Of a DNA stretch of 64,000 bases, positions 1 through 64,000 are shown piece by piece; the first letter of the stretch is position 1, and each line of letters opens with the position of its first letter. Source of the DNA: Gammaproteobacteria bacterium (lineage in GTDB: Bacteria > Pseudomonadota > Gammaproteobacteria > Pseudomonadales > Azotimanducaceae); contig JAPPDJ010000048.1 in NCBI GenBank assembly GCA_028824555.1, forward strand, positions 62,001 to 126,000, written 5' to 3'. The notes under the pieces are model-generated. The model saw nothing but the letters and a program-made list of their open reading frames with translations. It did no database searches and had not been told where the DNA came from. The position numbers were made by a program, and so were the translations under genes.

Positions 1-893
1 GCGGCATTCACTACCCGCTCGAACAGTTGCTCCACCATGTCAGGGCGCGGGTGGCGTACGTAGTAGTACACCTCCGCGAACTCCGGGACGATGTTGGGAG
101 CGTCACCGCCGTCGGTGATGACGTAGTGCAGGCGAGCGGTGGATGGCACGTGTTCACGCATCATGTTGACTATGTGGTTCATTGCTTCCACCCCGTCGAG
201 CGCCGATCGGCCCCGGTGCGGCGAGACGGCCGCGTGCGCGGCAACCCCGTGAAACTCGAACCGCCCCGATTTGTTGCCGTTGCTGCTCTCGGCCGCGGCG
301 AAGTTGCGGTCGCTAGGGTGCCAGTGCAGCACCGTGTCGACGTCATCGAAGAGCCCGGCACGAACCATGTACACCTTGCCGGAGCCGCCTTCCTCGGCCG
401 GTGTTCCGTAAACCCGCACAGTGCCTTCGCTGCCGCTCTGTTCGAGCCAACGAGCGAGGGCTATGCCGGCCGTGACAGACGCTGCCCCGAAAAGGTTGTG
501 GCCACAGGCGTGTCCGGAGCCGCCGGCTTCGACCGGCTGGCGTGTCGGCACGGGTGCCTGCGAGAGGCCCGGCAAGGCGTCGTACTCCGCCAGCACGCCG
601 ATCACTGGCGCTCCGCTGCCGCTCTCGGCGACGAAGGCGGTCGGGATGTCGGCAACGCCGCGCTGCACGGTGAAGCCGGCTTCCTCAAGGTGACCAGCAA
701 GACGCTCGCTGCTGCGGGTTTCGAGATAGCCGAGTTCGGCATACGCAAAGATGTCGTCCGCAAGCTCGATAGCGGCGGCCTCCTGCGCGAGCACGAGGGG
801 TTCCACGGCGTGGATGTCGGCAGTGGCACCTTGCCCGAGGCAAGCCACCGCAAGCGAGGCACAGAAGCTGATGGTGCGAGAGGGCAAGGGCAT
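1..893 (-). CDS. M20-family amidohydrolase (AbgB-like), N-terminal part, runs off the window edge
   Basis: Reverse-strand reading gives MPLPSRTISFCASLAVACLG...FAYAELGYLETRSSERLAGHLEEAGF...GVLAEYDALPGL...GGSGHACGHNLFGAAS, with a signal peptide and the M20 metal-binding motif GHACGHN. Not listed in the ORF track because it is open at the edge. Confidence 0.85.
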   Translation of the reverse strand, partial: MPLPSRTISFCASLAVACLGQGATADIHAVEPLVLAQEAAAIELADDIFAYAELGYLETRSSERLAGHLEEAGFTVQRGVADIPTAFVAESGSGAPVIGVLAEYDALPGLSQAPVPTRQPVEAGGSGHACGHNLFGAASVTAGIALARWLEQSGSEGTVRVYGTPAEEGGSGKVYMVRAGLFDDVDTVLHWHPSDRNFAAAESSNGNKSGRFEFHGVAAHAAVSPHRGRSALDGVEAMNHIVNMMREHVPSTARLHYVITDGGDAPNIVPEFAEVYYYVRHPRPDMVEQLFERVVNA

Positions 894-1088
894 GGCTCCG
901 GCGTGTTCCCGACGCGCGCACTTTGCCCTAGCCGTGCGCCGATGAACAGCCGCGATGCGGACGGCTCGGGCAAGAAGCACTGTCCGAAGGCAAACGGTCG
1001 TTGTGGCGCTGGTCCACCGGCACGTCCGAGGACCTCCGCTTTCGGCGCGTTGGGTAGAATCGCGCCCCGACGCCCGGGCTGGAACCCC

Positions 1089-2066
1089 ATGGACATCACG
1101 CGCAGCTTTGCCGAAGCGGTTGGCAACACCCCCCTGATCCGCATCAACACCCTCTCCGACGAAACCGGCTGCGAGATTCTCGGCAAGGCGGAGTTCATGA
1201 ATCCCGGCGGCTCGGTGAAGGACCGCGCGGCACTCTGGATCATCCGCGAACACGAACTGAGCGGCGCCCTGAGACCCGGCGGCACGGTGGTGGAGGGCAC
1301 CGCCGGCAATACCGGTATTGGCCTCGCGCACATCTGCAACGCCCGCGGCTACCCTTGCGTGATCTACATGCCGGACAACCAATCGCCAGAGAAGGTCGAG
1401 ATTCTCAAGACCCTGGGCGCCGAAGTGCGGGTGCGCCCCACGGTGCCCTATCGCGACGACAACAACTACCAGAAGAAGGCCGGGCGCTACGCCGCGAGCC
1501 TCGACAACGGCGTGTGGGCCAACCAATTCGACAACGTCGCCAACCGCCTCGCGCACTACGAATCCACCGGCCCCGAAATCTGGCGGCAAACCGATGGCGG
1601 CGTGGACGCCTTCGTCTCGTCTGTGGGCACCGGCGGCACGCTCGCTGGCGTCAGCGAATTCCTGAAGGAGAAGAACGCCGCCATCCGCACCGTACTGGCG
1701 GACTGCATGGGCAGCGCGCTCTACAGCTACATCAAGACCGGCGAGGCGACCATGAGCCAAGGGCCTTCGATCACCGAAGGCATCGGCAACAGCCGCGTGA
1801 CCGACAACCTCAAGGGCGCGCCGGTGGACGATGCCGTGCAGGTGTCCGACAAGGACATGGTGCGGCTGGTGTATCGCCTGCTGCGCGAGGAGGGCTGGTT
1901 CTTCGGCTCCAGCACCGGCATCAACCTCTCCGCTGCGGCCCAAGTGGCACGGGAGATGGGACCCGGCCACACCGTCGTCACGATGCTCTGCGACGACGGC
2001 AGCAAGTATCGCTCCCGACTGTTCAACGCCGAGTTCCTCGCCGAGAAGGGGCTGTCGCTGGACTAG
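1089..2066 (+). CDS. cysK: Cysteine synthase A-like PLP-dependent enzyme
   Basis: MDITRSFAEAVGNTPLIRIN...NPGGSVKDRAA...EGTAGNTGIGLA; the ORF 27..2066 is over-extended upstream and the ATG at 1089 fits the family start. Confidence 0.88.
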   Translation: MDITRSFAEAVGNTPLIRINTLSDETGCEILGKAEFMNPGGSVKDRAALWIIREHELSGALRPGGTVVEGTAGNTGIGLAHICNARGYPCVIYMPDNQSPEKVEILKTLGAEVRVRPTVPYRDDNNYQKKAGRYAASLDNGVWANQFDNVANRLAHYESTGPEIWRQTDGGVDAFVSSVGTGGTLAGVSEFLKEKNAAIRTVLADCMGSALYSYIKTGEATMSQGPSITEGIGNSRVTDNLKGAPVDDAVQVSDKDMVRLVYRLLREEGWFFGSSTGINLSAAAQVAREMGPGHTVVTMLCDDGSKYRSRLFNAEFLAEKGLSLD

Positions 2067-2115
2067 CACGCAAGTGCCCTGTGCCGAATCTGGCGTTGCG
2101 TTCAAGACGGGCCTC

Positions 2116-2202
2116 GTAGGGGCGACCCTTGTGGTCGCCCGTCCTGCCAGGCCGAGGCGGTTCGCTGTGCCGAAGACGGGCGGGGACAAGCCCCGCCCCT
2201 AC
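2116..2202. repeat. Two intergenic palindromes (gtaggggcgacccttgtggtcgccc and gacgggcggggacaagccccgcccctac)
   Basis: Same families as at 28158, 33951, 45069 and 49451. Confidence 0.8.
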
Positions 2203-2328
2203 GAACTGCGAGCGCGCTAGCAGGACGCGGGTACTCACGCCGAGGCTCCCCAACGCGCTCGCATGGTGCCATCCATGGTCGTTCGGTTGTATGGTTAGCG
2301 AGTCGGTGTTCGCGCAGGAGGATGCGCG

Positions 2329-3753
2329 ATGTGGCGGCGGTTGATGCGGTTCTTTGCGGCCTTGGCAGTCTGCGGCGCTTCGGTGGCACAGGCGGCTTCG
2401 GTTTGGGTGGTGGAGCTTGAGGGCGCCATTTCGCCGGCCTCGTCCGACTACTTCATCCGCACGCTCGAGCGCGCCAGCGACGAAGGCGTGGAACTCGTGG
2501 TGATGCGCCTCGACACCCCCGGCGGCCTCGACAAATCCATGCGCGACATGGTGAAGGCCATCCTTGCCTCCACCGTGCCGGTCGCCACCTACGTCGCGCC
2601 GAATGGCTCCCGCGCCGCCAGTGCCGGCACCTATCTCATGTATGCCAGCCACATCGCGGCCATGGCACCAGCCACCAACATCGGCTCCTCGACGCCGGTG
2701 AGCATCGGTGGCGGAGGAGGGTCGCCGTTCCCTTCTCCTACGCCCACACCATCGCCCATGCCGACGCCGGGTTCAGCGCCCGAACCGGAAACGTCCGACG
2801 AGGGTGACGAAGGCAGTGAAGGCAGCGCGGACGAGAGGCCGCCGCACGAACCCGCCGATGCGATGGGGCGAAAGGTGGTGAACGATGCCGCGGCCTACCT
2901 CAGAAGCCTCGCCGAACTGCGTGGCCGCAACGTTGAATGGGCCGAGGAAACCGTCCGTTCCGGCGCCAACCTCGCAGCCAACGAGGCGCTTGAGCAGGGC
3001 GTCATTGATCTCGTGGCCGAAAGCCTCACCGAACTGCTCGACGCCATCAACGGCCGCACCGTCACCATCGCCGGCGTCGAGCGAACGCTCGACACGGCCG
3101 ACGCCGAAGTCCAAACCATCGAGCCCGACTGGCGCTACGAGCTGCTCGGCATCATCACCGACCCCAACGTCGCCTACATCCTGCTCATGATCGGCATCTA
3201 CGCCTTGATCCTCGAGTTCTACAACCCCGGCATCGGCGTTGGCGCGGTCACCGGCGTCATTTGCCTGCTGCTCGGCGCCTTCGCCTTGCAGATGCTGCCC
3301 ATCAACTATGCCGGCCTCGCCTTGATCGCCGTGGGGGTCGCCATGCTGGCGGTGGAGGCGTTTACGCCCAGCTTCGGCATCGTCGGCACCGGCGGCGTAA
3401 TCGCCTTCGTCATTGGCTCGATCATCCTCATGGACACCGATCTGCCGGGCTACAAGGTGTCCTACCCCATCATCGCCGCCTTCACCGCGGTGTCGGTGGG
3501 CGTGGTGGCGTTCGGTCTTGGAGCGGCGCTCCGGATGCGACGGGCGCGGATTGCCACCGGAGTGGAGAGCATGGTGGGGGCCACGGCACAGGTGTTGGAG
3601 GACTTCACCACCAGCGGTCGGGTGCGCGCTTTCGGCGAGGTGTGGAATGCGCGCGGCGAAGGCGAGTTCCACCAAGGCGAAGATGTGGAAATCTCGGCCG
3701 TGGACGGCGTCATCGTGCAGGTGAAACGCACCGGGCCGGCCCGGGCACATTAG
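2329..3753 (+). CDS. NfeD-family membrane-bound ClpP-class serine protease
   Basis: Signal peptide, RLDTPGGLDKSMRDMVKAIL, GSRAASAGTYLMYASHIAAMAPATNIG, several TM segments and a C-terminal NfeD OB-fold-like domain. Confidence 0.88.
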   Translation: MWRRLMRFFAALAVCGASVAQAASVWVVELEGAISPASSDYFIRTLERASDEGVELVVMRLDTPGGLDKSMRDMVKAILASTVPVATYVAPNGSRAASAGTYLMYASHIAAMAPATNIGSSTPVSIGGGGGSPFPSPTPTPSPMPTPGSAPEPETSDEGDEGSEGSADERPPHEPADAMGRKVVNDAAAYLRSLAELRGRNVEWAEETVRSGANLAANEALEQGVIDLVAESLTELLDAINGRTVTIAGVERTLDTADAEVQTIEPDWRYELLGIITDPNVAYILLMIGIYALILEFYNPGIGVGAVTGVICLLLGAFALQMLPINYAGLALIAVGVAMLAVEAFTPSFGIVGTGGVIAFVIGSIILMDTDLPGYKVSYPIIAAFTAVSVGVVAFGLGAALRMRRARIATGVESMVGATAQVLEDFTTSGRVRAFGEVWNARGEGEFHQGEDVEISAVDGVIVQVKRTGPARAH

Positions 3754-3918
3754 GTGAGGTCCGTGGCGGAGTTTGACGATGCGCGGACGGAGCGCCAAGG
3801 GCGCGAAGGAAAGTCGAGGTGGGCCGGCATCTTGGGTGGCCTTGTCGCCGCTGCGGGCGCTGGCGTCAGCGTGGCGCTGCCGTGGTTCGGCGGCCTCGAA
3901 TGGTTGAAGGAGTTCAGC

Positions 3919-4725
3919 ATGGAAATCTTCGTGATCGTCGTCGTCGTACTTCTCGCCATCGTGCTCGCCAGCGCCTTCCGGGTTCTGCGCGAATACGAGC
4001 GCGGCGTGGTGTTCATGCTCGGCCGCTTCCAGCGCGTGAAGGGTCCGGGGCTCATCATCATCATTCCCATCCTGCAGCAGATGATCCGCGTGGACTTGCG
4101 CACCATCGTCATGGACGTGCCCTCCCAGGACCTCATCTCCCGCGACAACGTGTCCGTGAAGGTGAACGCGGTGCTCTACTTCCGCGTGCTCGAGCCAGAA
4201 CGCGCCATACTCAACGTCGAGGACTACATGGAAGCCACGGGGCAACTCGCACAAACCACCTTGCGCTCCGTGCTCGGCCAGCACGAACTCGACCAGCTTC
4301 TATCCGAACGCGAGAAGCTGAACGAAGACATTCAAAACATCCTCGACCAGCAGACGGATCAATGGGGCATCAAGGTCGCCAACGTCGAGATCAAGCACGT
4401 GGACATCGACGAGAGCATGATCCGCGCCATCGCCCGCCAGGCCGAGGCCGAGCGGGAACGCCGCGCCAAGATCATCCACGCAGACGGGGAGTACGAAGCC
4501 GCCCAAAGACTCGTCGAAGCCGCCCAGCGCCTCGCCAACCAACCCGCCTCCATGCAACTGCGCTACCTGCAAACCCTCACGGAAATCGCCGGCGAGAAGT
4601 CTTCCACCATCGTTTTCCCACTGCCGGTAAACGTGATGAACGCGCTGTCGAGCCTTGCGGCAGCACCAATGGAAGATGCCGGCGGGGAAGGCGAGGCGGC
4701 GACCCCCGAGGGAACCTCCGCCTGA
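3919..4725 (+). CDS. SPFH/stomatin-family (slipin) protein
   Basis: [62 protein letters not shown]; usual neighbour of NfeD. In-frame start at 3754 also possible. Confidence 0.88.
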
Positions 4726-4882
4726 GGCTCCTCACGCAATCCGCGGCGTGCAGGTCACTACGGCACGAGTACCTGGGCACCCACCCGATCGATCAAGAAA
4801 GCGGGCGAAAGGTCGGGTGCCGAGGATCCAGTAGGAGCCTGCACCGTAGGAACTGCGTGCGCCAACATCTTCGTATGGGCCT

Positions 4883-5731
4883 TTGCGCCCGCGTCTCAAC
4901 GTTCGTACTACTTGGAGTAGCCAAATCAACATTAAGACTTCCCTCGCCGCTGCGGCGGCAACCGCCGTAGGTGCCGTAGGCGCTTTTGCTGTGGACGATG
5001 ACCACGGGGACACCAACAACGCCGCCACCCTGCTCCCCATCGCACAGTGGAAGACTGGCGTGACCGATGGGCGTGGCGACGTGGACACGTTTCGGATCGA
5101 CATGGTCGGGCAGGCCGCGGTCGAGATTCGGTCGAGCGGTCGAACGGATACGGTCGGCAACCTAAAGGACAGTTCTGGAAGACTCATTGCAACCGACGAC
5201 GACACCGGGGCGGGTCTGAACTTCCGCATCACTGCCGACCTTGACCCCGGCGTGTACTTCCTTGAGGTAGAGGACTATTTCGGAACGCCCGATGGGAACT
5301 ATGCCGTGGCGATTCAGCTCGCCGCGTCAGGCGACCATGCCGAGACCCATCAGGCCGCAACGCTGCTCCGGCTCGTCACGGCACAGGAGTTAGAAGGAGT
5401 CAGCCCGGAAACGCTGCTCTCCACAGCCGGAAGGCTCGCTCAGAACGACACCGACATGTTCCGCATAGACGTGCTCCATGACAGCACACCGGTGACGATC
5501 CGCAGTGCAGGCAACACGGACACGGTGGGCGAGCTGTACTCCGCCGACGACTCCGGCTTGACCCTCCTTGAACAAGACGATGACAGCGGCCGCATGTGGA
5601 ACTTCCAAATTGAGACGGTATTGGACCGGGGGGTTCACTACGTTCGTGTGACCGGTGACAACGACACGGGATCGTACAGAATCCTTGCCGTTGCGCACGA
5701 TCAGCCTGAAGAAGCGAGCGCAACCCCCTGA
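4883..5731 (+). CDS. Secreted protein with tandem pre-peptidase C-terminal (PPC)-like domains
   Basis: Two repeats of the type DVDTFRIDMVGQAAVEIRSSGRTDTVGNLKDSSGRLIATDDDTG...DPGVYFLEVE; hydrophobic N-terminus; TTG start uncertain. Confidence 0.65.
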   Translation: MRPRLNVRTTWSSQINIKTSLAAAAATAVGAVGAFAVDDDHGDTNNAATLLPIAQWKTGVTDGRGDVDTFRIDMVGQAAVEIRSSGRTDTVGNLKDSSGRLIATDDDTGAGLNFRITADLDPGVYFLEVEDYFGTPDGNYAVAIQLAASGDHAETHQAATLLRLVTAQELEGVSPETLLSTAGRLAQNDTDMFRIDVLHDSTPVTIRSAGNTDTVGELYSADDSGLTLLEQDDDSGRMWNFQIETVLDRGVHYVRVTGDNDTGSYRILAVAHDQPEEASATP

Positions 5732-5867
5732 AGGCAACGCCCTGTGTATCGGGAGGCAACGCCCCCCTTTTGCGTGTCGGGATTGCTGGGGATCTGTCTG
5801 GATTTGCTGGGAATTCGCGGTAGCCGGCACCCGCTCTCACTGGCCCATATATGGTACGCTTCGTGCG

Positions 5868-6218
5868 ATGGGCGAGGCGAAGCGCGTGTCCGCGGTGTTC
5901 TATCGTACGGCGGACGGTGCCGAGCCCGTGCGCGCGTGGCTGAAGTCGATGGTGAAGGATGATCGGTTCAAGATCGGCGTGGACATCAAAACCGTTGAGT
6001 TCGGTTGGCCAATCGGCATGCCGGTCTGTCGCCCCTTGGGCAACAGCCTGCACGAAGTGCGCACATTCTTGGCGAACAGGACAGCCCGCGTTCTGTTCTT
6101 CGTGGAGGATGCCCACATGGTGCTGGTCCACGGCTTCGTCAAGAAGACGCAGGCGATCCCGCAGGCAGACATGACGCTTGCGCTGGACAGGAAACGCAAC
6201 TGGGAGTCTTCCACATGA
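5868..6218 (+). CDS. RelE/HigB-superfamily toxin (DUF891, phage Gp49-like)
   Basis: MGEAKRVSAVFYRTADGAEPVRAWLKSM...VRTFLANRTARVLFFVEDAHMVLVHGFVKKTQ; stop overlaps downstream antitoxin start. Confidence 0.8.
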   Translation: MGEAKRVSAVFYRTADGAEPVRAWLKSMVKDDRFKIGVDIKTVEFGWPIGMPVCRPLGNSLHEVRTFLANRTARVLFFVEDAHMVLVHGFVKKTQAIPQADMTLALDRKRNWESST

Positions 6219-6508
6219 CCAATGCGCGCAATTTCCACCTCGGCAGCAAGCTCGACGAGTTGCTTGAAGAAGACGGTGCTTTGGCCGACGCGCACGCGAT
6301 CGCCGTCAAGCGTGTCTTGGCGTGGCAGGTCGGTCAGACGATGGCGGAGATGGACATCAGCAAGAGTGAAATGGCCCGTCGCATGGGGACGAGCCGGTCG
6401 GCGCTGGCTCGGCTGCTCGACCCCGAAAACCCGTCGGTGACGCTCCTGACCCTGGACAGGGCCGCGACAGTGCTCGGCAAACGGCTCACCGTGAGCTTGC
6501 TGACATGA
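6215..6508 (+). CDS. XRE-family antitoxin
   Basis: MTNARNFHLGSKLDELLEEDG...MAEMDISKSEMARRMGTSRSALARLLDPENPSVTLLTLDRAATVLGKRL; ATGA overlap with toxin. Confidence 0.82.
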   Translation: MTNARNFHLGSKLDELLEEDGALADAHAIAVKRVLAWQVGQTMAEMDISKSEMARRMGTSRSALARLLDPENPSVTLLTLDRAATVLGKRLTVSLLT

Positions 6509-6610
6509 GGAATGGTTGAACAACCTGGGGCAGCTTGAAGCGACTTCGGATGGCGGTGTGCGGTGCCGTTAACCTGCCTACCCAACACACTAGCCTGCCA
6601 GCCTGCCTAC

Positions 6611-6810
6611 CCCACACACACAATCCAAGCATTCCGTCCCACAGGCCGAACGGTCGATTTCGCACGCTGCTGAACTTGGCTCCTGCCGCCCAATGTCGGC
6701 CATGCGCCGAAGGTCTCCCCCGGGTGGGAAGGACTGACGGGACAATATCAAGCGTGAGACATCGGCCATTGGGGCTGTGGGATGTTTGTGTGTCGGGGAC
6801 CGCTGCATTT
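6611..6810. repeat. Imperfect inverted repeat in a non-coding interval
   Basis: Arms read in opposite directions give near-identical shadow peptides: SSVRHRPLGLWDVCVSG on + and SSVRNRPFGLWDGMLGLCVWG on -. Confidence 0.55.
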
Positions 6811-7190
6811 GTCGCTTCAGCCCTCGCCGTGCCGCGCCAGCATGTCTGCGAGTTCGGGATAGCTGCCACGCTCGCCATCTTGGGACCCGGTCATCGCCAT
6901 GGCAGACAGGAAGGGTGTTGGCATGACGAGCTTATCAAGGGCCATTAAAGGCATTTAGCGTATCACGAAGCATTCATTAACATGCCAATGGATGTCTGCG
7001 CCGACCGTTGGTAATTGGCAGTGGAGCCGGCGAGGCTTGGCACGGGACACGCAGCCGCCTCACTCGTCGGCGGAATCCGGTGTCCTTCGCGATCTGGTCG
7101 AACACGTGCTGGGCGCAACTTGCGGCGAGGGTACAGAGTGCTCCCCAAGCCCGTTTGCTCAGTTTGCGGTCGAACCTTGCGCGGTTCCCA

Positions 7191-7955
7191 TCACGTGTTC
7201 TTTGCGACTTGCCAGGCCTTGGGGTCGAAGCGCTGGCCTGTGACGCCCTTGGAGTCGGGGCCCATCAGATACAGGTACAACGGCATGTGGGACTCCGGGG
7301 TTGGCAGAGTCGCTGGGTCTTCGGTCGGATAGGCCGCTGCGCGCATGGTGGTTCGGGTGCCGCCGGGGTTCAAGGAGTTGACGCGGACGCGGCCGGCGTG
7401 GGCGCATTCGTCCGCCAGCACTTCCATCAGGCCTTCGGTGGCGAACTTGGACACGGCGTAGGCACCCCAGTAGGCGCGGCCACGGCGGCCGACGCCGGAG
7501 GAGGTGAGGATGACGGAGGCGTCCTGTGCTTGGTTCAGCAGCGGCAGCAGGGCGCGGGTGAGCAGGAACGCGGCGTTGACGTTCACCTGCATCACGGCGT
7601 GCCAGTCGGGCGCGGGGTAGTGCTCGATGGGGTTGCGCGGGCCCAGCAGGGAGGCGTTGTGGAGAATGCCGTCGAGGCGTCCGTAGTCGCGCTCGATGCC
7701 TTCGCTGAGAGCGCTTGCGGACTCTTCGCCCAAGTGTTGCAGGTCTGCCGGGACGATGGTGGGGCGGGTTGCGGTTTCCTTCGCGATCTGGTCGAACACG
7801 GCTTCGAGCTTCGCGCGGGTGCGGCCGAGCAGCACCACGTTGGCGCCGTGGCGAGCGTAGGCCAGCGCCGCCGCCCGGCCGATGCCATCGCCAGCACCTG
7901 TGACCAATACGCAACGCTCCGCCAAGAGGTCGTTGGGGGGCGAATAGGCTGTCAT
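7191..7955 (-). CDS. YciK-like SDR-family oxidoreductase
   Basis: MTAYSPPNDLLAERCVLVTGAGDGIGRAAALAYARHGANVVLLGR...SSGVGRRGRAYWGAYAVSKFATEG (TGxxxGIG, YxxxK); adjacent to ubiG. Confidence 0.88.
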   Translation of the reverse strand: MTAYSPPNDLLAERCVLVTGAGDGIGRAAALAYARHGANVVLLGRTRAKLEAVFDQIAKETATRPTIVPADLQHLGEESASALSEGIERDYGRLDGILHNASLLGPRNPIEHYPAPDWHAVMQVNVNAAFLLTRALLPLLNQAQDASVILTSSGVGRRGRAYWGAYAVSKFATEGLMEVLADECAHAGRVRVNSLNPGGTRTTMRAAAYPTEDPATLPTPESHMPLYLYLMGPDSKGVTGQRFDPKAWQVAKNT

Positions 7956-8671
7956 GGCGGCGCTTCGGCGCGCGGCTTCCTGGCGTGCAGGATGTAGTTC
8001 ACGTCCAGGTTGCGGGTGATCCGGCAGCGGCGAGTGAACGGGTTGTATTCCATGCCGGCGATGTCGGCCACGACGAGTCCGGCGTCGCGGCAGGCGCGGG
8101 CCAGTTCCGACGGGCGGATGAGCTTTTCGTAGGAATGCGTGCCCTTGGGCAGCACGTTCAGCACGTACTCTGCGCCGACGATGGCGAACGCCCACGCCTT
8201 GGGCGTTCGGTTGATGGTGGAGAGCACCACGTCGCCGCCGGGTTCGGCGAGCTCGGCCAGGGCCTGCACGGTAGAGGGTGGGTCCGGCACGTGCTCCAGC
8301 ATTTCGAGGCAGGTGACGACGCCGAACTGCCCCGGTCCCTCGGCGAGAAAGGATTCCGGGGTGCTCGCCGTGTAGGTGATCTCGTCGTCGATGCCCCGCT
8401 CCAAGGCATGCAGGCGCGCCACCGCGAGCGGCCTCTCGCCGGCGTCGATGCCCGTGACGGAGGCACCCAGATCATGCAAGGCCTCGGTGACTAGGCCACC
8501 GCCGCAGCCCACGTCCAGCACCTTCCGCCCAGCGACCTGGCAGCGCGACTTGAGGTAATCGACGCGCGGGCCCTGGATGTCGTGCAGGGCGCGGAACTCG
8601 CCGTCGGTGTCCCACCAGCGGTGGGCGAGGGCCTCGAAGCGGGCAATCTCTTCTTGATCGGCGTTGATCAC
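7952..8671 (-). CDS. ubiG: 3-demethylubiquinol 3-O-methyltransferase (UbiG)
   Basis: MINADQEEIARFEALAHRWWDTDGEFRALHDIQGPRVDYL...GRKVLDVGCGGGLVTEALHDLGASVTGID. Confidence 0.93.
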   Translation of the reverse strand: MINADQEEIARFEALAHRWWDTDGEFRALHDIQGPRVDYLKSRCQVAGRKVLDVGCGGGLVTEALHDLGASVTGIDAGERPLAVARLHALERGIDDEITYTASTPESFLAEGPGQFGVVTCLEMLEHVPDPPSTVQALAELAEPGGDVVLSTINRTPKAWAFAIVGAEYVLNVLPKGTHSYEKLIRPSELARACRDAGLVVADIAGMEYNPFTRRCRITRNLDVNYILHARKPRAEAPP

Positions 8672-8680
8672 GGCAGGTCC

Positions 8681-10021
8681 TTACGCATCGCGGCCCATCC
8701 GACCCTGCCAGATTCCGGCGCGGTGTCGCAGCTCGTCGATGTCGATGGTTGGATAGCTGCCGTTCTCGTAACGGCATTCCCCGGCTACGTAGGCGTGGCT
8801 CACGCGGCTGCCGGCTGCGGTGTGGACGAGCTGCGCCGGCACGTCGTGCAGGGGTTGCATGGCGGGATGGTCCACGTCCACGGCGATGAAGTCTGCCTGC
8901 TTTCCGACTTCGAGCGAGCCTATGCGATCGGCCATGCCAAGAGCACGGGCGCCGCCCAACGTCGCCATTTCCAACGCTTCGGCGGCTGGCAGTGCCGTCG
9001 GGTCGCCGGTGGCAAGTTTGGCCAGCAAGGTCGCCATGCGGGCTTCGTGAAACAGGTCCAGGCCGTTGTTGGAGGCTGCGCCGTCTGTCCCGAGTGCCAC
9101 GTTGACGCCCGCTTCCCGGAACGACGGCACCGGGCAGATGCCGCTCGCTAGCTTGGTGTTGGACATGGGGCAGTGGATCACGCTGGCGCCGCATTCGGCG
9201 ATCATGGCGATCTCCAAGTCGGAAACTGCAGTCATGTGGACGGCCTGCAGGTTCTCCGTGAGCAGCCTTGCTTTTTCGAGGGTTTCGATGGGGCTCTGTC
9301 CGAGGCTGCGGCGCGCTTCGGCAACCTCGCCCTTGGTCTCGTGCAGGTGAATGTGTACGGCGGCGTCGAGTTCGTCGGCGAGCATGGCAATTCTTCGGAG
9401 CGCCGCTTCACCAGCGGTCCCTGTCGAATGCGGGCCGAAGCAGACGTCGACAAGCGGATCGGAGCGGCGTTCGTCGCGCAGTTTCAACCCTCGCTCAAAG
9501 CACTCGTCCAGGTTCTGCGACCAGGCGTTGGGGTGATTGATGATCGGGAAGGTCACCTGCATTCGGCAGCCGATTTGAGCGAGTTCTGCCACCGTCTCCG
9601 GGAAGTAGTACATGTCGCTGCCGGTGGTGGTGCCGCTTGCCAGCATCTCCGCCATCCCCAAGAGGGTACCGTCGGCAACGAAGTCCTCGTCCACCCAGCG
9701 GCCCTCCAAGGGCCAGATGGTTTCCTGAAGCCACGCCTCCAGGGATTGGCCTTCGCCCAGGCCGCGCAGCAGAGTCATCGCGAGATGGCCGTGGGCGTTG
9801 ACGAGGCCCGGCAGGAGCACGTGGTGGGGCAGGTTCCGGTGGGTTGCGCCCGGGTGTCGGGCCAGGACTCCACCGCGCTCGCCCATGTCGATGATGGTGT
9901 CGCCTGCGACAGCGATTGCGGCATCGTGGAGGACGACATTGTCCGGAGCGATCGGCAGCATGTGCTCTGCCGAGACCACGAGGTCGGCGTTACGGGCTGC
10001 GGACGGGGTTGCCGCGCTCAT
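8681..10021 (-). CDS. TRZ/ATZ-family amidohydrolase (5-methylthioadenosine/SAH deaminase-like)
   Basis: LPGLVNAHGHLAMTLLRGLGEGQSLEAWLQETIWPLE...HIHLHET...VNVALGTDGAASNN; start trimmed to ATG at 10021. Confidence 0.88.
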   Translation of the reverse strand: MSAATPSAARNADLVVSAEHMLPIAPDNVVLHDAAIAVAGDTIIDMGERGGVLARHPGATHRNLPHHVLLPGLVNAHGHLAMTLLRGLGEGQSLEAWLQETIWPLEGRWVDEDFVADGTLLGMAEMLASGTTTGSDMYYFPETVAELAQIGCRMQVTFPIINHPNAWSQNLDECFERGLKLRDERRSDPLVDVCFGPHSTGTAGEAALRRIAMLADELDAAVHIHLHETKGEVAEARRSLGQSPIETLEKARLLTENLQAVHMTAVSDLEIAMIAECGASVIHCPMSNTKLASGICPVPSFREAGVNVALGTDGAASNNGLDLFHEARMATLLAKLATGDPTALPAAEALEMATLGGARALGMADRIGSLEVGKQADFIAVDVDHPAMQPLHDVPAQLVHTAAGSRVSHAYVAGECRYENGSYPTIDIDELRHRAGIWQGRMGRDA

Positions 10022-10425
10022 GGGCAGCGCCGACCATAGGCCATGAACTCGAGCAAGTTGCCGTCGGGATCGCGTACATAGACGCTCGTTCCGGTCACTT
10101 TTCCGCCATTGCGACCGCCTTCGCGGGGTGCCGGCCCTTCGATGATTTCGATTTTGAGGTTCCGCAGGTGCCGGTCGATGCTCTCCACCGTTCCCTGCCA
10201 GACGAAGCAGAAGTCGCCGCAGCCGGGACGAGCCGACGGGCCGCGCAAAGTGAACCGTTCGTCGTTCCAAAGCTCGGGCGCGTGGAAGTTGATGCGGTTG
10301 TCGCCGAAGTGGATCGAATGGAGTCGCCCGCCGCGGCGCACGCCGAAGCCAAGCGCCTCATAGAACGCCAGCATCTCCTCAACGTTGGCAATGGGGATGG
10401 CAACGTGATCGAGACTGGCGATCAT
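10018..10425 (-). CDS. VOC/glyoxalase-family protein
   Basis: MIASLDHVAIPIANVEEMLAFYEALGFGV...TSVYVRDPDGNLLEFMAYG. Confidence 0.85.
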   Translation of the reverse strand: MIASLDHVAIPIANVEEMLAFYEALGFGVRRGGRLHSIHFGDNRINFHAPELWNDERFTLRGPSARPGCGDFCFVWQGTVESIDRHLRNLKIEIIEGPAPREGGRNGGKVTGTSVYVRDPDGNLLEFMAYGRRCP

Positions 10426-10494
10426 GGGTACGCTGGCAAGCGACCGATCCGGCAGCATGCCTCGATAGCGGATTGCTTGCGCACCTGACGGTGC

Positions 10495-10590
10495 GATGGA
10501 GGGCGGGACGCCCTCCGTCCGGAAGGGCCCTTCGCGTGCGAGGACCGGCTGCGCGCCTTCGGAGGGAGGGCGTCCCGCCCTCCATCCCAT
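10495..10590. repeat. Intergenic palindrome pair (GGAGGGcGGGACGCCCTCC family)
   Basis: gatggagggcgggacgccctcc...ggagggagggcgtcccgccctccatc; both halves are themselves palindromic. Confidence 0.8.
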
Positions 10591-10651
10591 CCGCGAGGGC
10601 ACGCCTCACGGGTTCGTAGTTGGAAAGCTGCCATCGCCATGGAAGGGGCCG

Positions 10652-11638
10652 TCACGCGACCCTCATTCCGCGCAGCTTCATGCCGGCGGCGCGGTAGCAG
10701 TTGTCGATCAGGCGCATTTGCTTGACGCCGTCCTCGGCGTCGGTCTCGAGCTTGGTGCCGTTCTTTACCGCGTCCACGAAGGCATCGAGCTGGAACTCGT
10801 AGGTGGGGCGCAGCGTGAGCTCCTCGTTCTTGGTGCCGGCGTCGGTGACGAGTTCGATGTTGTGCCCCATGTGCGGCACCAGAGGATTGCGCACGTTGAG
10901 CTTGCCGCGGGTGCCGGTGACGTTGAGGTAGGCCTCGAACGGTTGCCCCGCCTTCATGATGCCGGACGTGCGCCCCCGTGCGCCGCTGGGGAACAGGAGC
11001 TCCGGTTGCAGCAGGATGTCCACGTCCGGTGGCCCTTCCTCCGCCTTGGCAGACACCACTTCCGGCTCCTCGCCGGTGAAATGCCGCACCCACGAGAGCG
11101 GATAGCAGCCCATGTCCATCGTCGCGCCGCCGCCGGTGCCGTAGATCATGCGAATGTCGCCCGGGCGAGGCGAGCCGATGTTGAAGGCGCCTTCGAGCTC
11201 GACGAGTTCCCCGATGGCACCGTCGTGGTAGAGCTCCAAGGCGCGCTGGAACACCGGGTGGTAGCGATAGTGGAACGCCTCGATCAGCACGAGGCCCGTC
11301 TCGTGCGCCACGTCTGCCATCTCCCGCGCCTCGGCCTCGTTGCACGCGAACGATTTCTCGCAGAGGACGTGCTTGCCCGCCCGCAGCGCCTTGATGGTGT
11401 ATTCGCGATGGTGGCTGATGGGCAGCGGGTTGTAGACGGCATCCACGTCCGGGTGCGTCACCACCTCGTCGTAGCTGTCCACCACCTCGTCGATGCCCCA
11501 AGCCTCGGCGAACTCCTCCGCCCGCGAGCGGTCTCGCGCGGCAACGACGGTGACGCGCACCTCGTCGTTGTTGGCGGCGGGCTTGGTGAGTGCGTTCGGG
11601 GAGATGGCGGCAGCGCCGAGCGTTCCGATTCGAATCAT
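10652..11638 (-). CDS. Gfo/Idh/MocA-family oxidoreductase
   Basis: MIRIGTLGAAAISPNALTKPA...VDAVYNPLPISHHREYTIKALRAGKHVLCEKSFACN. Confidence 0.88.
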   Translation of the reverse strand: MIRIGTLGAAAISPNALTKPAANNDEVRVTVVAARDRSRAEEFAEAWGIDEVVDSYDEVVTHPDVDAVYNPLPISHHREYTIKALRAGKHVLCEKSFACNEAEAREMADVAHETGLVLIEAFHYRYHPVFQRALELYHDGAIGELVELEGAFNIGSPRPGDIRMIYGTGGGATMDMGCYPLSWVRHFTGEEPEVVSAKAEEGPPDVDILLQPELLFPSGARGRTSGIMKAGQPFEAYLNVTGTRGKLNVRNPLVPHMGHNIELVTDAGTKNEELTLRPTYEFQLDAFVDAVKNGTKLETDAEDGVKQMRLIDNCYRAAGMKLRGMRVA

Positions 11639-11690
11639 GGTGGTTGGCCTGATGGCGGAGTGGACGGGTTGGCAGCAATTGTAAGAGCAT

Positions 11691-11769
11691 GCGCGCCCTT
11701 CGGGCGCGTTGGCAGTTCGCTGCGCGAACGCGCGCCCTGTCGGGCGCGTTGGCAGTTCGCTGCGCGAAC
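11691..11769. repeat. Tandem duplication of an approximately 39-bp unit
   Basis: gcgcgcccttcgggcgcgttggcagttcgctgcgcgaac followed by gcgcgccctgtcgggcgcgttggcagttcgctgcgcgaac. Confidence 0.85.
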
Positions 11770-11836
11770 TGCTGGCCTTTCCAGGGGCCATCCGACGCAC
11801 ACTCACTCTTGGCGGGACCTTAGGCCCCTCGTCGGG

Positions 11837-12106
11837 TTAGAGATCGAGTTCCAGTTCCGGCGTGCGCGAGCCGGCGCAGCAAATGAGCACCCGGCCTGCC
11901 GCCTGCTCGTCCTCGCTCAGCACGAAGTCGCGGTGTTCGGGGGTGCCGGACAGCACGCTTTGCTCGCAGGCGCCGCAGATGCCGACGCCGCACGCGTAAG
12001 GCACTTCGATCCCGGCCGTCAGCAGCGAGTAGAGAATGGAGCCACCGGCAGGGACCGTCACGGCGGTCTCGCTGCGCGCCAGCTTGACGACGAACTCCTC
12101 GTTCAC
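11837..12106 (-). CDS. Stand-alone [2Fe-2S] ferredoxin
   Basis: YACGVGICGACEQSVLSGTPEHRDFVLSEDEQAAGRVLICCAGS: CxxxxCxxC...C plant-type 2Fe-2S motif as in phthalate dioxygenase reductase C-termini. Confidence 0.88.
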   Translation of the reverse strand: MNEEFVVKLARSETAVTVPAGGSILYSLLTAGIEVPYACGVGICGACEQSVLSGTPEHRDFVLSEDEQAAGRVLICCAGSRTPELELDL

Positions 12107-12141
12107 AGGTGTGCTCTTCCTATGACCTTGGCCGAAAGCCC

Positions 12142-13227
12142 TCAGGCGGTCTTCAGCTTCGGCTCGACAAGGCCGAGCTCGATCATCGTCTCACCAGTCT
12201 CGCGCAAGGTGTCTTCGATGGCGTGGGTTTCGAGCCCCAACTCGCCTCGCGCCTTGTCGCAATGCGCCCTTGGCGCGTCGTAGGGAGCCCCGTATTTCTC
12301 CACCATCGCCTCGTATTCCGGCAGCACGCCGCCGACGTCGATGTGCGGGAACAGCGCCTGCAGGTGGTCGTGCAGTTGCATGGCGGTGATCTCGCCGGAA
12401 TCGTCCGTGGCGCAGAGCATGTAGCGGGAGCCGTTGCCGCACACTTCGCTCTCGATCATCAACACCTCGGACTCGCCCACGTCGCGCACATCGACGATGT
12501 TCCAAAGCGCCTGCCAGCCGCGCCCGCACGGCTTGCCGGCCAGCATTCGCCCCAGGAAGAACTGCCACGAGCCGCGCAATTCATGCACCGGACTCAAGAG
12601 CGGCCCGAGCACCACACACGGGCAGACGGAGATGGCATCGAAGCGGCCATCCTCCTCGGCGAGCCGCGTCACCAGCCGCTCGCACTCCACCTTCGCCATG
12701 GAGTAGCCGACTTCGCCCTTCTCGACCAGATTGTCGGTGTTCCAGTTGGCGTCTTCGTCGCGGTTGTCGCTGGCCCAGTCGTCCTCCGTGTAGCGATGCC
12801 CGGGCGGCGAGGGATGGCCGATGGCGGCGAAGGAGCTCGTGTAGATGAGCCGCTTCACGGTGCCGGCCCGCTTCACCGAACCGATGATGTTGTGCACGCC
12901 GCCGATCGCTCCGTCATACACCTGCTGCGGATTGTTGGCACCCCCATAGCCCATGGGCGTCCCCACATGCAGCACCGCGCTGCAATCCCGAAACGGCGCG
13001 TCGTATGAGCCTTCCTCGAGCAGATTGGCCTGATGCAGCGAGACGTTGCCCGGATGCTGGTCGTTCAACGCGAGCAGGAACTCCGTCTTGTCTTGGTTCG
13101 ATGTGTCGGTGACGCAGGCACGAACGTCGTAGCCACGCTTCATGAGCGCAATGACGGTGTGTGCACCGATGTAGCCGGAAGCGCCGGTGACGGCGACCGG
13201 GCCGTCGGATGCAGCGACAGAAGGCAT
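12142..13227 (-). CDS. NAD-dependent epimerase/dehydratase (dihydroflavonol-reductase-like)
   Basis: MPSVAASDGPVAVTGASGYIGAHTVIALMKRGYDVRACV...VGYSMAKVECERL. Confidence 0.85.
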   Translation of the reverse strand: MPSVAASDGPVAVTGASGYIGAHTVIALMKRGYDVRACVTDTSNQDKTEFLLALNDQHPGNVSLHQANLLEEGSYDAPFRDCSAVLHVGTPMGYGGANNPQQVYDGAIGGVHNIIGSVKRAGTVKRLIYTSSFAAIGHPSPPGHRYTEDDWASDNRDEDANWNTDNLVEKGEVGYSMAKVECERLVTRLAEEDGRFDAISVCPCVVLGPLLSPVHELRGSWQFFLGRMLAGKPCGRGWQALWNIVDVRDVGESEVLMIESEVCGNGSRYMLCATDDSGEITAMQLHDHLQALFPHIDVGGVLPEYEAMVEKYGAPYDAPRAHCDKARGELGLETHAIEDTLRETGETMIELGLVEPKLKTA

Positions 13228-13296
13228 ATGGGGAGTCTCCTGGGAGTCGTGGTTGCTGTCGGCGCGCCCCTGAGGGCGCGCTTGTATAGTAATCGG

Positions 13297-14325
13297 ATGA
13301 GCAACAAGACGCCGGGGTTCGTGACGATGGAACGGGACGAGTGGCTCGCGCAGGTGGACGAGGAGGTGATCGAGCCGGAGTTGCCGATCTGCGATCCACA
13401 CCACCACCTTTGGGATCATCCCGGCAGTCGCTACCTGCTCGATGAGCTGCTCGCCGACATCGGCAGCGGCCACAACGTGGTCTCGACGGTATTCATGGAG
13501 TGCGCCTCCATGTACCGCGCCGACGGCCCCGAAGCCATGAAGCCGGTGGCGGAAACGGAGTTCGTCAACGGCATCGCGGCGATGAGCGCGTCGGGCGGCT
13601 ATGGCGATGCGAGAGCCTGCGCCAGCATCGTGGGCTTTGCGGACTTGAACTTGGGCTCAGCAGTTGGCGACGTGCTCGACGCCCACGACCACGTCACGGA
13701 CCGCTTCTCCGGCATCCGCCACGCCGCCGGCTGGGACACGAGCGACGATGTTCGCAACTCGCACACCGCTCCCACCGAAGGGATGCTGGCCACGCCCAAG
13801 TTCCGCGAGGGCTTCGCCGAGCTCGGCAAGCGCGGGATGACGTTCGACGCGTGGCTCTACCATCCGCAGATCGCGGAAGTCACCGACCTCGCCCGGGCAT
13901 TCCCCGAACAGCCGATCATCTTTGACCACTTCGGCGGCCCGCTTGGCATCGGCCCGTACGAAGGCAAGCAAGCAGAGATCTTCGCCCAGTGGAAGCAGGA
14001 CGTGGCGGAACTGGCAACCTGCGAAAACGTCGTCGCCAAGCTCGGGGGCCTCGTCATGGCCATCAACGGCTTCGGCTTCCACAAGCGCGAACGCCCGGCC
14101 ACGTCGGACGAACTCGTGGCCGCCACTCGCGACTACCACCTGCACATGATCGACTGCTTCGGCGCAGACCGCTGCATGTTCGAAAGCAACTTCCCGGTGG
14201 ACAAGGTGAGCTGCAGCTACCGCGTGCTGTGGAACTCGTTCAAGAAAATCGCGGCCGGGTGCTCGGATACAGAAAAGGCGGCGCTCTTCCACGACACCGC
14301 GGCACGCACGTACTTGCTCCGCTAA
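13297..14325 (+). CDS. Amidohydrolase-family (TIM-barrel) metal-dependent hydrolase
   Basis: ICDPHHHLWDHPGSRYLLDELLADI...IIFDHFGGPLG...FGADRCMFESNFPVDK. Confidence 0.88.
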   Translation: MSNKTPGFVTMERDEWLAQVDEEVIEPELPICDPHHHLWDHPGSRYLLDELLADIGSGHNVVSTVFMECASMYRADGPEAMKPVAETEFVNGIAAMSASGGYGDARACASIVGFADLNLGSAVGDVLDAHDHVTDRFSGIRHAAGWDTSDDVRNSHTAPTEGMLATPKFREGFAELGKRGMTFDAWLYHPQIAEVTDLARAFPEQPIIFDHFGGPLGIGPYEGKQAEIFAQWKQDVAELATCENVVAKLGGLVMAINGFGFHKRERPATSDELVAATRDYHLHMIDCFGADRCMFESNFPVDKVSCSYRVLWNSFKKIAAGCSDTEKAALFHDTAARTYLLR

Positions 14326-14344
14326 GCAGCCAACGGAGATCGAG

Positions 14345-15256
14345 ATGAAGGCCGATCCAGCTTCCGCCGAAGAAGTCGAAATCTACGGCGACACGTTTGC
14401 CGTGCCGGGCCTCGCGTCATGGCTCGCGGATGTGGAGGAGCAGGGCTTTGTGGTGGTGCCCGACTGGCTTGATGCGGAACGTGTGGAACGCTTGGGCACA
14501 GAACTCAGGCGCGACGTCAATCCCATCCGAGAGCTGATGGGAGACGGCCACACCGTGCGCGCCCACAACCTGCTCGCCAAGACCCGTTGCGTGGATGACT
14601 TGGTCTGCGACCCACGCCTGCTGGCCTTGGCGCAGGGCGTACTCGGCTACCAGATCCAAGTCTCCGTCGTGGTCATGTTCGACCTGTTGCCGGGCGCCAA
14701 GGCGCAGGGGCTGCATCAGGACGACGGCCTGTGGCCCGTGCCCCGGCCCCATCCGCCGTTCGTGCTAAACGCCGTCATCGCCGTGGAGGACTTCACCAAG
14801 GCCAACGGGGCCACCATGCTGGTGCCGGGCTCGCACAAGTGGCACGACCAACCCGTGCGCCAACCGCCGGACGTCGAGCCCGTCCAGATGGAGATGAAGG
14901 CCGGCTCCCTGCTTGCCTGGACAGGCGCCATGTGGCACAGCGGCGGCGCCAACACCACAACCGACCAAAGCCGCCTGGCCGTGGACATCAACTTCAACCT
15001 CGCATACCTGCGCCAACAGGAGAATCAGTACGTCGGCGTCCCCTGGGAGGAAGTGGCGAAGATGCCGAAGCGCCTCCAACGGGTACTCGGCTACCAGCCA
15101 GGATTGTCCGTCGCAGGCCCGGGCATGGTGGACCTACGCGATCCCCTCGACATGCTGGGCCGAGTGTCCTTCGGCTACGACATCAACGCCCCGGACATGC
15201 CGCCTCTGGCACCACCGAACCCGCCACCCTTTCGGGCCGGAAGTGCCCGCAACTAG
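14345..15256 (+). CDS. Phytanoyl-CoA dioxygenase (PhyH)-family protein
   Basis: GLHQDDGLWPVPRPHPPFVLNAVIAVEDFTKANGATMLVPGSHKW...GSLLAWTGAMWHSGGANTT: HxD...H Fe(II)-binding pattern. Confidence 0.88.
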   Translation: MKADPASAEEVEIYGDTFAVPGLASWLADVEEQGFVVVPDWLDAERVERLGTELRRDVNPIRELMGDGHTVRAHNLLAKTRCVDDLVCDPRLLALAQGVLGYQIQVSVVVMFDLLPGAKAQGLHQDDGLWPVPRPHPPFVLNAVIAVEDFTKANGATMLVPGSHKWHDQPVRQPPDVEPVQMEMKAGSLLAWTGAMWHSGGANTTTDQSRLAVDINFNLAYLRQQENQYVGVPWEEVAKMPKRLQRVLGYQPGLSVAGPGMVDLRDPLDMLGRVSFGYDINAPDMPPLAPPNPPPFRAGSARN

Positions 15257-15279
15257 ATAGCGATGGATCGGAGCCCAAG

Positions 15280-16026
15280 GTGATCGACGAGGAACGCATT
15301 GCCGAACTGCGCGTGTGGGGCTTCACCATCATCCACGACGTGTTGGACAAGGCCACCGCAGCACAGATACGCGATTTCGTGATCGACAACACCCTCCGCA
15401 TCGGCGTCGAGCACGGGTACCGAGGCACGGCGCTCCACCTTGCGAACCTGGTGACCCTCGATCCAATGTTCCTGCCGGTCATCGACCACCCGGCAATCCT
15501 GCCCTACATTGAAGCGATCATGGGGCCGAACTTGATCCTCGGTTCACTGAACGCCCGCGTCGTGCGACCCGGCGACGGTCACCAAGGGCTGCACGGCGAT
15601 GTGCCGCTCGACATGCTTCGCCACGGCGAAAACGCCCCGCTGATGATGAATACCGTGTGGGCACTGTCGGATCTCAACCCCGAAAACGGCGGCACTCGCC
15701 TCGTGCCCGGCAGCCACCAAAGCCCCCTTCGGCACCCGCCGCCGGGCCTTTCGCTCCCTCACGAAATGCAGCCGGAGGTGCCGGCCGGCTCGGTCGTCAT
15801 CTTCCACGGCCAAACCTGGCACGGCGGCGGCGCAAACCAGGGCAACGAACTGCGCGCCGCCATGTTCGGCCACTACCGCAACAGCCTCTGGCTACGCTTC
15901 CAATGCGACCCCCACGACGGCTTCCGCGAAGAGTGGCTCGCGGACATGACCACCCGCCAAAAGGAGTTGCTGCGAATGACCAACGGCGTCGACCACCGCC
16001 ACGGCGCGGATTTCTACGAACGGTAA
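15280..16026 (+). CDS. Second PhyH-family dioxygenase
   Basis: GLHGDVPLDMLRHGENAPLMMNTVWALSDLNPENGGTRLVPGSHQ...GSVVIFHGQTWHGGGANQG; GTG start inferred. Confidence 0.85.
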   Translation: MIDEERIAELRVWGFTIIHDVLDKATAAQIRDFVIDNTLRIGVEHGYRGTALHLANLVTLDPMFLPVIDHPAILPYIEAIMGPNLILGSLNARVVRPGDGHQGLHGDVPLDMLRHGENAPLMMNTVWALSDLNPENGGTRLVPGSHQSPLRHPPPGLSLPHEMQPEVPAGSVVIFHGQTWHGGGANQGNELRAAMFGHYRNSLWLRFQCDPHDGFREEWLADMTTRQKELLRMTNGVDHRHGADFYER

Positions 16027-16139
16027 CGGGCAGCCTGTCGCTCCTCTTCAACACGCCGCTGTCCGCGTCGTAGGGACGCAAAGTCCAACAGGCTGCTAAC
16101 GAACCAGGTAGCCGAGCTCCCGAACTGGTGCACCAATGA

Positions 16140-16718
16140 CTAGCTTTCGGGCACCTCGTGGAGCACCGCGTCGACATCCCGGCCGGCCTTGAGCCAGTTG
16201 CGCGGCGTGAAGTCCTCCAGATCGGGATCGGCAGTCGTGAGCCAGCGCTGCGCCGAAACTGGGTCGCGATCGGTGATTTCCTGATTCACGCGTCCGATGT
16301 TGGGTACGAGCGCCCGAGCGGTCAACTGAAAGCTCGGGAGGTGGAGGCGCCCCTCGATTCGCATCGCGTAAAGGTTTCCGTCACGTATCATCTGCCGAAT
16401 ACGCACCGGGGTGACGCCGAGCCTCTCGGCAACCGTCACCGGGGTGAGGCTCGTCGCCCTGATCGCAGCGAACTCAATGGCGTAGTCGAGCATCGGATCC
16501 GTGGCGTCGGGCCGTTCGTCGACATCGACCCCCGCCCGTTCCAACATGGCGATCTCCGCTTCGGTCAACTCGGTACGACTCGGCCCATACAAGGCCGCTT
16601 CGAGTTCGTTTATCGCCTCCTGCAACGCACAGTTCAACGTCTCCGGCGCCACGGACTTCAGTCCATGCAGGTGGAAGTAGCGCTGCTCGGCAAGACTTTC
16701 GTCCTGACGCATAGCCAC
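16140..16718 (-). CDS. HTH protein with possible DUF2384 (MbcA/ParS/Xre)-like C-terminus
   Basis: HTH-like VAERLGVTPVRIRQMIRDGNLYAMRIEGRLHLPSFQL, then VSAQRWLTTADPDLEDFTPRNWLKAGRDVDAVLHEV, which resembles toxin-binding antitoxin C-termini. Confidence 0.5.
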   Translation of the reverse strand: MAMRQDESLAEQRYFHLHGLKSVAPETLNCALQEAINELEAALYGPSRTELTEAEIAMLERAGVDVDERPDATDPMLDYAIEFAAIRATSLTPVTVAERLGVTPVRIRQMIRDGNLYAMRIEGRLHLPSFQLTARALVPNIGRVNQEITDRDPVSAQRWLTTADPDLEDFTPRNWLKAGRDVDAVLHEVPES

Positions 16719-16814
16719 CCGCCAATGTCTCCTATCGACCTGTTCCGCCGATAGTATGCGAAATGCGCAGTTGGCAATCGGTGGGCGGGCTCAACCGCTT
16801 CAGAAGCGGCTCAG

Positions 16815-17345
16815 CTAGTCGATGAGGCCCTCCGCCTTCAGGCGTGCCGTTACCTTCTCCTGAACGCCGGGCATGACGCGGAGCGCCCATTGCTGGCCGA
16901 GTTGCATGCTCTCTTGCATGATTCTCGGCGTGACCTCGAGCATCTTTCGGCCAAGCGGCGTCTCGTAGAACGCGATCATGTTGCGGACGTCTTGGTGGGT
17001 GAAGTGCCGCGCATAGATCGGGACGAGTTCGTCGAGAAGGCTGCCGTCTGACAGCAACTCCGTGATGGTCTCTGCGGCGATGTCACGGCATCTGGCCACG
17101 GACTCCGGGGTATCCACCCCGGTCAGCTGCACCATTTGCTGAGCCATCAGGTCGCCGAACTGGCGCCCCATGTCGGCAGCCTTGGTCACTTCCATGAGCC
17201 GTTCGATGTCAGCCTCCAGTTCCGACGGAACCGCCTGCTCATCCGCTACGACGCCGCCCGCGTATGTTGCCAGAGTAGCCAAGACCCATGCCACACGAGG
17301 TCGCCAACGTCTGTTCAAATGCCGTTCTCCAAATATGCCCAACAT
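16815..17345 (-). CDS. DUF2059-domain exported protein
   Basis: LVPIYARHFTHQDVRNMIAFYETPLGRKMLEVTPRIMQESMQLGQQW. Confidence 0.82.
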   Translation of the reverse strand: MLGIFGERHLNRRWRPRVAWVLATLATYAGGVVADEQAVPSELEADIERLMEVTKAADMGRQFGDLMAQQMVQLTGVDTPESVARCRDIAAETITELLSDGSLLDELVPIYARHFTHQDVRNMIAFYETPLGRKMLEVTPRIMQESMQLGQQWALRVMPGVQEKVTARLKAEGLID

Positions 17346-17534
17346 GGCGATTGTACGAGGCGCGGCGGGTACATGCCCTACCTACTGTGTTTACAACACC
17401 TCAGTGTGGGACGGCGCGACACTAGCCGATGAACGGACATGAGCAAAGTGGCCCTGACGGTCGGTGGATGGCGAATCCCCGAACTTTAGCCTAAGCATGC
17501 TACGCTTTGTGTACACACTTCTTTGGGGAGTCGC

Positions 17535-17867
17535 ATGGTCTCGGCCACCTCTTTCAGCGTTCGTGACCTGAGACAGCGCTCGGCGGAACTGCTTCGAAAC
17601 GCAGAGGACGGGCGGCTTGCAATCATCACCAAGCATGGACGGCCAACCATTCTTGCCGTTCCCTTCGACGATCGGCTGCTCGATGTCGGCGTGCATCGTG
17701 CGCTCGCACTGTGCCTGTTTGAGCAAAGCCAGCTGACTTTGGCGCAGGCTGCCAAGGTGGCCGACCTAAGTGTCGAGGATTTCATGGGACTGCTTGACCA
17801 GGCAGGCGTAGTGGCGGTGGACTACCCGCCATCGGAAATCGAGGACGAGTTGCGCGCGGTCTCGTGA
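17535..17867 (+). CDS. Fusion antitoxin: Phd/YefM-like N-terminus plus UPF0175-like C-terminus
   Basis: FSVRDLRQRSAELLRNAEDGRLAIITKHGRPTILAVPFDDRLL (Phd-like), then ALALCLFEQSQLTLAQAAKVADLSVEDFMGLLDQAGVVAVDYPPSEIEDEL (UPF0175-like). Confidence 0.75.
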   Translation: MVSATSFSVRDLRQRSAELLRNAEDGRLAIITKHGRPTILAVPFDDRLLDVGVHRALALCLFEQSQLTLAQAAKVADLSVEDFMGLLDQAGVVAVDYPPSEIEDELRAVS

Positions 17868-18415
17868 GCGACATGGGCGGACCTGCGTCGGTCACGACGG
17901 ACGCCAAGCCTGTCCCTGCCGAAGCTCTGCCATTCGCCGCCGACACCGGCCCGCTGATCGCCTTGGCGCGAGTCGAAAGGTTGCAGTTGCTTCCTCGCCT
18001 GTTCGGTGCAGGCGTGATTCCGCCAGCAGTCCGGCGCGAAGTGCAAGTCGAATCCGGCCGACCCGGAGCCAAGCGAATAGGGGAAGCGCTTTCGGCAGGC
18101 TGGTTGCAGGTTGCAGCGTGTGCCGATCCTGCGCCGATTGCCGACCTTCGGCGCGAGGTGGATGCAGGTGAGGCCGAGGCCATCATGCTGTGCCTACAAC
18201 GGCAAGCAAGGCTCCTGCTCATCGATGACGCGAAGGGAAGGCGAGTGGCCCGTCGAGCTGGAGTCCCTCTGGTGGGCGTCGCAGGGGTCCTGCTCGCTGC
18301 CAAGTCGAGAGGCCTACTCGATGCAGTGAGTCCCGTGCTTGAGGATCTGGCGGCCTTTGGCTATCGCCTTTCGCTCCAGCTCGTTGACCATGTGCGGCGC
18401 CGGGCAGGTGAGTGA
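17864..18415 (+). CDS. DUF3368/PIN-like toxin
   Basis: FAADTGPLIALARVERLQLLPRLFGAGVIPPAVRREV...DAGEAEAIMLCLQRQARLLLIDDAKGRRVARRAGVPLVGVAGVLLAAK; overlaps antitoxin stop. Confidence 0.82.
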   Translation: MSDMGGPASVTTDAKPVPAEALPFAADTGPLIALARVERLQLLPRLFGAGVIPPAVRREVQVESGRPGAKRIGEALSAGWLQVAACADPAPIADLRREVDAGEAEAIMLCLQRQARLLLIDDAKGRRVARRAGVPLVGVAGVLLAAKSRGLLDAVSPVLEDLAAFGYRLSLQLVDHVRRRAGE

Positions 18416-18512
18416 ATCCAAGAAGAGCGTGCTCGAAGCACCGGAGGGAGCCAGTCGGGGGGTGAGACGATGCCCCGCCTGTGTTGGGGAGTGCCGCGGA
18501 GTCCGTGCTGAG

Positions 18513-19097
18513 TCAATCCCCCAGATGCCCTGTCTCGTTCAGGCTGCGGATGTTGCGCTCGCCGGTGGAGGCGCAGAGGAAGCGGCTGATGCTGCCGTAG
18601 GCCACGTCTATGAAGAGGCTTGGGCGCATGTCGAGGACATGGGAGGCCCAGGCGTTGATTACGCCGCCGTGGCAGAAGGCGGCCACGCGGTGGCCGGGGT
18701 GGGAGGTGATGATCTCTTCCATTCCCGTCACTACCGTCTTTGCGAAGGTGGCCATGTCGTAGTCATCGCCGTAGCCGCCGTCCACGAACTCCTTCCAGGC
18801 GGGGTAGTCCTCCTGCTTGAGTTCCTCCATCGGGATGTAGTGGGAAGCGGCGCGGTCGTACTCGGCAATGGCGTCGTGCACGGTGGGGGTGCAGTTCAGC
18901 CGGATGGCGAGCGGGTCCGCTGTCTCGCGGGCACGGCGCATGGGGCTGGTGTAGATGGCGTCGATGCCTTCGTTGTGCAGCCAGTCGGCGACGTGTTGCG
19001 CCTGCTGTCGTCCTGTGCCGGAGAGTTCGGGGTCGGCTCGTCCGGAGGCGAGTTCCTGCCGCACGGGCAAGCCGTGGCGCACGAGTATGAGCTCCAT
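18513..19097 (-). CDS. Histidine phosphatase-family protein
   Basis: MELILVRHGLPVRQELASGRADPELSGTGRQQAQHVADWL...CHGGVINAW. Confidence 0.9.
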   Translation of the reverse strand: MELILVRHGLPVRQELASGRADPELSGTGRQQAQHVADWLHNEGIDAIYTSPMRRARETADPLAIRLNCTPTVHDAIAEYDRAASHYIPMEELKQEDYPAWKEFVDGGYGDDYDMATFAKTVVTGMEEIITSHPGHRVAAFCHGGVINAWASHVLDMRPSLFIDVAYGSISRFLCASTGERNIRSLNETGHLGD

Positions 19098-19104
19098 GCT
19101 TGCG

Positions 19105-19644
19105 CTACGAGCCCTTGATGACTCCGCAGGCGATGCGGCCGCCGGCACCGCCGATGGGCTGGGTGATGTGGTCGTCCGGCTTGTCGTGGATGATGACCGA
19201 CGAGCCATCTTCGTCCAGCAAAACCGGATTGTCGCCGGCGTCCTTGACGCTGATGCGGGTGTGGTAGAACTCCGCCCGCGCCGAACCGTCGGCATGGACG
19301 AACAGCAAGGGCAGGTCGCCCTGATCGGGCCCCTCGGGATGGCGCAGGCCATGCGCCACGCCGTCGGGATTGATGTGGCCCTTGGCGGCGCCGAAATCCG
19401 GGGTGCAGGCGCCGACGGCGTGCAGGTGGATGCCGTGGGGGCCGGGCGGCAGATCGGTCACGTCCACGTTGATCAGCACGCCGCTCGGCGTCTGCTCGAA
19501 GGTGACGGTGCCGATCGCGGTTCCTTCAGGGTCCACCATGTCAGCTTGCGCCATGGCTGGATGCTGGTCGCTCAAGGCCACGGGACCGCAAAGTGCCACC
19601 GCCAAGGATGCGACAGCTAACGCCGCGCCGTTTCGAGTGGACAT
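19105..19644 (-). CDS. sodC: Cu/Zn superoxide dismutase
   Basis: GPHGIHLHAVGACTPDFGAAKGHINPDGVAHGLRHPEGPDQGDLP...VIIHDKPDDH...GGAGGRIACGVI. Confidence 0.92.
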   Translation of the reverse strand: MSTRNGAALAVASLAVALCGPVALSDQHPAMAQADMVDPEGTAIGTVTFEQTPSGVLINVDVTDLPPGPHGIHLHAVGACTPDFGAAKGHINPDGVAHGLRHPEGPDQGDLPLLFVHADGSARAEFYHTRISVKDAGDNPVLLDEDGSSVIIHDKPDDHITQPIGGAGGRIACGVIKGS

Positions 19645-19791
19645 CGCGTTTCCCCATCGTTCCGAAGGAGTCAGCCTACAACACGATTGTGGCGGTTTGC
19701 TGCGCGGCGCGGGCCGCCGAAGGCACCTCAATGCCATATCCGCCAGCCCACACCGCGTATGATGGGCGCTGTCGCCGAAGCAACCTCCTCC

Positions 19792-20640
19792 ATGCGCCGA
19801 TCCCTCTTTGCGGTCGCCCTCTTGTCGTTCGCTTTCTTGGCCGGGTGCGCTACCAGCCCGACCGGACGAACGCAGTTCCTGTTGGTGTCGCCGGAGGCGG
19901 CAATTGCGCATTCGGTGCCGGCGTATCTGTCGATGGTGGAGCAGCTCTCCGAGGAGCCCGGCTTGCTCTCCGATCCGGTGCTGGCGGATCGCATCGCCGT
20001 CATCACCGGCCGCTTGGTGGCGGTGGCGGTGCGGCAGTATCCCCACACGAGCGCCTGGGATTGGAGCGTGGCGCTGATCGACGATCCAGAGACCGTTAAC
20101 GCCTGGTGCATGGCTGGCGGACGGATGGGTGTCCACAGCGGGCTGATCGAGCAGCTTGACCCCACCGACGACGAATTGGCGCAGGTGCTGGGGCACGAGC
20201 TCTCGCATGCCATCGCCAACCACACTGCGGAACAGATGTCGCTGGCCATCGCCCAGACGCTCGGCGTGGTGGCGATCGCGGTCGCTGCGGAAGACGAGGA
20301 AACCGCCGACGCGGCCTCGGCTGCCGCCGAGCTCGCCATAGCGCTGCCCAACAGCCGCGCCGCCGAGACCGAAGCCGACCGCATCGGCATCGAGCTCGCC
20401 GCCCGAGCCGGCTATGCGCCCGGCGCTGCCGCGACGCTTTGGGGCAAGATGATCGGTCTTGCGGATGGGCGGCGCCCACCGGAGTTCCTCAGCACGCACC
20501 CAAGCCCCTACCGCCGGCAGGAAACTCTGGCGGACTTGGCGCGGGCCATGCGCCCCCTGCTGCCCGAGACGCCGCCCATTGCGCGCGAAGTGCAGATACT
20601 CTACGCACACTCGCTTGAACCATCCGAACAAACGTGGTGA
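19792..20640 (+). CDS. M48-family metalloprotease lipoprotein
   Basis: Lipobox FAFLAGCATSPTGR; VLGHELSHAIANHTAEQ (HExxH); SRAAETEADRIGIELAARAGY. Confidence 0.9.
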   Translation: MRRSLFAVALLSFAFLAGCATSPTGRTQFLLVSPEAAIAHSVPAYLSMVEQLSEEPGLLSDPVLADRIAVITGRLVAVAVRQYPHTSAWDWSVALIDDPETVNAWCMAGGRMGVHSGLIEQLDPTDDELAQVLGHELSHAIANHTAEQMSLAIAQTLGVVAIAVAAEDEETADAASAAAELAIALPNSRAAETEADRIGIELAARAGYAPGAAATLWGKMIGLADGRRPPEFLSTHPSPYRRQETLADLARAMRPLLPETPPIAREVQILYAHSLEPSEQTW

Positions 20641-20683
20641 GTTTCGCCACCAGCGCACCTACAACCCGGAGACGCCGCACACG

Positions 20684-23029
20684 ATGAATGCCACCGCACA
20701 GCCCACCGTCACGCGCAACGTTGTCTGTCATAGCTGCGACTGTTTCTGCCCCTTGGCCGCCAAGGTGGACACGGCCACGGACCGGGTGGTGAAGGTCACG
20801 ACGCGGGACCATCCCTTCTTCAAGGACGTGATCTGCATGAAGGGTGCGTATGCGCCGAAGTCGTTCGCGCATCCGGATCGGCTCATGCAGCCGCTCAAGC
20901 GGGTCGGCGAGCGGGGGGAAGGCAAGTGGGAGCCCGTGTCCTGGGAGAGCGCTCTCGACGGCATTGCCGCCTCGCTCACGAAGGTGATCGAGAAGCATGG
21001 CCCGGAAGCGCTCGCGGTGGCTGGCAGCAACGCCAACCTCGGCCTCGACAACGGCCTCACCCGGCGCTTCATGAACCTCGTCGGCACGCCGAACTTCATC
21101 AGCGGCATCGCCTACTGCATGGGCAACACGGCGGCGGTGAACCGGCTGGTGTACGGCTGGTATCCGCGCGGCGACCTCTTGAACACCGAGTGCATTGTCC
21201 TGTTCGGGCACGACCCGCGCCGCCATAGCTGGACCATCGAATACAAGACCATCCGCACGGCGCAGGCGAACGGCGCCAAGCTGATCGTGCTCGACCCGCG
21301 CAAGAGCGAGAACGCGGAAGCCGCCGACATCTGGCTGCCGCTCAGAGCCGGCACCGACGCCGCCATGACCTTCGGCTGGCTGAACGTCATCATCGAGCAG
21401 GAGCTCTACGACAAGGAGTTCGTGCGCGACTGGACGGTGGGCTTCGACGAATTCGCCGAGCGCGTGCGGGAGTATCCGCTGGACCGAGTGGCCGACATCA
21501 CCGGCGTCGATGCCGAACTGATCGAAAAGGCGGCACGCATGTACGCCCTTTCCGACCGCGCCGCCATCCCCTGGTCGCCCATCACCGACCAGCAGGTGTC
21601 GAGCACCTCCGCCATCCGCCTGCACTGCGCGCTGCGCGCCTTGACCGGCAATCTCGACATCAAGGGCGGCGAGATGTTCGCCGGCTTCAACCCCGGCGTC
21701 CGCTCCGACACCGAAGTGGAAATGCACGAACGCCTCGCACCGGAGCAGAAGGCCAAGCAACTCGGCGCCGACGAGTTCCCGGTGTTTACCTATCGCGGCA
21801 TGGAGCCCTTGGGCGATGCCTGCGAGGAGGTGTGGGGGCATCGCTACGCCAACCTTGTGGGCGGCTGCTACATGGCCAATCCGGCCGCGACGTTCAAGGC
21901 GATGGCCGACGGCAATCCCTATCCGGTGAAGGCGTTCTTTGCGCTCGCGAACAACACCCTCATGTCGTTCGCCAACACGGACCGCATCTACAAGGCGCTG
22001 ATGAACCAAGACCTCATCGTCGCCTTCGAGCACATGCTGACGCCCACGGCGCAGCTTGCCGATTACGTTCTGCCGGGAGATTCGTGGCTCGAAAGGCCGG
22101 GCATGATGGCCGGCATCAGCGACCGCGCCATGCCGGCGCCGGGCGAGTGCCGCAGCATCGTGCATTTCTGGTGCGAACTGGCGCGCCGGATGGGGCTTGG
22201 GGAGCACTTCCCGTGGCGCACCGAGGAGGAGCTGCTCGACTATCGACTCGAACCGGCTGGCACGACCTGGGCCGAGGTGGTGCGGACGGGCTCCATGCCG
22301 AAGGCGGAGAATCCTGAGCGCAAGTATCTGAAGACGGGGTTCGCGACGCCATCCGGCAAGGTGGAGCTGCATTCGGCGATCCTGGAGGGCTTTGGCTTCG
22401 ATCCGCTGCCCTACTACCGCGAGGTGAAGGGGCCAGACGACACCTATCCGATGACCATGTTCATCGGCCTGCCCGACGACGAGTACTACCGCACCGGCCA
22501 CCGCCACATCCCGGAACTGCGGAAGCGGGCGCAGGACCCCACCTTCTTCGTCAGCGAGCAGGATCGCGTTCGCTACGATCTGGCTGAAGGAGACTGGATC
22601 CGAGTTGAGACTTCCACCGGCGCCATGGTGGGTCGCGCGTTCGTACGGTCGGGAATGCCCGAGGGCCTCGTCCGCGTTCCCCACGGCTGGTGGAAGCCGG
22701 AATCGGCGTCCGGCCTCGAACATCTCTCTGGCGCCTGGGCCTTCTCCGACGCGCAGATCACCCCGGACGACGATCCGGCCTTCATCGACCGCGAGCAAGG
22801 CATTCCGCACATGAAAGGTGTGCCCTGCGCGCTGACCAAGCTGACGCCAAAGGAAGTGGCCGAGATCGAGGCCACCTTCGGCAAGACCGAGCCCATGCCA
22901 AACGCCTTGGAGAAGAACGCGAACAAGCGGCGCGCAAGAAACCCGGACTTCATGCAGGACGTGGAGTTCGGCGAAGACGTGGAGTTCGAGGCCGTGGAGC
23001 TTTCCCTGTATGGCAGAAGCTCGGCCTGA
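20684..23029 (+). CDS. Molybdopterin-dependent oxidoreductase (formate dehydrogenase/DMSO reductase family)
   Basis: CHSCDCFCPLAAKV...VICMKG Fe-S motif; KLIVLDPRKSENAEAADIWLPLRAGTDAAMTFGWLNVII; C-terminal molydopterin dinucleotide-binding domain. Confidence 0.9.
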   Translation: MNATAQPTVTRNVVCHSCDCFCPLAAKVDTATDRVVKVTTRDHPFFKDVICMKGAYAPKSFAHPDRLMQPLKRVGERGEGKWEPVSWESALDGIAASLTKVIEKHGPEALAVAGSNANLGLDNGLTRRFMNLVGTPNFISGIAYCMGNTAAVNRLVYGWYPRGDLLNTECIVLFGHDPRRHSWTIEYKTIRTAQANGAKLIVLDPRKSENAEAADIWLPLRAGTDAAMTFGWLNVIIEQELYDKEFVRDWTVGFDEFAERVREYPLDRVADITGVDAELIEKAARMYALSDRAAIPWSPITDQQVSSTSAIRLHCALRALTGNLDIKGGEMFAGFNPGVRSDTEVEMHERLAPEQKAKQLGADEFPVFTYRGMEPLGDACEEVWGHRYANLVGGCYMANPAATFKAMADGNPYPVKAFFALANNTLMSFANTDRIYKALMNQDLIVAFEHMLTPTAQLADYVLPGDSWLERPGMMAGISDRAMPAPGECRSIVHFWCELARRMGLGEHFPWRTEEELLDYRLEPAGTTWAEVVRTGSMPKAENPERKYLKTGFATPSGKVELHSAILEGFGFDPLPYYREVKGPDDTYPMTMFIGLPDDEYYRTGHRHIPELRKRAQDPTFFVSEQDRVRYDLAEGDWIRVETSTGAMVGRAFVRSGMPEGLVRVPHGWWKPESASGLEHLSGAWAFSDAQITPDDDPAFIDREQGIPHMKGVPCALTKLTPKEVAEIEATFGKTEPMPNALEKNANKRRARNPDFMQDVEFGEDVEFEAVELSLYGRSSA

Positions 23030-23146
23030 GGGATTGACTTCAGGCTCGAAGCGCCCCTTGGGGCCACTCCCGCCGACGCGCCCTCAGGGCGCGCCGCTCG
23101 CGCCAACAGGCGTGTACCTTCTTGCGTCGCCTGCGACTCTGCCTGA

Positions 23147-24199
23147 ATGAAACACTTGGGCTTTGTCGCATTGTTCGCCGCCTTTGTCGCGCTTGCTGGG
23201 GCGAGTGTCGCCTATGCGCTTTCGGTGTCGATGCTCGGTGGTGCAGTGGCGGGCATCGTCCTTGGCTCCCTGCCGGGTTGGCTGCCTCGGCTCGTCGGCT
23301 CGGTGGCAGCAAGGCGGTGTGCGGAAATCGTCGCCTACCTCGCGCTTGTGGTGGTTGCGGTGGCGGTTTCCGTGAGTGGAATGCTGCCGGCGTTGGGCGA
23401 TGCGCCGGTGCGGATAGAGCCGTCGATTCCGTTGCTGGTGATGGCGCCGGCGTTGTATGCGGCCTATCTCGTGCTCGACCGGCGCAGGGGTGCCGAAAGC
23501 GGCGAGTCGGTGCCGGATCGGCTGTCGGCCGCACTTGTCGGGCCGCCGCTGGTGCTGACGTTGGCGCTTGCCACGGCGGTGGCAACCGGAGCCGTGCTGC
23601 TCATCGACTACATCGGCTTGAATTCGGAGAAATGGTCATATCTTGCAGCTAAGTTCGTCGATCGTGGCGTTATCCCTCCAATAACACTCATTTTGTTCTT
23701 CTGGGGGCTGCTGCTCTTGGCATACAAGGGCTGGGTGCTTTGGCGGGAACAACAGATGTTGGCGGCCGGGCGTGTGGAGTCCGTCCTGTTGGGCGCACAT
23801 CGGGATGCAGTGGATTCGAGCGGCGGCAACGCAACCGATGCCGACGCGTTCCTCGACATCGTCTGGAAGCAATCGGCCGATTTCTATGTGGTCCCGCGCT
23901 ACATCAACTGGGCGATTCCCATTCTTGGCTTCATCGGCACGGTGCTCGGTATCTCGCTGGCAGCCGATGGCATCCAGAGCATTGTCGGCGCCAAGACCAG
24001 TCTCGGCGACCTTTCGACGGAACTCGGCCAAGCCATCGCGCCCCTCGGCATCGCCTTCGACACCACCTTGATCGCGCTGTCCCTGAGCGTGTTTCTCACC
24101 CTCCTGCAAACCGCCCTGCAACGCTGGGAAGACGGCGTGCTGGTGGATTTCGAAACCCGCGTTCGCGCCGTTCCGGCCAACCAAACCGACGGGGATTAG
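23147..24199 (+). CDS. MotA/TolQ/ExbB-family proton-channel protein with extra N-terminal TM segments
   Basis: INWAIPILGFIGTVLGISLAADGI...LGQAIAPLGIAFDTTLIALSLSVFLTLLQTALQRWEDGVL: TolQ/ExbB TM2-TM3 signature; about 7 hydrophobic segments by eye. Confidence 0.85.
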   Translation: MKHLGFVALFAAFVALAGASVAYALSVSMLGGAVAGIVLGSLPGWLPRLVGSVAARRCAEIVAYLALVVVAVAVSVSGMLPALGDAPVRIEPSIPLLVMAPALYAAYLVLDRRRGAESGESVPDRLSAALVGPPLVLTLALATAVATGAVLLIDYIGLNSEKWSYLAAKFVDRGVIPPITLILFFWGLLLLAYKGWVLWREQQMLAAGRVESVLLGAHRDAVDSSGGNATDADAFLDIVWKQSADFYVVPRYINWAIPILGFIGTVLGISLAADGIQSIVGAKTSLGDLSTELGQAIAPLGIAFDTTLIALSLSVFLTLLQTALQRWEDGVLVDFETRVRAVPANQTDGD

Positions 24200-24712
24200 G
24201 TGGCCAGACACGGCCGGGGCCGGGAGCAGGACGGCAGCGGCACGCCGATGGTGGAGATCTTCGGCGGCATCTTTGCGCTTCTGTTGGTGCTCTTTCTGAT
24301 CATGAATCTGATGACCCAAGCCTCCTTGGTGGAACGGCTGGAGGCCGCCAAGGACGAGGGGCTGCATCGGGTTGGCTGGGGCGCGAGCGGCGCCGGGTTC
24401 GTCGTGCTCGCGTTTCCGCAGGAACTTCGCATCGTTGAGACCGGCGAGGTGGTCCGTGCAGGTGAAATCTGCCGCGCCGGCAGCCCCTTCACGCGCTACA
24501 CCCGGCGCATCTATCAGGCCGAGAAACAGCAGCTCATCTTCGCCATCCTGAGCGGCGGCGTTGGCACCATGGCCGAGGCGCGCAACTGCATCATGCGCGT
24601 GCTGCCGGATCGCGTGCTGTCCATCGGCTGGATCATCGCCAACGACGAACTGCTGAAATCCGTGGCGCTCGGCGACATTCCGGCGTTCGTGCAGGAGGCG
24701 GTGGCGCCGTGA
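24200..24712 (+). CDS. Single-TM protein with ExbD/MotB-like anchor (Glu variant)
   Basis: GTPMVEIFGGIFALLLVLFLIMNLMTQASLV resembles ExbD TPFIDVMLVLLIIFMV; GTG start immediately after the channel stop codon. Confidence 0.6.
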   Translation: MARHGRGREQDGSGTPMVEIFGGIFALLLVLFLIMNLMTQASLVERLEAAKDEGLHRVGWGASGAGFVVLAFPQELRIVETGEVVRAGEICRAGSPFTRYTRRIYQAEKQQLIFAILSGGVGTMAEARNCIMRVLPDRVLSIGWIIANDELLKSVALGDIPAFVQEAVAP

Positions 24713-26442
24713 CCACCACCGTTGCCGAGGCGCGGGCGGAACGGCGGCACCGGCCGGGCCTCTTGCCATCCTTCGCTGGCGTGGCCCTCGCCGACATCCT
24801 CGCCAACAGCGTCGCCATCGTCATCATCATGATTGTGGTGACCTTGATGACTCGCTACGAGGAGGAGCGCGACAAGCTGGAGCAAGCCGAGGACGTCTCC
24901 GTGCTGCTGAGCCGCGAGATCGCGAGCTCCTTCGTCATGAACGCGCTGCCCACATCGCCCCCGGCGCAGCTACACGATTACGTCACCTCGCCCCTCGACC
25001 GCAATCCCCAACACGCCACCATGCCCATCATCGAGCTGCATGGCGACTTTGTGCGCGATGGCTACACGGGGCGCATCTACGGCCGCGACGAGCTGCTGCT
25101 GCAAGACAACGAGCTCGATCACTATCTCGCCTCCCTGGCGCCGGAACAGCTTGTCGCGACCCGCGTCGATGTTTACGGGATCGACCAGTTCTACATCGCC
25201 ATGTCGATCTTTCGCAAACACGGCCTGTCGCCGCTGCACTGGCACTTCCTTGACGGCGGCGAGGCTGGTCGCGAACCAGGGCCCAAGCTGCCCTGGGCAC
25301 GCGAGACTCCACCTCCCGGGCGCGAGCTGCAGAGCCAAGAGCCGGGGCCAACCGGCGCCGGCGGCGCGCTGCACTCGCTGCCGAGCGATGTTGCACTACT
25401 GCGCCATGGTGCCTTCGATGCCAACTACCCCACCGACTCGCTGCGTGGCGGTTTCGGCAGCACCGCCGCACGCGCCGGTTCGTTGGATCAGCACCTCGAC
25501 CTTCCCCGAGGTTTCCTAGAGCGGGGCGGCAGGGCGGAGCCGAACCCCGCCCCCAGCGCCGGCGATTCCGCAAGCGCCCTGGAGTCGAACGCCATGCGAT
25601 TCCGCACCGCCTGGCCAAGCACCAGCGACGACGCTCGCGAGGACGACGCCGATTTCGACCTCTTCATCCTGGTGCGGGGGTTGCTCGCGTATCTGGCAGG
25701 CGTACAGCAAACCGCCGACGCCAACCTCCCGTCGCCGCTGCCGGACTTCGACCTGCGCCGCGATGTGCTCGATGTCGTGCCGGAACTGCCGCCGCCCGAG
25801 CCTGCCCTCGCCGAGCTCATCGTGCGCCTGACGAGGCTCATCGCCACCCCGCAGACGCCAGAGGACTCCTCGCTCAGGGTGATCGCGGAGATGATCCCAG
25901 ACGGGCAGCCCCAGCACGTGACGCTGTTCCCGAACGAACCACTCGCCCGCGTGCGATGGCGGCGCAGCGCCACGGACGCTCAAGCGGCATTCCCGCGCGA
26001 CGACGCCCCCGCGTACGCCACCGTCAGCCTGCGGCTGGGCCTGCATGCAGAAATCCACGAGGGGCTGCGGGTGGAGCTTGCTCGCAACGTCATCGTGCTG
26101 ATGCCGCCGCCGGAAACCGTCCCGGAGACTGAACCGCGCTGGCGCGTCGTGACGCTGGTAAATCCCGAACGCAACGACTTCCTTACCGGATTCCTGTTCG
26201 CCTCCGTCAACGAAGTGGGCGGGCTTGTCTTGCCCGCGGACGAAAACGCACTCGCCATCGACGGGCTTCGCATGGAATCGCAGATCCCCGGCGTCGCCTT
26301 TCGCCAGGAATTCCGGCAGCTTTTGCTCTATCTGCTGGTCGTGCTCGCCGTCGTCCTGCTGTTCTTCGCCGGTGTGCCGCTTGGCAAACGCGCCTTGGCC
26401 GGCGCTGCCAGCAACGCGACGGCGGACGCTCCAACGCGCTAG
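24709..26442 (+). CDS. Large two-TM envelope protein with MotB-like Asp-containing N-terminal anchor
   Basis: LPSFAGVALADILANSVAIVIIMIVVTLMTRYEEERDKLEQAED...; C-terminal TM LLLYLLVVLAVVLLFFAGVPLGKR; start overlaps previous stop. Confidence 0.6.
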   Translation: MTTTVAEARAERRHRPGLLPSFAGVALADILANSVAIVIIMIVVTLMTRYEEERDKLEQAEDVSVLLSREIASSFVMNALPTSPPAQLHDYVTSPLDRNPQHATMPIIELHGDFVRDGYTGRIYGRDELLLQDNELDHYLASLAPEQLVATRVDVYGIDQFYIAMSIFRKHGLSPLHWHFLDGGEAGREPGPKLPWARETPPPGRELQSQEPGPTGAGGALHSLPSDVALLRHGAFDANYPTDSLRGGFGSTAARAGSLDQHLDLPRGFLERGGRAEPNPAPSAGDSASALESNAMRFRTAWPSTSDDAREDDADFDLFILVRGLLAYLAGVQQTADANLPSPLPDFDLRRDVLDVVPELPPPEPALAELIVRLTRLIATPQTPEDSSLRVIAEMIPDGQPQHVTLFPNEPLARVRWRRSATDAQAAFPRDDAPAYATVSLRLGLHAEIHEGLRVELARNVIVLMPPPETVPETEPRWRVVTLVNPERNDFLTGFLFASVNEVGGLVLPADENALAIDGLRMESQIPGVAFRQEFRQLLLYLLVVLAVVLLFFAGVPLGKRALAGAASNATADAPTR

Positions 26443-26458
26443 CCGTAGCGGCGAGCGA

Positions 26459-28102
26459 ATGCCAACACAAAGGCCAGGAGCCCGCGCCGTTCTTGCCGCG
26501 CTACCTGCTCGCAGGGCGTTCCGGAGCCTTGCGCCGTGGGCCATCGCCGTGGCAGCACTTTGCTCCCTCGTCGCGCTCGTCAAGCTCTACCCGCTGTGGC
26601 TGGCTTACGACACGTCCCTGGTCACGATCACCGGCACGAGGGACGACGACTCGCCGGGTGCCAGGTTCGACGCCGTCCTGCTCCGCCACCTCGACCATTT
26701 CGCATATCTGCGCTCGTTCGACCATGTGTTGGCTGCGGGCCCACGCACATTGCGCCTGACGGCGCCGCTCTGGCTTGATCGTTGCGAAGTGCGGCAAGGG
26801 GATTTCTACAAGTTCGCCGGCTGGGCGCCGTTCGAGCCACAGGCCGCCGCACGCGCCGCCGCGCCAGGTCAACCGCCCAACTGGCGACACTTCAGCGAAA
26901 GCCGAGACCACACCATCAGCGGACGCCTGGACGCGCCAGCGACCGGAATCACATGGTGGGATGCAGCGGCCTATTGCCGCGCCGCCGGCGGTCGTCTGCC
27001 GACGGCTTCGGAGTGGGTGGCTGCAACGGCCGGCGAGCAGCCCCGGCTGTATCCGTCGGGTGATGTCATGGAGTCGGACGCTTGGCCCTATCTCGATCCG
27101 CTCCTGAACGCCGCGCAGAAGTGCGGCCTGCACCCCAGCACCGACACACCCCAAGGGCTGTCAGACATGGCGCACGGCGTCTCGGAATGGGCTGTGGGCG
27201 ACCTCGCAGATGGCCCGGCAGTGATGGGCGGCAACGGCTACAACGCCCCCCGCGAACTCTACAGCCTGGCGGCGCTGCATCGCCGGGCGCCGATGGACCA
27301 TCGTTCTCCATATCTGGGATTTCGCTGCGCCTACGACCACGAACCGATGCCCACGCCGTGGCGAACGCAGACAGGCGCGAGGCAGTTGCCGCCGGGCATC
27401 TATCAAGTGGGCATCCCGGCCAGGGCGCGCGTCCCAAGCCTTCTCTCGGCGCTGCCTCGGCAGCAAGTACCCCTCATCGGCCGCATTCTCTCGACGGATG
27501 CAAGCACGGGCGCGCAACCAACCCTGCACCTGATGACGCGAGAGGTCACCCGCCGCCAATACGCCAGATTCCTCCGCGACCCGTTCGTGCTTGCTGGATT
27601 CCACGCCGAAGCCAACCAACCCGCATCCCACAGCCATCGTCCGCCCGATTGGCGGGAGCAAATGCAGGAACCAGACCTGCCCGTGGTGAATGTCGATTGG
27701 TGGTCCGCCTACGCCTTCGCCTCCTGGGCCGGAGGCCGCCTGCCCACAGCCTTGGAGTGGGAACGCGCCGCCTCGGGCCAAGGCGCGCGCATCTACCCTT
27801 GGGGCGACGACTTCACCGCCGCCAATCCTGTAACGGGCGAGCAAGCACTGCGCGGTCCCCAACTGCCAAGCGAAGAGTCGGGCGACCAAACCCCCGAGGG
27901 CCTCCTGAACATGGGCGGCAATGTCTCCGAATGGACCCGCAGCGTATCCGGCGCCTCCGGCAGCTTCGCCATCGTCGTCAAGGGCGGCAACTACCTCCTC
28001 CCCGGCCCCACCACGGCCCGAATCGACCACCGCAACCACCTCTCACCGCATTACCGCTCCCCCACGCTAGGCTTCCGGGTGGCATTCGACCGCCCTCGCT
28101 AA
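26459..28102 (+). CDS. Membrane-anchored protein with two FGE-sulfatase/SUMF1-fold domains
   Basis: N-terminal TM APWAIAVAALCSLVALVKLYPLWL; ITWWDAAAYCRAAGGRLPTASEW...SPYLGFRCAYD and VNVDWWSAYAFASWAGGRLPTALEWERAASG...NMGGNVSEWT...SPTLGFRVAFD. Confidence 0.85.
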   Translation: MPTQRPGARAVLAALPARRAFRSLAPWAIAVAALCSLVALVKLYPLWLAYDTSLVTITGTRDDDSPGARFDAVLLRHLDHFAYLRSFDHVLAAGPRTLRLTAPLWLDRCEVRQGDFYKFAGWAPFEPQAAARAAAPGQPPNWRHFSESRDHTISGRLDAPATGITWWDAAAYCRAAGGRLPTASEWVAATAGEQPRLYPSGDVMESDAWPYLDPLLNAAQKCGLHPSTDTPQGLSDMAHGVSEWAVGDLADGPAVMGGNGYNAPRELYSLAALHRRAPMDHRSPYLGFRCAYDHEPMPTPWRTQTGARQLPPGIYQVGIPARARVPSLLSALPRQQVPLIGRILSTDASTGAQPTLHLMTREVTRRQYARFLRDPFVLAGFHAEANQPASHSHRPPDWREQMQEPDLPVVNVDWWSAYAFASWAGGRLPTALEWERAASGQGARIYPWGDDFTAANPVTGEQALRGPQLPSEESGDQTPEGLLNMGGNVSEWTRSVSGASGSFAIVVKGGNYLLPGPTTARIDHRNHLSPHYRSPTLGFRVAFDRPR

Positions 28103-28157
28103 ACGGTGCGAGCGATAGAGTTCGGTGACCGTACTCCCGTCCTTCGGGGCAGGGTCC

Positions 28158-28287
28158 GTAGGGGACGGGCTTGTCCCCGCCAGTCTGAGTTCGACACGAG
28201 GAATGCGTCGAAGCTCTGCAGTTCGCGCAAGCGAACTGCCAACGCGCCCGTCAAGGCGCGCCGGGACGGGACAAGCCCGTCCCCTAC
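28158..28287. repeat. Composite palindromic element, approx. 130 bp, bounded by gtaggggacgggcttgtccc / gggacaagcccgtcccctac
   Basis: Terminal inverted repeats enclosing gcagttcgcgcaagcgaactgccaacgcgcccgtcaaggcgcgcc; reverse complement closely matches 49451..49580. Confidence 0.85.
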
Positions 28288-29165
28288 GGACCTGCCCCAG
28301 GCCGCCCGGTAACCACCAGTCCCAACACGATCAACCCCAGCGCCACTGGCGCGCTCAAGTGCAACTCCTCCCCGAGCACCATCGCAATCAGCACCAGCGA
28401 GAGAAAAGGCGACAGGAAAATCAGTTGCGAGATGGTGCCGACATGCCGAGTCAGCGACAGCGCCCGTTGCCACAGTAGGAAGGTGATGCCCATTTCCACT
28501 AAACCCACCCACACGCCGAAGGCGAGATTGGTGGGCGTGAGTTGGGGCAAGCCGGTTGTGGTGGCACAGACGATAGCCACCGCCGGGGTCGCCAATGCGA
28601 ATCCGGCGAGCATCCCCTGCACGGGATGCGCCGACACGCGCACCGTGGCCAACCAGTAGCCTGCCCAGAGCACCGTGCTTGCGAGCGCCAGGAGAACGCC
28701 GGTGAGGTCGAACGCAAGCCCACCGAGTTCGCCTCGCGTCAGGAGCAGCGTCACGCCGCCATAGGCGATGGCGATGCCGAGCCAGCCGCGCCACCGCAGC
28801 CGCTGCCCCAGGATCGGCCAGGCGAGGAGCGCGACGACGATGGCCCAGGTGTAGTTGAGCGGCTGCGCCACTTGCGCCGGCAAGCGATCGTAAGCCTCGA
28901 ACAGGATCAAGTAATAGGCGAGGGGATTGACGAGCCCCAGCGCCGCCACGCGCCACCGAACCGCATTCGACATCGGCGCAATGCCACGCCAAAGCACCAG
29001 CCGCACCGCCGCGAAGAAGACCAGCGAGACGATGCAGGCGAGGAACAAGAGCTGCACCGGCGCCATCTGTGCCAGCCCAAGCTTGAACGCAGTGGCAACG
29101 GTGGACCAAAGCGCCACGCTTGCCAACGCAGCGCTCAGCGCACGCGACTCCCTGCCCCAAGCCAT
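28284..29165 (-). CDS. EamA/DMT-superfamily transporter
   Basis: Ten hydrophobic segments; AQPLNYTWAIVVALLAWPILGQRL...LIFLSPFLSLVLIAMVLGEEL typical EamA repeats. Confidence 0.88.
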   Translation of the reverse strand: MAWGRESRALSAALASVALWSTVATAFKLGLAQMAPVQLLFLACIVSLVFFAAVRLVLWRGIAPMSNAVRWRVAALGLVNPLAYYLILFEAYDRLPAQVAQPLNYTWAIVVALLAWPILGQRLRWRGWLGIAIAYGGVTLLLTRGELGGLAFDLTGVLLALASTVLWAGYWLATVRVSAHPVQGMLAGFALATPAVAIVCATTTGLPQLTPTNLAFGVWVGLVEMGITFLLWQRALSLTRHVGTISQLIFLSPFLSLVLIAMVLGEELHLSAPVALGLIVLGLVVTGRPGAGP

Positions 29166-29267
29166 GCCGCGAAGTTACACGATGGTGGCCTCGCCAGAGA
29201 ATGCGGTGGCGCGACCAACGCTTCCTTTAGAATGCCGCTGCCAACTACATTTCATCGAGGGGAGTCC

Positions 29268-29747
29268 ATGTCGATTCAAGAAGGTGAGCGCTTGCCGGAA
29301 GCCACCGTGCATGTGATGGGGGACGCAGGGCCGTCCGCCGTATCCACAAACGACCTGTTCTCGCAAAAGCGCGTCGTGCTGTTTGCGGTGCCGGGCGCAT
29401 TCACGCCCACCTGCTCGCAGGCGCACCTGCCCGGGTTCGTCGAGCACGCGGCGCAGATGAAGGACACGGGCGTGGACAGCGTTGTGTGCATCGCCGTCAA
29501 CGACGCCTTCGTCATGGATGCCTGGGGCAAGTCGGCCGGCGCCGACGAACTCACCATGGTGGCAGACGGCAATGGCGACTTCACGAAGGCCATTGGCCTG
29601 GAAATGGACGGCAGCGGCTTCGGCCTCGGCACCCGCTCGCAGCGCTACGCCATGATCGTGGACGACGGCATCGTCGCCAAGCTCGCCGTGGAAGCGCCAG
29701 GAGCTTTCGAGGTGAGCCGCGCCGAGGCGATTCTCGAGCTGCTTTGA
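29268..29747 (+). CDS. Peroxiredoxin (Prx5/redoxin family)
   Basis: LFAVPGAFTPTCSQAHLPGFVEHAAQMKDTGVDSVVCIAVNDAFVMDAWGK. Confidence 0.92.
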   Translation: MSIQEGERLPEATVHVMGDAGPSAVSTNDLFSQKRVVLFAVPGAFTPTCSQAHLPGFVEHAAQMKDTGVDSVVCIAVNDAFVMDAWGKSAGADELTMVADGNGDFTKAIGLEMDGSGFGLGTRSQRYAMIVDDGIVAKLAVEAPGAFEVSRAEAILELL

Positions 29748-29783
29748 CAAGAGCCCCACTCAGCGAAACGGTCAGGAGAGAGC

Positions 29784-30368
29784 ATGGCACTCAAGATCTA
29801 CGGCCCCGTCCAAACCCGAACCTATCGCACATTGTGGATGGCGGAAGAACTCGGCATCGACTACGAGCACATCGCCGATGCCACGCCCGAGGCACTCGTC
29901 GCCGTCAATCCCATGGCGCAGGTGCCGGCCATCGACGACGACGGCCTCATCCTCACCGAGTCGATGGCAATCAACCTCTATCTCGCCCGCAAGCACGGCA
30001 AGCTGATGCCGTCTTCGGCTGACGAGCAGGCGCAGACCCTGCGCTGGTGCTTCTGGGTGATGACTGCCGTGGAGGGCACGTTGCTCGATGTGCTCAAGCG
30101 CCAGCATGGAATCATGGGTTTCGAGAAGGACCCGGATGCCGTGGCCGCCGGCATCGAGACTCTCCAGCGTCCGTTGCGGGTGCTCAATGGCCACCTTGCG
30201 GACCGCGACTATCTTGTGAACCAAGACTTCACGGTGGCGGATCTCAACGTCGCCAGCGTTCTGAGCTGGAGTCGCATGGCGCGCATCGACCTTTCGGGCC
30301 ACGGCAACGTGGACGAATGGCTGGGCCGCTGCCTGGAACGCGACGCCGCGGTGCGGGCACGGGGCTGA
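29784..30368 (+). CDS. Glutathione S-transferase family protein
   Basis: YGPVQTRTYRTLWMAEELGIDYEHI...NPMAQVPAIDDDGLILTESMAINLYLA. Confidence 0.9.
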   Translation: MALKIYGPVQTRTYRTLWMAEELGIDYEHIADATPEALVAVNPMAQVPAIDDDGLILTESMAINLYLARKHGKLMPSSADEQAQTLRWCFWVMTAVEGTLLDVLKRQHGIMGFEKDPDAVAAGIETLQRPLRVLNGHLADRDYLVNQDFTVADLNVASVLSWSRMARIDLSGHGNVDEWLGRCLERDAAVRARG

Positions 30369-30409
30369 ATCGAGGCATCAGGAACGCAAACCGACAAGGG
30401 GGAAGGCAA

Positions 30410-30778
30410 ATGCGCGTGGTGCGGGTGTATACCGGGGACGATGGCGAATCGCACTTCGAGGACGTGGACATCGGGGTGACGTCCGAGGGCGGCATCGGTC
30501 GGCTCTCCTCGCTCATACCGGGCCCCGGCGTGATGTTCCGCGAGGTGGACGGCGACTACGACCTCGACTTCCACACCGCCCCGAGGCGGCAATTCGTCGT
30601 CAATCTGCGCGGCTCGGTGGACATCACGGTGGGCAGCGGCGAAACCAGACGCCTCGAGTCCGGCGACATCCTCCTGGCCGAAGACACCACCGGCCACGGC
30701 CACAAGAGCCGAGCCGTTGCGGGCCGGCCGCGCTCCTGCCTCTTCATCCCCATCAACGAAGACGCAAAGCTGCCGTAA
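30410..30778 (+). CDS. Cupin-like small protein
   Basis: FHTAPRRQFVVNLRGSVDITVGSGETRRLESGDILLAEDTTGHGHKSRAV. Confidence 0.65.
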   Translation: MRVVRVYTGDDGESHFEDVDIGVTSEGGIGRLSSLIPGPGVMFREVDGDYDLDFHTAPRRQFVVNLRGSVDITVGSGETRRLESGDILLAEDTTGHGHKSRAVAGRPRSCLFIPINEDAKLP

Positions 30779-30870
30779 GCCCCGTCGGTGGCGTGTCCCA
30801 CATTCATCTGCCGGCTGTAGCGGATGCGCCGGTACCCGGCGATCGGGTTCGACTGGCTGCCGGCGCCACT

Positions 30871-30985
30871 CTGGAGGGAGGGCGTCTCGCCCTCCGTCGC
30901 GCCGAAAGGCACCGAGAACACGCGCTGCACCAGCAAGATGCGCGCCCTTGCGGGCGCGATGGAGGGCGAGACGCCCTCCCTCCAG
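30871..30985. repeat. Approx. 115-bp palindromic element (ctggagggagggcgtctcgccctcc...ggagggcgagacgccctccctccag)
   Basis: Terminal inverted repeats plus unique core agaacacgcgctgcaccagcaagatgcgcgccc; reverse complement closely matches 62923..63036. Confidence 0.88.
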
Positions 30986-31125
30986 GGTACGGAGCGCCAG
31001 GCACCTTGTGATCCAAAATGAGACACTACGCCCCGTCAGCAAGGTTGCGCCCACCTGCCAAGGCGCGGCATGCCTCACGGTGGGATTTGCTCGCTGTGGG
31101 TTGAGGGTGTAGCGGGTCTGCGCTG

Positions 31126-31848
31126 TCACGGAATCTGCGCCACCGCACCCGACTTCAAGAGCGCCTTTAGCGCCTCTCGCTTCGACAGCGCCGAGAGCCG
31201 ACTTGCGTGACGTTCGACATAGGCCGTCACGGCATCGGGGTTGACGCGGGAGTACTGCCGCAGCGCCCAGCCGATGGCCTTGCGCAGGAAGAACTCGCGC
31301 TCGTCGATCGAGGGCTCGATGAACGCAAACAGCAGCGCCTCGTCTGTGGACTTGCCACGCTTTAGCTGCGAGAGAATCGCCGTGCGTCGCTTCCAGATGT
31401 CCACGTCGTCCGCCCAGCGCCGCAGCAGCACCGCGACTTCCGTCGGATGGCGGTTCAGCATCTGCCCGACGGCGACGCTGGCGATGGCGTCCACGTAGTC
31501 CCACCACGCCCCCGTGACGACCAGTTCCTCGATCATCGCCATCCGAGCCGGTTCCAGCCAGCGCCGGTGGCGGCTGTGGTTCAGGAGTTCCACGGCCGCA
31601 TAGCGCTCCTCGCGCCGCTCCGCCGACCGCCAAAGCGCGAGAACCGCCTGCTCCCAGGTGGCCGCGTCCGGCAACGGCAGCGACCGCACCGTTTCCGCAA
31701 CGAGCTTGCGCACAACCGGCACCGTGACACCGTGAAACGGCATCTCGGACTTCATGTACGCCTGCTGCCCGCGCGCCCGGTCCGGGTCCGCAACGTCGCG
31801 TAGCGCCTGGACCACATCAAGGCGCAAGTCTCGAACAAAAACATCCAC
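31126..31848 (-). CDS. DNA alkylation repair protein (AlkD-like HEAT repeat)
   Basis: FHGVTVPVVRKLV...SRHRRWLEPARMAMIEELVVTGAWWDYVDAIAS...FLRKAIGWALRQYSRVNPDAV; GTG start inferred. Confidence 0.85.
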   Translation of the reverse strand: MDVFVRDLRLDVVQALRDVADPDRARGQQAYMKSEMPFHGVTVPVVRKLVAETVRSLPLPDAATWEQAVLALWRSAERREERYAAVELLNHSRHRRWLEPARMAMIEELVVTGAWWDYVDAIASVAVGQMLNRHPTEVAVLLRRWADDVDIWKRRTAILSQLKRGKSTDEALLFAFIEPSIDEREFFLRKAIGWALRQYSRVNPDAVTAYVERHASRLSALSKREALKALLKSGAVAQIP

Positions 31849-31965
31849 GGCCAAGGGGTCCTCTCGAAGCGACGGCTGCCGACACCGATTGTCGCCTACC
31901 AAAACACTTGCCGTGCGCCCCCGTTTGCTCGCATGATCGGCCAAGGCTCTTGTGGGAGGGAGAGG

Positions 31966-33138
31966 ATGGCCTACGAAATCAAGCGGTTCCCATACGATGG
32001 CACCATCGATGCCGACGGCCATGTGTTGGAGCCGCCGGACCTTTGGGAGAACTACCTCGAAGCGAAGTACCTAGACCGCGCCCTGCGCATTCGCGTCGAT
32101 GACGACGGCCTCGAATACCTCGAAATCAACGGCAAGCCCTCCGAGCGCACCCGCAAGGGCTCCCTCGGCATCATGGGCGCGATGGGGGCCGAAAACCTCA
32201 AGCCCAGCCCCGATCGCCGCTATGCCGACAGCATGCCCCTCGGCGCTTGCGATGCGAGCGACCGCCTGCACCTCATGGATCAGGAGAACCTCGCCTGCTC
32301 CCTCCTCTACCCCACCATCTGCCTGTTGTGGGAAGTGGAGGAGACAGACCCCGAGATCACCCTCGCCTACGCCCGCGCCTACAACCGCTGGATTGCCGAC
32401 TTCTGTCGCGGCAGCGGCGGGCGCCTCGTGCCCATCGCCATGCTGACGCTGCTGGACCCGGCCGGCTCCGCAGCCGAACTCGAACGCGCCGTCAAGGACG
32501 GCTGCAAGGGCGCCTGGATCAACCCGTTCAACCACAACCGGGTGATTCACGGCCACCCAGACCACGACGTGCTGTTCGCCAAATGCGTGGAACTCGACGT
32601 GCCGCTGGCGATTCACCCCACCTTCCACCCGCACGCGGCAGCGGCCGGCATCTTCGACTGGCCCACAGAAGGCATGGGCGCGGCCGCCATGATCTGGCTG
32701 CGCTCCATCGTCCAGCAGGCGCTGATCTCGTTCATGGCCCTCGGCACGCTGGATCGCTTCCCCGAGCTTCGCCTAGGCGTGCTCGAAGCCGGCTCCGGCT
32801 GGATCGGCGCCATGCTCGACCGCTTGGACGCCCACGCGCGCTCAGTCAACGTTGCCGGCAAGCGCCCCACCTTCACCGAGTATTTCCGTCGCCAGTGCTT
32901 CATCTCCGGCGACCCGGACGAAACCGCCGCCCCGTTCATCATCGATCACGTGGGCGCCGACAACTTCATGTGGGCCACGGACTACCCGCACCCCGATCAT
33001 CCGCACACCTGGGTGGACGATCTCACTGCCTTCGCCAATCGCCTGACGCCGCCGGCGAGAGCCAAGGTGCTCGGCGACAACGTGCGGCGCATCTACCGGC
33101 TGGAGGATGTGGGTCAAGCGCAAGCGGCGGCCGGCTGA
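31966..33138 (+). CDS. Amidohydrolase-family (TIM-barrel) hydrolase
   Basis: DADGHVLEPPDLWENYLEAKYLDRALRIRVDDDG...GADNFMWATDYPHPDHPHTW. Confidence 0.87.
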   Translation: MAYEIKRFPYDGTIDADGHVLEPPDLWENYLEAKYLDRALRIRVDDDGLEYLEINGKPSERTRKGSLGIMGAMGAENLKPSPDRRYADSMPLGACDASDRLHLMDQENLACSLLYPTICLLWEVEETDPEITLAYARAYNRWIADFCRGSGGRLVPIAMLTLLDPAGSAAELERAVKDGCKGAWINPFNHNRVIHGHPDHDVLFAKCVELDVPLAIHPTFHPHAAAAGIFDWPTEGMGAAAMIWLRSIVQQALISFMALGTLDRFPELRLGVLEAGSGWIGAMLDRLDAHARSVNVAGKRPTFTEYFRRQCFISGDPDETAAPFIIDHVGADNFMWATDYPHPDHPHTWVDDLTAFANRLTPPARAKVLGDNVRRIYRLEDVGQAQAAAG

Positions 33139-33180
33139 CCTGCGGCGAGCCACACGCGCCGTTCTCGCTCGCTAGTCACC

Positions 33181-33834
33181 ATGCCAACGGGAGTGGACGA
33201 CACCCGTTCGACCAAAACGCTAATCTGGGACTGGCCCTTGCGCATCTGGCATTGGGCCTTCGCGATCGTGGTCGTCTTCTCGCTCACCACAGGCCTCATC
33301 GGCGACATCAGCCTGCTCGAGTGGCACGTCCGCTCCGGCACCCTCGCCTTAGGCCTTCTGGCGTTCCGCATCGGCTGGGCCATCTGGGGCGGGCTCTACG
33401 CAAGATTCTCGAACTACCGCACCTCCCCACGCGCCATCCTGAACCACTTCCGCGGCAGGAACCCGCCCGCGCCCCACACCGCACCGGGCATCGCGCTGGT
33501 TGGGTTGCTGCTTGCAATCGTGACCTTGCAAGTGAGCACGGGCCTCTTCGCCACCGACGAGATCTTCACTGAAGGCCCTCTGCGGCAGTGGGTCTCGCTC
33601 GAGTTCGCCCGCAACGCCACCTTCATCCACAACCGCGCCCACTGGCTGATCGTGGCCCTGGTCTCCACACATGTAGCCGCGCACATCGTCTATGGCGCCC
33701 TGCGGGACCCGACCCCCCTGTCGATGTTCACCGGCACCAAGGCCGTCGACGTGCCGCCGACGCCGCACTATGCCTGGCGCGCCGCCGCCACCCTCTTGGC
33801 CGCCGCCCTACTCGTGGTTGCCCTACCCGACTGA
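33181..33834 (+). CDS. Cytochrome b561 / Ni-Fe-hydrogenase-type cytochrome b
   Basis: LIWDWPLRIWHWAFAIVVVFSLTTGLIG...LEWHVRSGTLALGLLAFRIGWAIWG...HNRAHWLIVALVSTHVAAHIVY. Confidence 0.87.
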   Translation: MPTGVDDTRSTKTLIWDWPLRIWHWAFAIVVVFSLTTGLIGDISLLEWHVRSGTLALGLLAFRIGWAIWGGLYARFSNYRTSPRAILNHFRGRNPPAPHTAPGIALVGLLLAIVTLQVSTGLFATDEIFTEGPLRQWVSLEFARNATFIHNRAHWLIVALVSTHVAAHIVYGALRDPTPLSMFTGTKAVDVPPTPHYAWRAAATLLAAALLVVALPD

Positions 33835-33950
33835 CCCCATCATCCCGCCCTGGAGAACCGGTGTCCCGTTCCCATCGCCGACAGGCGTGATGGTTAGTGA
33901 GCTCCAATGGAACGGACCGTGCAACGCAATGATCTTGCGCCGCTTTTCTC

Positions 33951-34150
33951 CGTAGGTGACGGGCTTGTCCCGTCCCGTGCTTGACGCTTCGACGAACTCG
34001 GAACGGGACGGGACAAGCCCGTCCCCTACGAGGCCCGTCCTGAACGCACCGATGGATTCGGCAAGGGCCCGTAGGGGCGACCCTTGTGGTCGCCCGTCTT
34101 GAATGCATCGACAAGTTCGAGATGGGACGGGACAAGCCCGTCCCCTACGA
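33951..34150. repeat. Cluster of intergenic palindromes (gtag-gggacgggcttgtccc and gtaggggcgacccttgtggtcgccc types)
   Basis: At least four palindromic units in about 200 bp. Confidence 0.85.
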
Positions 34151-34245
34151 GGAATGCGTTGAAACGCACCGACAGATTCGGCACGGGACTACGACCCGCC
34201 GAGCTTCGAAGTCGCAAGGCCGACGCATGCATCGGCCTCGGTGGG

Positions 34246-34671
34246 CTACTCCTGCCGATAGTCGTCGTGACAGCCCTTGCAGGCGCCGCCGAGGCCCTGC
34301 AGCGCCGCGCCGGCCTGCGCTCGGTCGCCTCCTGCGGCAGCTTCCTTGAACTCTTGGGCGGCGGCGCGGAACGCCTCGATCTTCTCGGCGAAGTCTTCGG
34401 TGTCTTCCCAGATGGCCGGCAGCGCATCGCCGCCCTCCGAGCCCTCCGGGAACAAGGACCCCGAAGCTTCGGCGAGGTCCGCCATCGCGTTGCCGTGCAT
34501 CGGCAGGTGGCCGGCGTGAGGCACTTCGCCGCGGATGATCTTGACGATGGCCTGCATGTGGCCGCCCACGGCCTGCATCGCGTGCTGGCGGTATTCCGCA
34601 TCGGCCTCGGCGCCTATGGAATTGAGGGCCAAGAGGCTCGCCACCCCGGCGAGAGTCGTGGAAATGCGCAT
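34246..34671 (-). CDS. Cytochrome c' (class II cytochrome c)
   Basis: Signal peptide; RQHAMQAVGGHMQAIVKIIRGE...LGGACKGCHDDYRQE (C-terminal CxxCH). Confidence 0.9.
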   Translation of the reverse strand: MRISTTLAGVASLLALNSIGAEADAEYRQHAMQAVGGHMQAIVKIIRGEVPHAGHLPMHGNAMADLAEASGSLFPEGSEGGDALPAIWEDTEDFAEKIEAFRAAAQEFKEAAAGGDRAQAGAALQGLGGACKGCHDDYRQE

Positions 34672-34705
34672 TTTGCTTTGTCTCCTTGGTGGTTCGGTCG
34701 TGCGT

Positions 34706-36118
34706 TCAGTTGGCGGCGACGAGCTTGCGGATCCAGCCGTCGCCCTTGGTGAGGAGGTAAATCTCGCCTTCGGCATCCATGCCCATGCGCAAGTCCACGC
34801 GCGGGATATCGGCATTGTAGGTGTTGGTGTAGCCGGCGAGATCGATCAGTTCCCGCTCCTCGCCGTCCACCATCAGGCGCAGTTCGCTGATGGTTGCCGG
34901 CTCTCCGGGCGTCAGGTCGTCCGCGTCGATGTGGAAGATGCGCCCGAGAGTGATGTCGCCGAAGACATAGCGCCCGCGCAGTTCCGGGATGCTCTCGCCG
35001 CGATAGACGAAGCCGCTGCCGATGGCGAAGCCCTCGCCGTGGTCGTACTGCGCCACGGGATAGACGAACCGCCCCGGCTCCTCGTCCGGGCGGGCATACA
35101 CCGAGCCGAGCCGCGTACCGGCGCTGCCCTGGGCTGTGGCGAAAGTGCCCTCGCGAACCGGCCAGCCGTAATTGCCGCCGGCAACGCCCAGATTCACCTC
35201 TTCCACCTGATCCTGGCCGATGTCGTTGATGAACATTCGCCCGTCGGTGTCCCACGAGAACTGCTGCGCATGGCGCAGGCCCCAAGCCCACACCTCCGGC
35301 GCCCCGCCCTCGCCGTCCGCGAACGGATTGTCCTCGGGAATGCCGTACTCGCCCTTGGCGTCGCCCAAGGGATCGATGCGCAAGATGGCGCTCAGCAGCG
35401 TGTCGGGATTCTGGCCGTTCTTCTGCGGATCGTTGGCGCCGCCGCCATCGCCGAGACAGACGTAGAGGAGCCCGTAATCGTCGGAGCCGGGACCGGCTGC
35501 GGGGTTGAAGGCGATGGTGCCGATGTTGTGGGTGGGGGCGAACTGACTCACCCGGAACACTTCCCGCGCGGTGCCGACGAAGGCGGTGGCGCCGGGGTCG
35601 GCGATGGTCCATTCGCGAATCACGCTCTCTTGATTGCTGCCGGATATGACCTCGGCGAGGGTCTCCGGCGCCGCGCTGTAGGCGGTGTAGAACTTGCCGT
35701 GGCCGGGCTTGCCGCGCTCCGCGAAGTCTGGATGGAACGCGAATCCGAGCAGCCCCGCCTCGTTGGGAAAATCATGGTTGTGGAGCGCCACGCCCTCTCG
35801 CCGCAAGTCGAGGTAGACCGCAGGCTCTGCACCATCGACATCCGTGACGTAAAGCAGCCCCCGAATGTCATTGAACACGAGCCGCCCGGAACCGTCGGGA
35901 ATCGCCGCAAGGCTCTGCAGCCGCGCCCACGCATCGTTGGTGCCGAGCGGCTTCACCGGATCAAACGACTGCGGCGCCCGCACGAACGGCACCACGCCGA
36001 CGACGATGTCGCCCTTGGCGATGGTCTCGGGAATCGGATCGACCAGCTCCTCCGGCCCTTCCGCGACCGCCCCGAGCGCGGCGGCGCATCCGAGCAAGGC
36101 GCAAGCAACCCGCATCAT
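34706..36118 (-). CDS. PQQ-dependent sugar dehydrogenase (glucose/sorbosone dehydrogenase-like)
   Basis: LHNHDFPNEAGLLGFAFHPDFAERGKPGHGKFYTAYS...RIDPLGDAKGEYGIPEDNPFADGEGGAPEVWAWGLRHAQQFSWD. Confidence 0.9.
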   Translation of the reverse strand: MMRVACALLGCAAALGAVAEGPEELVDPIPETIAKGDIVVGVVPFVRAPQSFDPVKPLGTNDAWARLQSLAAIPDGSGRLVFNDIRGLLYVTDVDGAEPAVYLDLRREGVALHNHDFPNEAGLLGFAFHPDFAERGKPGHGKFYTAYSAAPETLAEVISGSNQESVIREWTIADPGATAFVGTAREVFRVSQFAPTHNIGTIAFNPAAGPGSDDYGLLYVCLGDGGGANDPQKNGQNPDTLLSAILRIDPLGDAKGEYGIPEDNPFADGEGGAPEVWAWGLRHAQQFSWDTDGRMFINDIGQDQVEEVNLGVAGGNYGWPVREGTFATAQGSAGTRLGSVYARPDEEPGRFVYPVAQYDHGEGFAIGSGFVYRGESIPELRGRYVFGDITLGRIFHIDADDLTPGEPATISELRLMVDGEERELIDLAGYTNTYNADIPRVDLRMGMDAEGEIYLLTKGDGWIRKLVAAN

Positions 36119-36375
36119 TCCTCCTGCCCCTCGACAGTTCTCACAAGGAAGCACCTCCCAACGGCGAATCGCCCACCACGAGCAACCGGTCGATTGCTCG
36201 CATGAGCCGGCTCTCCAGCAAGCGAACGCGTCTTTGCCCTAAGTTCCGTGTCGGTCGGAGTCTAACCGATGGCCCGTGGGCATTCGGCGAAACCCCCGCG
36301 GACCTCGACTTGAACAACCAGACCGTCTACTACGCTGTTGCTGGAGGAATCCCGCGGAACGCTGTCTGCGAGCCC

Positions 36376-37356
36376 CTACCGCCGCGCGTAGGCGATCGCG
36401 CGCATGAAGCCGTCCACGTAGGCCTTGCCCTCGGGCTTCGCCAGGAAGTCGTAGCGACCCATGAGCTGCGCCATCGGCTCGCCGTACCGTTCGACGAGGC
36501 GATCCTGGACCGACCGGGGATAGACCTCCATCTGCCGCAGCATCAGCCGTGTGTAGGACACGTGCAGGACGGCGCGCTCGCCGTCGATCGTCCGCGGGGC
36601 ATTGTCGTGCCAGATGCGACCGTCCCACACGGCGATCGACCCTGCTTTGCATTCGATCGGCACGGTGGCCGTGGAGCCGATCTCGTCCAAGTTCGGCGGC
36701 CGACGCCGAGCCGGGCTGCCCGGGACGACCGTGGTCGGGCCAGCCTCGGGCGTGAAGTCGTCACAGGCCCAGCACGCCGTCAGGAAGAGGTTGTGCTCGG
36801 GAAAAGGCACGGGGTGCCAGACCTGGTCGCAGTGCAGCCCAATACACCGGTCCCCCTTCCTGCGGATGGACGAGGCAACATTGCTGAGGATGAACCCGGC
36901 ACCCACCGAGAACTCCGCAAGGACCATCATTTTCGGGTTGATCGCAGCCTCGGCAACCACCGGATAGCTCGGCATCAAGGTGGAGCCCATGGATCCAGCT
37001 CTGGCTCCGGGGTCGCCGGAAGCGGCCTTGAGGATGGTCGCCCGCAGATCGCGCCAGTACTCCGGCGGCGCGGCATCCTCGACCACGGTGTAGCCCTGCT
37101 CCCAGAGTTCGCGGCAGTTGCGCTCGAGACCGAACTCGCGAACTCGCGGCGCCAACTCCTCGGAGATCTCGCCCGGGGGAGTCGCCGGGCTGCCCTGGAG
37201 CCGGTTGAAGACGTCCATGAAGCCGTCCGCGTCACCGCCAGAAATGAACTCGCTGGCGCGATCGACCAGATCGTCGTCGGGGCCGCGCTGGGTACGCGCT
37301 GGAAGCGGCAGCGACGCGTGGGCCGCCCCCTCGTTACCGTCGTTCGTGACATCCAT
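36376..37356 (-). CDS. Third PhyH-family dioxygenase
   Basis: IGLHCDQVWHPVPFPEHNLFLTACWACDDFTPEAGPTTVVPGSPARRR...GSIAVWDGRIWHDNAPRTIDG. Confidence 0.85.
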   Translation of the reverse strand: MDVTNDGNEGAAHASLPLPARTQRGPDDDLVDRASEFISGGDADGFMDVFNRLQGSPATPPGEISEELAPRVREFGLERNCRELWEQGYTVVEDAAPPEYWRDLRATILKAASGDPGARAGSMGSTLMPSYPVVAEAAINPKMMVLAEFSVGAGFILSNVASSIRRKGDRCIGLHCDQVWHPVPFPEHNLFLTACWACDDFTPEAGPTTVVPGSPARRRPPNLDEIGSTATVPIECKAGSIAVWDGRIWHDNAPRTIDGERAVLHVSYTRLMLRQMEVYPRSVQDRLVERYGEPMAQLMGRYDFLAKPEGKAYVDGFMRAIAYARR

Positions 37357-37520
37357 ACCGTCAGGCCCCCGCTCTCTTCGACAGAGTACGTTTCGAGAAA
37401 ATGCAAGGTTCTGTCAAGCCTCTCTCCCCCAAGTCGCGAGGTCCATGCTAGCGCGCCCTTGCGGGTACGTCGGCTGTTGCTTCGCAACTGCCGGCAGGCA
37501 AGTCGGACTTGCGAGGGGCG

Positions 37521-37642
37521 GGCCTTCGGAGGGAAGGCATCATGCCTTCCCTGCGCGCCCCTCTGGCGCGCTGACCAAGGCCTCCAACAGGAAAGCGCCT
37601 GTCGGCGCTAGGGAAGGCAGGATGCCTTCCCTCCGAAGGCCC
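37521..37642. repeat. Palindromic repeat pair, ggagggaaggcatcatgccttccct family
   Basis: ggccttcggagggaaggcatcatgccttccct ... agggaaggcaggatgccttccctccgaaggccc, in inverted orientation. Confidence 0.85.
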
Positions 37643-37832
37643 CCTTGTCACGCACCAGCGTCGGGCCTATTCGTGGATTACAACTGCACCGTCAAGGAGG
37701 GCGCACCCAGGAACTGTCCGGCGAAATCCCGCCATCCCATTGCGGCGGCGTTTTTGGGTACACTCGCTCGCTTGCACGGTTCGATGAGCGGGCCGTTTGT
37801 TTTCTTAAGCACCTTGAGGAAGGGGAAACCGA

Positions 37833-39020
37833 ATGGCACGAGAAGTCGTAGTCGTAGACAGCATCCGCACGGGGCTCGCCAAGTCCCACCGCGGCAGCTT
37901 CAATCTGACGCGATCCGATGACATGCTCGCACACTGCATCGACGCGTTGCTGGAGCGCAACCCCAACGTCTCGCCGCAAGAGGTTGAAGACGTGGTCGTG
38001 GGGGCCGCCAACCACACAGGCGAACAGGACGGCAACCTGGCACGGCTCGCGGTCGTGCTGTCGAAGCTGCCGATCACCACGGCGGGCATGACGATCAACC
38101 GGTTCTGCTCGTCAGGCCTGCAGTCGATCGCCATCGCCTCGAACCAGATTGCTTCCGGCCAGACCGACATCGCCATGGCCGGCGGCGTCGACTCGATCTC
38201 CGGCGCAACGCGGTCGCCGCGCGGCAGCGACACCCGCAACCCGCGCCTGATCGAGGAGAAGCCGGCGATCTTCATGGCAATGGGCAACACCGCCGAGGTG
38301 GTCGCCCGGCGCTACCAAGTCACCCGGGAAATGCAGGACGAGTACGCGCTGCAAAGCCAGGTGCGCTACGCCAAGGCTCAGGCTGCCGGCTACATCGACG
38401 AGGAAATCGCGCCGATGACGGTGACCATGAAGCAGGTCGACCGGCAAACCGGCGAGGAGAGCATGGCGGAAGTCACGGTGGACCGCGACGAATGCAACCG
38501 CCCGACCACCACGTTGGAAGGGCTCTCGGGCCTGCAGCCGGCTTTCGAGGAAGACGGCACGGTCACCGCCGGCAACGCATCGCAGTTGTCCGACGGCGCA
38601 TCCATGACCTTGCTGATGAGCGCCGAGCGCGCCAATCAGCTCGGCATCCAGCCCATGGGCGTCTATCGTGGCTTCACGGTCGCTGCCTGCGAGCCGGACG
38701 AAATGGGCATTGGCCCGGTGTTCGCCATTCCGCGTCTGCTCGAGAATGCGGGCCTGCGCCAGGACGACATCGACCTGTGGGAGCTGAACGAAGCGTTCGC
38801 GTCGCAGTGCGTGTACTCCCGTGACAAGCTCGGCATCGACAACGAGAAGTACAACGTCAATGGCGGCAGCATCTCCATCGGCCATCCCTTCGGCATGACC
38901 GGTTCGCGTTGCACGGGCAGCATCCTGCGCGAGCTGCAACGCCGCGAGAAGCAGTATGGCGTCGTGACGATGTGCATCGGCGGCGGCCAAGGCGCCGCTG
39001 GCCTCTTCGAGCGCGCCTAA
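37833..39020 (+). CDS. Acetyl-CoA C-acyltransferase (thiolase)
   Basis: MTINRFCSSGLQSIAIASNQI (active-site Cys), GGSISIGHPFGMTGSRC, VVTMCIGGGQGAAGLFE. Confidence 0.94.
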   Translation: MAREVVVVDSIRTGLAKSHRGSFNLTRSDDMLAHCIDALLERNPNVSPQEVEDVVVGAANHTGEQDGNLARLAVVLSKLPITTAGMTINRFCSSGLQSIAIASNQIASGQTDIAMAGGVDSISGATRSPRGSDTRNPRLIEEKPAIFMAMGNTAEVVARRYQVTREMQDEYALQSQVRYAKAQAAGYIDEEIAPMTVTMKQVDRQTGEESMAEVTVDRDECNRPTTTLEGLSGLQPAFEEDGTVTAGNASQLSDGASMTLLMSAERANQLGIQPMGVYRGFTVAACEPDEMGIGPVFAIPRLLENAGLRQDDIDLWELNEAFASQCVYSRDKLGIDNEKYNVNGGSISIGHPFGMTGSRCTGSILRELQRREKQYGVVTMCIGGGQGAAGLFERA

Positions 39021-39085
39021 CGGCCCGGACTACGGGCGGCGTAAGCCGCCCGAAGCTCGGCTCACAAAGGCCAAAACGGTACAGA

Positions 39086-39122
39086 GGGCTGGTGCGTCCT
39101 GAAGGGCGCACCAGCCCTTTTT
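39086..39122 (+). terminator. Rho-independent terminator downstream of the thiolase gene
   Basis: gggctggtgcg-tcctgaagg-gcgcaccagcccttttttc-type hairpin followed by a T run. Confidence 0.8.
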
Positions 39123-39244
39123 CGTTGCGCCTTGCGCTCGTCAAACGCCGTTGCAATTCGGCGCGCAAAGGGGTTCACTTGGTTGTCCCGGCGGCCCATG
39201 CGGGGCCGGTTTGGTGGGATTTTCGCGGGGAACCACGCATACCG

Positions 39245-39826
39245 ATGACTTACACGCGAACGAGGCGGAAAGACGTGCGCGCGAAGCGTTGGCGACATGC
39301 GCCGGCGGCGCTGGTGTTGGTGGCTTCGGGGGCGTTCGCGGCGGATGGTGGGATGGCCGTGGATGGCACCAATCCGTTTGCGCAGTTTTCTGACGAGCAG
39401 CTCTCCGACCTCGGCGGTCGGTGGGAAGCGATGGACGACGAAGAGCGTCGCTGGTATTTCGTCGAGATGCGCAAGCGCATGGCGGCCAGCGGCGAACCCA
39501 CCCGCATCCCAGTCAGTTCGCGGGCGCGCTTTGGGCGCATTCTGGAAGACGCCAGTGCAGTGCTTGGCGTCGATGCCCTGGAACTGTACGACCATGAGCT
39601 CGGCATGGACGCCGCGCCGTCGCCACCACGGTCGCCCATCGGCGCCGAACTGAAAACGCAGGTTCTCCAGGTAGCTCCCGATGCCGGTGCAGACGAGGCG
39701 GCAACGCGCGAGGGCTTCGGCACCGGGTTCGAGCATCGCAGCACCGAACCGCCATCGCAGCAAGAGAGTGCGGACGCGGCCACCGAGGTGGCGGCGGACG
39801 GAGAGCGGGACGCCCGGCAATCGTGA
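39245..39826 (+). CDS. Exported protein of unknown function preceding a two-component system
   Basis: MTYTRTRRKDVRAKRWRHAPAALVLVASGAFAADGG signal peptide; overlaps the response regulator start. Confidence 0.65.
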   Translation: MTYTRTRRKDVRAKRWRHAPAALVLVASGAFAADGGMAVDGTNPFAQFSDEQLSDLGGRWEAMDDEERRWYFVEMRKRMAASGEPTRIPVSSRARFGRILEDASAVLGVDALELYDHELGMDAAPSPPRSPIGAELKTQVLQVAPDAGADEAATREGFGTGFEHRSTEPPSQQESADAATEVAADGERDARQS

Positions 39827-40596
39827 CTGCGGCCGAGAGCGTCTCAAAGGACTCGCCGACGGCGGCCAAGGCTGCGGGCGCAGCGGCGGACGGCAGTGCT
39901 GCGCACGGCAAGCCGCCGGCAACGTTGCTGGTGGTGGACGACGATCCGGAACTCCTTGAACTCACCGACGAGTACCTTACGAGCCAAGGCTTCGAAGTGC
40001 TGGTGGCGGAAGACGGAGTCGCCATGGACGCCGCGCTGCAAACGAACGAAGTGGACCTGATGATCCTCGACCTCATGCTGCCCGGCGAGGACGGCCTTTC
40101 CATTGCTCGTCGCATGAGGCGCGACCGCGACCTGCCGATCATCATCGTCTCGGCGCAGGGCGACGACGTGGATCGCATCGTCGGCCTTGAAATCGGCGCC
40201 GACGACTATCTTGCCAAGCCCTTCAACCCACGCGAACTGCTGGCACGGGTGCGCGCCGTGCTGCGCCGAGGCGCTCGGCGCGAGGCGCAGACCATCACGT
40301 TTGGGGATTTCGAGCTGAACCTCAGTGCCCACCGGCTGACGCGGGACGGACGCACCGTGGCGCTAACTTCCGGCGAGTTCGAGCTGCTCGACGTGCTGGT
40401 GCGGCATCCAAACACGGTACTCGACAGGGATCGCATCCTCGACCTGCTCACCGGCACCCGGCGCGCGCCGTTTGACCGCAGCATCGACGTGCGCGTCACG
40501 CGCCTGCGCAGCAAGATCGAGCCAGACCCGGCAACGCCCGTCTTCATCAAGACGATCTGGGGCAAGGGCTACATGTTCTGTCCGGGGTCGGTCTAA
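39823..40596 (+). CDS. OmpR-family response regulator
   Basis: TLLVVDDDPELLELTDEYLTSQGFEVLVAEDG...LMILDLMLPGEDGLSIAR; winged-helix C-terminus FDRSIDVRVTRLRSKIEPDPATPVFIKTIWGKGYMF. Confidence 0.93.
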   Translation: MTAAESVSKDSPTAAKAAGAAADGSAAHGKPPATLLVVDDDPELLELTDEYLTSQGFEVLVAEDGVAMDAALQTNEVDLMILDLMLPGEDGLSIARRMRRDRDLPIIIVSAQGDDVDRIVGLEIGADDYLAKPFNPRELLARVRAVLRRGARREAQTITFGDFELNLSAHRLTRDGRTVALTSGEFELLDVLVRHPNTVLDRDRILDLLTGTRRAPFDRSIDVRVTRLRSKIEPDPATPVFIKTIWGKGYMFCPGSV

Positions 40597-40627
40597 CCGA
40601 AGGTAGCTGCGGCATTTGGCTCGCGCT

Positions 40628-41980
40628 ATGGCAACGGCGACGGCAATCGTCGGCAAGCTCAAGCGCCTGCTCGAGGGCCGCTTGCAGGCGGCGTGGCCGG
40701 CGTCCCTCCTCGGGCGCACCAATGCCGTGCTGGCGGTGGGCGCTTCGGCCATTGCCATTACCGCGCTCGCGGCGCTTTGGGGATTCGTGGTGGTGCCCAT
40801 CTCGGATCGTTCCGCCGACGACGAGGCGGGGCTGGTCGTGCTCGCCGCCAAGACCTGGGTGGAACTGAGCCCCGAGGCACGGCCGTATTTTGAAATCGAG
40901 CTGCTCGAGAATCACGACCTCATCATCAGCGCCAACGTGCGCGACCTGCCATTCGTTGCCGACGGCAACGCCTATCACGACCTCATCGAGACCAAGCTGT
41001 CGCAACGCGTGGGGGAGGTCGTGCGCCTGATGGAGAGCGATGGCCTGCTGTGGGCCAGCGTTCCCATGGGCGGGCGTGTCATGCAGGTGGGCTTTTCCTC
41101 GCAACGACGGGACGTGCAGCCGCTGGTGGTGGGCCTCGTGATATTCGGTACCGGCGCGCTCATAGTCTTCATCGGCTCGGCGCTGATCGTGCGCCGTCTT
41201 GCCGGCCCGCTTGAGGCCATGGCGCAGGCGGCTGGGTCGTTTCGCGGTGCGGAAGGGTTCAAGCCACTGCCGGAGGAGGGGCCGACGGAACTCGTCACGC
41301 TCGCCTCGAGCTTCAACGCCATGGCGCGGGATGTCACCACACTGCTGTCGAATCGCACGACCCTGCTGGCGGGGATTTCCCACGACCTCAGAACGCCCTT
41401 GGCACGGATGCGTCTTGCGCTGGAGCTGTTGCCCGAAGATGTGGATGCCCGCCTCGTCAAGCGCTTCGAGCGCAACCTCGCCGCCATGGACGAGCTGATC
41501 GGCGATGCGCTGCGGTTTGCGCGCGGCGCCGGGGAGGCGGCGCGGCTGGTGGAGTTCGAGCCCTACATCAGCTCCGTGGTGGCCGGCATCGACGAAGGCC
41601 TGGTCGTGCACTGGCGCGGTGATGTACCGAAGCGCGTGTTCATTGCCCCCGGCGCGCTCGAACGTGTGCTCGCGAATCTGATCGACAATGCGCGCCAACA
41701 CGGCAGCGGCGCGGAGGTGACCGTGGACGGGGGCGAAGAGGTGTGCGTCCACGTGACGGACGTGGGCCCCGGCATCCCGCAGGCGGAACGAGAGCGGGTG
41801 TTCGAGCCGTTCTACCGCCTTGACGCGGCGCGGCGATCCGCGACCGGCGGCAGCGGACTGGGCCTCGCCATCGTCAAGCAACTGTGCGATGCGCACGGCT
41901 GGCGCGTTGCCATCGGCGTTGCCGCAGGGGGCGGCGCGGATGTCAACGTGAGCCTGGCCGGCTCATTCGCAGGAACGTGA
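40628..41980 (+). CDS. EnvZ-like HAMP sensor histidine kinase
   Basis: GISHDLRTPLARMRLALELLP H-box; NLIDNARQHG; VTDVGPGIPQAERERVFEPFYRLD...GGSGLGLAIVKQL. Start at 40616 or 40628. Confidence 0.93.
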   Translation: MATATAIVGKLKRLLEGRLQAAWPASLLGRTNAVLAVGASAIAITALAALWGFVVVPISDRSADDEAGLVVLAAKTWVELSPEARPYFEIELLENHDLIISANVRDLPFVADGNAYHDLIETKLSQRVGEVVRLMESDGLLWASVPMGGRVMQVGFSSQRRDVQPLVVGLVIFGTGALIVFIGSALIVRRLAGPLEAMAQAAGSFRGAEGFKPLPEEGPTELVTLASSFNAMARDVTTLLSNRTTLLAGISHDLRTPLARMRLALELLPEDVDARLVKRFERNLAAMDELIGDALRFARGAGEAARLVEFEPYISSVVAGIDEGLVVHWRGDVPKRVFIAPGALERVLANLIDNARQHGSGAEVTVDGGEEVCVHVTDVGPGIPQAERERVFEPFYRLDAARRSATGGSGLGLAIVKQLCDAHGWRVAIGVAAGGGADVNVSLAGSFAGT

Positions 41981-41984
41981 CGGC

Positions 41985-42737
41985 ATGAGGAGGGCGGCTT
42001 GGACAGTCTTGATTTCGGTCGGGGCGTTGATCGGCATCGTCTGGGTCGGCTTGCTGCGCGGCGAGTTCTGGCTCGAGGAGGCAATCGAGGACGCCGGAAC
42101 GAAGCGGCTCGGCGTGCCGGTGGAGGTGGACGCCGTGGACTTCGAAATCGCCGACCGGCGAGTGGAGGTGCTCGGCATCGAGGTCTCGAATCCGCCCGGA
42201 ATCGAAGGCCCTCCGGCGCTGGCCGTGGGGCGGCTGGCGGTGACGCTGGAACTTGGCCGAACCGGGGAGGAAGCGCTCGTGGTGGAGCTGCTCGAACTCG
42301 ACGATGTGGTCGTGACGGCCGTAGTGGATGGCTATTCGGAGGGCGCTTTCACCAACATCGGTCGCATCGTCGAGCGCTCCCGCAGGGGCGCTGCCGCGCA
42401 ACGGTCGAAGGAGGCGGCTGGCGCCGATCCGGACCTGAGGGTGATCGTGGAACGGATGTCGGTGCGCGGTGGCCGTGGCGCACTGGTGTCGCCCCTCGGC
42501 AGCACGGAGGCAGAACTGCCGGACATCCGCATCGAAGGCATCGGTGGCAGCGAAGGCGTCAGCGTCGATGAACTCACCGCCGAGGTCGTGGCTCGCCTGG
42601 CCGATCAGACCAACGAGGCGGTGGCGCGGGAGATGATCGACAGGATCGACGTGGAAAATGTGGTGGAGCAAGTCAAGGGCAAGCTGGACCGCTTCGTGGA
42701 CAGGTTGGCTGGCAAGGACGAGGGCGAAGACTCATGA
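41985..42737 (+). CDS. AsmA-like envelope protein
   Basis: N-terminal TM then RLGVPVEVDAVDFEIADRRVEVLGIEVSNPPGIEGPPALAVGRLAVTLELG. Confidence 0.65.
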   Translation: MRRAAWTVLISVGALIGIVWVGLLRGEFWLEEAIEDAGTKRLGVPVEVDAVDFEIADRRVEVLGIEVSNPPGIEGPPALAVGRLAVTLELGRTGEEALVVELLELDDVVVTAVVDGYSEGAFTNIGRIVERSRRGAAAQRSKEAAGADPDLRVIVERMSVRGGRGALVSPLGSTEAELPDIRIEGIGGSEGVSVDELTAEVVARLADQTNEAVAREMIDRIDVENVVEQVKGKLDRFVDRLAGKDEGEDS

Positions 42738-42787
42738 AGCCGGACGGGGCCATGGCTCGCCACCCGGCGCAATGACAACGAGGAAGC

Positions 42788-43564
42788 ATGGACTACCAAG
42801 AGACGACCTATGAAGTCGAGGGCGCGATGGCGCTCCTCACCATCAACCGGCCGGAGAAGCACAACGCCATCTCCCTCGCCACGCTTGCCGAGTTGCAGCA
42901 TTCCGTCGCTCGTGCTGGCGCCGACGACGCCGTGCGCGTGGTCACCATCACCGGTGCCGGGGGTCGCGCCTTCGCCTCCGGCTCCGACCTTAGCGAAGTG
43001 CTGCACCGCGACTTCAAAAAAGCGTTGGAGCCCATCGTCCAAGGTCTCGCGGACCAGCTCGAACGCCTGCCCAAGCCCACCATCGCCGCCATCGACGGCA
43101 TCTGCATGGGCGGTGGGCTGGAGGTGGCGCTCGGCTGCGATCTCAGGATCGCAACGCCTGGCTCGCGCTTCGCGACGCCAGAGGGCAAGCTCGGCATCAT
43201 CCCCGGCGGCGGCGCCACGGCCCGCCTGCCACGCATCGTCGGCCGCGGCTGGGGCATGGAGATGATGCTGATGGGCGAACCCATCGACGCCGAACGAGCG
43301 CTCTCCATCGGCCTCGTGACGCGGCTGGTGGAACGGGAAGAACTATTGCCGGAAGCGCGCCGCATGGCGGAACACCTCGCGAGCTTCGCCCCCTTCGTGC
43401 CGCGCACCATGAAGGCGATGGTCCACTTCGGCATGGAAGCGGGCCTAGCCGGCGCCTTGATGTTCGAGAAATACGCCCAAGGTGCCCTGGTGCAAACCGA
43501 AGACAGCCGCGAGGGCATTACCGCCTTTCTGGAAAAGCGCAAACCGGAGTTCAAGGGGCGATAG
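42788..43564 (+). CDS. Enoyl-CoA hydratase/isomerase family protein
   Basis: LLTINRPEKHNAISLATLAEL...AIDGICMGGGLEVALGCDLRIATPGSRFATPEGKLGIIPGGGATARLPRIVG. Confidence 0.93.
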   Translation: MDYQETTYEVEGAMALLTINRPEKHNAISLATLAELQHSVARAGADDAVRVVTITGAGGRAFASGSDLSEVLHRDFKKALEPIVQGLADQLERLPKPTIAAIDGICMGGGLEVALGCDLRIATPGSRFATPEGKLGIIPGGGATARLPRIVGRGWGMEMMLMGEPIDAERALSIGLVTRLVEREELLPEARRMAEHLASFAPFVPRTMKAMVHFGMEAGLAGALMFEKYAQGALVQTEDSREGITAFLEKRKPEFKGR

Positions 43565-43567
43565 GAG

Positions 43568-43722
43568 CCTTCGGAGGGAAGGCAGAATGCCTTCCCTCCA
43601 GGGAGCCCGTCCTTGTTCAAGCGCTGTTCGCCGTGCGGCGTGGACACCCGTCAAGCGCTGGCGGTCTGTGGGACTTCCGGCCGTGAACGGGCCTTCGGAG
43701 GGAAGGCACTCTGCCTTCCCTA
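43568..43722. repeat. Two copies of the ccttcggagggaaggcaNNNtgccttccct palindrome
   Basis: 43568..43602 and 43690..43722. Confidence 0.85.
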
Positions 43723-43862
43723 GCGTGCGGGAGCGCGCCCACCCAATCCACATGCAACCCACGACATGGCAGCGCATGTCTGGTAGGTTTGCACGCCTTC
43801 GCCTCGGCAGCGGCCGAAGCGATAGCAGCAACCACGATCAGGCACCTTCTTGAGGGGGACAA

Positions 43863-44369
43863 ATGGCAGTTGAGAAGTTCAAGGTGGAGGCGAGCCACAT
43901 CATGATGTTCGCCCGCGCCGTTGGCGATGCGAATCGGATCTATCACGACGACGACTATGCCGAAGGCACCGAGCCCGGCAGCATCATCGCGCCGCCCACC
44001 TTTGCCCAGGCGAGCGCCCAGTTCGATCCCGACTACAGCCTGCGCCCGCCCATCGACGGCGAGGGCTGGTTCGGCTCCGGCGGCAAGCCCACCGGCGCCA
44101 AGCCCCGCGAGGGCAGCGGCGGCGGAGGTGGCGGTGGCGGCGGCGGTCTGCACGCCGAACAGCGTTTCGTCTATCACCGCCACATCCGGCCGGGCGACGT
44201 GCTCACCGCCACCACCAAGCCGGGCAACACCTGGGAGCGCGAGAGTCGCCGCGCCGGCAAGCTCACGTTCAGCGAGTCCGTCACCGAATACCGCGACCAG
44301 AACGGCGAACTGGTCGTCACCGCAACCGGCGTGGGCGTGCGAACCGAGCGTCCGGTAGATCAGGGCTGA
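43863..44369 (+). CDS. MaoC-like N-terminal (FAS1-like) dehydratase with polyglycine insert
   Basis: IMMFARAVGDANRIYHDDDYA...IIAPPTFAQ...GGGGGGGGGLHAEQRFVYHRHIRPGDVL. Confidence 0.85.
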   Translation: MAVEKFKVEASHIMMFARAVGDANRIYHDDDYAEGTEPGSIIAPPTFAQASAQFDPDYSLRPPIDGEGWFGSGGKPTGAKPREGSGGGGGGGGGGLHAEQRFVYHRHIRPGDVLTATTKPGNTWERESRRAGKLTFSESVTEYRDQNGELVVTATGVGVRTERPVDQG

Positions 44370-44395
44370 GTCAGGCCCAGCAAGGAGAAATCGAA

Positions 44396-44803
44396 ATGGC
44401 ATTGAACGCAAGCGAACTGAACGCCGGCGACACCTACACCGAACGCCTGGTCGAAGACCTCAAGCGCACCCAGATCGTCATGTACGCCGGCGCCTCCGGC
44501 GACTACAACCCGGTGCACACCGACGAGGTATTCACCACCGAAGTGGCCGGCTATCCGTCGGTCTTCGCCCACGGCATGCTCACCATGGGCCTCACCGGCA
44601 AGATGCTCACGAACTACGTCGGCGACGGCCGCCTCACCGAGTTTGGCGTTCGCTTCACCAATCAGGTGTTCCCCGGCGACACCCTGGACGCCACCGCAAC
44701 GGTAGTCGGCGTCGAGGACGGCATCGTCGAACTCAACGTCGCCACGGTGAACCAGAAGGGCGTGCAGGTGGCAATGGGCACGGCGAAGGCGCGGGTGGAC
44801 TAG
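44396..44803 (+). CDS. MaoC-family dehydratase (C-terminal-type hot-dog subunit)
   Basis: VMYAGASGDYNPVHTDEVFTTEVAGYPSVFAHGMLTMGLTGKML. Confidence 0.9.
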   Translation: MALNASELNAGDTYTERLVEDLKRTQIVMYAGASGDYNPVHTDEVFTTEVAGYPSVFAHGMLTMGLTGKMLTNYVGDGRLTEFGVRFTNQVFPGDTLDATATVVGVEDGIVELNVATVNQKGVQVAMGTAKARVD

Positions 44804-44820
44804 CGGCATTTGGCGAGCCC

Positions 44821-44850
44821 TCGGAGGGAGGGCGTCCCGCCCTCCCTCCA
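44821..44850. repeat. Palindrome, ggagggagggcgtcccgccctccctcc
   Basis: Perfect local inverted repeat; same family as 10495, 30871 and 62923. Confidence 0.85.
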
Positions 44851-45068
44851 GACGACGGCGACGCTAGAGGCCAACGCATCCACTCGTTTTGCGGCTTTCT
44901 ACGACGCAGCTTCCTAGCGTCGCTTACGGGACAGGTCCGAGCGATTTCCGCCGCCCAGGCTCCTAGCCGCGAATTGGAGCCCCACGCGCCGCGTTCCACC
45001 GACCCGTAGCGGAGAGGCTTGTCCTCGCCGGTCTTCCTGTGGCCGGCAGCCTTGCGCGGGCCAGCACG

Positions 45069-45094
45069 GACGACCACAAGGGGTCGCCCCTACG
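45069..45094. repeat. Palindrome, cgaccacaaggggtcgcccctac
   Basis: Reverse complement of the gtaggggcgacccttgtggtcg unit seen at 2116 and about 34070. Confidence 0.75.
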
Positions 45095-46028
45095 GGGTCA
45101 GAGCCCCCCTCAATGCCTTGCAAGCGTCGTCCATCGGTGCCCGGGCAGCGCTGACGACGCGGCTCTGCCCGAAGAAGCCGTGGATCATGCCGCCGTAGCG
45201 TTGGCAACGGGCGGTGACGCCGGCGTTGGCTAGGGCCGTTGCGTACGCTTCGCCTTCGTCGCGCAGGGGGTCGTATTCGGCGGTCATCACCAAGGCTTCC
45301 GGCAAGTCGCTGAGGTCATCCGCCAGCAGCGGCGAGGCGTAGGGGTTGCTGCGCTCATCGGGTTCCGGCGCGTAGTGGTTCCAGAACCAGTGCATCGAGT
45401 CGGCGGTGAGCATGTAGCCCTCGCCGTTGTCGCGATAGGACGCGGTGTTGAAGTGCACGCCGTCCGTGACGGGATACACCAAAAGCTGAAAGCGGATGTC
45501 CGGCGCGTCTTCCGACCCGGCGCGGCGCTTGTCTCGCGCCATCTGCGAGACCACTGCAGCAAGATTGCCCCCCGCGCTGTCTCCAGCCACGGCAAGGCGG
45601 CTAGCGTCGGCACCGATGTGGTCCGCGTTCTGCACGGCCCAAACGGTGGCCGCATAGCAATCGTCCGCCGCTGCCGGGAAGCGGTGTTCCGGTGCGAGCC
45701 GGTAGTCCACCGACACAACCGTCACGCCGGCACCCTTGCACACTTCTCGACTTTGGCCGTCGGCGGTGACGAGGTCGCCGATCACCCAGCCGCCGCCGTG
45801 GAACATCATCACGAGCGGGAACGGCCCCTCGCCGTCTGGGGTGTAGATGCGCACCGGCACGCCATTCGCGGACGCGTCGGTCACCGCAGCCACCGCAACG
45901 TCCGGCGCCTCCGGCTGCATCGTTCGGTACATCTCGCGTCCGGCTTCCACCGGCATGTCGACCAAGGCAGGTCCCTCCACCTCGGCCATCTGCGCCAGCA
46001 TGGCCTCGTATTCCGGGTGCAGCGGCAT
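45090..46028 (-). CDS. Alpha/beta hydrolase-fold-3 (HSL-like) esterase
   Basis: PLVMMFHGGGWVIGDL...LAVAGDSAGGNLAAVVSQMARD. Confidence 0.92.
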   Translation of the reverse strand: MPLHPEYEAMLAQMAEVEGPALVDMPVEAGREMYRTMQPEAPDVAVAAVTDASANGVPVRIYTPDGEGPFPLVMMFHGGGWVIGDLVTADGQSREVCKGAGVTVVSVDYRLAPEHRFPAAADDCYAATVWAVQNADHIGADASRLAVAGDSAGGNLAAVVSQMARDKRRAGSEDAPDIRFQLLVYPVTDGVHFNTASYRDNGEGYMLTADSMHWFWNHYAPEPDERSNPYASPLLADDLSDLPEALVMTAEYDPLRDEGEAYATALANAGVTARCQRYGGMIHGFFGQSRVVSAARAPMDDACKALRGALTP

Positions 46029-46042
46029 CGCGCGCCTCTCAT

Positions 46043-46735
46043 GTGCTTCAAAGGGGCGCGATTATTCCCCATGTCCGAAGTAAGATGCGCGCTTTGTTGG
46101 CCTCGAGGACACGCATGGGCGGCACTGGCAAGGGCGGCTTCAACGCACGCGGGAAGGAAGGCGACGAGGGCGATGCCGAAAAAGCACGGCAGTTTGCCGT
46201 GGTCGACAACACGCTCCTGAAGAACCGCACGCTCACCATTTTCGGCGAGATCGACAAGGACATGGCGCGGCGCACCGCCGAGCGGCTGCTGGCGCTGTCG
46301 TTCGAGGGCGACGACCCCATCACCCTCTACATCGGCTCCCCCGGTGGGCACGTGGAGTCTGGCGACACCATCTTCGACATGATCCGCTTCGTGAAGCCGA
46401 CCGTGCGCATCGTTGGCACGGGCTGGGTCGGCAGCATCGCCACGCACATCTATCTCGCCACCGAGCGGGAGAACCGCTACGCGCTGCCGAACACGCGGTT
46501 TCTCATCCACCAGCCGGCCGGGGGCTTCGGCGGCGATGCCTCGGACATCGAGATTCATGCTCGCGAAATCCTCAAGACCCGCGAACGCATCAACGCCATC
46601 ATCGCCGAGCAGACGGGCCAGCCCTTGGAGCGAGTGAGCAAAGACACCGACCGCGACTACTGGATGAGCGCGGAGGAGTCGCAGGAGTATGGCCTCGTCG
46701 GGACGATTATCCGCTCGGCCGGCGAGCTGGCCTAA
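46043..46735 (+). CDS. Divergent ClpP-family serine protease subunit
   Basis: ITLYIGSPGGHVESGDTIFDMIRFVKPTVRIVGTGWVGSIATHIYLA...NTRFLIHQPAGG...DTDRDYWMSAEESQEYGLVG; exact start uncertain. Confidence 0.85.
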   Translation: MLQRGAIIPHVRSKMRALLASRTRMGGTGKGGFNARGKEGDEGDAEKARQFAVVDNTLLKNRTLTIFGEIDKDMARRTAERLLALSFEGDDPITLYIGSPGGHVESGDTIFDMIRFVKPTVRIVGTGWVGSIATHIYLATERENRYALPNTRFLIHQPAGGFGGDASDIEIHAREILKTRERINAIIAEQTGQPLERVSKDTDRDYWMSAEESQEYGLVGTIIRSAGELA

Positions 46736-47395
46736 ATGACGGAGGCGCTGCGGCTCGATCTCGGGGACCGGGATGTTGGTGCGCTGATTCTCCGAGCACC
46801 AAGGCACCGCGCGTCTCTCGTGTTAGGCCACGGTGCCGGCGCTGGCATGGAGCACGCCAACATGGCCGGCATCGCAGAAGCCTTCGCCAGCGTGGGCCTT
46901 TCCACGTTCCGCTTCAACTTTCCCTATCGCGAAGACGGCCGCAATCGCGTGGACGCCAAGGATGTCTCCACCGCCGCGATCGCCGCTGCCTTGGGCGCAG
47001 CGCAGGAGCGGCTCGATGGCCCCTATCTTCTGGGCGGCCACAGCTTCGGCGGGCGCATGGCCTCGCACGCCGTGGTCGATCACGCGCTGGATGTCGCTGG
47101 GCTCGTGTTCTGCTCCTTCCCGCTGCATAACCCGCGCAAGCCTTCGCTGGCCCGCGCCGAACACATGGACGCCATCGGCTGCCCCATGCTGTTCCTGTCC
47201 GGCTCCCGGGACGGCATGGCGTCTGCCGATCTGATGACCGGACTCGCGAGTCGCCTGGGTGCCACACTGCATTGGCTGGAAACTGCCGACCATGGCTACA
47301 AGGTGCTGAAACGCACCCGCACGCGCACCGACGACGTATTCACCGAGATGGCCGGGCACGTGGATGCCTGGCTTCGCCAAAAGCTCGGCGTCTAG
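46736..47395 (+). CDS. Alpha/beta hydrolase (Tex30/KANSL3-like)
   Basis: SLVLGHGAGAGMEHANMAGIAEAFASVGLSTFRFNFPY...LLGGHSFGGRMASHA. Confidence 0.85.
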   Translation: MTEALRLDLGDRDVGALILRAPRHRASLVLGHGAGAGMEHANMAGIAEAFASVGLSTFRFNFPYREDGRNRVDAKDVSTAAIAAALGAAQERLDGPYLLGGHSFGGRMASHAVVDHALDVAGLVFCSFPLHNPRKPSLARAEHMDAIGCPMLFLSGSRDGMASADLMTGLASRLGATLHWLETADHGYKVLKRTRTRTDDVFTEMAGHVDAWLRQKLGV

Positions 47396-47396
47396 C

Positions 47397-47508
47397 CTCG
47401 GAGGGAAGGCATTCTGCCTTCCCTAGCGCCGGGAGGCGCTCGCTTGACGACCAGGCATGCGCGCCTCACGGCGCGCCAAGGAAGGCAGGATGCACTTCCT
47501 CCGAAGGA
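47397..47508. repeat. Palindrome pair, ggagggaaggcattctgccttccct family, second arm degenerate
   Basis: cctcggagggaaggcattctgccttccctagcg ... caaggaaggcaggatgcacttcctccgaagg. Confidence 0.75.
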
Positions 47509-47514
47509 GACAAC

Positions 47515-48390
47515 ATGAAGCTAGCGACATTCACGCACGGACGCGAGACGCGCATTGGCGTCGTGGTGGGGGAGCTCGTCATCGACCTCTCCCGCGCCGC
47601 GCCCGAACTGCCTACGGACATGCGCTCGCTGCTCGAGGCCGGCGACGATGCCTTGGCAACGGCCGCAGCGGCCCAGACCAGTGTCGAACACGCCCTCGCC
47701 GTGAACGACGTGGAACTCAAGGCGCCGGTGCCGAACCCCGGCAAGATTCTCGCCATCGGCCTCAACTACGCCGACCACATCGCCGAATCCGGCGGCAAGG
47801 CACCATCCGTGCAGATGTGGTTCAACAAGCAGCACAACGCCGTCAACGGCCCGTACGGCAGCATCAACAAGCCGGTGGTTTCAGACATGCTCGACTACGA
47901 GGGCGAACTGGTCTTCGTCATCGGCAAGCGTGCCAAGCACGTGCCCAAGGAGCGCGCCCACGAGGTGATCGCCGGGTTCTGCTGCGGCAACGATGTCAGC
48001 GTACGCGACTGGCAGGCGCGCTCGCAGACCATGCAGATCGGCAAGTCGTTCGACACCCACGCGCCGATCGGCCCTTGGATCGTGACGCCGGACGAGATCG
48101 GCGACCCGCACGACCTCGGCATCCGCACCTTGGTCAACGACGAGACCCGTCAGGACAGCAACACCCGCCATCTCATCTTCGACTGCTACGACCAGATCGC
48201 CCACCTCACCCAGTCGTTCACCTTGGACCCGGGCGACGTGATCTTCACCGGGACATCTTCGGGCGTGGGCGCGGCCATGAAGCCGCCGGCCTGGATGAAG
48301 GTGGGCGACGTGGTGCGCATCGAGATCGAGAACATCGGCTACATCGAGCACACGGTGGTAGAGGAGGACGCCACCCCGGTCATCGGCTAG
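47515..48390 (+). CDS. Fumarylacetoacetate hydrolase-family protein
   Basis: ILAIGLNYADHIAESGGKAP...LDYEGELVFVIGKRAKHV...VNDETRQDSNTRHLIFDCYDQIAHLTQSFTLDPGDVIFTGTSSGVG. Confidence 0.93.
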   Translation: MKLATFTHGRETRIGVVVGELVIDLSRAAPELPTDMRSLLEAGDDALATAAAAQTSVEHALAVNDVELKAPVPNPGKILAIGLNYADHIAESGGKAPSVQMWFNKQHNAVNGPYGSINKPVVSDMLDYEGELVFVIGKRAKHVPKERAHEVIAGFCCGNDVSVRDWQARSQTMQIGKSFDTHAPIGPWIVTPDEIGDPHDLGIRTLVNDETRQDSNTRHLIFDCYDQIAHLTQSFTLDPGDVIFTGTSSGVGAAMKPPAWMKVGDVVRIEIENIGYIEHTVVEEDATPVIG

Positions 48391-48434
48391 CCGCCGGGAA
48401 TCCGACGCGCCGCTCCCGAGACCGCCCCCCGCCG

Positions 48435-49376
48435 TCAATACAACGACGCCTCCCCAGGCGGCCGTGTCTTGAAGCGTCGATGCACCCAGAGGTACTGCTC
48501 CGGGCACTTTCGCACCGCCTGTTCGATGACGCGGTTGATCTCGGCGGCATCGGCTGCGAAGTCGTCGCTCGGGAAGCTGTGGAAGGGGTCGCTGATGTGG
48601 GCCTCCCAGCGACCTTGGCGCGGGTCGCGCCGGTGCGAGAGAAACAGCACTCGGGCGCCGGTGTGCCTTGCAAGGCGGGTCGTCACGTTGATGGTCGCCG
48701 CCTCGATGCCGAAGAACGGCACGAACACGGCGTGGCGCAAACCGTAGTCCTGGTCTGGGGCATACCAAAGCGCGCCTCCCCTGCGCAGATGCGTCACGGC
48801 ACGACGCAGGGCACGACGCTGAATGGTCGCGGCCAGATGACGCTCCCGGCCGCGGCGAATGACCCGATCCAATACGGGATTCCCGTGCGGACGGTAGAGC
48901 GCCGCGAAATCTGCCTCGCGCCCGGTGAGCCCGCCAGCGAGGTCGAGAGTTGTGAAGTGCGCGCCGATGACGATCACGCCGTTCCCTTCCGCCAGCGCCG
49001 CCCGATAGATGTCCAGACCAGTCAATGTGAACCGAGCCTGCAAGCGCGCTACGGGCCCGAGCCAAATCATCGCGCTCTCGACGAAGGCGATGCCGGTGGA
49101 ACGGAAGACCTCCTGCGCGAGCGCCGCCCGTTTCTCACCCACCAGTTCCGGGAAGCACAGCGCAAGGTTGGTTTCGACGATGTGCCGCCGCCGCTTCGCA
49201 AGCCGCCACCCCAAGGCCCCGAACGCACCGCCGAGCCGCATCAGCCAAGGCACCGGCAGCCGCACGACCAGCCAAGCCACCCCAATACCGAACCAGATCG
49301 GCCAATGGCGCGGCGCAGTCAGCCTCCACGCTCCCGCGTCGGCACGCCTTCTCGTATTGTCGGTGGAACGAGACAT
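48435..49376 (-). CDS. LpxL/HtrB-family lipid A lauroyl-type acyltransferase
   Basis: RRRHIVETNLALCFPEL...GNGVIVIGAHFTTLDLAGGL...LYRPHGNPVLDRVIRRGRER...LWYAPDQDYG. Confidence 0.9.
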   Translation of the reverse strand: MSRSTDNTRRRADAGAWRLTAPRHWPIWFGIGVAWLVVRLPVPWLMRLGGAFGALGWRLAKRRRHIVETNLALCFPELVGEKRAALAQEVFRSTGIAFVESAMIWLGPVARLQARFTLTGLDIYRAALAEGNGVIVIGAHFTTLDLAGGLTGREADFAALYRPHGNPVLDRVIRRGRERHLAATIQRRALRRAVTHLRRGGALWYAPDQDYGLRHAVFVPFFGIEAATINVTTRLARHTGARVLFLSHRRDPRQGRWEAHISDPFHSFPSDDFAADAAEINRVIEQAVRKCPEQYLWVHRRFKTRPPGEASLY

Positions 49377-49450
49377 CGCCAAATCGCGCGCCCCCAACCT
49401 CTCCCATTGGAACAACCCCGTAACCCAATCATCGTACGTCGCTTTCCTTG

Positions 49451-49580
49451 GTAGGGGACGGGCTTGTCCCGTCCCGGCGCGCCCTGACGGGCGCGTGGGT
49501 AGTTCGCTTGCGCGAACTGCTGTGCTTCGACGAAATCCCTCGACGCATTCAAGACGGGCGGGGACAAGCCCCGCCCCTAC
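49451..49580. repeat. Composite palindromic element, approx. 130 bp, inverted copy of 28158..28287
   Basis: gtaggggacgggcttgtcccgtcccggcgcgccctgacgggcgcgtgggtagttcgcttgcgcgaactgc...gacgggcggggacaagccccgcccctac. Confidence 0.85.
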
Positions 49581-49751
49581 GAGGAATGCTCGCATCGCTC
49601 GCAGCTACGGCTAGGAGCCACCTCCCTGTTGGGTTTGCCGCAGGCCTCCGGAGGGAGGGCGCCCAACCCGCCAGAGGTTCCGGCAACGCGATGCGTGCGT
49701 CGGACCATGGGCAAGCCGTTGGACGCATCGGGAGTGCGCTATTGTCGCCGC

Positions 49752-50111
49752 ATGAAGACGGCATCGTTCCTTGCGGCCGTGGCGCTTGCGCTCATTGCCG
49801 GCTGCGCCAGTGCGCCGCGCCCGCTGCAGTTGTTGACGACCGGCAGCCTGACCTATCCGGAGGCGGCTCGTGCGCAAGGCGTCGAAGGCGAGGTGCGGGT
49901 GCAGTACGACGTGGATGTCACCGGCACGGTCGTGAACGCGCGCGTAGTGGCCGCCGATCCGGCGGGCACCTTCGAGCAGGCCGCGCTTGACTTCGTTCTG
50001 TCCTGGCGCTTCCGCCCGGTGGAGGCGAACGGCAGGCCCGTGGTGGTGGAGGACAACGTGAGCGAGATCGCCTTTCGCCTCGACGATGGCCGCGCCGACC
50101 TCTACCCGTGA
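49752..50111 (+). CDS. Lipoprotein with TonB C-terminal-like domain
   Basis: MKTASFLAAVALALIAGCASAP lipobox; LTYPEAARAQGVEGEVRVQYDVDVTGTVVNARVVAADPAGTFEQAALDFVLSWRFRP. Confidence 0.82.
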   Translation: MKTASFLAAVALALIAGCASAPRPLQLLTTGSLTYPEAARAQGVEGEVRVQYDVDVTGTVVNARVVAADPAGTFEQAALDFVLSWRFRPVEANGRPVVVEDNVSEIAFRLDDGRADLYP

Positions 50112-50124
50112 TGCTTTGGCCAAA

Positions 50125-50775
50125 TCACCGGGCGCGGACGCGCCGGTTCACGCTCGCACTTCCTTCCATGCGTTCCGGGCCGCGTGCCCATGTGACCGTC
50201 AGGGCCGGCTCGGATCGCGCCGCGAGCACGACCCACAGCTCACCGATGTTGTGGATGCGAACTCCGCCGACGGTCAGGAGCAGGTCTCCTGTCGCCATGC
50301 CGCAAGCATCGGCCAAGCCGCCATCCGTGACCGCGCGCAACTCGAGCCCAAGGGCCGTTTGCACCAGGCTCGCGCCGAAGTCGGCCGGCACGCCGGCATC
50401 CATCCGAATCCCCCGTTCGAGGTAGAGATGGAAGTTGGCCGCGATCTGGCGAAAGTGGGCGTCGAAGACCTCCGGCGCCGCCACGAAGGCGGGGGGGAAG
50501 GAGCTCTGCCGCAGCGTCACTCTGGTCGGCCAGCCCGCGGCAGTGGCCGGCTCCATGCGAATCTCGATTTCCGTACCGGCGCAAGGCATGTCGTCCTTGC
50601 GCGCCCGCAGAAGCCGCTGCGGACGACTCTCAAGCACCGTGGCCGCGCAGCCATCGCCACCCGGTGACGGGAAGGCAGGGATACGACAATTGCCGCCCTC
50701 GTCCTGCAAGCGGCACGCTTCCCACACCTCGTGCAGCGGTCGTTCCACGTTGAAGACTTCGGTCAGTTCATCCAC
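50125..50775 (-). CDS. Protein with C-terminal PDZ-like domain
   Basis: TALGLELRAVTDGGLADACGMATGDLLLTVGGVRIHNIGELWVVLAARSEPALTVTW. Confidence 0.65.
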   Translation of the reverse strand: MDELTEVFNVERPLHEVWEACRLQDEGGNCRIPAFPSPGGDGCAATVLESRPQRLLRARKDDMPCAGTEIEIRMEPATAAGWPTRVTLRQSSFPPAFVAAPEVFDAHFRQIAANFHLYLERGIRMDAGVPADFGASLVQTALGLELRAVTDGGLADACGMATGDLLLTVGGVRIHNIGELWVVLAARSEPALTVTWARGPERMEGSASVNRRVRAR

Positions 50776-50830
50776 GGCACGCCTGCCCCTTGCGAATACG
50801 GCCGATTGTAGTCGTCCTCGGAGCGGCGGA

Positions 50831-52675
50831 ATGCGGTGGGGTGCCGCCGTGGCCCTCGCATTGCTCGCCCCCTGGAGCCACGGCGAGGAAGCGACCCACG
50901 GCTATTCCTACATCTATGGCCTGACCTACCCGCCGGACTTCCCCCATTTCCGCTACGTCAATCCCGCCGCACCCAAGGGCGGCGTCTTGCGCACGCCGGG
51001 GTTCGACAACTACGACAGCTTCAACCCCATCCTCGATCGCGGCGTCCCGCCCGCAGGCATCAGCTTCCTCGGTTTCCCGAAGTTCATCTATGACTCCCTG
51101 CTCGAGCCCGCCATCGACGAACCGGCGAGCCAATACGGTCGCCTCGCCCACACCGTGCGCGTCGCGGGCGACATCATCGAGTTCGAGCTCAGACCCGAAG
51201 CCCGTTGGCACGACGGCGAACCCATCACCGCAGCGGACGTCGCCTTCACCTTCAATGCCGTGCGCGAGCACGGCTCCGTCGAGCTCAAGTCGTCCCTCGC
51301 CAGCGTCGTCGCCGCAGAAGCGCCGACATCACGCACAGTGGTCTTCCGCTTGCAACCGGGCGCCCCAGACGCCGCCACGGTGCCGCTCTTCCTCGGCCGC
51401 ATGGCGATCTTCCCGGAACACTATTGGCGCGAGCGCGACATCAGCAAGACCGTCACCGCGCCGCCCCTCGGCAGCGGCCCCTATCGCGTCGGCCGTTTCA
51501 CTTCCGGGCGCCGGATCGAGTACGACCGAGTGCCGGACTATTGGGGCCGTGACCTGCCGGTGAACCGCGGCCGGTACAACTTCGACACGATCGTGTTCGA
51601 CTACTTCCGCGACGAGCACGTGCGCCGCGAGGCCAAGGCCGCGGGCGTGGTGGATGTGGGTCTCGAATCGGTGGCGAAGAACTGGGCCACCCAATACGAC
51701 AAGCTCCCAGCCGTGCAGGCCGGGCTCCTGAAGAAAGAGCTCGTGCCGCTGACGCAGCCGGCGGGCCTATGGTGGGCCATCATCTGGAATCTGCGCCAGC
51801 CAAGGTTCCAGGACCTGCGCGTTCGCCAGGCGCTCGCCCGCCTCTACGACTTCGCCTACATCAACGACACCCTCTCCTACGGCTTCTACCTCCCCGGTCG
51901 GAGTGTGTTCCAGAACTCGCCCATGGCAGCGGTGGGGTTGCCGAACGAACGCGAACTGGAACTCCTCACGCCATTTCGCGCGGAACTCCCGCCCGAGGTG
52001 TTCGGCGAAGCATTTCAGCCCAGACGCAACGACGGCCCAGGCCCGAGCCGCAATGCCATCGCCGACGCACTGGCCCTGTTCCGGGCTGCCGGCTGGCAGC
52101 TCGAAGACGGCAGCCTTCGCAGCGCGGCCACTGGCGAAGCGTTCCACATCGACTTCGTGGTCATCTCCACCGGCCTCGTGCGAACCCTGCAGCCCTATCT
52201 CGCCACCCTCGAGCGGGTCGGCATCACCGCCACCGCCCGCGCGCCAGAGCTCTCGCACTGGTTCCACCGCATGAGAACGCGCAAGTTCGACGCGGCTCAA
52301 CGCAGCTTCGAGCCAGCGCATGCGCCGGGCCTGCAACTGCGCAACTGGTTCGCTTCGGCCAGCGCCGACATGGAGTACGGCGGCAACTGGGGCGGCATCC
52401 GCCACGCCGGCGTCGATTCCCTGATCGACCACGTCATCAAGGCCCGCACCAAGGACGACTTCCTGGCCGCCACCCGCGCCTTGGACCGTGTCCTGATCTG
52501 GAGCCACTACTTCCTCCCCCGCTTCTCCAGCCCCGGCTACCGCCTGGTCCACTGGGACCGCTTCGGCCGCCCCGAGCACGAACCGCTAGAACGCATCGCC
52601 TACCTCGACACGTGGTGGTGGGACAAGGACAAATCCGCCGCCGTGGACGAAGGGATGACAAGGCTGGGCCTTTGA
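50831..52675 (+). CDS. Family 5 extracellular solute-binding protein (YejA-like)
   Basis: HGYSYIYGLTYPPDFPHFRYVNPAAPKGGVLRTPGFDNYDSFNPIL...FELRPEARWHDGEPITAADVAFTFNA. Confidence 0.92.
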   Translation: MRWGAAVALALLAPWSHGEEATHGYSYIYGLTYPPDFPHFRYVNPAAPKGGVLRTPGFDNYDSFNPILDRGVPPAGISFLGFPKFIYDSLLEPAIDEPASQYGRLAHTVRVAGDIIEFELRPEARWHDGEPITAADVAFTFNAVREHGSVELKSSLASVVAAEAPTSRTVVFRLQPGAPDAATVPLFLGRMAIFPEHYWRERDISKTVTAPPLGSGPYRVGRFTSGRRIEYDRVPDYWGRDLPVNRGRYNFDTIVFDYFRDEHVRREAKAAGVVDVGLESVAKNWATQYDKLPAVQAGLLKKELVPLTQPAGLWWAIIWNLRQPRFQDLRVRQALARLYDFAYINDTLSYGFYLPGRSVFQNSPMAAVGLPNERELELLTPFRAELPPEVFGEAFQPRRNDGPGPSRNAIADALALFRAAGWQLEDGSLRSAATGEAFHIDFVVISTGLVRTLQPYLATLERVGITATARAPELSHWFHRMRTRKFDAAQRSFEPAHAPGLQLRNWFASASADMEYGGNWGGIRHAGVDSLIDHVIKARTKDDFLAATRALDRVLIWSHYFLPRFSSPGYRLVHWDRFGRPEHEPLERIAYLDTWWWDKDKSAAVDEGMTRLGL

Positions 52676-52703
52676 GCGCGCGTTCGCAGCTTGGCCGTGA
52701 ACG

Positions 52704-52738
52704 GGCCTTCGGAGGGAAGGCATTCTGCCTTCCCTAGC
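52704..52738. repeat. ggccttcggagggaaggcattctgccttccctag palindrome
   Basis: Shares flank ggccgtgaacgggccttcgg with the copy at 43690. Confidence 0.85.
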
Positions 52739-52784
52739 GCGCCGTCCGGCGCGCCGAACGACCCTTCCGACCAAAACGCCTGTC

Positions 52785-52842
52785 TAGCCCGAGCTCGCGA
52801 CTTTAGCTTCGGCGTCGCTTCGCTCGGGCTTTTTTTGGGCAC
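52785..52842 (+). terminator. Candidate intrinsic terminator shared with the 3' end of the convergent gene
   Basis: agcccgagc...gctcgggcttttttt stem followed by T run. Confidence 0.5.
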
Positions 52843-55112
52843 ACCGCCGGACAGGCGGTGGCCATGATGGGGGAGCGGGAGAGCCAGCGTTCCAGGTAGT
52901 TGAGCGAGGCGGTATAGTCGCCAGCGAGGAAGGTGCTTTGGGCTGCGCGCCAGAAGATGGATGCCTCCATGGAGGGCGGGTAGACCTCTTTCGCCACATC
53001 AAGAAGGCGCTCGTAGATGCGTGTGGCGGCGGCGTGATTGCCGCGGCCGCCCTCGATCGAGGCGGCGTGCATGTGCAGTTGCACGACGTGCGCCAAGGTG
53101 TAAAGGGGCAGCCGCTTCGACCGCCGAAGTTCCGGGGCCAGCACATCGAGTCCTTCCTCAATGCGATCGTCGAGCATATGTTGCTGAGCCGCTGCCATGC
53201 GCTTGTAGGCGCTGGCCGGGCCGAGGCGTCCCCGTTTAGCTGCTCTTGGCCAGTATTCTGGGAGGGGCTTTAGCGGCACCAACGCACAGACGAGTGGGCA
53301 GGCTTCGTCGAGGATGCCGATCCGGCCGAGGCCCTCCTCCAACAGTCTGAGCGCGCCGGCGTCGTCGCCGCGTTCTCGGTGCTCTCGCGCCAGCAAGGCG
53401 AGTTCCTCCAAGGTGTAGCCGGTGGAGGGCCCGGCGTCGGGTCGCGATTTGGCGCCCATGGGGAACGGTGCTTCGGTCCTGAAAGCGGACTCGGGAAATG
53501 CCGATGCGCGCGGGCCTAACTTCGGCATTCGGGGTGCGCCCATGGGTCGCGAGATGTCGCTCTGCATGTCACGGAAGATCCGTTCCATGAGCACGGGGTC
53601 GAGGCCCGGCATTCCCAGGGGCATGTTGTCCGGCAGTACAGTGGGGGCGGCCTTTGCCGGCGGTGGGTTCGGGACGAAGTCGCCGGGACGCAGGGCGAAC
53701 AGGGGATCGTCCTCGTCGTTGCTGCGCCCTGCCGTGCCGGAGCCGGATGGAGCGATCCGCTGCGCCGTCAGCGCCATTGGCCCATGCGATGGCCGGGACG
53801 GCCGCGTGACGATCTCCTCTGCGGTGGCTACACGGTGCTCGAAGTCCTCCGCGCCCAGCGCGGGTGGTTCGTCAGCGACTTCCTCGCGGTAGATCACTGC
53901 CATGATGCGACGCAGTTCGTCGTACTGCTCGTCCACCGCGCCGGTCAGGCGCACCGTTCGGTTCTCGGTCTCCAGGAGGTGGGGCGCGATGGCCGCGCTG
54001 GTGGATTGACCGAGTTCCTCGAGCAACTGTGTCCACGCCACGGCGGCGTCGCTTTCGCGGGAAGCGCTGTAGAGGTTGGCAACCGCACTCACTACCGTCG
54101 CGAAGTCGTGCTTCGGCAGCCCTTCGCTTGGCGCTTCGTCGTCGCCGCCTGACTGGCCGGAGAGCCCGCCGATCAATGCCACGGCACCGAAGGCTCTGCG
54201 CGCGCGGGCCCGGGCGATGAGCTCTCGGCGGGTGATGGCGCCGCCCTGAACCGCTTGCCGCCAGTTGCGATAGGGCGTGGCCATGCGTTGGCTGAAGGAC
54301 CCGTAGTGGTCGTCCAGGGCATCCACGAATTGCTGCTCGAGGGAGCGGATGCGACGGCCATGCTCGAGCATGGGGTCGTCGCGTGCCGGCAGCCGTTTCA
54401 GCTCCACCACGCCAGCGCCGTTCACGCTTACATGTCCCGCGAAGGACTCCGGCGCGAAGTCGCGCACGAAGCGCACTTCGGCGAGGGCGCGGAGGCGATG
54501 CCGGTCCTTAACTGGCAGGTTCGCCCGCACCCAATCGGCCATGTCGCGCGCAAGCTCGCCGGCGGGCCCGGCGAAGGTGTCGACAGCGGCGACAGTCGTG
54601 CCGTCCGCTTCGGCGACGGAACCGTGGGCTCTCGGCTGCAGCACCGGTGAAGACTCGTAAACGCCGGCAATCCAAGGCCTGCCACTCGCGTCCTGCACCC
54701 ATGCACGAAAGGCGATGCCGTCGCTGTCCGAGCGCAGGATGGCACCGGAGACGATCACATCGAAGGCATGGCTCGCCCGCGGTGTCACCCGCACCGCGCC
54801 CCAGGGCGCCTCCCTTCGTTCCACTGCGGCTTCGAGCGCGGCCTTGATGCGTTCGGCGGTGTAGAGGCTCTCGGCGCGGCGGATTTCCGGCCACACTTCG
54901 CCCGCCGTTGTGGCTTCATCGAAGGGCGCCGCAAGTGGGCTTGTCGAGGGCGGCTCGTGGAGCACGCGGCAGGCTTCGCTGCCGGCATCGCAAGGGGCGA
55001 ACACGGCGACACCGATGTCGAGGGCGGGTTCGAGGGTCGACGATTCCGTCGCGTGGGCCGTGCATGTCGTGACCAAAGCGGCGAGCGCAGTCAGAAGGGG
55101 CGATGCATGCAT
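52803..55112 (-). CDS. Large exported TPR-like protein of unknown function
   Basis: Signal peptide MHASPLLTALAALVTTCTAHATE; C-terminal TPR-like helices (LEELALLAREHRERGDDAGALRLLEEGL; NHAAATRIYERLLDVAKEVYPPSM; DYTASLNYLERWLSRS). Confidence 0.65.
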   Translation of the reverse strand: MHASPLLTALAALVTTCTAHATESSTLEPALDIGVAVFAPCDAGSEACRVLHEPPSTSPLAAPFDEATTAGEVWPEIRRAESLYTAERIKAALEAAVERREAPWGAVRVTPRASHAFDVIVSGAILRSDSDGIAFRAWVQDASGRPWIAGVYESSPVLQPRAHGSVAEADGTTVAAVDTFAGPAGELARDMADWVRANLPVKDRHRLRALAEVRFVRDFAPESFAGHVSVNGAGVVELKRLPARDDPMLEHGRRIRSLEQQFVDALDDHYGSFSQRMATPYRNWRQAVQGGAITRRELIARARARRAFGAVALIGGLSGQSGGDDEAPSEGLPKHDFATVVSAVANLYSASRESDAAVAWTQLLEELGQSTSAAIAPHLLETENRTVRLTGAVDEQYDELRRIMAVIYREEVADEPPALGAEDFEHRVATAEEIVTRPSRPSHGPMALTAQRIAPSGSGTAGRSNDEDDPLFALRPGDFVPNPPPAKAAPTVLPDNMPLGMPGLDPVLMERIFRDMQSDISRPMGAPRMPKLGPRASAFPESAFRTEAPFPMGAKSRPDAGPSTGYTLEELALLAREHRERGDDAGALRLLEEGLGRIGILDEACPLVCALVPLKPLPEYWPRAAKRGRLGPASAYKRMAAAQQHMLDDRIEEGLDVLAPELRRSKRLPLYTLAHVVQLHMHAASIEGGRGNHAAATRIYERLLDVAKEVYPPSMEASIFWRAAQSTFLAGDYTASLNYLERWLSRSPIMATACPAVCPKKARAKRRRS

Positions 55113-55171
55113 CGCCGCCACAAGCGCGGCCGGGAACCTCCGTGGAGGCGACGCCCGGTCTCGTCGTCCGA

Positions 55172-56020
55172 TCACTGGTCCGGCTCGGGAGGAATCCAGT
55201 CCGCGAAATGCCGCGTGTCCTCGCGGAAGAATGCGCAGAACTGCTCGAACACCGCCGGCAGGTTCTCCGCCAGGAACTCGGGTGCGTGGAAGAAATACTC
55301 CACACATACGGCGAAGAACTCCGCCGGATTGGTGGTGGCATAGTCGTCGATGACGGTGGACGCGACCCGCCCTTCCGAGACGGCGCGCTGGCTCTCCTCC
55401 ACCATTCTCGTGTAGGCACCGCGCAGCGCCAGTTGCCAGTGCGTCGGGTTCATCTCTGGATGCAGAACCGGCACGCCGTTCTGCGAGCCGCTGGCCTCGT
55501 CGAGCTTGTGGGCAAACTCGTGCATCACCACGTTGCTGGTGCCGAGTTCCTGCCTCGGCTGGGCCTCGGACCAAGCCAGCACCACCGCGCCCTGCTCCAT
55601 CGACTCGCCGTCGAGTTCCTCGTAACCGGAGTGGACGATGCCTAGTTCGTCCTCTTCCTCGCGTTCGGCGACGAAGGAGCCGGGATAGACAATGATGGTG
55701 CGGAACGGCGCGAATTGATCGAGTTCCATGTGCAGCACCAGCCGACACGCCTGCGCCGCAATCGAAACGGACACGGAGGGATGGATGAGAAATCCCTGCG
55801 CCCCGAAGAAGCGCTTTTCAAGCAGAAAGCGGGTGGATAGATCGCGCAGCCGGCCCTTGGCCGCATCGCTCATGTTGTCGAACACCGGCGAGGCGGCCAT
55901 CACCTGCCGCCAGATGTCGTCGTCGATGGCAAGTCGCGCCAGCCGCCGCGCCTGACGCCCCTCGTGCCAGCTCCGAATCTGGTCGAGAACCGCCAACGGC
56001 GCGCCTGCGATCCGCGTCAC
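55172..56020 (-). CDS. MtfA-family (M90) zinc-dependent peptidase
   Basis: VVMHEFAHKLDEASGSQNGVPVL (HExxH); TTNPAEFFAVCVEYFFHAPEFLAENLPAVF. Confidence 0.9.
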   Translation of the reverse strand: MTRIAGAPLAVLDQIRSWHEGRQARRLARLAIDDDIWRQVMAASPVFDNMSDAAKGRLRDLSTRFLLEKRFFGAQGFLIHPSVSVSIAAQACRLVLHMELDQFAPFRTIIVYPGSFVAEREEEDELGIVHSGYEELDGESMEQGAVVLAWSEAQPRQELGTSNVVMHEFAHKLDEASGSQNGVPVLHPEMNPTHWQLALRGAYTRMVEESQRAVSEGRVASTVIDDYATTNPAEFFAVCVEYFFHAPEFLAENLPAVFEQFCAFFREDTRHFADWIPPEPDQ

Positions 56021-56093
56021 CTCGTCTGCGCCTCCCTTGGTTCGAGCCTTCTCGCTTGCGGTTGCGATTCGATGGCACTCCCGATTGGTTGCC

Positions 56094-57911
<1,818 letters not shown>

Positions 57912-58250
57912 GAACCCCTCCCTCTCATGCACCAAACCCGGCCTTTGTGCAGGCCGAAAGTTGCAACTACGCCAAACCCGCAAATGTAGCCGCCCCCACG
58001 CGCCAAAAGCAAGGCACGCTGCCAGACGGGCATCGCATGCGTTGCCCCTACGGAAGGATGGCGGTGATGCCCGGACCGTAGGGCCGACGCTTGCGTCGCC
58101 CTTCTTCGGATGGCCCTCTTCGTCCAACAGCGCGGTGCCAGTGCATGAAGGGACGATCTTCGCAGGCAGGGCAATCTGGCTTCCCTGCCGACAGGCGCCC
58201 TTTTCACCCGGCGTAGAATTGTCCCGTGCAGCGGGTTAGGGGAGGCGGGC

Positions 58251-59510
58251 TTGTCGCAGGAGTTGCTGGATCGTCGAAATCAGGTGTTTGGGTCGGGCTC
58301 GGCGCTGTTCTACACCTCGCCGCTCACCATTGTTCGAGGCGAAGGGGTGTCGCTCTTCGATGCCGATGGGCGGCGCTACGTGGACATGTACAACAACGTG
58401 CCGTGCGTTGGGCATTGCCATCCGCATGTGGTGGAGGCGGTGTCGCGACAGGTGGCGACACTCAATGTCCACAGCCGGTATTTGCATGAGTCCATTCTGG
58501 AATACGGCGAGCGGCTCACCGGGCTGCACGCCGACGGCATCGACTCGGTGGTGTTCAGTTGCACCGGCACGGAGGCGAATGAAGTTGCGCTGATGACGGC
58601 GCGGATCGTCACCGAGGGTCGCGGCATTGTTTGCACCGACGCTGCCTATCACGGCAACAGCGTCGCGGTGCGGCAGCTTGCGAGGCCCCAAGACCCGCAC
58701 GGGGAAGTGCGCTCGATTCCGTTCCCTGAGCTGTTGCGCTGCCCGGCCAACGATCCGTTGACCTACTACCTCGACCGCCTGCGCGAAACCATCGCCGGCT
58801 TCGAGCGCGATGGCATCCCCTTTGCCGGAATGCTGGTGTGCCCGCTGCTCGCCAACGAAGGGCTGCCCAACATCCCGCCAGGTTTCATGGCGGAGGCCGC
58901 CAAGTTGGTGCGCGAGGCCGGCGGCGTGGTGGTGGCGGATGAAGTGCAATCGGGGCTTTGCCGTGCCGGCCGTTGGTGGGGCTACGAGGTGAGCGGCTTC
59001 ACGCCGGACATCGTCAGCATGGGCAAGCCCCTGGGGGCCGGCGTGCCGCTTGCCGCAACGGCGGCGTCGCGGGGCCACATCGAGGCGTTCCGCAAGGCGA
59101 CCCGCTACTTCAACACCTTCGCATCGAGTCCCTTGCAGGCGGCCGCCGGCAACGCGGTGCTCGACGTGATCGAGGGCGAGGGCTTGCGCGATCGGGCCGC
59201 AGCGGTGGGCGAGGCCATGCGAACGCGGCTGAGGGAGATGGCCGCTGGCGACGAGCGCATGGCGGACGTGCGGGGCCACGGCTTGTTCGTGGCCGTGGAG
59301 TGGGTGAAGGATGCCGCGAGCATGGAGCCGGATCGGGCCGGAGCCGGCGTGGTCGTCAATGCACTCAAGGATCGGGGTTTCCTGATTGGCGCCGCCGGCG
59401 CCTTTGGCAATGTGCTGAAGATTCGCCCGCCGCTGGTCTTCTCCGCCGCCGATGCCGACGCGTTCCTCGGCGCCTTCGAGGAGGTCGTGAGTTCGGTGGC
59501 AGCCGCCTAA
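58251..59510 (+). CDS. Class III PLP-dependent aminotransferase/phospho-lyase
   Basis: YVDMYNNVPCVGHCHPHVVEAVSRQ...VVVADEVQSGLCRAGRWWGYEVSGFTPDIVSMGKPLGAGVPLAA. Confidence 0.9.
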   Translation: MSQELLDRRNQVFGSGSALFYTSPLTIVRGEGVSLFDADGRRYVDMYNNVPCVGHCHPHVVEAVSRQVATLNVHSRYLHESILEYGERLTGLHADGIDSVVFSCTGTEANEVALMTARIVTEGRGIVCTDAAYHGNSVAVRQLARPQDPHGEVRSIPFPELLRCPANDPLTYYLDRLRETIAGFERDGIPFAGMLVCPLLANEGLPNIPPGFMAEAAKLVREAGGVVVADEVQSGLCRAGRWWGYEVSGFTPDIVSMGKPLGAGVPLAATAASRGHIEAFRKATRYFNTFASSPLQAAAGNAVLDVIEGEGLRDRAAAVGEAMRTRLREMAAGDERMADVRGHGLFVAVEWVKDAASMEPDRAGAGVVVNALKDRGFLIGAAGAFGNVLKIRPPLVFSAADADAFLGAFEEVVSSVAAA

Positions 59511-59522
59511 GCTTTTAGGTCC

Positions 59523-60473
59523 GTGGTAGCTGAACCCGTGCCGGATGCGGCACTGCTGACTGCCGCCCACGAGGCGGTGGCGCACTGGCCGCTTGCGGTG
59601 CGCGATCTCAAGCTGGTGTCGCGTTCCGAGAACTACGCCTTTCGGGTCGAAGACGAACGGGGTCGCCTGTTCGTGTTGCGCCTGCATCGTCCTGGCTACC
59701 ACACATTCGAGGAACTGGTATCGGAACAGACGTGGACGGCGGCGCTGCGCGAGGCTGGCATCGACGTGCCGGTCCCAGTCCTCGCGCGCAGCGGCCAAGG
59801 CTATGCGACGGCATTCGTCGGCGACGAACAACGCTACGCCGGAATGCTGGAATGGGTCCCGGGCGACACCCTAGGCGACCGAATGGACGGTGCCGAGCCC
59901 AAGTTCATCGACGACTGCTACGCCCGCATCGGCGAGGTGATGGCGGCGCTGCACACCCAAGCGTCGGAGTGGCGGGTTCCGGATGGCTTCGCCCGCCACG
60001 CCTTCGACGCCGGCGGACTGATGGGTGTCGGCGGCGGGACGCCCTTCTGGGGGCGGTTCTGGGAATCGCACCTTCTCACGGCCCCTGACCGCTCCATGCT
60101 TGCCGATCTTCGCGACCGCATCGGCCCCGTGCTGGCGAGCTTGGTCCGCACGCCAGCCAACTACGGCATGATCCACGCCGACTTGCACCCCCAAAACGTC
60201 GTCGTCAGCGGCAAGCGCCTGCACGTGATCGACTTCGACGACGCCGGCTTCGGCTGGCACGCATATGACTTTGCCGTCTGCCTCGGCGCACATGGCAGGG
60301 ACGACTTCGCTCGCCGGCAGGCCGCGTTTCTGAACGGCTACCGTCACGTCCGCGAGCCCGACGAACGCATGGTGGCGCTGGTTCCGTTGTTTCTCCTCAT
60401 CCGCTCCCTCGCCTCCATAGGCTGGATCACCGCCCGCCCCGACCTTGCCCGCCCTGGCATGGCCACGGGATAG
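59523..60473 (+). CDS. APH-family kinase (phosphotransferase)
   Basis: [25 protein letters not shown]...[39 protein letters not shown]. Confidence 0.9.
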
Positions 60474-60652
60474 ATGGCTTGGGTGCGCAGCAATGCCGAG
60501 ACGATGCTTGCCCGGGCGAACCTCTGACCCGCGCCCGCGCGATCTCCGATCGCCCTGCTTCCAAGGTCCCTTGCGCTGTCAGCGACACACCGCTGCGGAG
60601 AAGAGCGCTGCGCCTTGGCTATGATGGGTGCGAAGATGAACGAACGGCTGCC

Positions 60653-62707
60653 ATGAACCACCTTGCCGGCGAGACCAGCCCGTATCTTGCGCAACATGCC
60701 GACAATCCGGTCGATTGGCACCCTTGGGGCGAACCGGCACTCGCTCTCGCCCGCACCGAGGGCCGTCCCATCCTCCTCTCCATCGGCTACTCCGCGTGTC
60801 ATTGGTGCCATGTGATGGCACACGAGTCCTTCGAGCACGAGGCGACGGCGAAGGTGATGAACGAGCGCTTCGTCAACATCAAGGTGGATCGGGAGGAACG
60901 GCCCGATCTCGACCGCGCCTATCAACTCGCACACCACCTGCTCACGCGCCAGAGTGGCGGCTGGCCCCTCACCGCCTTCCTCGATCCAGAGACGTTGCTG
61001 CCGTTCTTCACCGGCACCTACTTCCCGCGCACGCCCCGCCACGGCCTGCCTGGCTTCGTTGATGTGCTGATCCGCATCTCGGACGCCTGGGGCGAGCGCA
61101 CCGAGGACATCCGCGAACAGGGCGACAAGCTGCGCGACATCGTGCAGCAGCTCGACGACGCCAAGGCGGAATCGAAACTGGCCGACGCTGCGCTGCTCCG
61201 GGCGGGGCGAGAGCAGCTAGGCAAGCTCTATGACCCAGACGGCGGCGGCTTCGGCAACGCGCCCAAGTTCCCCATGCCGGGGGCGGTGGAACGGCTGCTG
61301 CGACACTGGCAGCGCGGTCGCGCAAGCGGCGGCCAGCCCGATCGCGAAGCCCTCGACATGGTGATGACCACCCTGACGAAAATGGCGCGAGGCGGCATCT
61401 TCGACCACCTCGGCGGTGGCTTCTGCCGCTATTCCACCGACCGCGAGTGGATGATTCCGCACTTCGAGAAGATGCTCTGCGACAACGGCTCGCTGCTCGC
61501 GCTCTATGCGGACGCCATGGCAGTGGCGCCCGATGCGCTGTTCGAGGGAGCGCTCGGCGACACGGCCGGCTGGATGATGCGCGAGATGCAGCACCCGAGC
61601 GGCGGCTACTACGCCGCCCTCGATGCCGACAGCGACGGCGGCGAGGGCCGGCATTACGTTTGGCGACGGCATGAGGTGAAGCGGCTCCTCACCGAGGACG
61701 AATACCTGGTGGTGGAAACTCTCTACGGCCTCGACCGCCCGGCCAATTTCGAGGGCAAGTGGCACCTGCACCGGCGCGACTCGTGGCGTTCGGTGGCGGA
61801 GCGGCTGTATCTCGATGCCGAAGCCGCCGCCCTACTCTTGGCGAGCGCCCGCGCCAAGCTGTTCGACCACCGCAGCGAGCGACCCCGACCCGCCCGCGAC
61901 GAGAAAGTGCTTGCGGCGTGGAATGGCCTCGCGATTCACGGCATGGTGCAGGCGGCTTTGCGGCTCTCGGAACCGGCGTGGATCGACTCGGCCGCAACGG
62001 CCGCAGCCTTCGTGCGCGAACGCATGGTGCAGGACGAACGCCTGATGGCGAGCTGGACCGGCGGCACGGCAAGGCACCCCGCCTACCTCGACGACTACGC
62101 CAACATGCTGCGCGGCGTGCTGGCGCTCTTGGAAGCACGCTGGGACGATGCCGACTTCGCCTTCGCCCGGCTGCTGGCGGACGGCTTGCTGACGCTCTTC
62201 CTGGATGAGGAGGCGGGCGGTTTCTGGTTCACGGCACACGACCACGAGGAACTCATCCACCGCCCGAAGCCCGTGCTGGACGACGCCCTGCCACCAGGCA
62301 ATGCCATCGCCGTGCGCGCACTCGTGGCCTTCGGGCATCTCACCGCAGAGTCGCGCTACCTCGACGCGGCGCACGCAACCCTCGACTGGGCCCGAGGTTT
62401 CGCAGAACGCCAGCCAGCGGCCCACTCGGCCTTGCTAACCGCCACCGAAGAAGCCACCGAACCCGGCGAAACGGTGATCCTGCGGGGCCCGTCGAACTTG
62501 ATCCAGCCCTGGCTAGAAGCTGCAAGAGACGGCTACCAGCCCACGAGAAGGGTTTACGCCATCCCCTACGACAGCCAAGCGCCGTCGTACCTACCCCGCC
62601 TCGTCACCGCAGAAGCCCGGGCACGAGTAACGGCGTTTGTGTGCCGCGACCTCGTGTGCTCCCCCCCGATCGGCGAACTCGACGACTTCCCGAGCGCCTT
62701 GACGTAG
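60653..62707 (+). CDS. Thioredoxin-domain protein (DUF255, YyaL/SPATA20-like)
   Basis: [87 protein letters not shown]. Confidence 0.95.
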
Positions 62708-62767
62708 CCCACCCGCCAACGCTAGCAGCTGGTCGGACTTTGCCGCGAAGCGGCGAAATGCGAGGCT

Positions 62768-62880
62768 GCTAGCCGTAGCCGCGAGCGAACGCCAGCACGA
62801 AGGCCAGCAGTTGCGCAAGCGAACTGCCAACGCGCCCTTCAGGGCGCGCTAGTAGGAGCCGGCGCCGTAGGAAACCGCGA
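62768..62880. repeat. Mosaic of dispersed repeat pieces
   Basis: ctagccgtagccgcgagcgaacgccagcacgaaggccag (also at 26441), gttgcgcaagcgaactgccaacgcgcccttcagggcgcgc, agtaggagccggcgccgtaggaaaccgcg (also near 4830). Confidence 0.75.
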
Positions 62881-62922
62881 AACAGGCGATCGGATGCGTT
62901 TGGCCTCTAGCGTCGCCGTCCT

Positions 62923-63036
62923 CTGGAGGGAGGGCGTCCCGCCCTCCATCGCGCCCGCGAGGGCGCGCATCCTTGTAGTGCAGCGAGTGTTCTGCGCGCC
63001 TTGCGGCGCGGTGGAGGGCGGGACGCCCTCCCTCCG
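62923..63036. repeat. Approx. 115-bp palindromic element, inverted copy of 30871..30985
   Basis: ctggagggagggcgtcccgccctccatcgcgcccgcgagggcgcgcatccttgtagtgcagcgagtgttct...ggagggcgggacgccctccctccg. Confidence 0.88.
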
Positions 63037-63141
63037 AGAGCTCGCCAATGCCCGCTAGCGCCGCCAAGCGCGCAAGCGCGAACACGCTGTGGGCTCCGAC
63101 GACGAACCAACAGGCAGTTGCGCGTTCGCGTGTTCACCGGA

Positions 63142-63792
63142 CTACTGAAGGCTGCCCATGCAGGTACCCGGCTCCTCCGATGCGCGGGAACACCACAGAC
63201 CGCGCAGCGCTTCGCGATCCATCGAGGTTTCGTGCATGGGTTCGGCGTCGAACAAGCACGTGAGCGAGGTTCGGTGTGTGCCCGCCGCGCGGTTTCGGTT
63301 ACAGCTCACGCCGGAGGCGCCCCGGCCGTACTTCGCTCGATAGCGGTCAGCCACCGTTTCGAGGTCGGCCACATAGCGCGCCGGAACGATGTCCCAGATG
63401 CGCTTGGAATAGCGCCGGATCCACGGCAACGTCTCTGGCGATGCCGCCGCCGATAGCCAGCCCACGCCTCGTACAGGGTCGTAAGGAATCCCTCCGAGAC
63501 CGTGCAGGTATATGTACGCGAGCCGTGCTTGCGCCGTCTTGAAGCCCCGCTTTGCGGCGGTGAGCAGGTGCGGATAGGCGCGAGCGTAATCGCGGCTGCG
63601 AAAGTGTTTCGTTCCCTGTCCTTGCGCCTGATAGGTGTCCATGATCTCGATCCGTGACGGCACGGGAAGCCGCTCCGCACTAACGGTCAATTCCTCGAGG
63701 TCGTCAGGATTCGCCCTTTCCACCGCGGCAGCCGCAGCCCCAAGCCCGGTCAATGCCATCGCCGCCGCAAGCAGTCTCCCGAGGTTCTTCAT
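63142..63792 (-). CDS. Exported Sel1-repeat-like protein
   Basis: MKNLGRLLAAAMALTGLGAAAAA; ARAYPHLLTAAKRGFKTAQARLAYIYLHGLGGIPYDPVRGVGWLSAAA. Confidence 0.75.
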   Translation of the reverse strand: MKNLGRLLAAAMALTGLGAAAAAVERANPDDLEELTVSAERLPVPSRIEIMDTYQAQGQGTKHFRSRDYARAYPHLLTAAKRGFKTAQARLAYIYLHGLGGIPYDPVRGVGWLSAAASPETLPWIRRYSKRIWDIVPARYVADLETVADRYRAKYGRGASGVSCNRNRAAGTHRTSLTCLFDAEPMHETSMDREALRGLWCSRASEEPGTCMGSLQ

Positions 63793-63890
63793 GCGCCCAT
63801 CCCCGATTTGACGACGCCGCATTCTGGCCTCATCCGGCCTCTATCGCCAGAGAGGCGACAGCCACGCCGACGCATTGAAGAAAGAGACCC

Positions 63891-64000
63891 TCAGAAGATG
63901 TCCTCCGGCCTTACCGCCGCGGTGTCGGCGTTGCTGCGGCGGGTGGTGCCTTTGGCCTGGGGAGCGTTGTCTGCGAGGAAGTACTCGAACATGGCTCTGC
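63891..64000 (-). CDS. C-terminal fragment of an unidentified protein entering from the right edge
   Basis: Reverse strand reads ...RAMFEYFLADNAPQAKGTTRRSNADTAAVRPEDIF*. Confidence 0.45.
   Translation of the reverse strand, partial: RAMFEYFLADNAPQAKGTTRRSNADTAAVRPEDIF

Follow-up and report, generated by a model that had tools for sequence, protein, structure and literature searches.

A conserved four-gene module of Gammaproteobacteria that looks like an undescribed ion-powered envelope motor with a non-enzymatic FGE-fold protein as its working end

Background

What might a bacterium do with an operon that combines a channel protein of the MotA/TolQ/ExbB type, two membrane-anchored partners and a protein with two FGE-fold domains? 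The question is raised by positions 23147-28102 of the 64,000-nucleotide stretch of gammaproteobacterial DNA analysed here (the window; from contig JAPPDJ010000048.1, assembly GCA_028824555.1). We report that its four genes, A to D, look like an undescribed ion-powered envelope motor, the working end of which is a non-enzymatic FGE-fold protein; to date, the only machine known to have such a part list is the one that serves gliding and secretion in Bacteroidota.

Results

Gene organisation

All four genes are encoded on the + strand with intergenic gaps of 0, -4 and +16. Specifically, gene A (23147..24199, 350 aa) encodes a MotA/TolQ/ExbB-like channel protein with approximately eight hydrophobic segments, gene B (24200..24712, 170 aa) a protein with one N-terminal TM and a small domain, and gene C (24709..26442, 577 aa) a protein with one TM at each end (B and C from ORFs, AF2 models, alignments and hydrophobic segments). 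Gene D (26459..28102, 547 aa) encodes a single N-terminal TM anchor and two FGE-fold domains, the latter based on Pfam and PDB profile matches. The tightly spaced four-gene operon claimed by the first-pass annotation is borne out in coordinates, strand and gaps, and its part list, i.e., a channel, two TM anchors and a tandem FGE-fold protein, recurs as a conserved four-gene module.

Distribution and co-inheritance

The A-B-C-D module was found in 28 genomes representing six families and nine genera of Gammaproteobacteria, some of them only distantly related. The gene order is intact in 21 of the 28, broken by contig ends in six, and in one A has been relocated. Beyond the window, the four genes keep this order and share a strand in 20 loci of five families, where most neighbours overlap or are separated by a few nucleotides only, while in the sixth family the module is only partial and located at a contig end. 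Since A-B-C-D recurs in the same order and on the same strand in these 20 further loci, the linkage exceeds chance. Its absence from other genomes had been set beforehand as grounds for giving up the proposed system; on checking, the linkage proved to be conserved and the proposal stands.

Co-inheritance under selection is evident for the four genes: pairwise identities correlate at 0.91-0.96 for every pair among A to D, and dN/dS values of 0.05-0.23 for all four genes indicate purifying selection. In the genome with the relocated gene (G012), A lies ~500 kb from B-C-D with its reading frame still open and B-C-D are kept together, which is what one would predict were A required as a partner. 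Across the genomes with the module there is no fixed fifth gene beside it, nor is any gene for a partner in the outer membrane or cell wall linked to it across families; a TPR protein that weakly matches TonB_C (E = 0.0095) is encoded 3' of D in one genus only (g8).

Gene A, the channel

A consists of four extra N-terminal TM segments and a MotA-like four-TM core. The window A by itself falls under the Pfam MotA_ExbB cut-off (8.9 and 16.0 bits in two comparisons vs 22.9 bits), and its orthologues in genomes G054 (27.1 bits) and G193 (25.8 bits) pass it. Moreover, the channel threonines and prolines of the last two TMs are retained in 16/16 A orthologues: the motif PILGFIGTVLGIS in the channel TM (residues 258-270; 23918..23956, +) carries P258 and T265, and the motif PLGIAFDTTLIAL in the last TM (residues 299-311; 24041..24079, +) carries T306 and T307 next to D305, which likewise is invariant in 16/16. 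These data agree with the channel type first assigned to A. Phylogenetically, A is placed outside the TolQ/ExbB clade (99-100% bootstrap), and the hhalign probability is 54.8% against TolQ/ExbB, 99.25% (E = 5.8e-20) against the ExbB-like channel of a second gene cluster and 99.05% against a cyanobacterial ExbB-like channel. By sequence, A is a true MotA/TolQ/ExbB-family channel in a subfamily of its own. Searching PDB with the sequences of A, B and C returned nothing usable.

Genes B and C, the TM partners

The AF2 model of B has an N-terminal TM followed by a small beta-beta-beta-alpha-beta-alpha-beta domain of ExbD/TolR-like topology, and that of C has an N-terminal TM, a domain of ExbD-like topology, a disordered linker, a second domain and a C-terminal TM; the two models share the secondary-structure order of ExbD/TolR, with neither being confident overall (pLDDT 69.5 for B and 62.9 for C). 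The B TM helix (residues 17-38; 24248..24313, +) contains E19, present in 10/15 orthologues and replaced by Ala in 5/15, and C91 and C130 are invariant in the B alignments. In C, the N-terminal TM (24769..24858, +) with the motif FAGVALADILAN has N33 and, at its start, D29 (codon 24793-24795), both invariant in 15/15 orthologues. The beta-beta-beta-alpha-beta-alpha-beta domain (residues 107-180; 25027..25248, +) is strongly conserved, and a C-terminal TM helix (residues 530-571; 26296..26421, +) is predicted from hydrophobic segments and the model.

B and C had been described as MotB/ExbD-like. The predicted topology of both and the TM aspartate of C uphold this; sequence homology does not, with hhalign probabilities <6% against ExbD/TolR profiles and no Pfam match for either protein. 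Neither AF2 model gave a fold match at E <= 0.001, and the TolR periplasmic domain (5by4), which had the top target-normalised TM-score (0.46) among the B matches listed, was not significant by E value. Against the cyanobacterial TM proteins the hhalign probability was <10% for both. With a PSSM of the ExbD/TolR TM segment the B family ranked near the top, yet not above unrelated TM segments, and we therefore do not take this ranking as evidence for homology. Hence, B and C are ExbD-like in predicted topology, and ExbD homology is not established by the sequence-profile tests.

Gene D, the FGE-fold protein

D matches Pfam FGE-sulfatase in two stretches (E = 2.1e-54), and its PDB profile matches include SUMF1/SUMF2/FGE, EgtB and PorK/GldK. 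Domain 1 (residues ~107-292; 26777..27334, +), delineated by profile matches and alignments, has four conserved cysteines (109, 173, 222 and 290), and domain 2 (residues ~355-542; 27521..28084, +) was delineated by Pfam and profile matches. In 14/14 D orthologues neither domain has a Cys aligned with the FGE catalytic pair (MCHRSYC stretch of human FGE), in keeping with the initial suggestion that these are non-catalytic FGE domains. D also matches NCBIfam GldK at 4.1e-05, below the cut-off.

Related channels in a second cluster and in cyanobacterial cassettes

The closest kin of A are the ExbB-like channel of a second cluster and the channels of cyanobacterial plasmid cassettes, each of which is accompanied by two unlike single-TM proteins. 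The second cluster, which the first-pass annotation had missed, is present in the same genome as A-B-C-D and also in other genomes of the family. It encodes a PEGA-FGE protein, the ExbB-like channel and two TM-coiled-coil-VWA proteins with a TM aspartate. As such it resembles A-D in having an FGE protein, a related channel and a pair of TM proteins that are unlike each other and feature a TM aspartate, but differs in its PEGA repeats, in VWA taking the place of the B/C domains, and in an additional TPR protein and a protein that looks actin/Hsp70-like; its channel is also far more widely spread in the family than A-B-C-D. TolQ was considered and rejected as the identity of the weaker second A-type match seen in every genome; that locus is this different FGE cluster. 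Our literature search found no description of the second cluster or of any gene set combining FGE and ExbB, and a 2025 survey of MotAB homologues mentions neither formylglycine nor sulfatase.

Discussion

Comparison with described systems

Among described systems, the closest precedent comes from the motor for type IX secretion and gliding, in the form of its GldK/PorK protein (PMC12421860, PMC12635249); it had gone unnoticed in the first reading. PorK and GldK have an FGE fold devoid of the catalytic cysteines, and the proton motor PorLM/GldLM drives them as a hub (PMC12421860, PMC12635249). GldKLMN/PorKLMN of Bacteroidota and A-D have in common an FGE-fold protein lacking the catalytic Cys, a hub in the former and a putative one in the latter, encoded beside a motor-type gene set; in the former a proton-driven inner-membrane motor acts on the FGE-fold protein, and PorK/GldK structures are among the matches of the D profile. 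There are also differences: A belongs to the ExbB family whereas GldL has no conclusive sequence homology to that channel family (PMC9389320), D has a TM anchor and a second FGE domain whereas GldK is a lipoprotein, no GldN, Sov or GldJ gene is linked to the module, which is found in another phylum, and neither a GldL nor a GldM homologue is among its four genes.

With respect to gene content, A-D also fits AglRQS of Myxococcus, where one MotA/TolQ-like protein has two MotB/TolR-like partners (PMC9389320). AglQ and AglS are both predicted to have a TM aspartate (PMC9389320), whereas in the module it is invariant only in C. TolQR/ExbBD share with A-D the channel family and, as predicted for B and C, the arrangement of an N-terminal TM and a small alpha/beta periplasmic domain; unlike in those systems, B and C are not detectably homologous to ExbD/TolR and A is not part of the TolQ/ExbB clade. 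To our knowledge, the AglRQS motor set includes no FGE protein. Neither TolA/TolB/Pal nor TonB genes are present in the operon or conserved beside the module, and ZorC/D/E are absent both from the module and from the leading PADLOC matches of its neighbours, so the earlier view, by which the locus belongs to none of the Tol, Ton, Mot and Zorya types, holds.

A putative motor and its alternatives

Taken together, we consider it moderately probable that A-D forms a 5:2 motor (the class of MotAB/ExbBD/TolQR) in the inner membrane, driven by ions and powering an FGE-fold hub in the periplasm. In such a motor A would form a pentameric ring, and the N-terminal TMs of B and C would make up a two-stranded axle within it, an unlike pair rather than a homodimer. 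Ions might bind at C D29 and their flow turn or tilt the axle, with the motion relayed to D by the small periplasmic domains of B and C and the second domain of C. D would be anchored in the inner membrane with its FGE-fold domains acting as a docking hub for a partner in the envelope, cell wall or outer membrane; candidate loads are a surface glycan, an outer-membrane protein or the upkeep of the envelope. We favour a function at the envelope or cell surface over one in defence. D may also sense a ligand.

One alternative is a signalling channel, in which D would bind a ligand, e.g. a sulfated glycan, and thereby gate the passage of ions through A with no mechanical work being done. FGE-type folds are also known as ligand-binding scaffolds, and the D profile matches the Treponema variable protein TvpA as well. 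This alternative is nevertheless unlikely considering that A resembles a force-generating family in its architecture and shares the invariant residues of that family, and that no sensor kinase or regulator linked across families was found. It also seems improbable that the module makes, sulfates or moves a surface glycan, for which D would serve as an adaptor or guide. Some members of the genus do encode a glycosyltransferase-sulfotransferase fusion directly upstream of A with a second sulfotransferase adjoining, but these genes are absent beside the module in the window, in other genera and in other families.

We regard as quite unlikely a Zorya-like anti-phage system, in which the motor would detect a phage breach of the envelope and D or a distant effector would act. 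As in the predicted layout of A-D, Zorya (ZorAB) combines a MotA-like channel with a MotB-like partner, A has its best PADLOC match in ZorA (weak, E = 0.0059, core only; B-D have no match), and the cyanobacterial cassettes with A relatives are found in defence islands, adjoined by Cmr CRISPR, viperin and an N-6 DNA methylase. However, A does not have the long cytoplasmic tail of ZorA, profiles reveal no ZorB-type partner and the module has no ZorC/D/E-like gene. The module, moreover, is present whole or in part in 15/16 genomes of its genus and absent from the plasmids and phages searched, whereas typical defence genes are patchy. Its flanks are mostly metabolic genes; 3/120 flanking proteins match leading PADLOC families, all DNA methyltransferases and two of them from one restriction-modification-like cluster in a single genome, and the neighbourhoods consequently lend no support to the defence role first suggested. 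Finally, that D is an active FGE- or EgtB-type oxidase next to an unrelated energised channel (A-C) is very improbable in spite of its strong FGE-sulfatase and EgtB profile matches, given the missing Cys pair and a score of 77 bits against an EgtB cut-off of 360 over the FGE-fold part only.

Returning to the putative motor, a wider reading, which we offer tentatively, is that A-D represents an undescribed rotary envelope machine of Gammaproteobacteria in which an asymmetric axle of two different subunits turns a tandem FGE-fold hub. It might then be a counterpart of the Bacteroidota gliding/secretion motor and form one branch of a larger class, ExbB-like motors built on two unlike axle proteins, to which the PEGA-FGE-VWA cluster and the cyanobacterial defence-island cassettes would also belong.

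We know of few ion-driven 5:2 motors with a known load. If the motor reading is true, a compact four-gene motor would co-encode its load-side protein, for the fold of which a role as motor-driven hub has already been demonstrated in a different phylum, and a module of four genes whose invariant residues are clear (C D29, A T265/T307 and the D cysteines) is small enough for reconstitution. It would also mean that two unlike axle proteins represent a recurring motor design, and that ion motors came to be coupled to a non-catalytic FGE fold beyond Bacteroidota as well, be it by separate origin or by spread.

Organization and distribution of the module

The four-gene module A-B-C-D is real, conserved and motor-like, and apparently without earlier description. 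Its open reading frames lie on the + strand at the positions, and with the spacing, that the first-pass annotation had assigned: gene A (23147-24199), gene B (24200-24712; 0 bp after A), gene C (24709-26442; -4 bp relative to B) and gene D (26459-28102; +16 bp after C). Hydropathy analysis gave approximately eight hydrophobic segments in A, one N-terminal segment each in B and D, and one at either end of C. The host genome is a 4.2 Mb draft in 182 contigs; its nearest named relatives are the gammaproteobacterial MAGs SB0662_bin_60 and SB0665_bin_27 and an "uncultured Pseudomonadales bacterium".

The module was searched for in relatives and in order and class genome sets, and was detected in 28 gammaproteobacterial genomes including the window's own (9 genera, 6 families). 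The genes are contiguous and in the order A-B-C-D at 21 loci from 5 families, counting two in which one gene is truncated at a contig end (A in L052, D in L071); six further copies miss whole genes at contig ends, and one of these represents the sixth family. In genome G012 the module is split, with A alone near 654 kb (L041) and B-C-D near 152 kb (L075), i.e. ~500 kb apart; A is open and conserved despite the split, and a CoA-transferase-like gene lies directly behind it. The module is rare beyond a few genera (5/368 class and 8/391 order genomes), was absent from 398 phylum genomes searched with C, and was not found in plasmid or phage searches. Among close relatives dN/dS was 0.05-0.10 for B, 0.09-0.23 for A, 0.10-0.21 for C and 0.12-0.13 for D, and pairwise identities are correlated between the four genes (0.91-0.96).

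The neighbours vary between families, with no constant fifth gene. Some members of the genus have a glycosyltransferase-sulfotransferase fusion and/or a second sulfotransferase upstream of A (L044 6667-9332, L039 10333-12297, L040 2515-4374, L046 10830-13693 and L047 6233-7087). In genus g8 (L050, L051, L085 and L086) the module is flanked upstream by a serine/threonine kinase gene and downstream by a gene whose product, a TPR protein, weakly matches the TonB C-terminus (L050 166-1419 and 6586-7587). In genome G193 A is directly preceded by a restriction-modification-like cluster of two DNA methyltransferase genes plus one unidentified gene (L072 11423-14546).

Gene A and related channels

The window's A scores under the Pfam MotA_ExbB cut-off; membership of this family is secure because A orthologues exceed it (27.1 and 25.8 vs 22.9 bits). 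Invariant residues within PILGFIGTVLGIS and PLGIAFDTTLIAL are P258, T265, P299, D305, T306 and T307. Profile comparison of A gave 54.8% (E 1e-4) against TolQ/ExbB of related genomes, 99.25% (E 5.8e-20) against the channel of cluster 2, a second gene cluster in the same genome, and 99.05% (E 2e-18) against a cyanobacterial plasmid channel. In midpoint-rooted trees, from which ZorA and AglR were left out, A and the cluster-2, cyanobacterial and Rhizobium channels separate from TolQ/ExbB with 99-100% bootstrap, and likewise (99-100%) from E. coli MotA, on a long branch, in those trees that had it. The Rhizobium leguminosarum channel (plasmid pRlBT01d, unannotated; L121 6605-8215) is ExbB-like, falls in A's clade and has a TM-aspartate partner (SVLDLFASALGGFIMIAIILF) and protein-kinase-like and phosphatase-like ORFs nearby. 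G015, a genome of the same genus that is without A-B-C-D, encodes an ExbB-like channel of yet a third kind, accompanied by a TM-aspartate partner (IDLFASGMGVFILMALLFMVFF; L054 8893-10835).

Cluster 2 (L057 about 6556-14862, - strand; also L053, L056, L026 and L028-L031) holds the weaker A-like match (G000:C149). It encodes an ExbB-like channel (Pfam 7.6e-14), a protein that combines an FGE domain (Pfam 4.1e-44) with four PEGA repeats, a TPR protein, two TM-coiled-coil-VWA proteins (TM motif SFLDVMSCGFGAV / SFLDVICCGFGAI) and a protein that to us looks actin/Hsp70-like, with no Pfam match. The channel was found in most family genomes, and a motif scan detected an FGE signature just upstream of it in seven (the window's own, G046, G048, G047, G033, G024 and G054). 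There are therefore two versions, differing in sequence form, of the set of FGE protein, ExbB-like channel and two unlike TM-aspartate proteins. No description of cluster 2 was found in the literature searched.

The nearest plasmid matches of A are in Microcystis (L119 6620-9220) and Anabaena (pANACY.03; L120 6530-9109), in cassettes of three genes, one for a long-tailed ExbB-like protein and two for TM proteins (153 and 231-236 aa). The smaller TM protein matches ExbD sub-threshold in Pfam (0.0036) and ExbD/TolR at 63% in hhalign. The long channel tail is ZorA-like, and the unlike TM partners are single-TM and ExbD-like. Since the cassettes adjoin type III-B Cmr CRISPR with CARF-HEPN, viperin and an N-6 methylase/helicase, A's subfamily includes defence-island members; the cassette, for which no paper was found in the literature searched, is possibly an uncharacterised defence motor. 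The flanks of A-B-C-D are without a defence-island pattern: only 3 of 120 flanking proteins fall in leading PADLOC families, all three methyltransferases, and a defence role, one of those suggested for the module in the first-pass annotation, is unsupported and looks unlikely.

Genes B, C and D

AF2 modelling of the 170-aa B (pLDDT 69.5) gave a TM helix (17-38) followed by a beta-beta-beta-alpha-beta-alpha-beta domain. In the C model (pLDDT 62.9) the N-terminal TM helix runs on as a long helix; a domain of the same order occupies residues 107-180 and is separated by disorder from a second domain, after which comes the C-terminal TM. The predicted topology of both is that of ExbD/TolR. TolR (5by4) had the top target-normalised TM-score for B among the listed matches (0.46, with an E-value that is not significant), and neither Pfam nor hhalign supported an ExbD/TolR relation of B or C. 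E19 of B is Ala in 5/15 orthologues and D29 of C (LADILAN/LVDILAN) is invariant in 15/15; thus only C has an invariant TM acid. C91 and C130 of B, both invariant, would suit a periplasmic disulfide.

D has two FGE-sulfatase matches (Pfam 2.1e-54), and its profile (14 orthologues) matches structures of human SUMF1/SUMF2, bacterial FGE, EgtB, PorK/GldK and TvpA. Neither domain has a Cys counterpart to the catalytic cysteine stretch of FGE (human MCHRSYC). Four cysteines are conserved in domain 1; the joint loss of C109 and C222 in the L072 protein suggests disulfides 109-222 and 173-290, and hence a periplasmic D.

Proposed mechanism

In known motors two B-type helices sit inside an A-type pentamer, and the flow of ions makes helices and pentamer rotate relative to each other (PMC9389320). 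In a corresponding complex A would form the ring, with one helix each of B and C inside it, or the two alternating. Ions would pass C D29 and A T265/T307, and the periplasmic parts of B and C would transmit the motion to D. In PorKN/GldKN the PorLM/GldLM motor drives a docking hub that is an FGE fold lacking the catalytic cysteines (PMC12421860); disulfides connect GldK with outer-membrane clients (PMC12635249). From a predicted anchor in the inner membrane, D could be the equivalent docking hub. The module is a new variant among ion-driven motors that may work like the PorKLMN motor-hub, of which it is at most a putative member.
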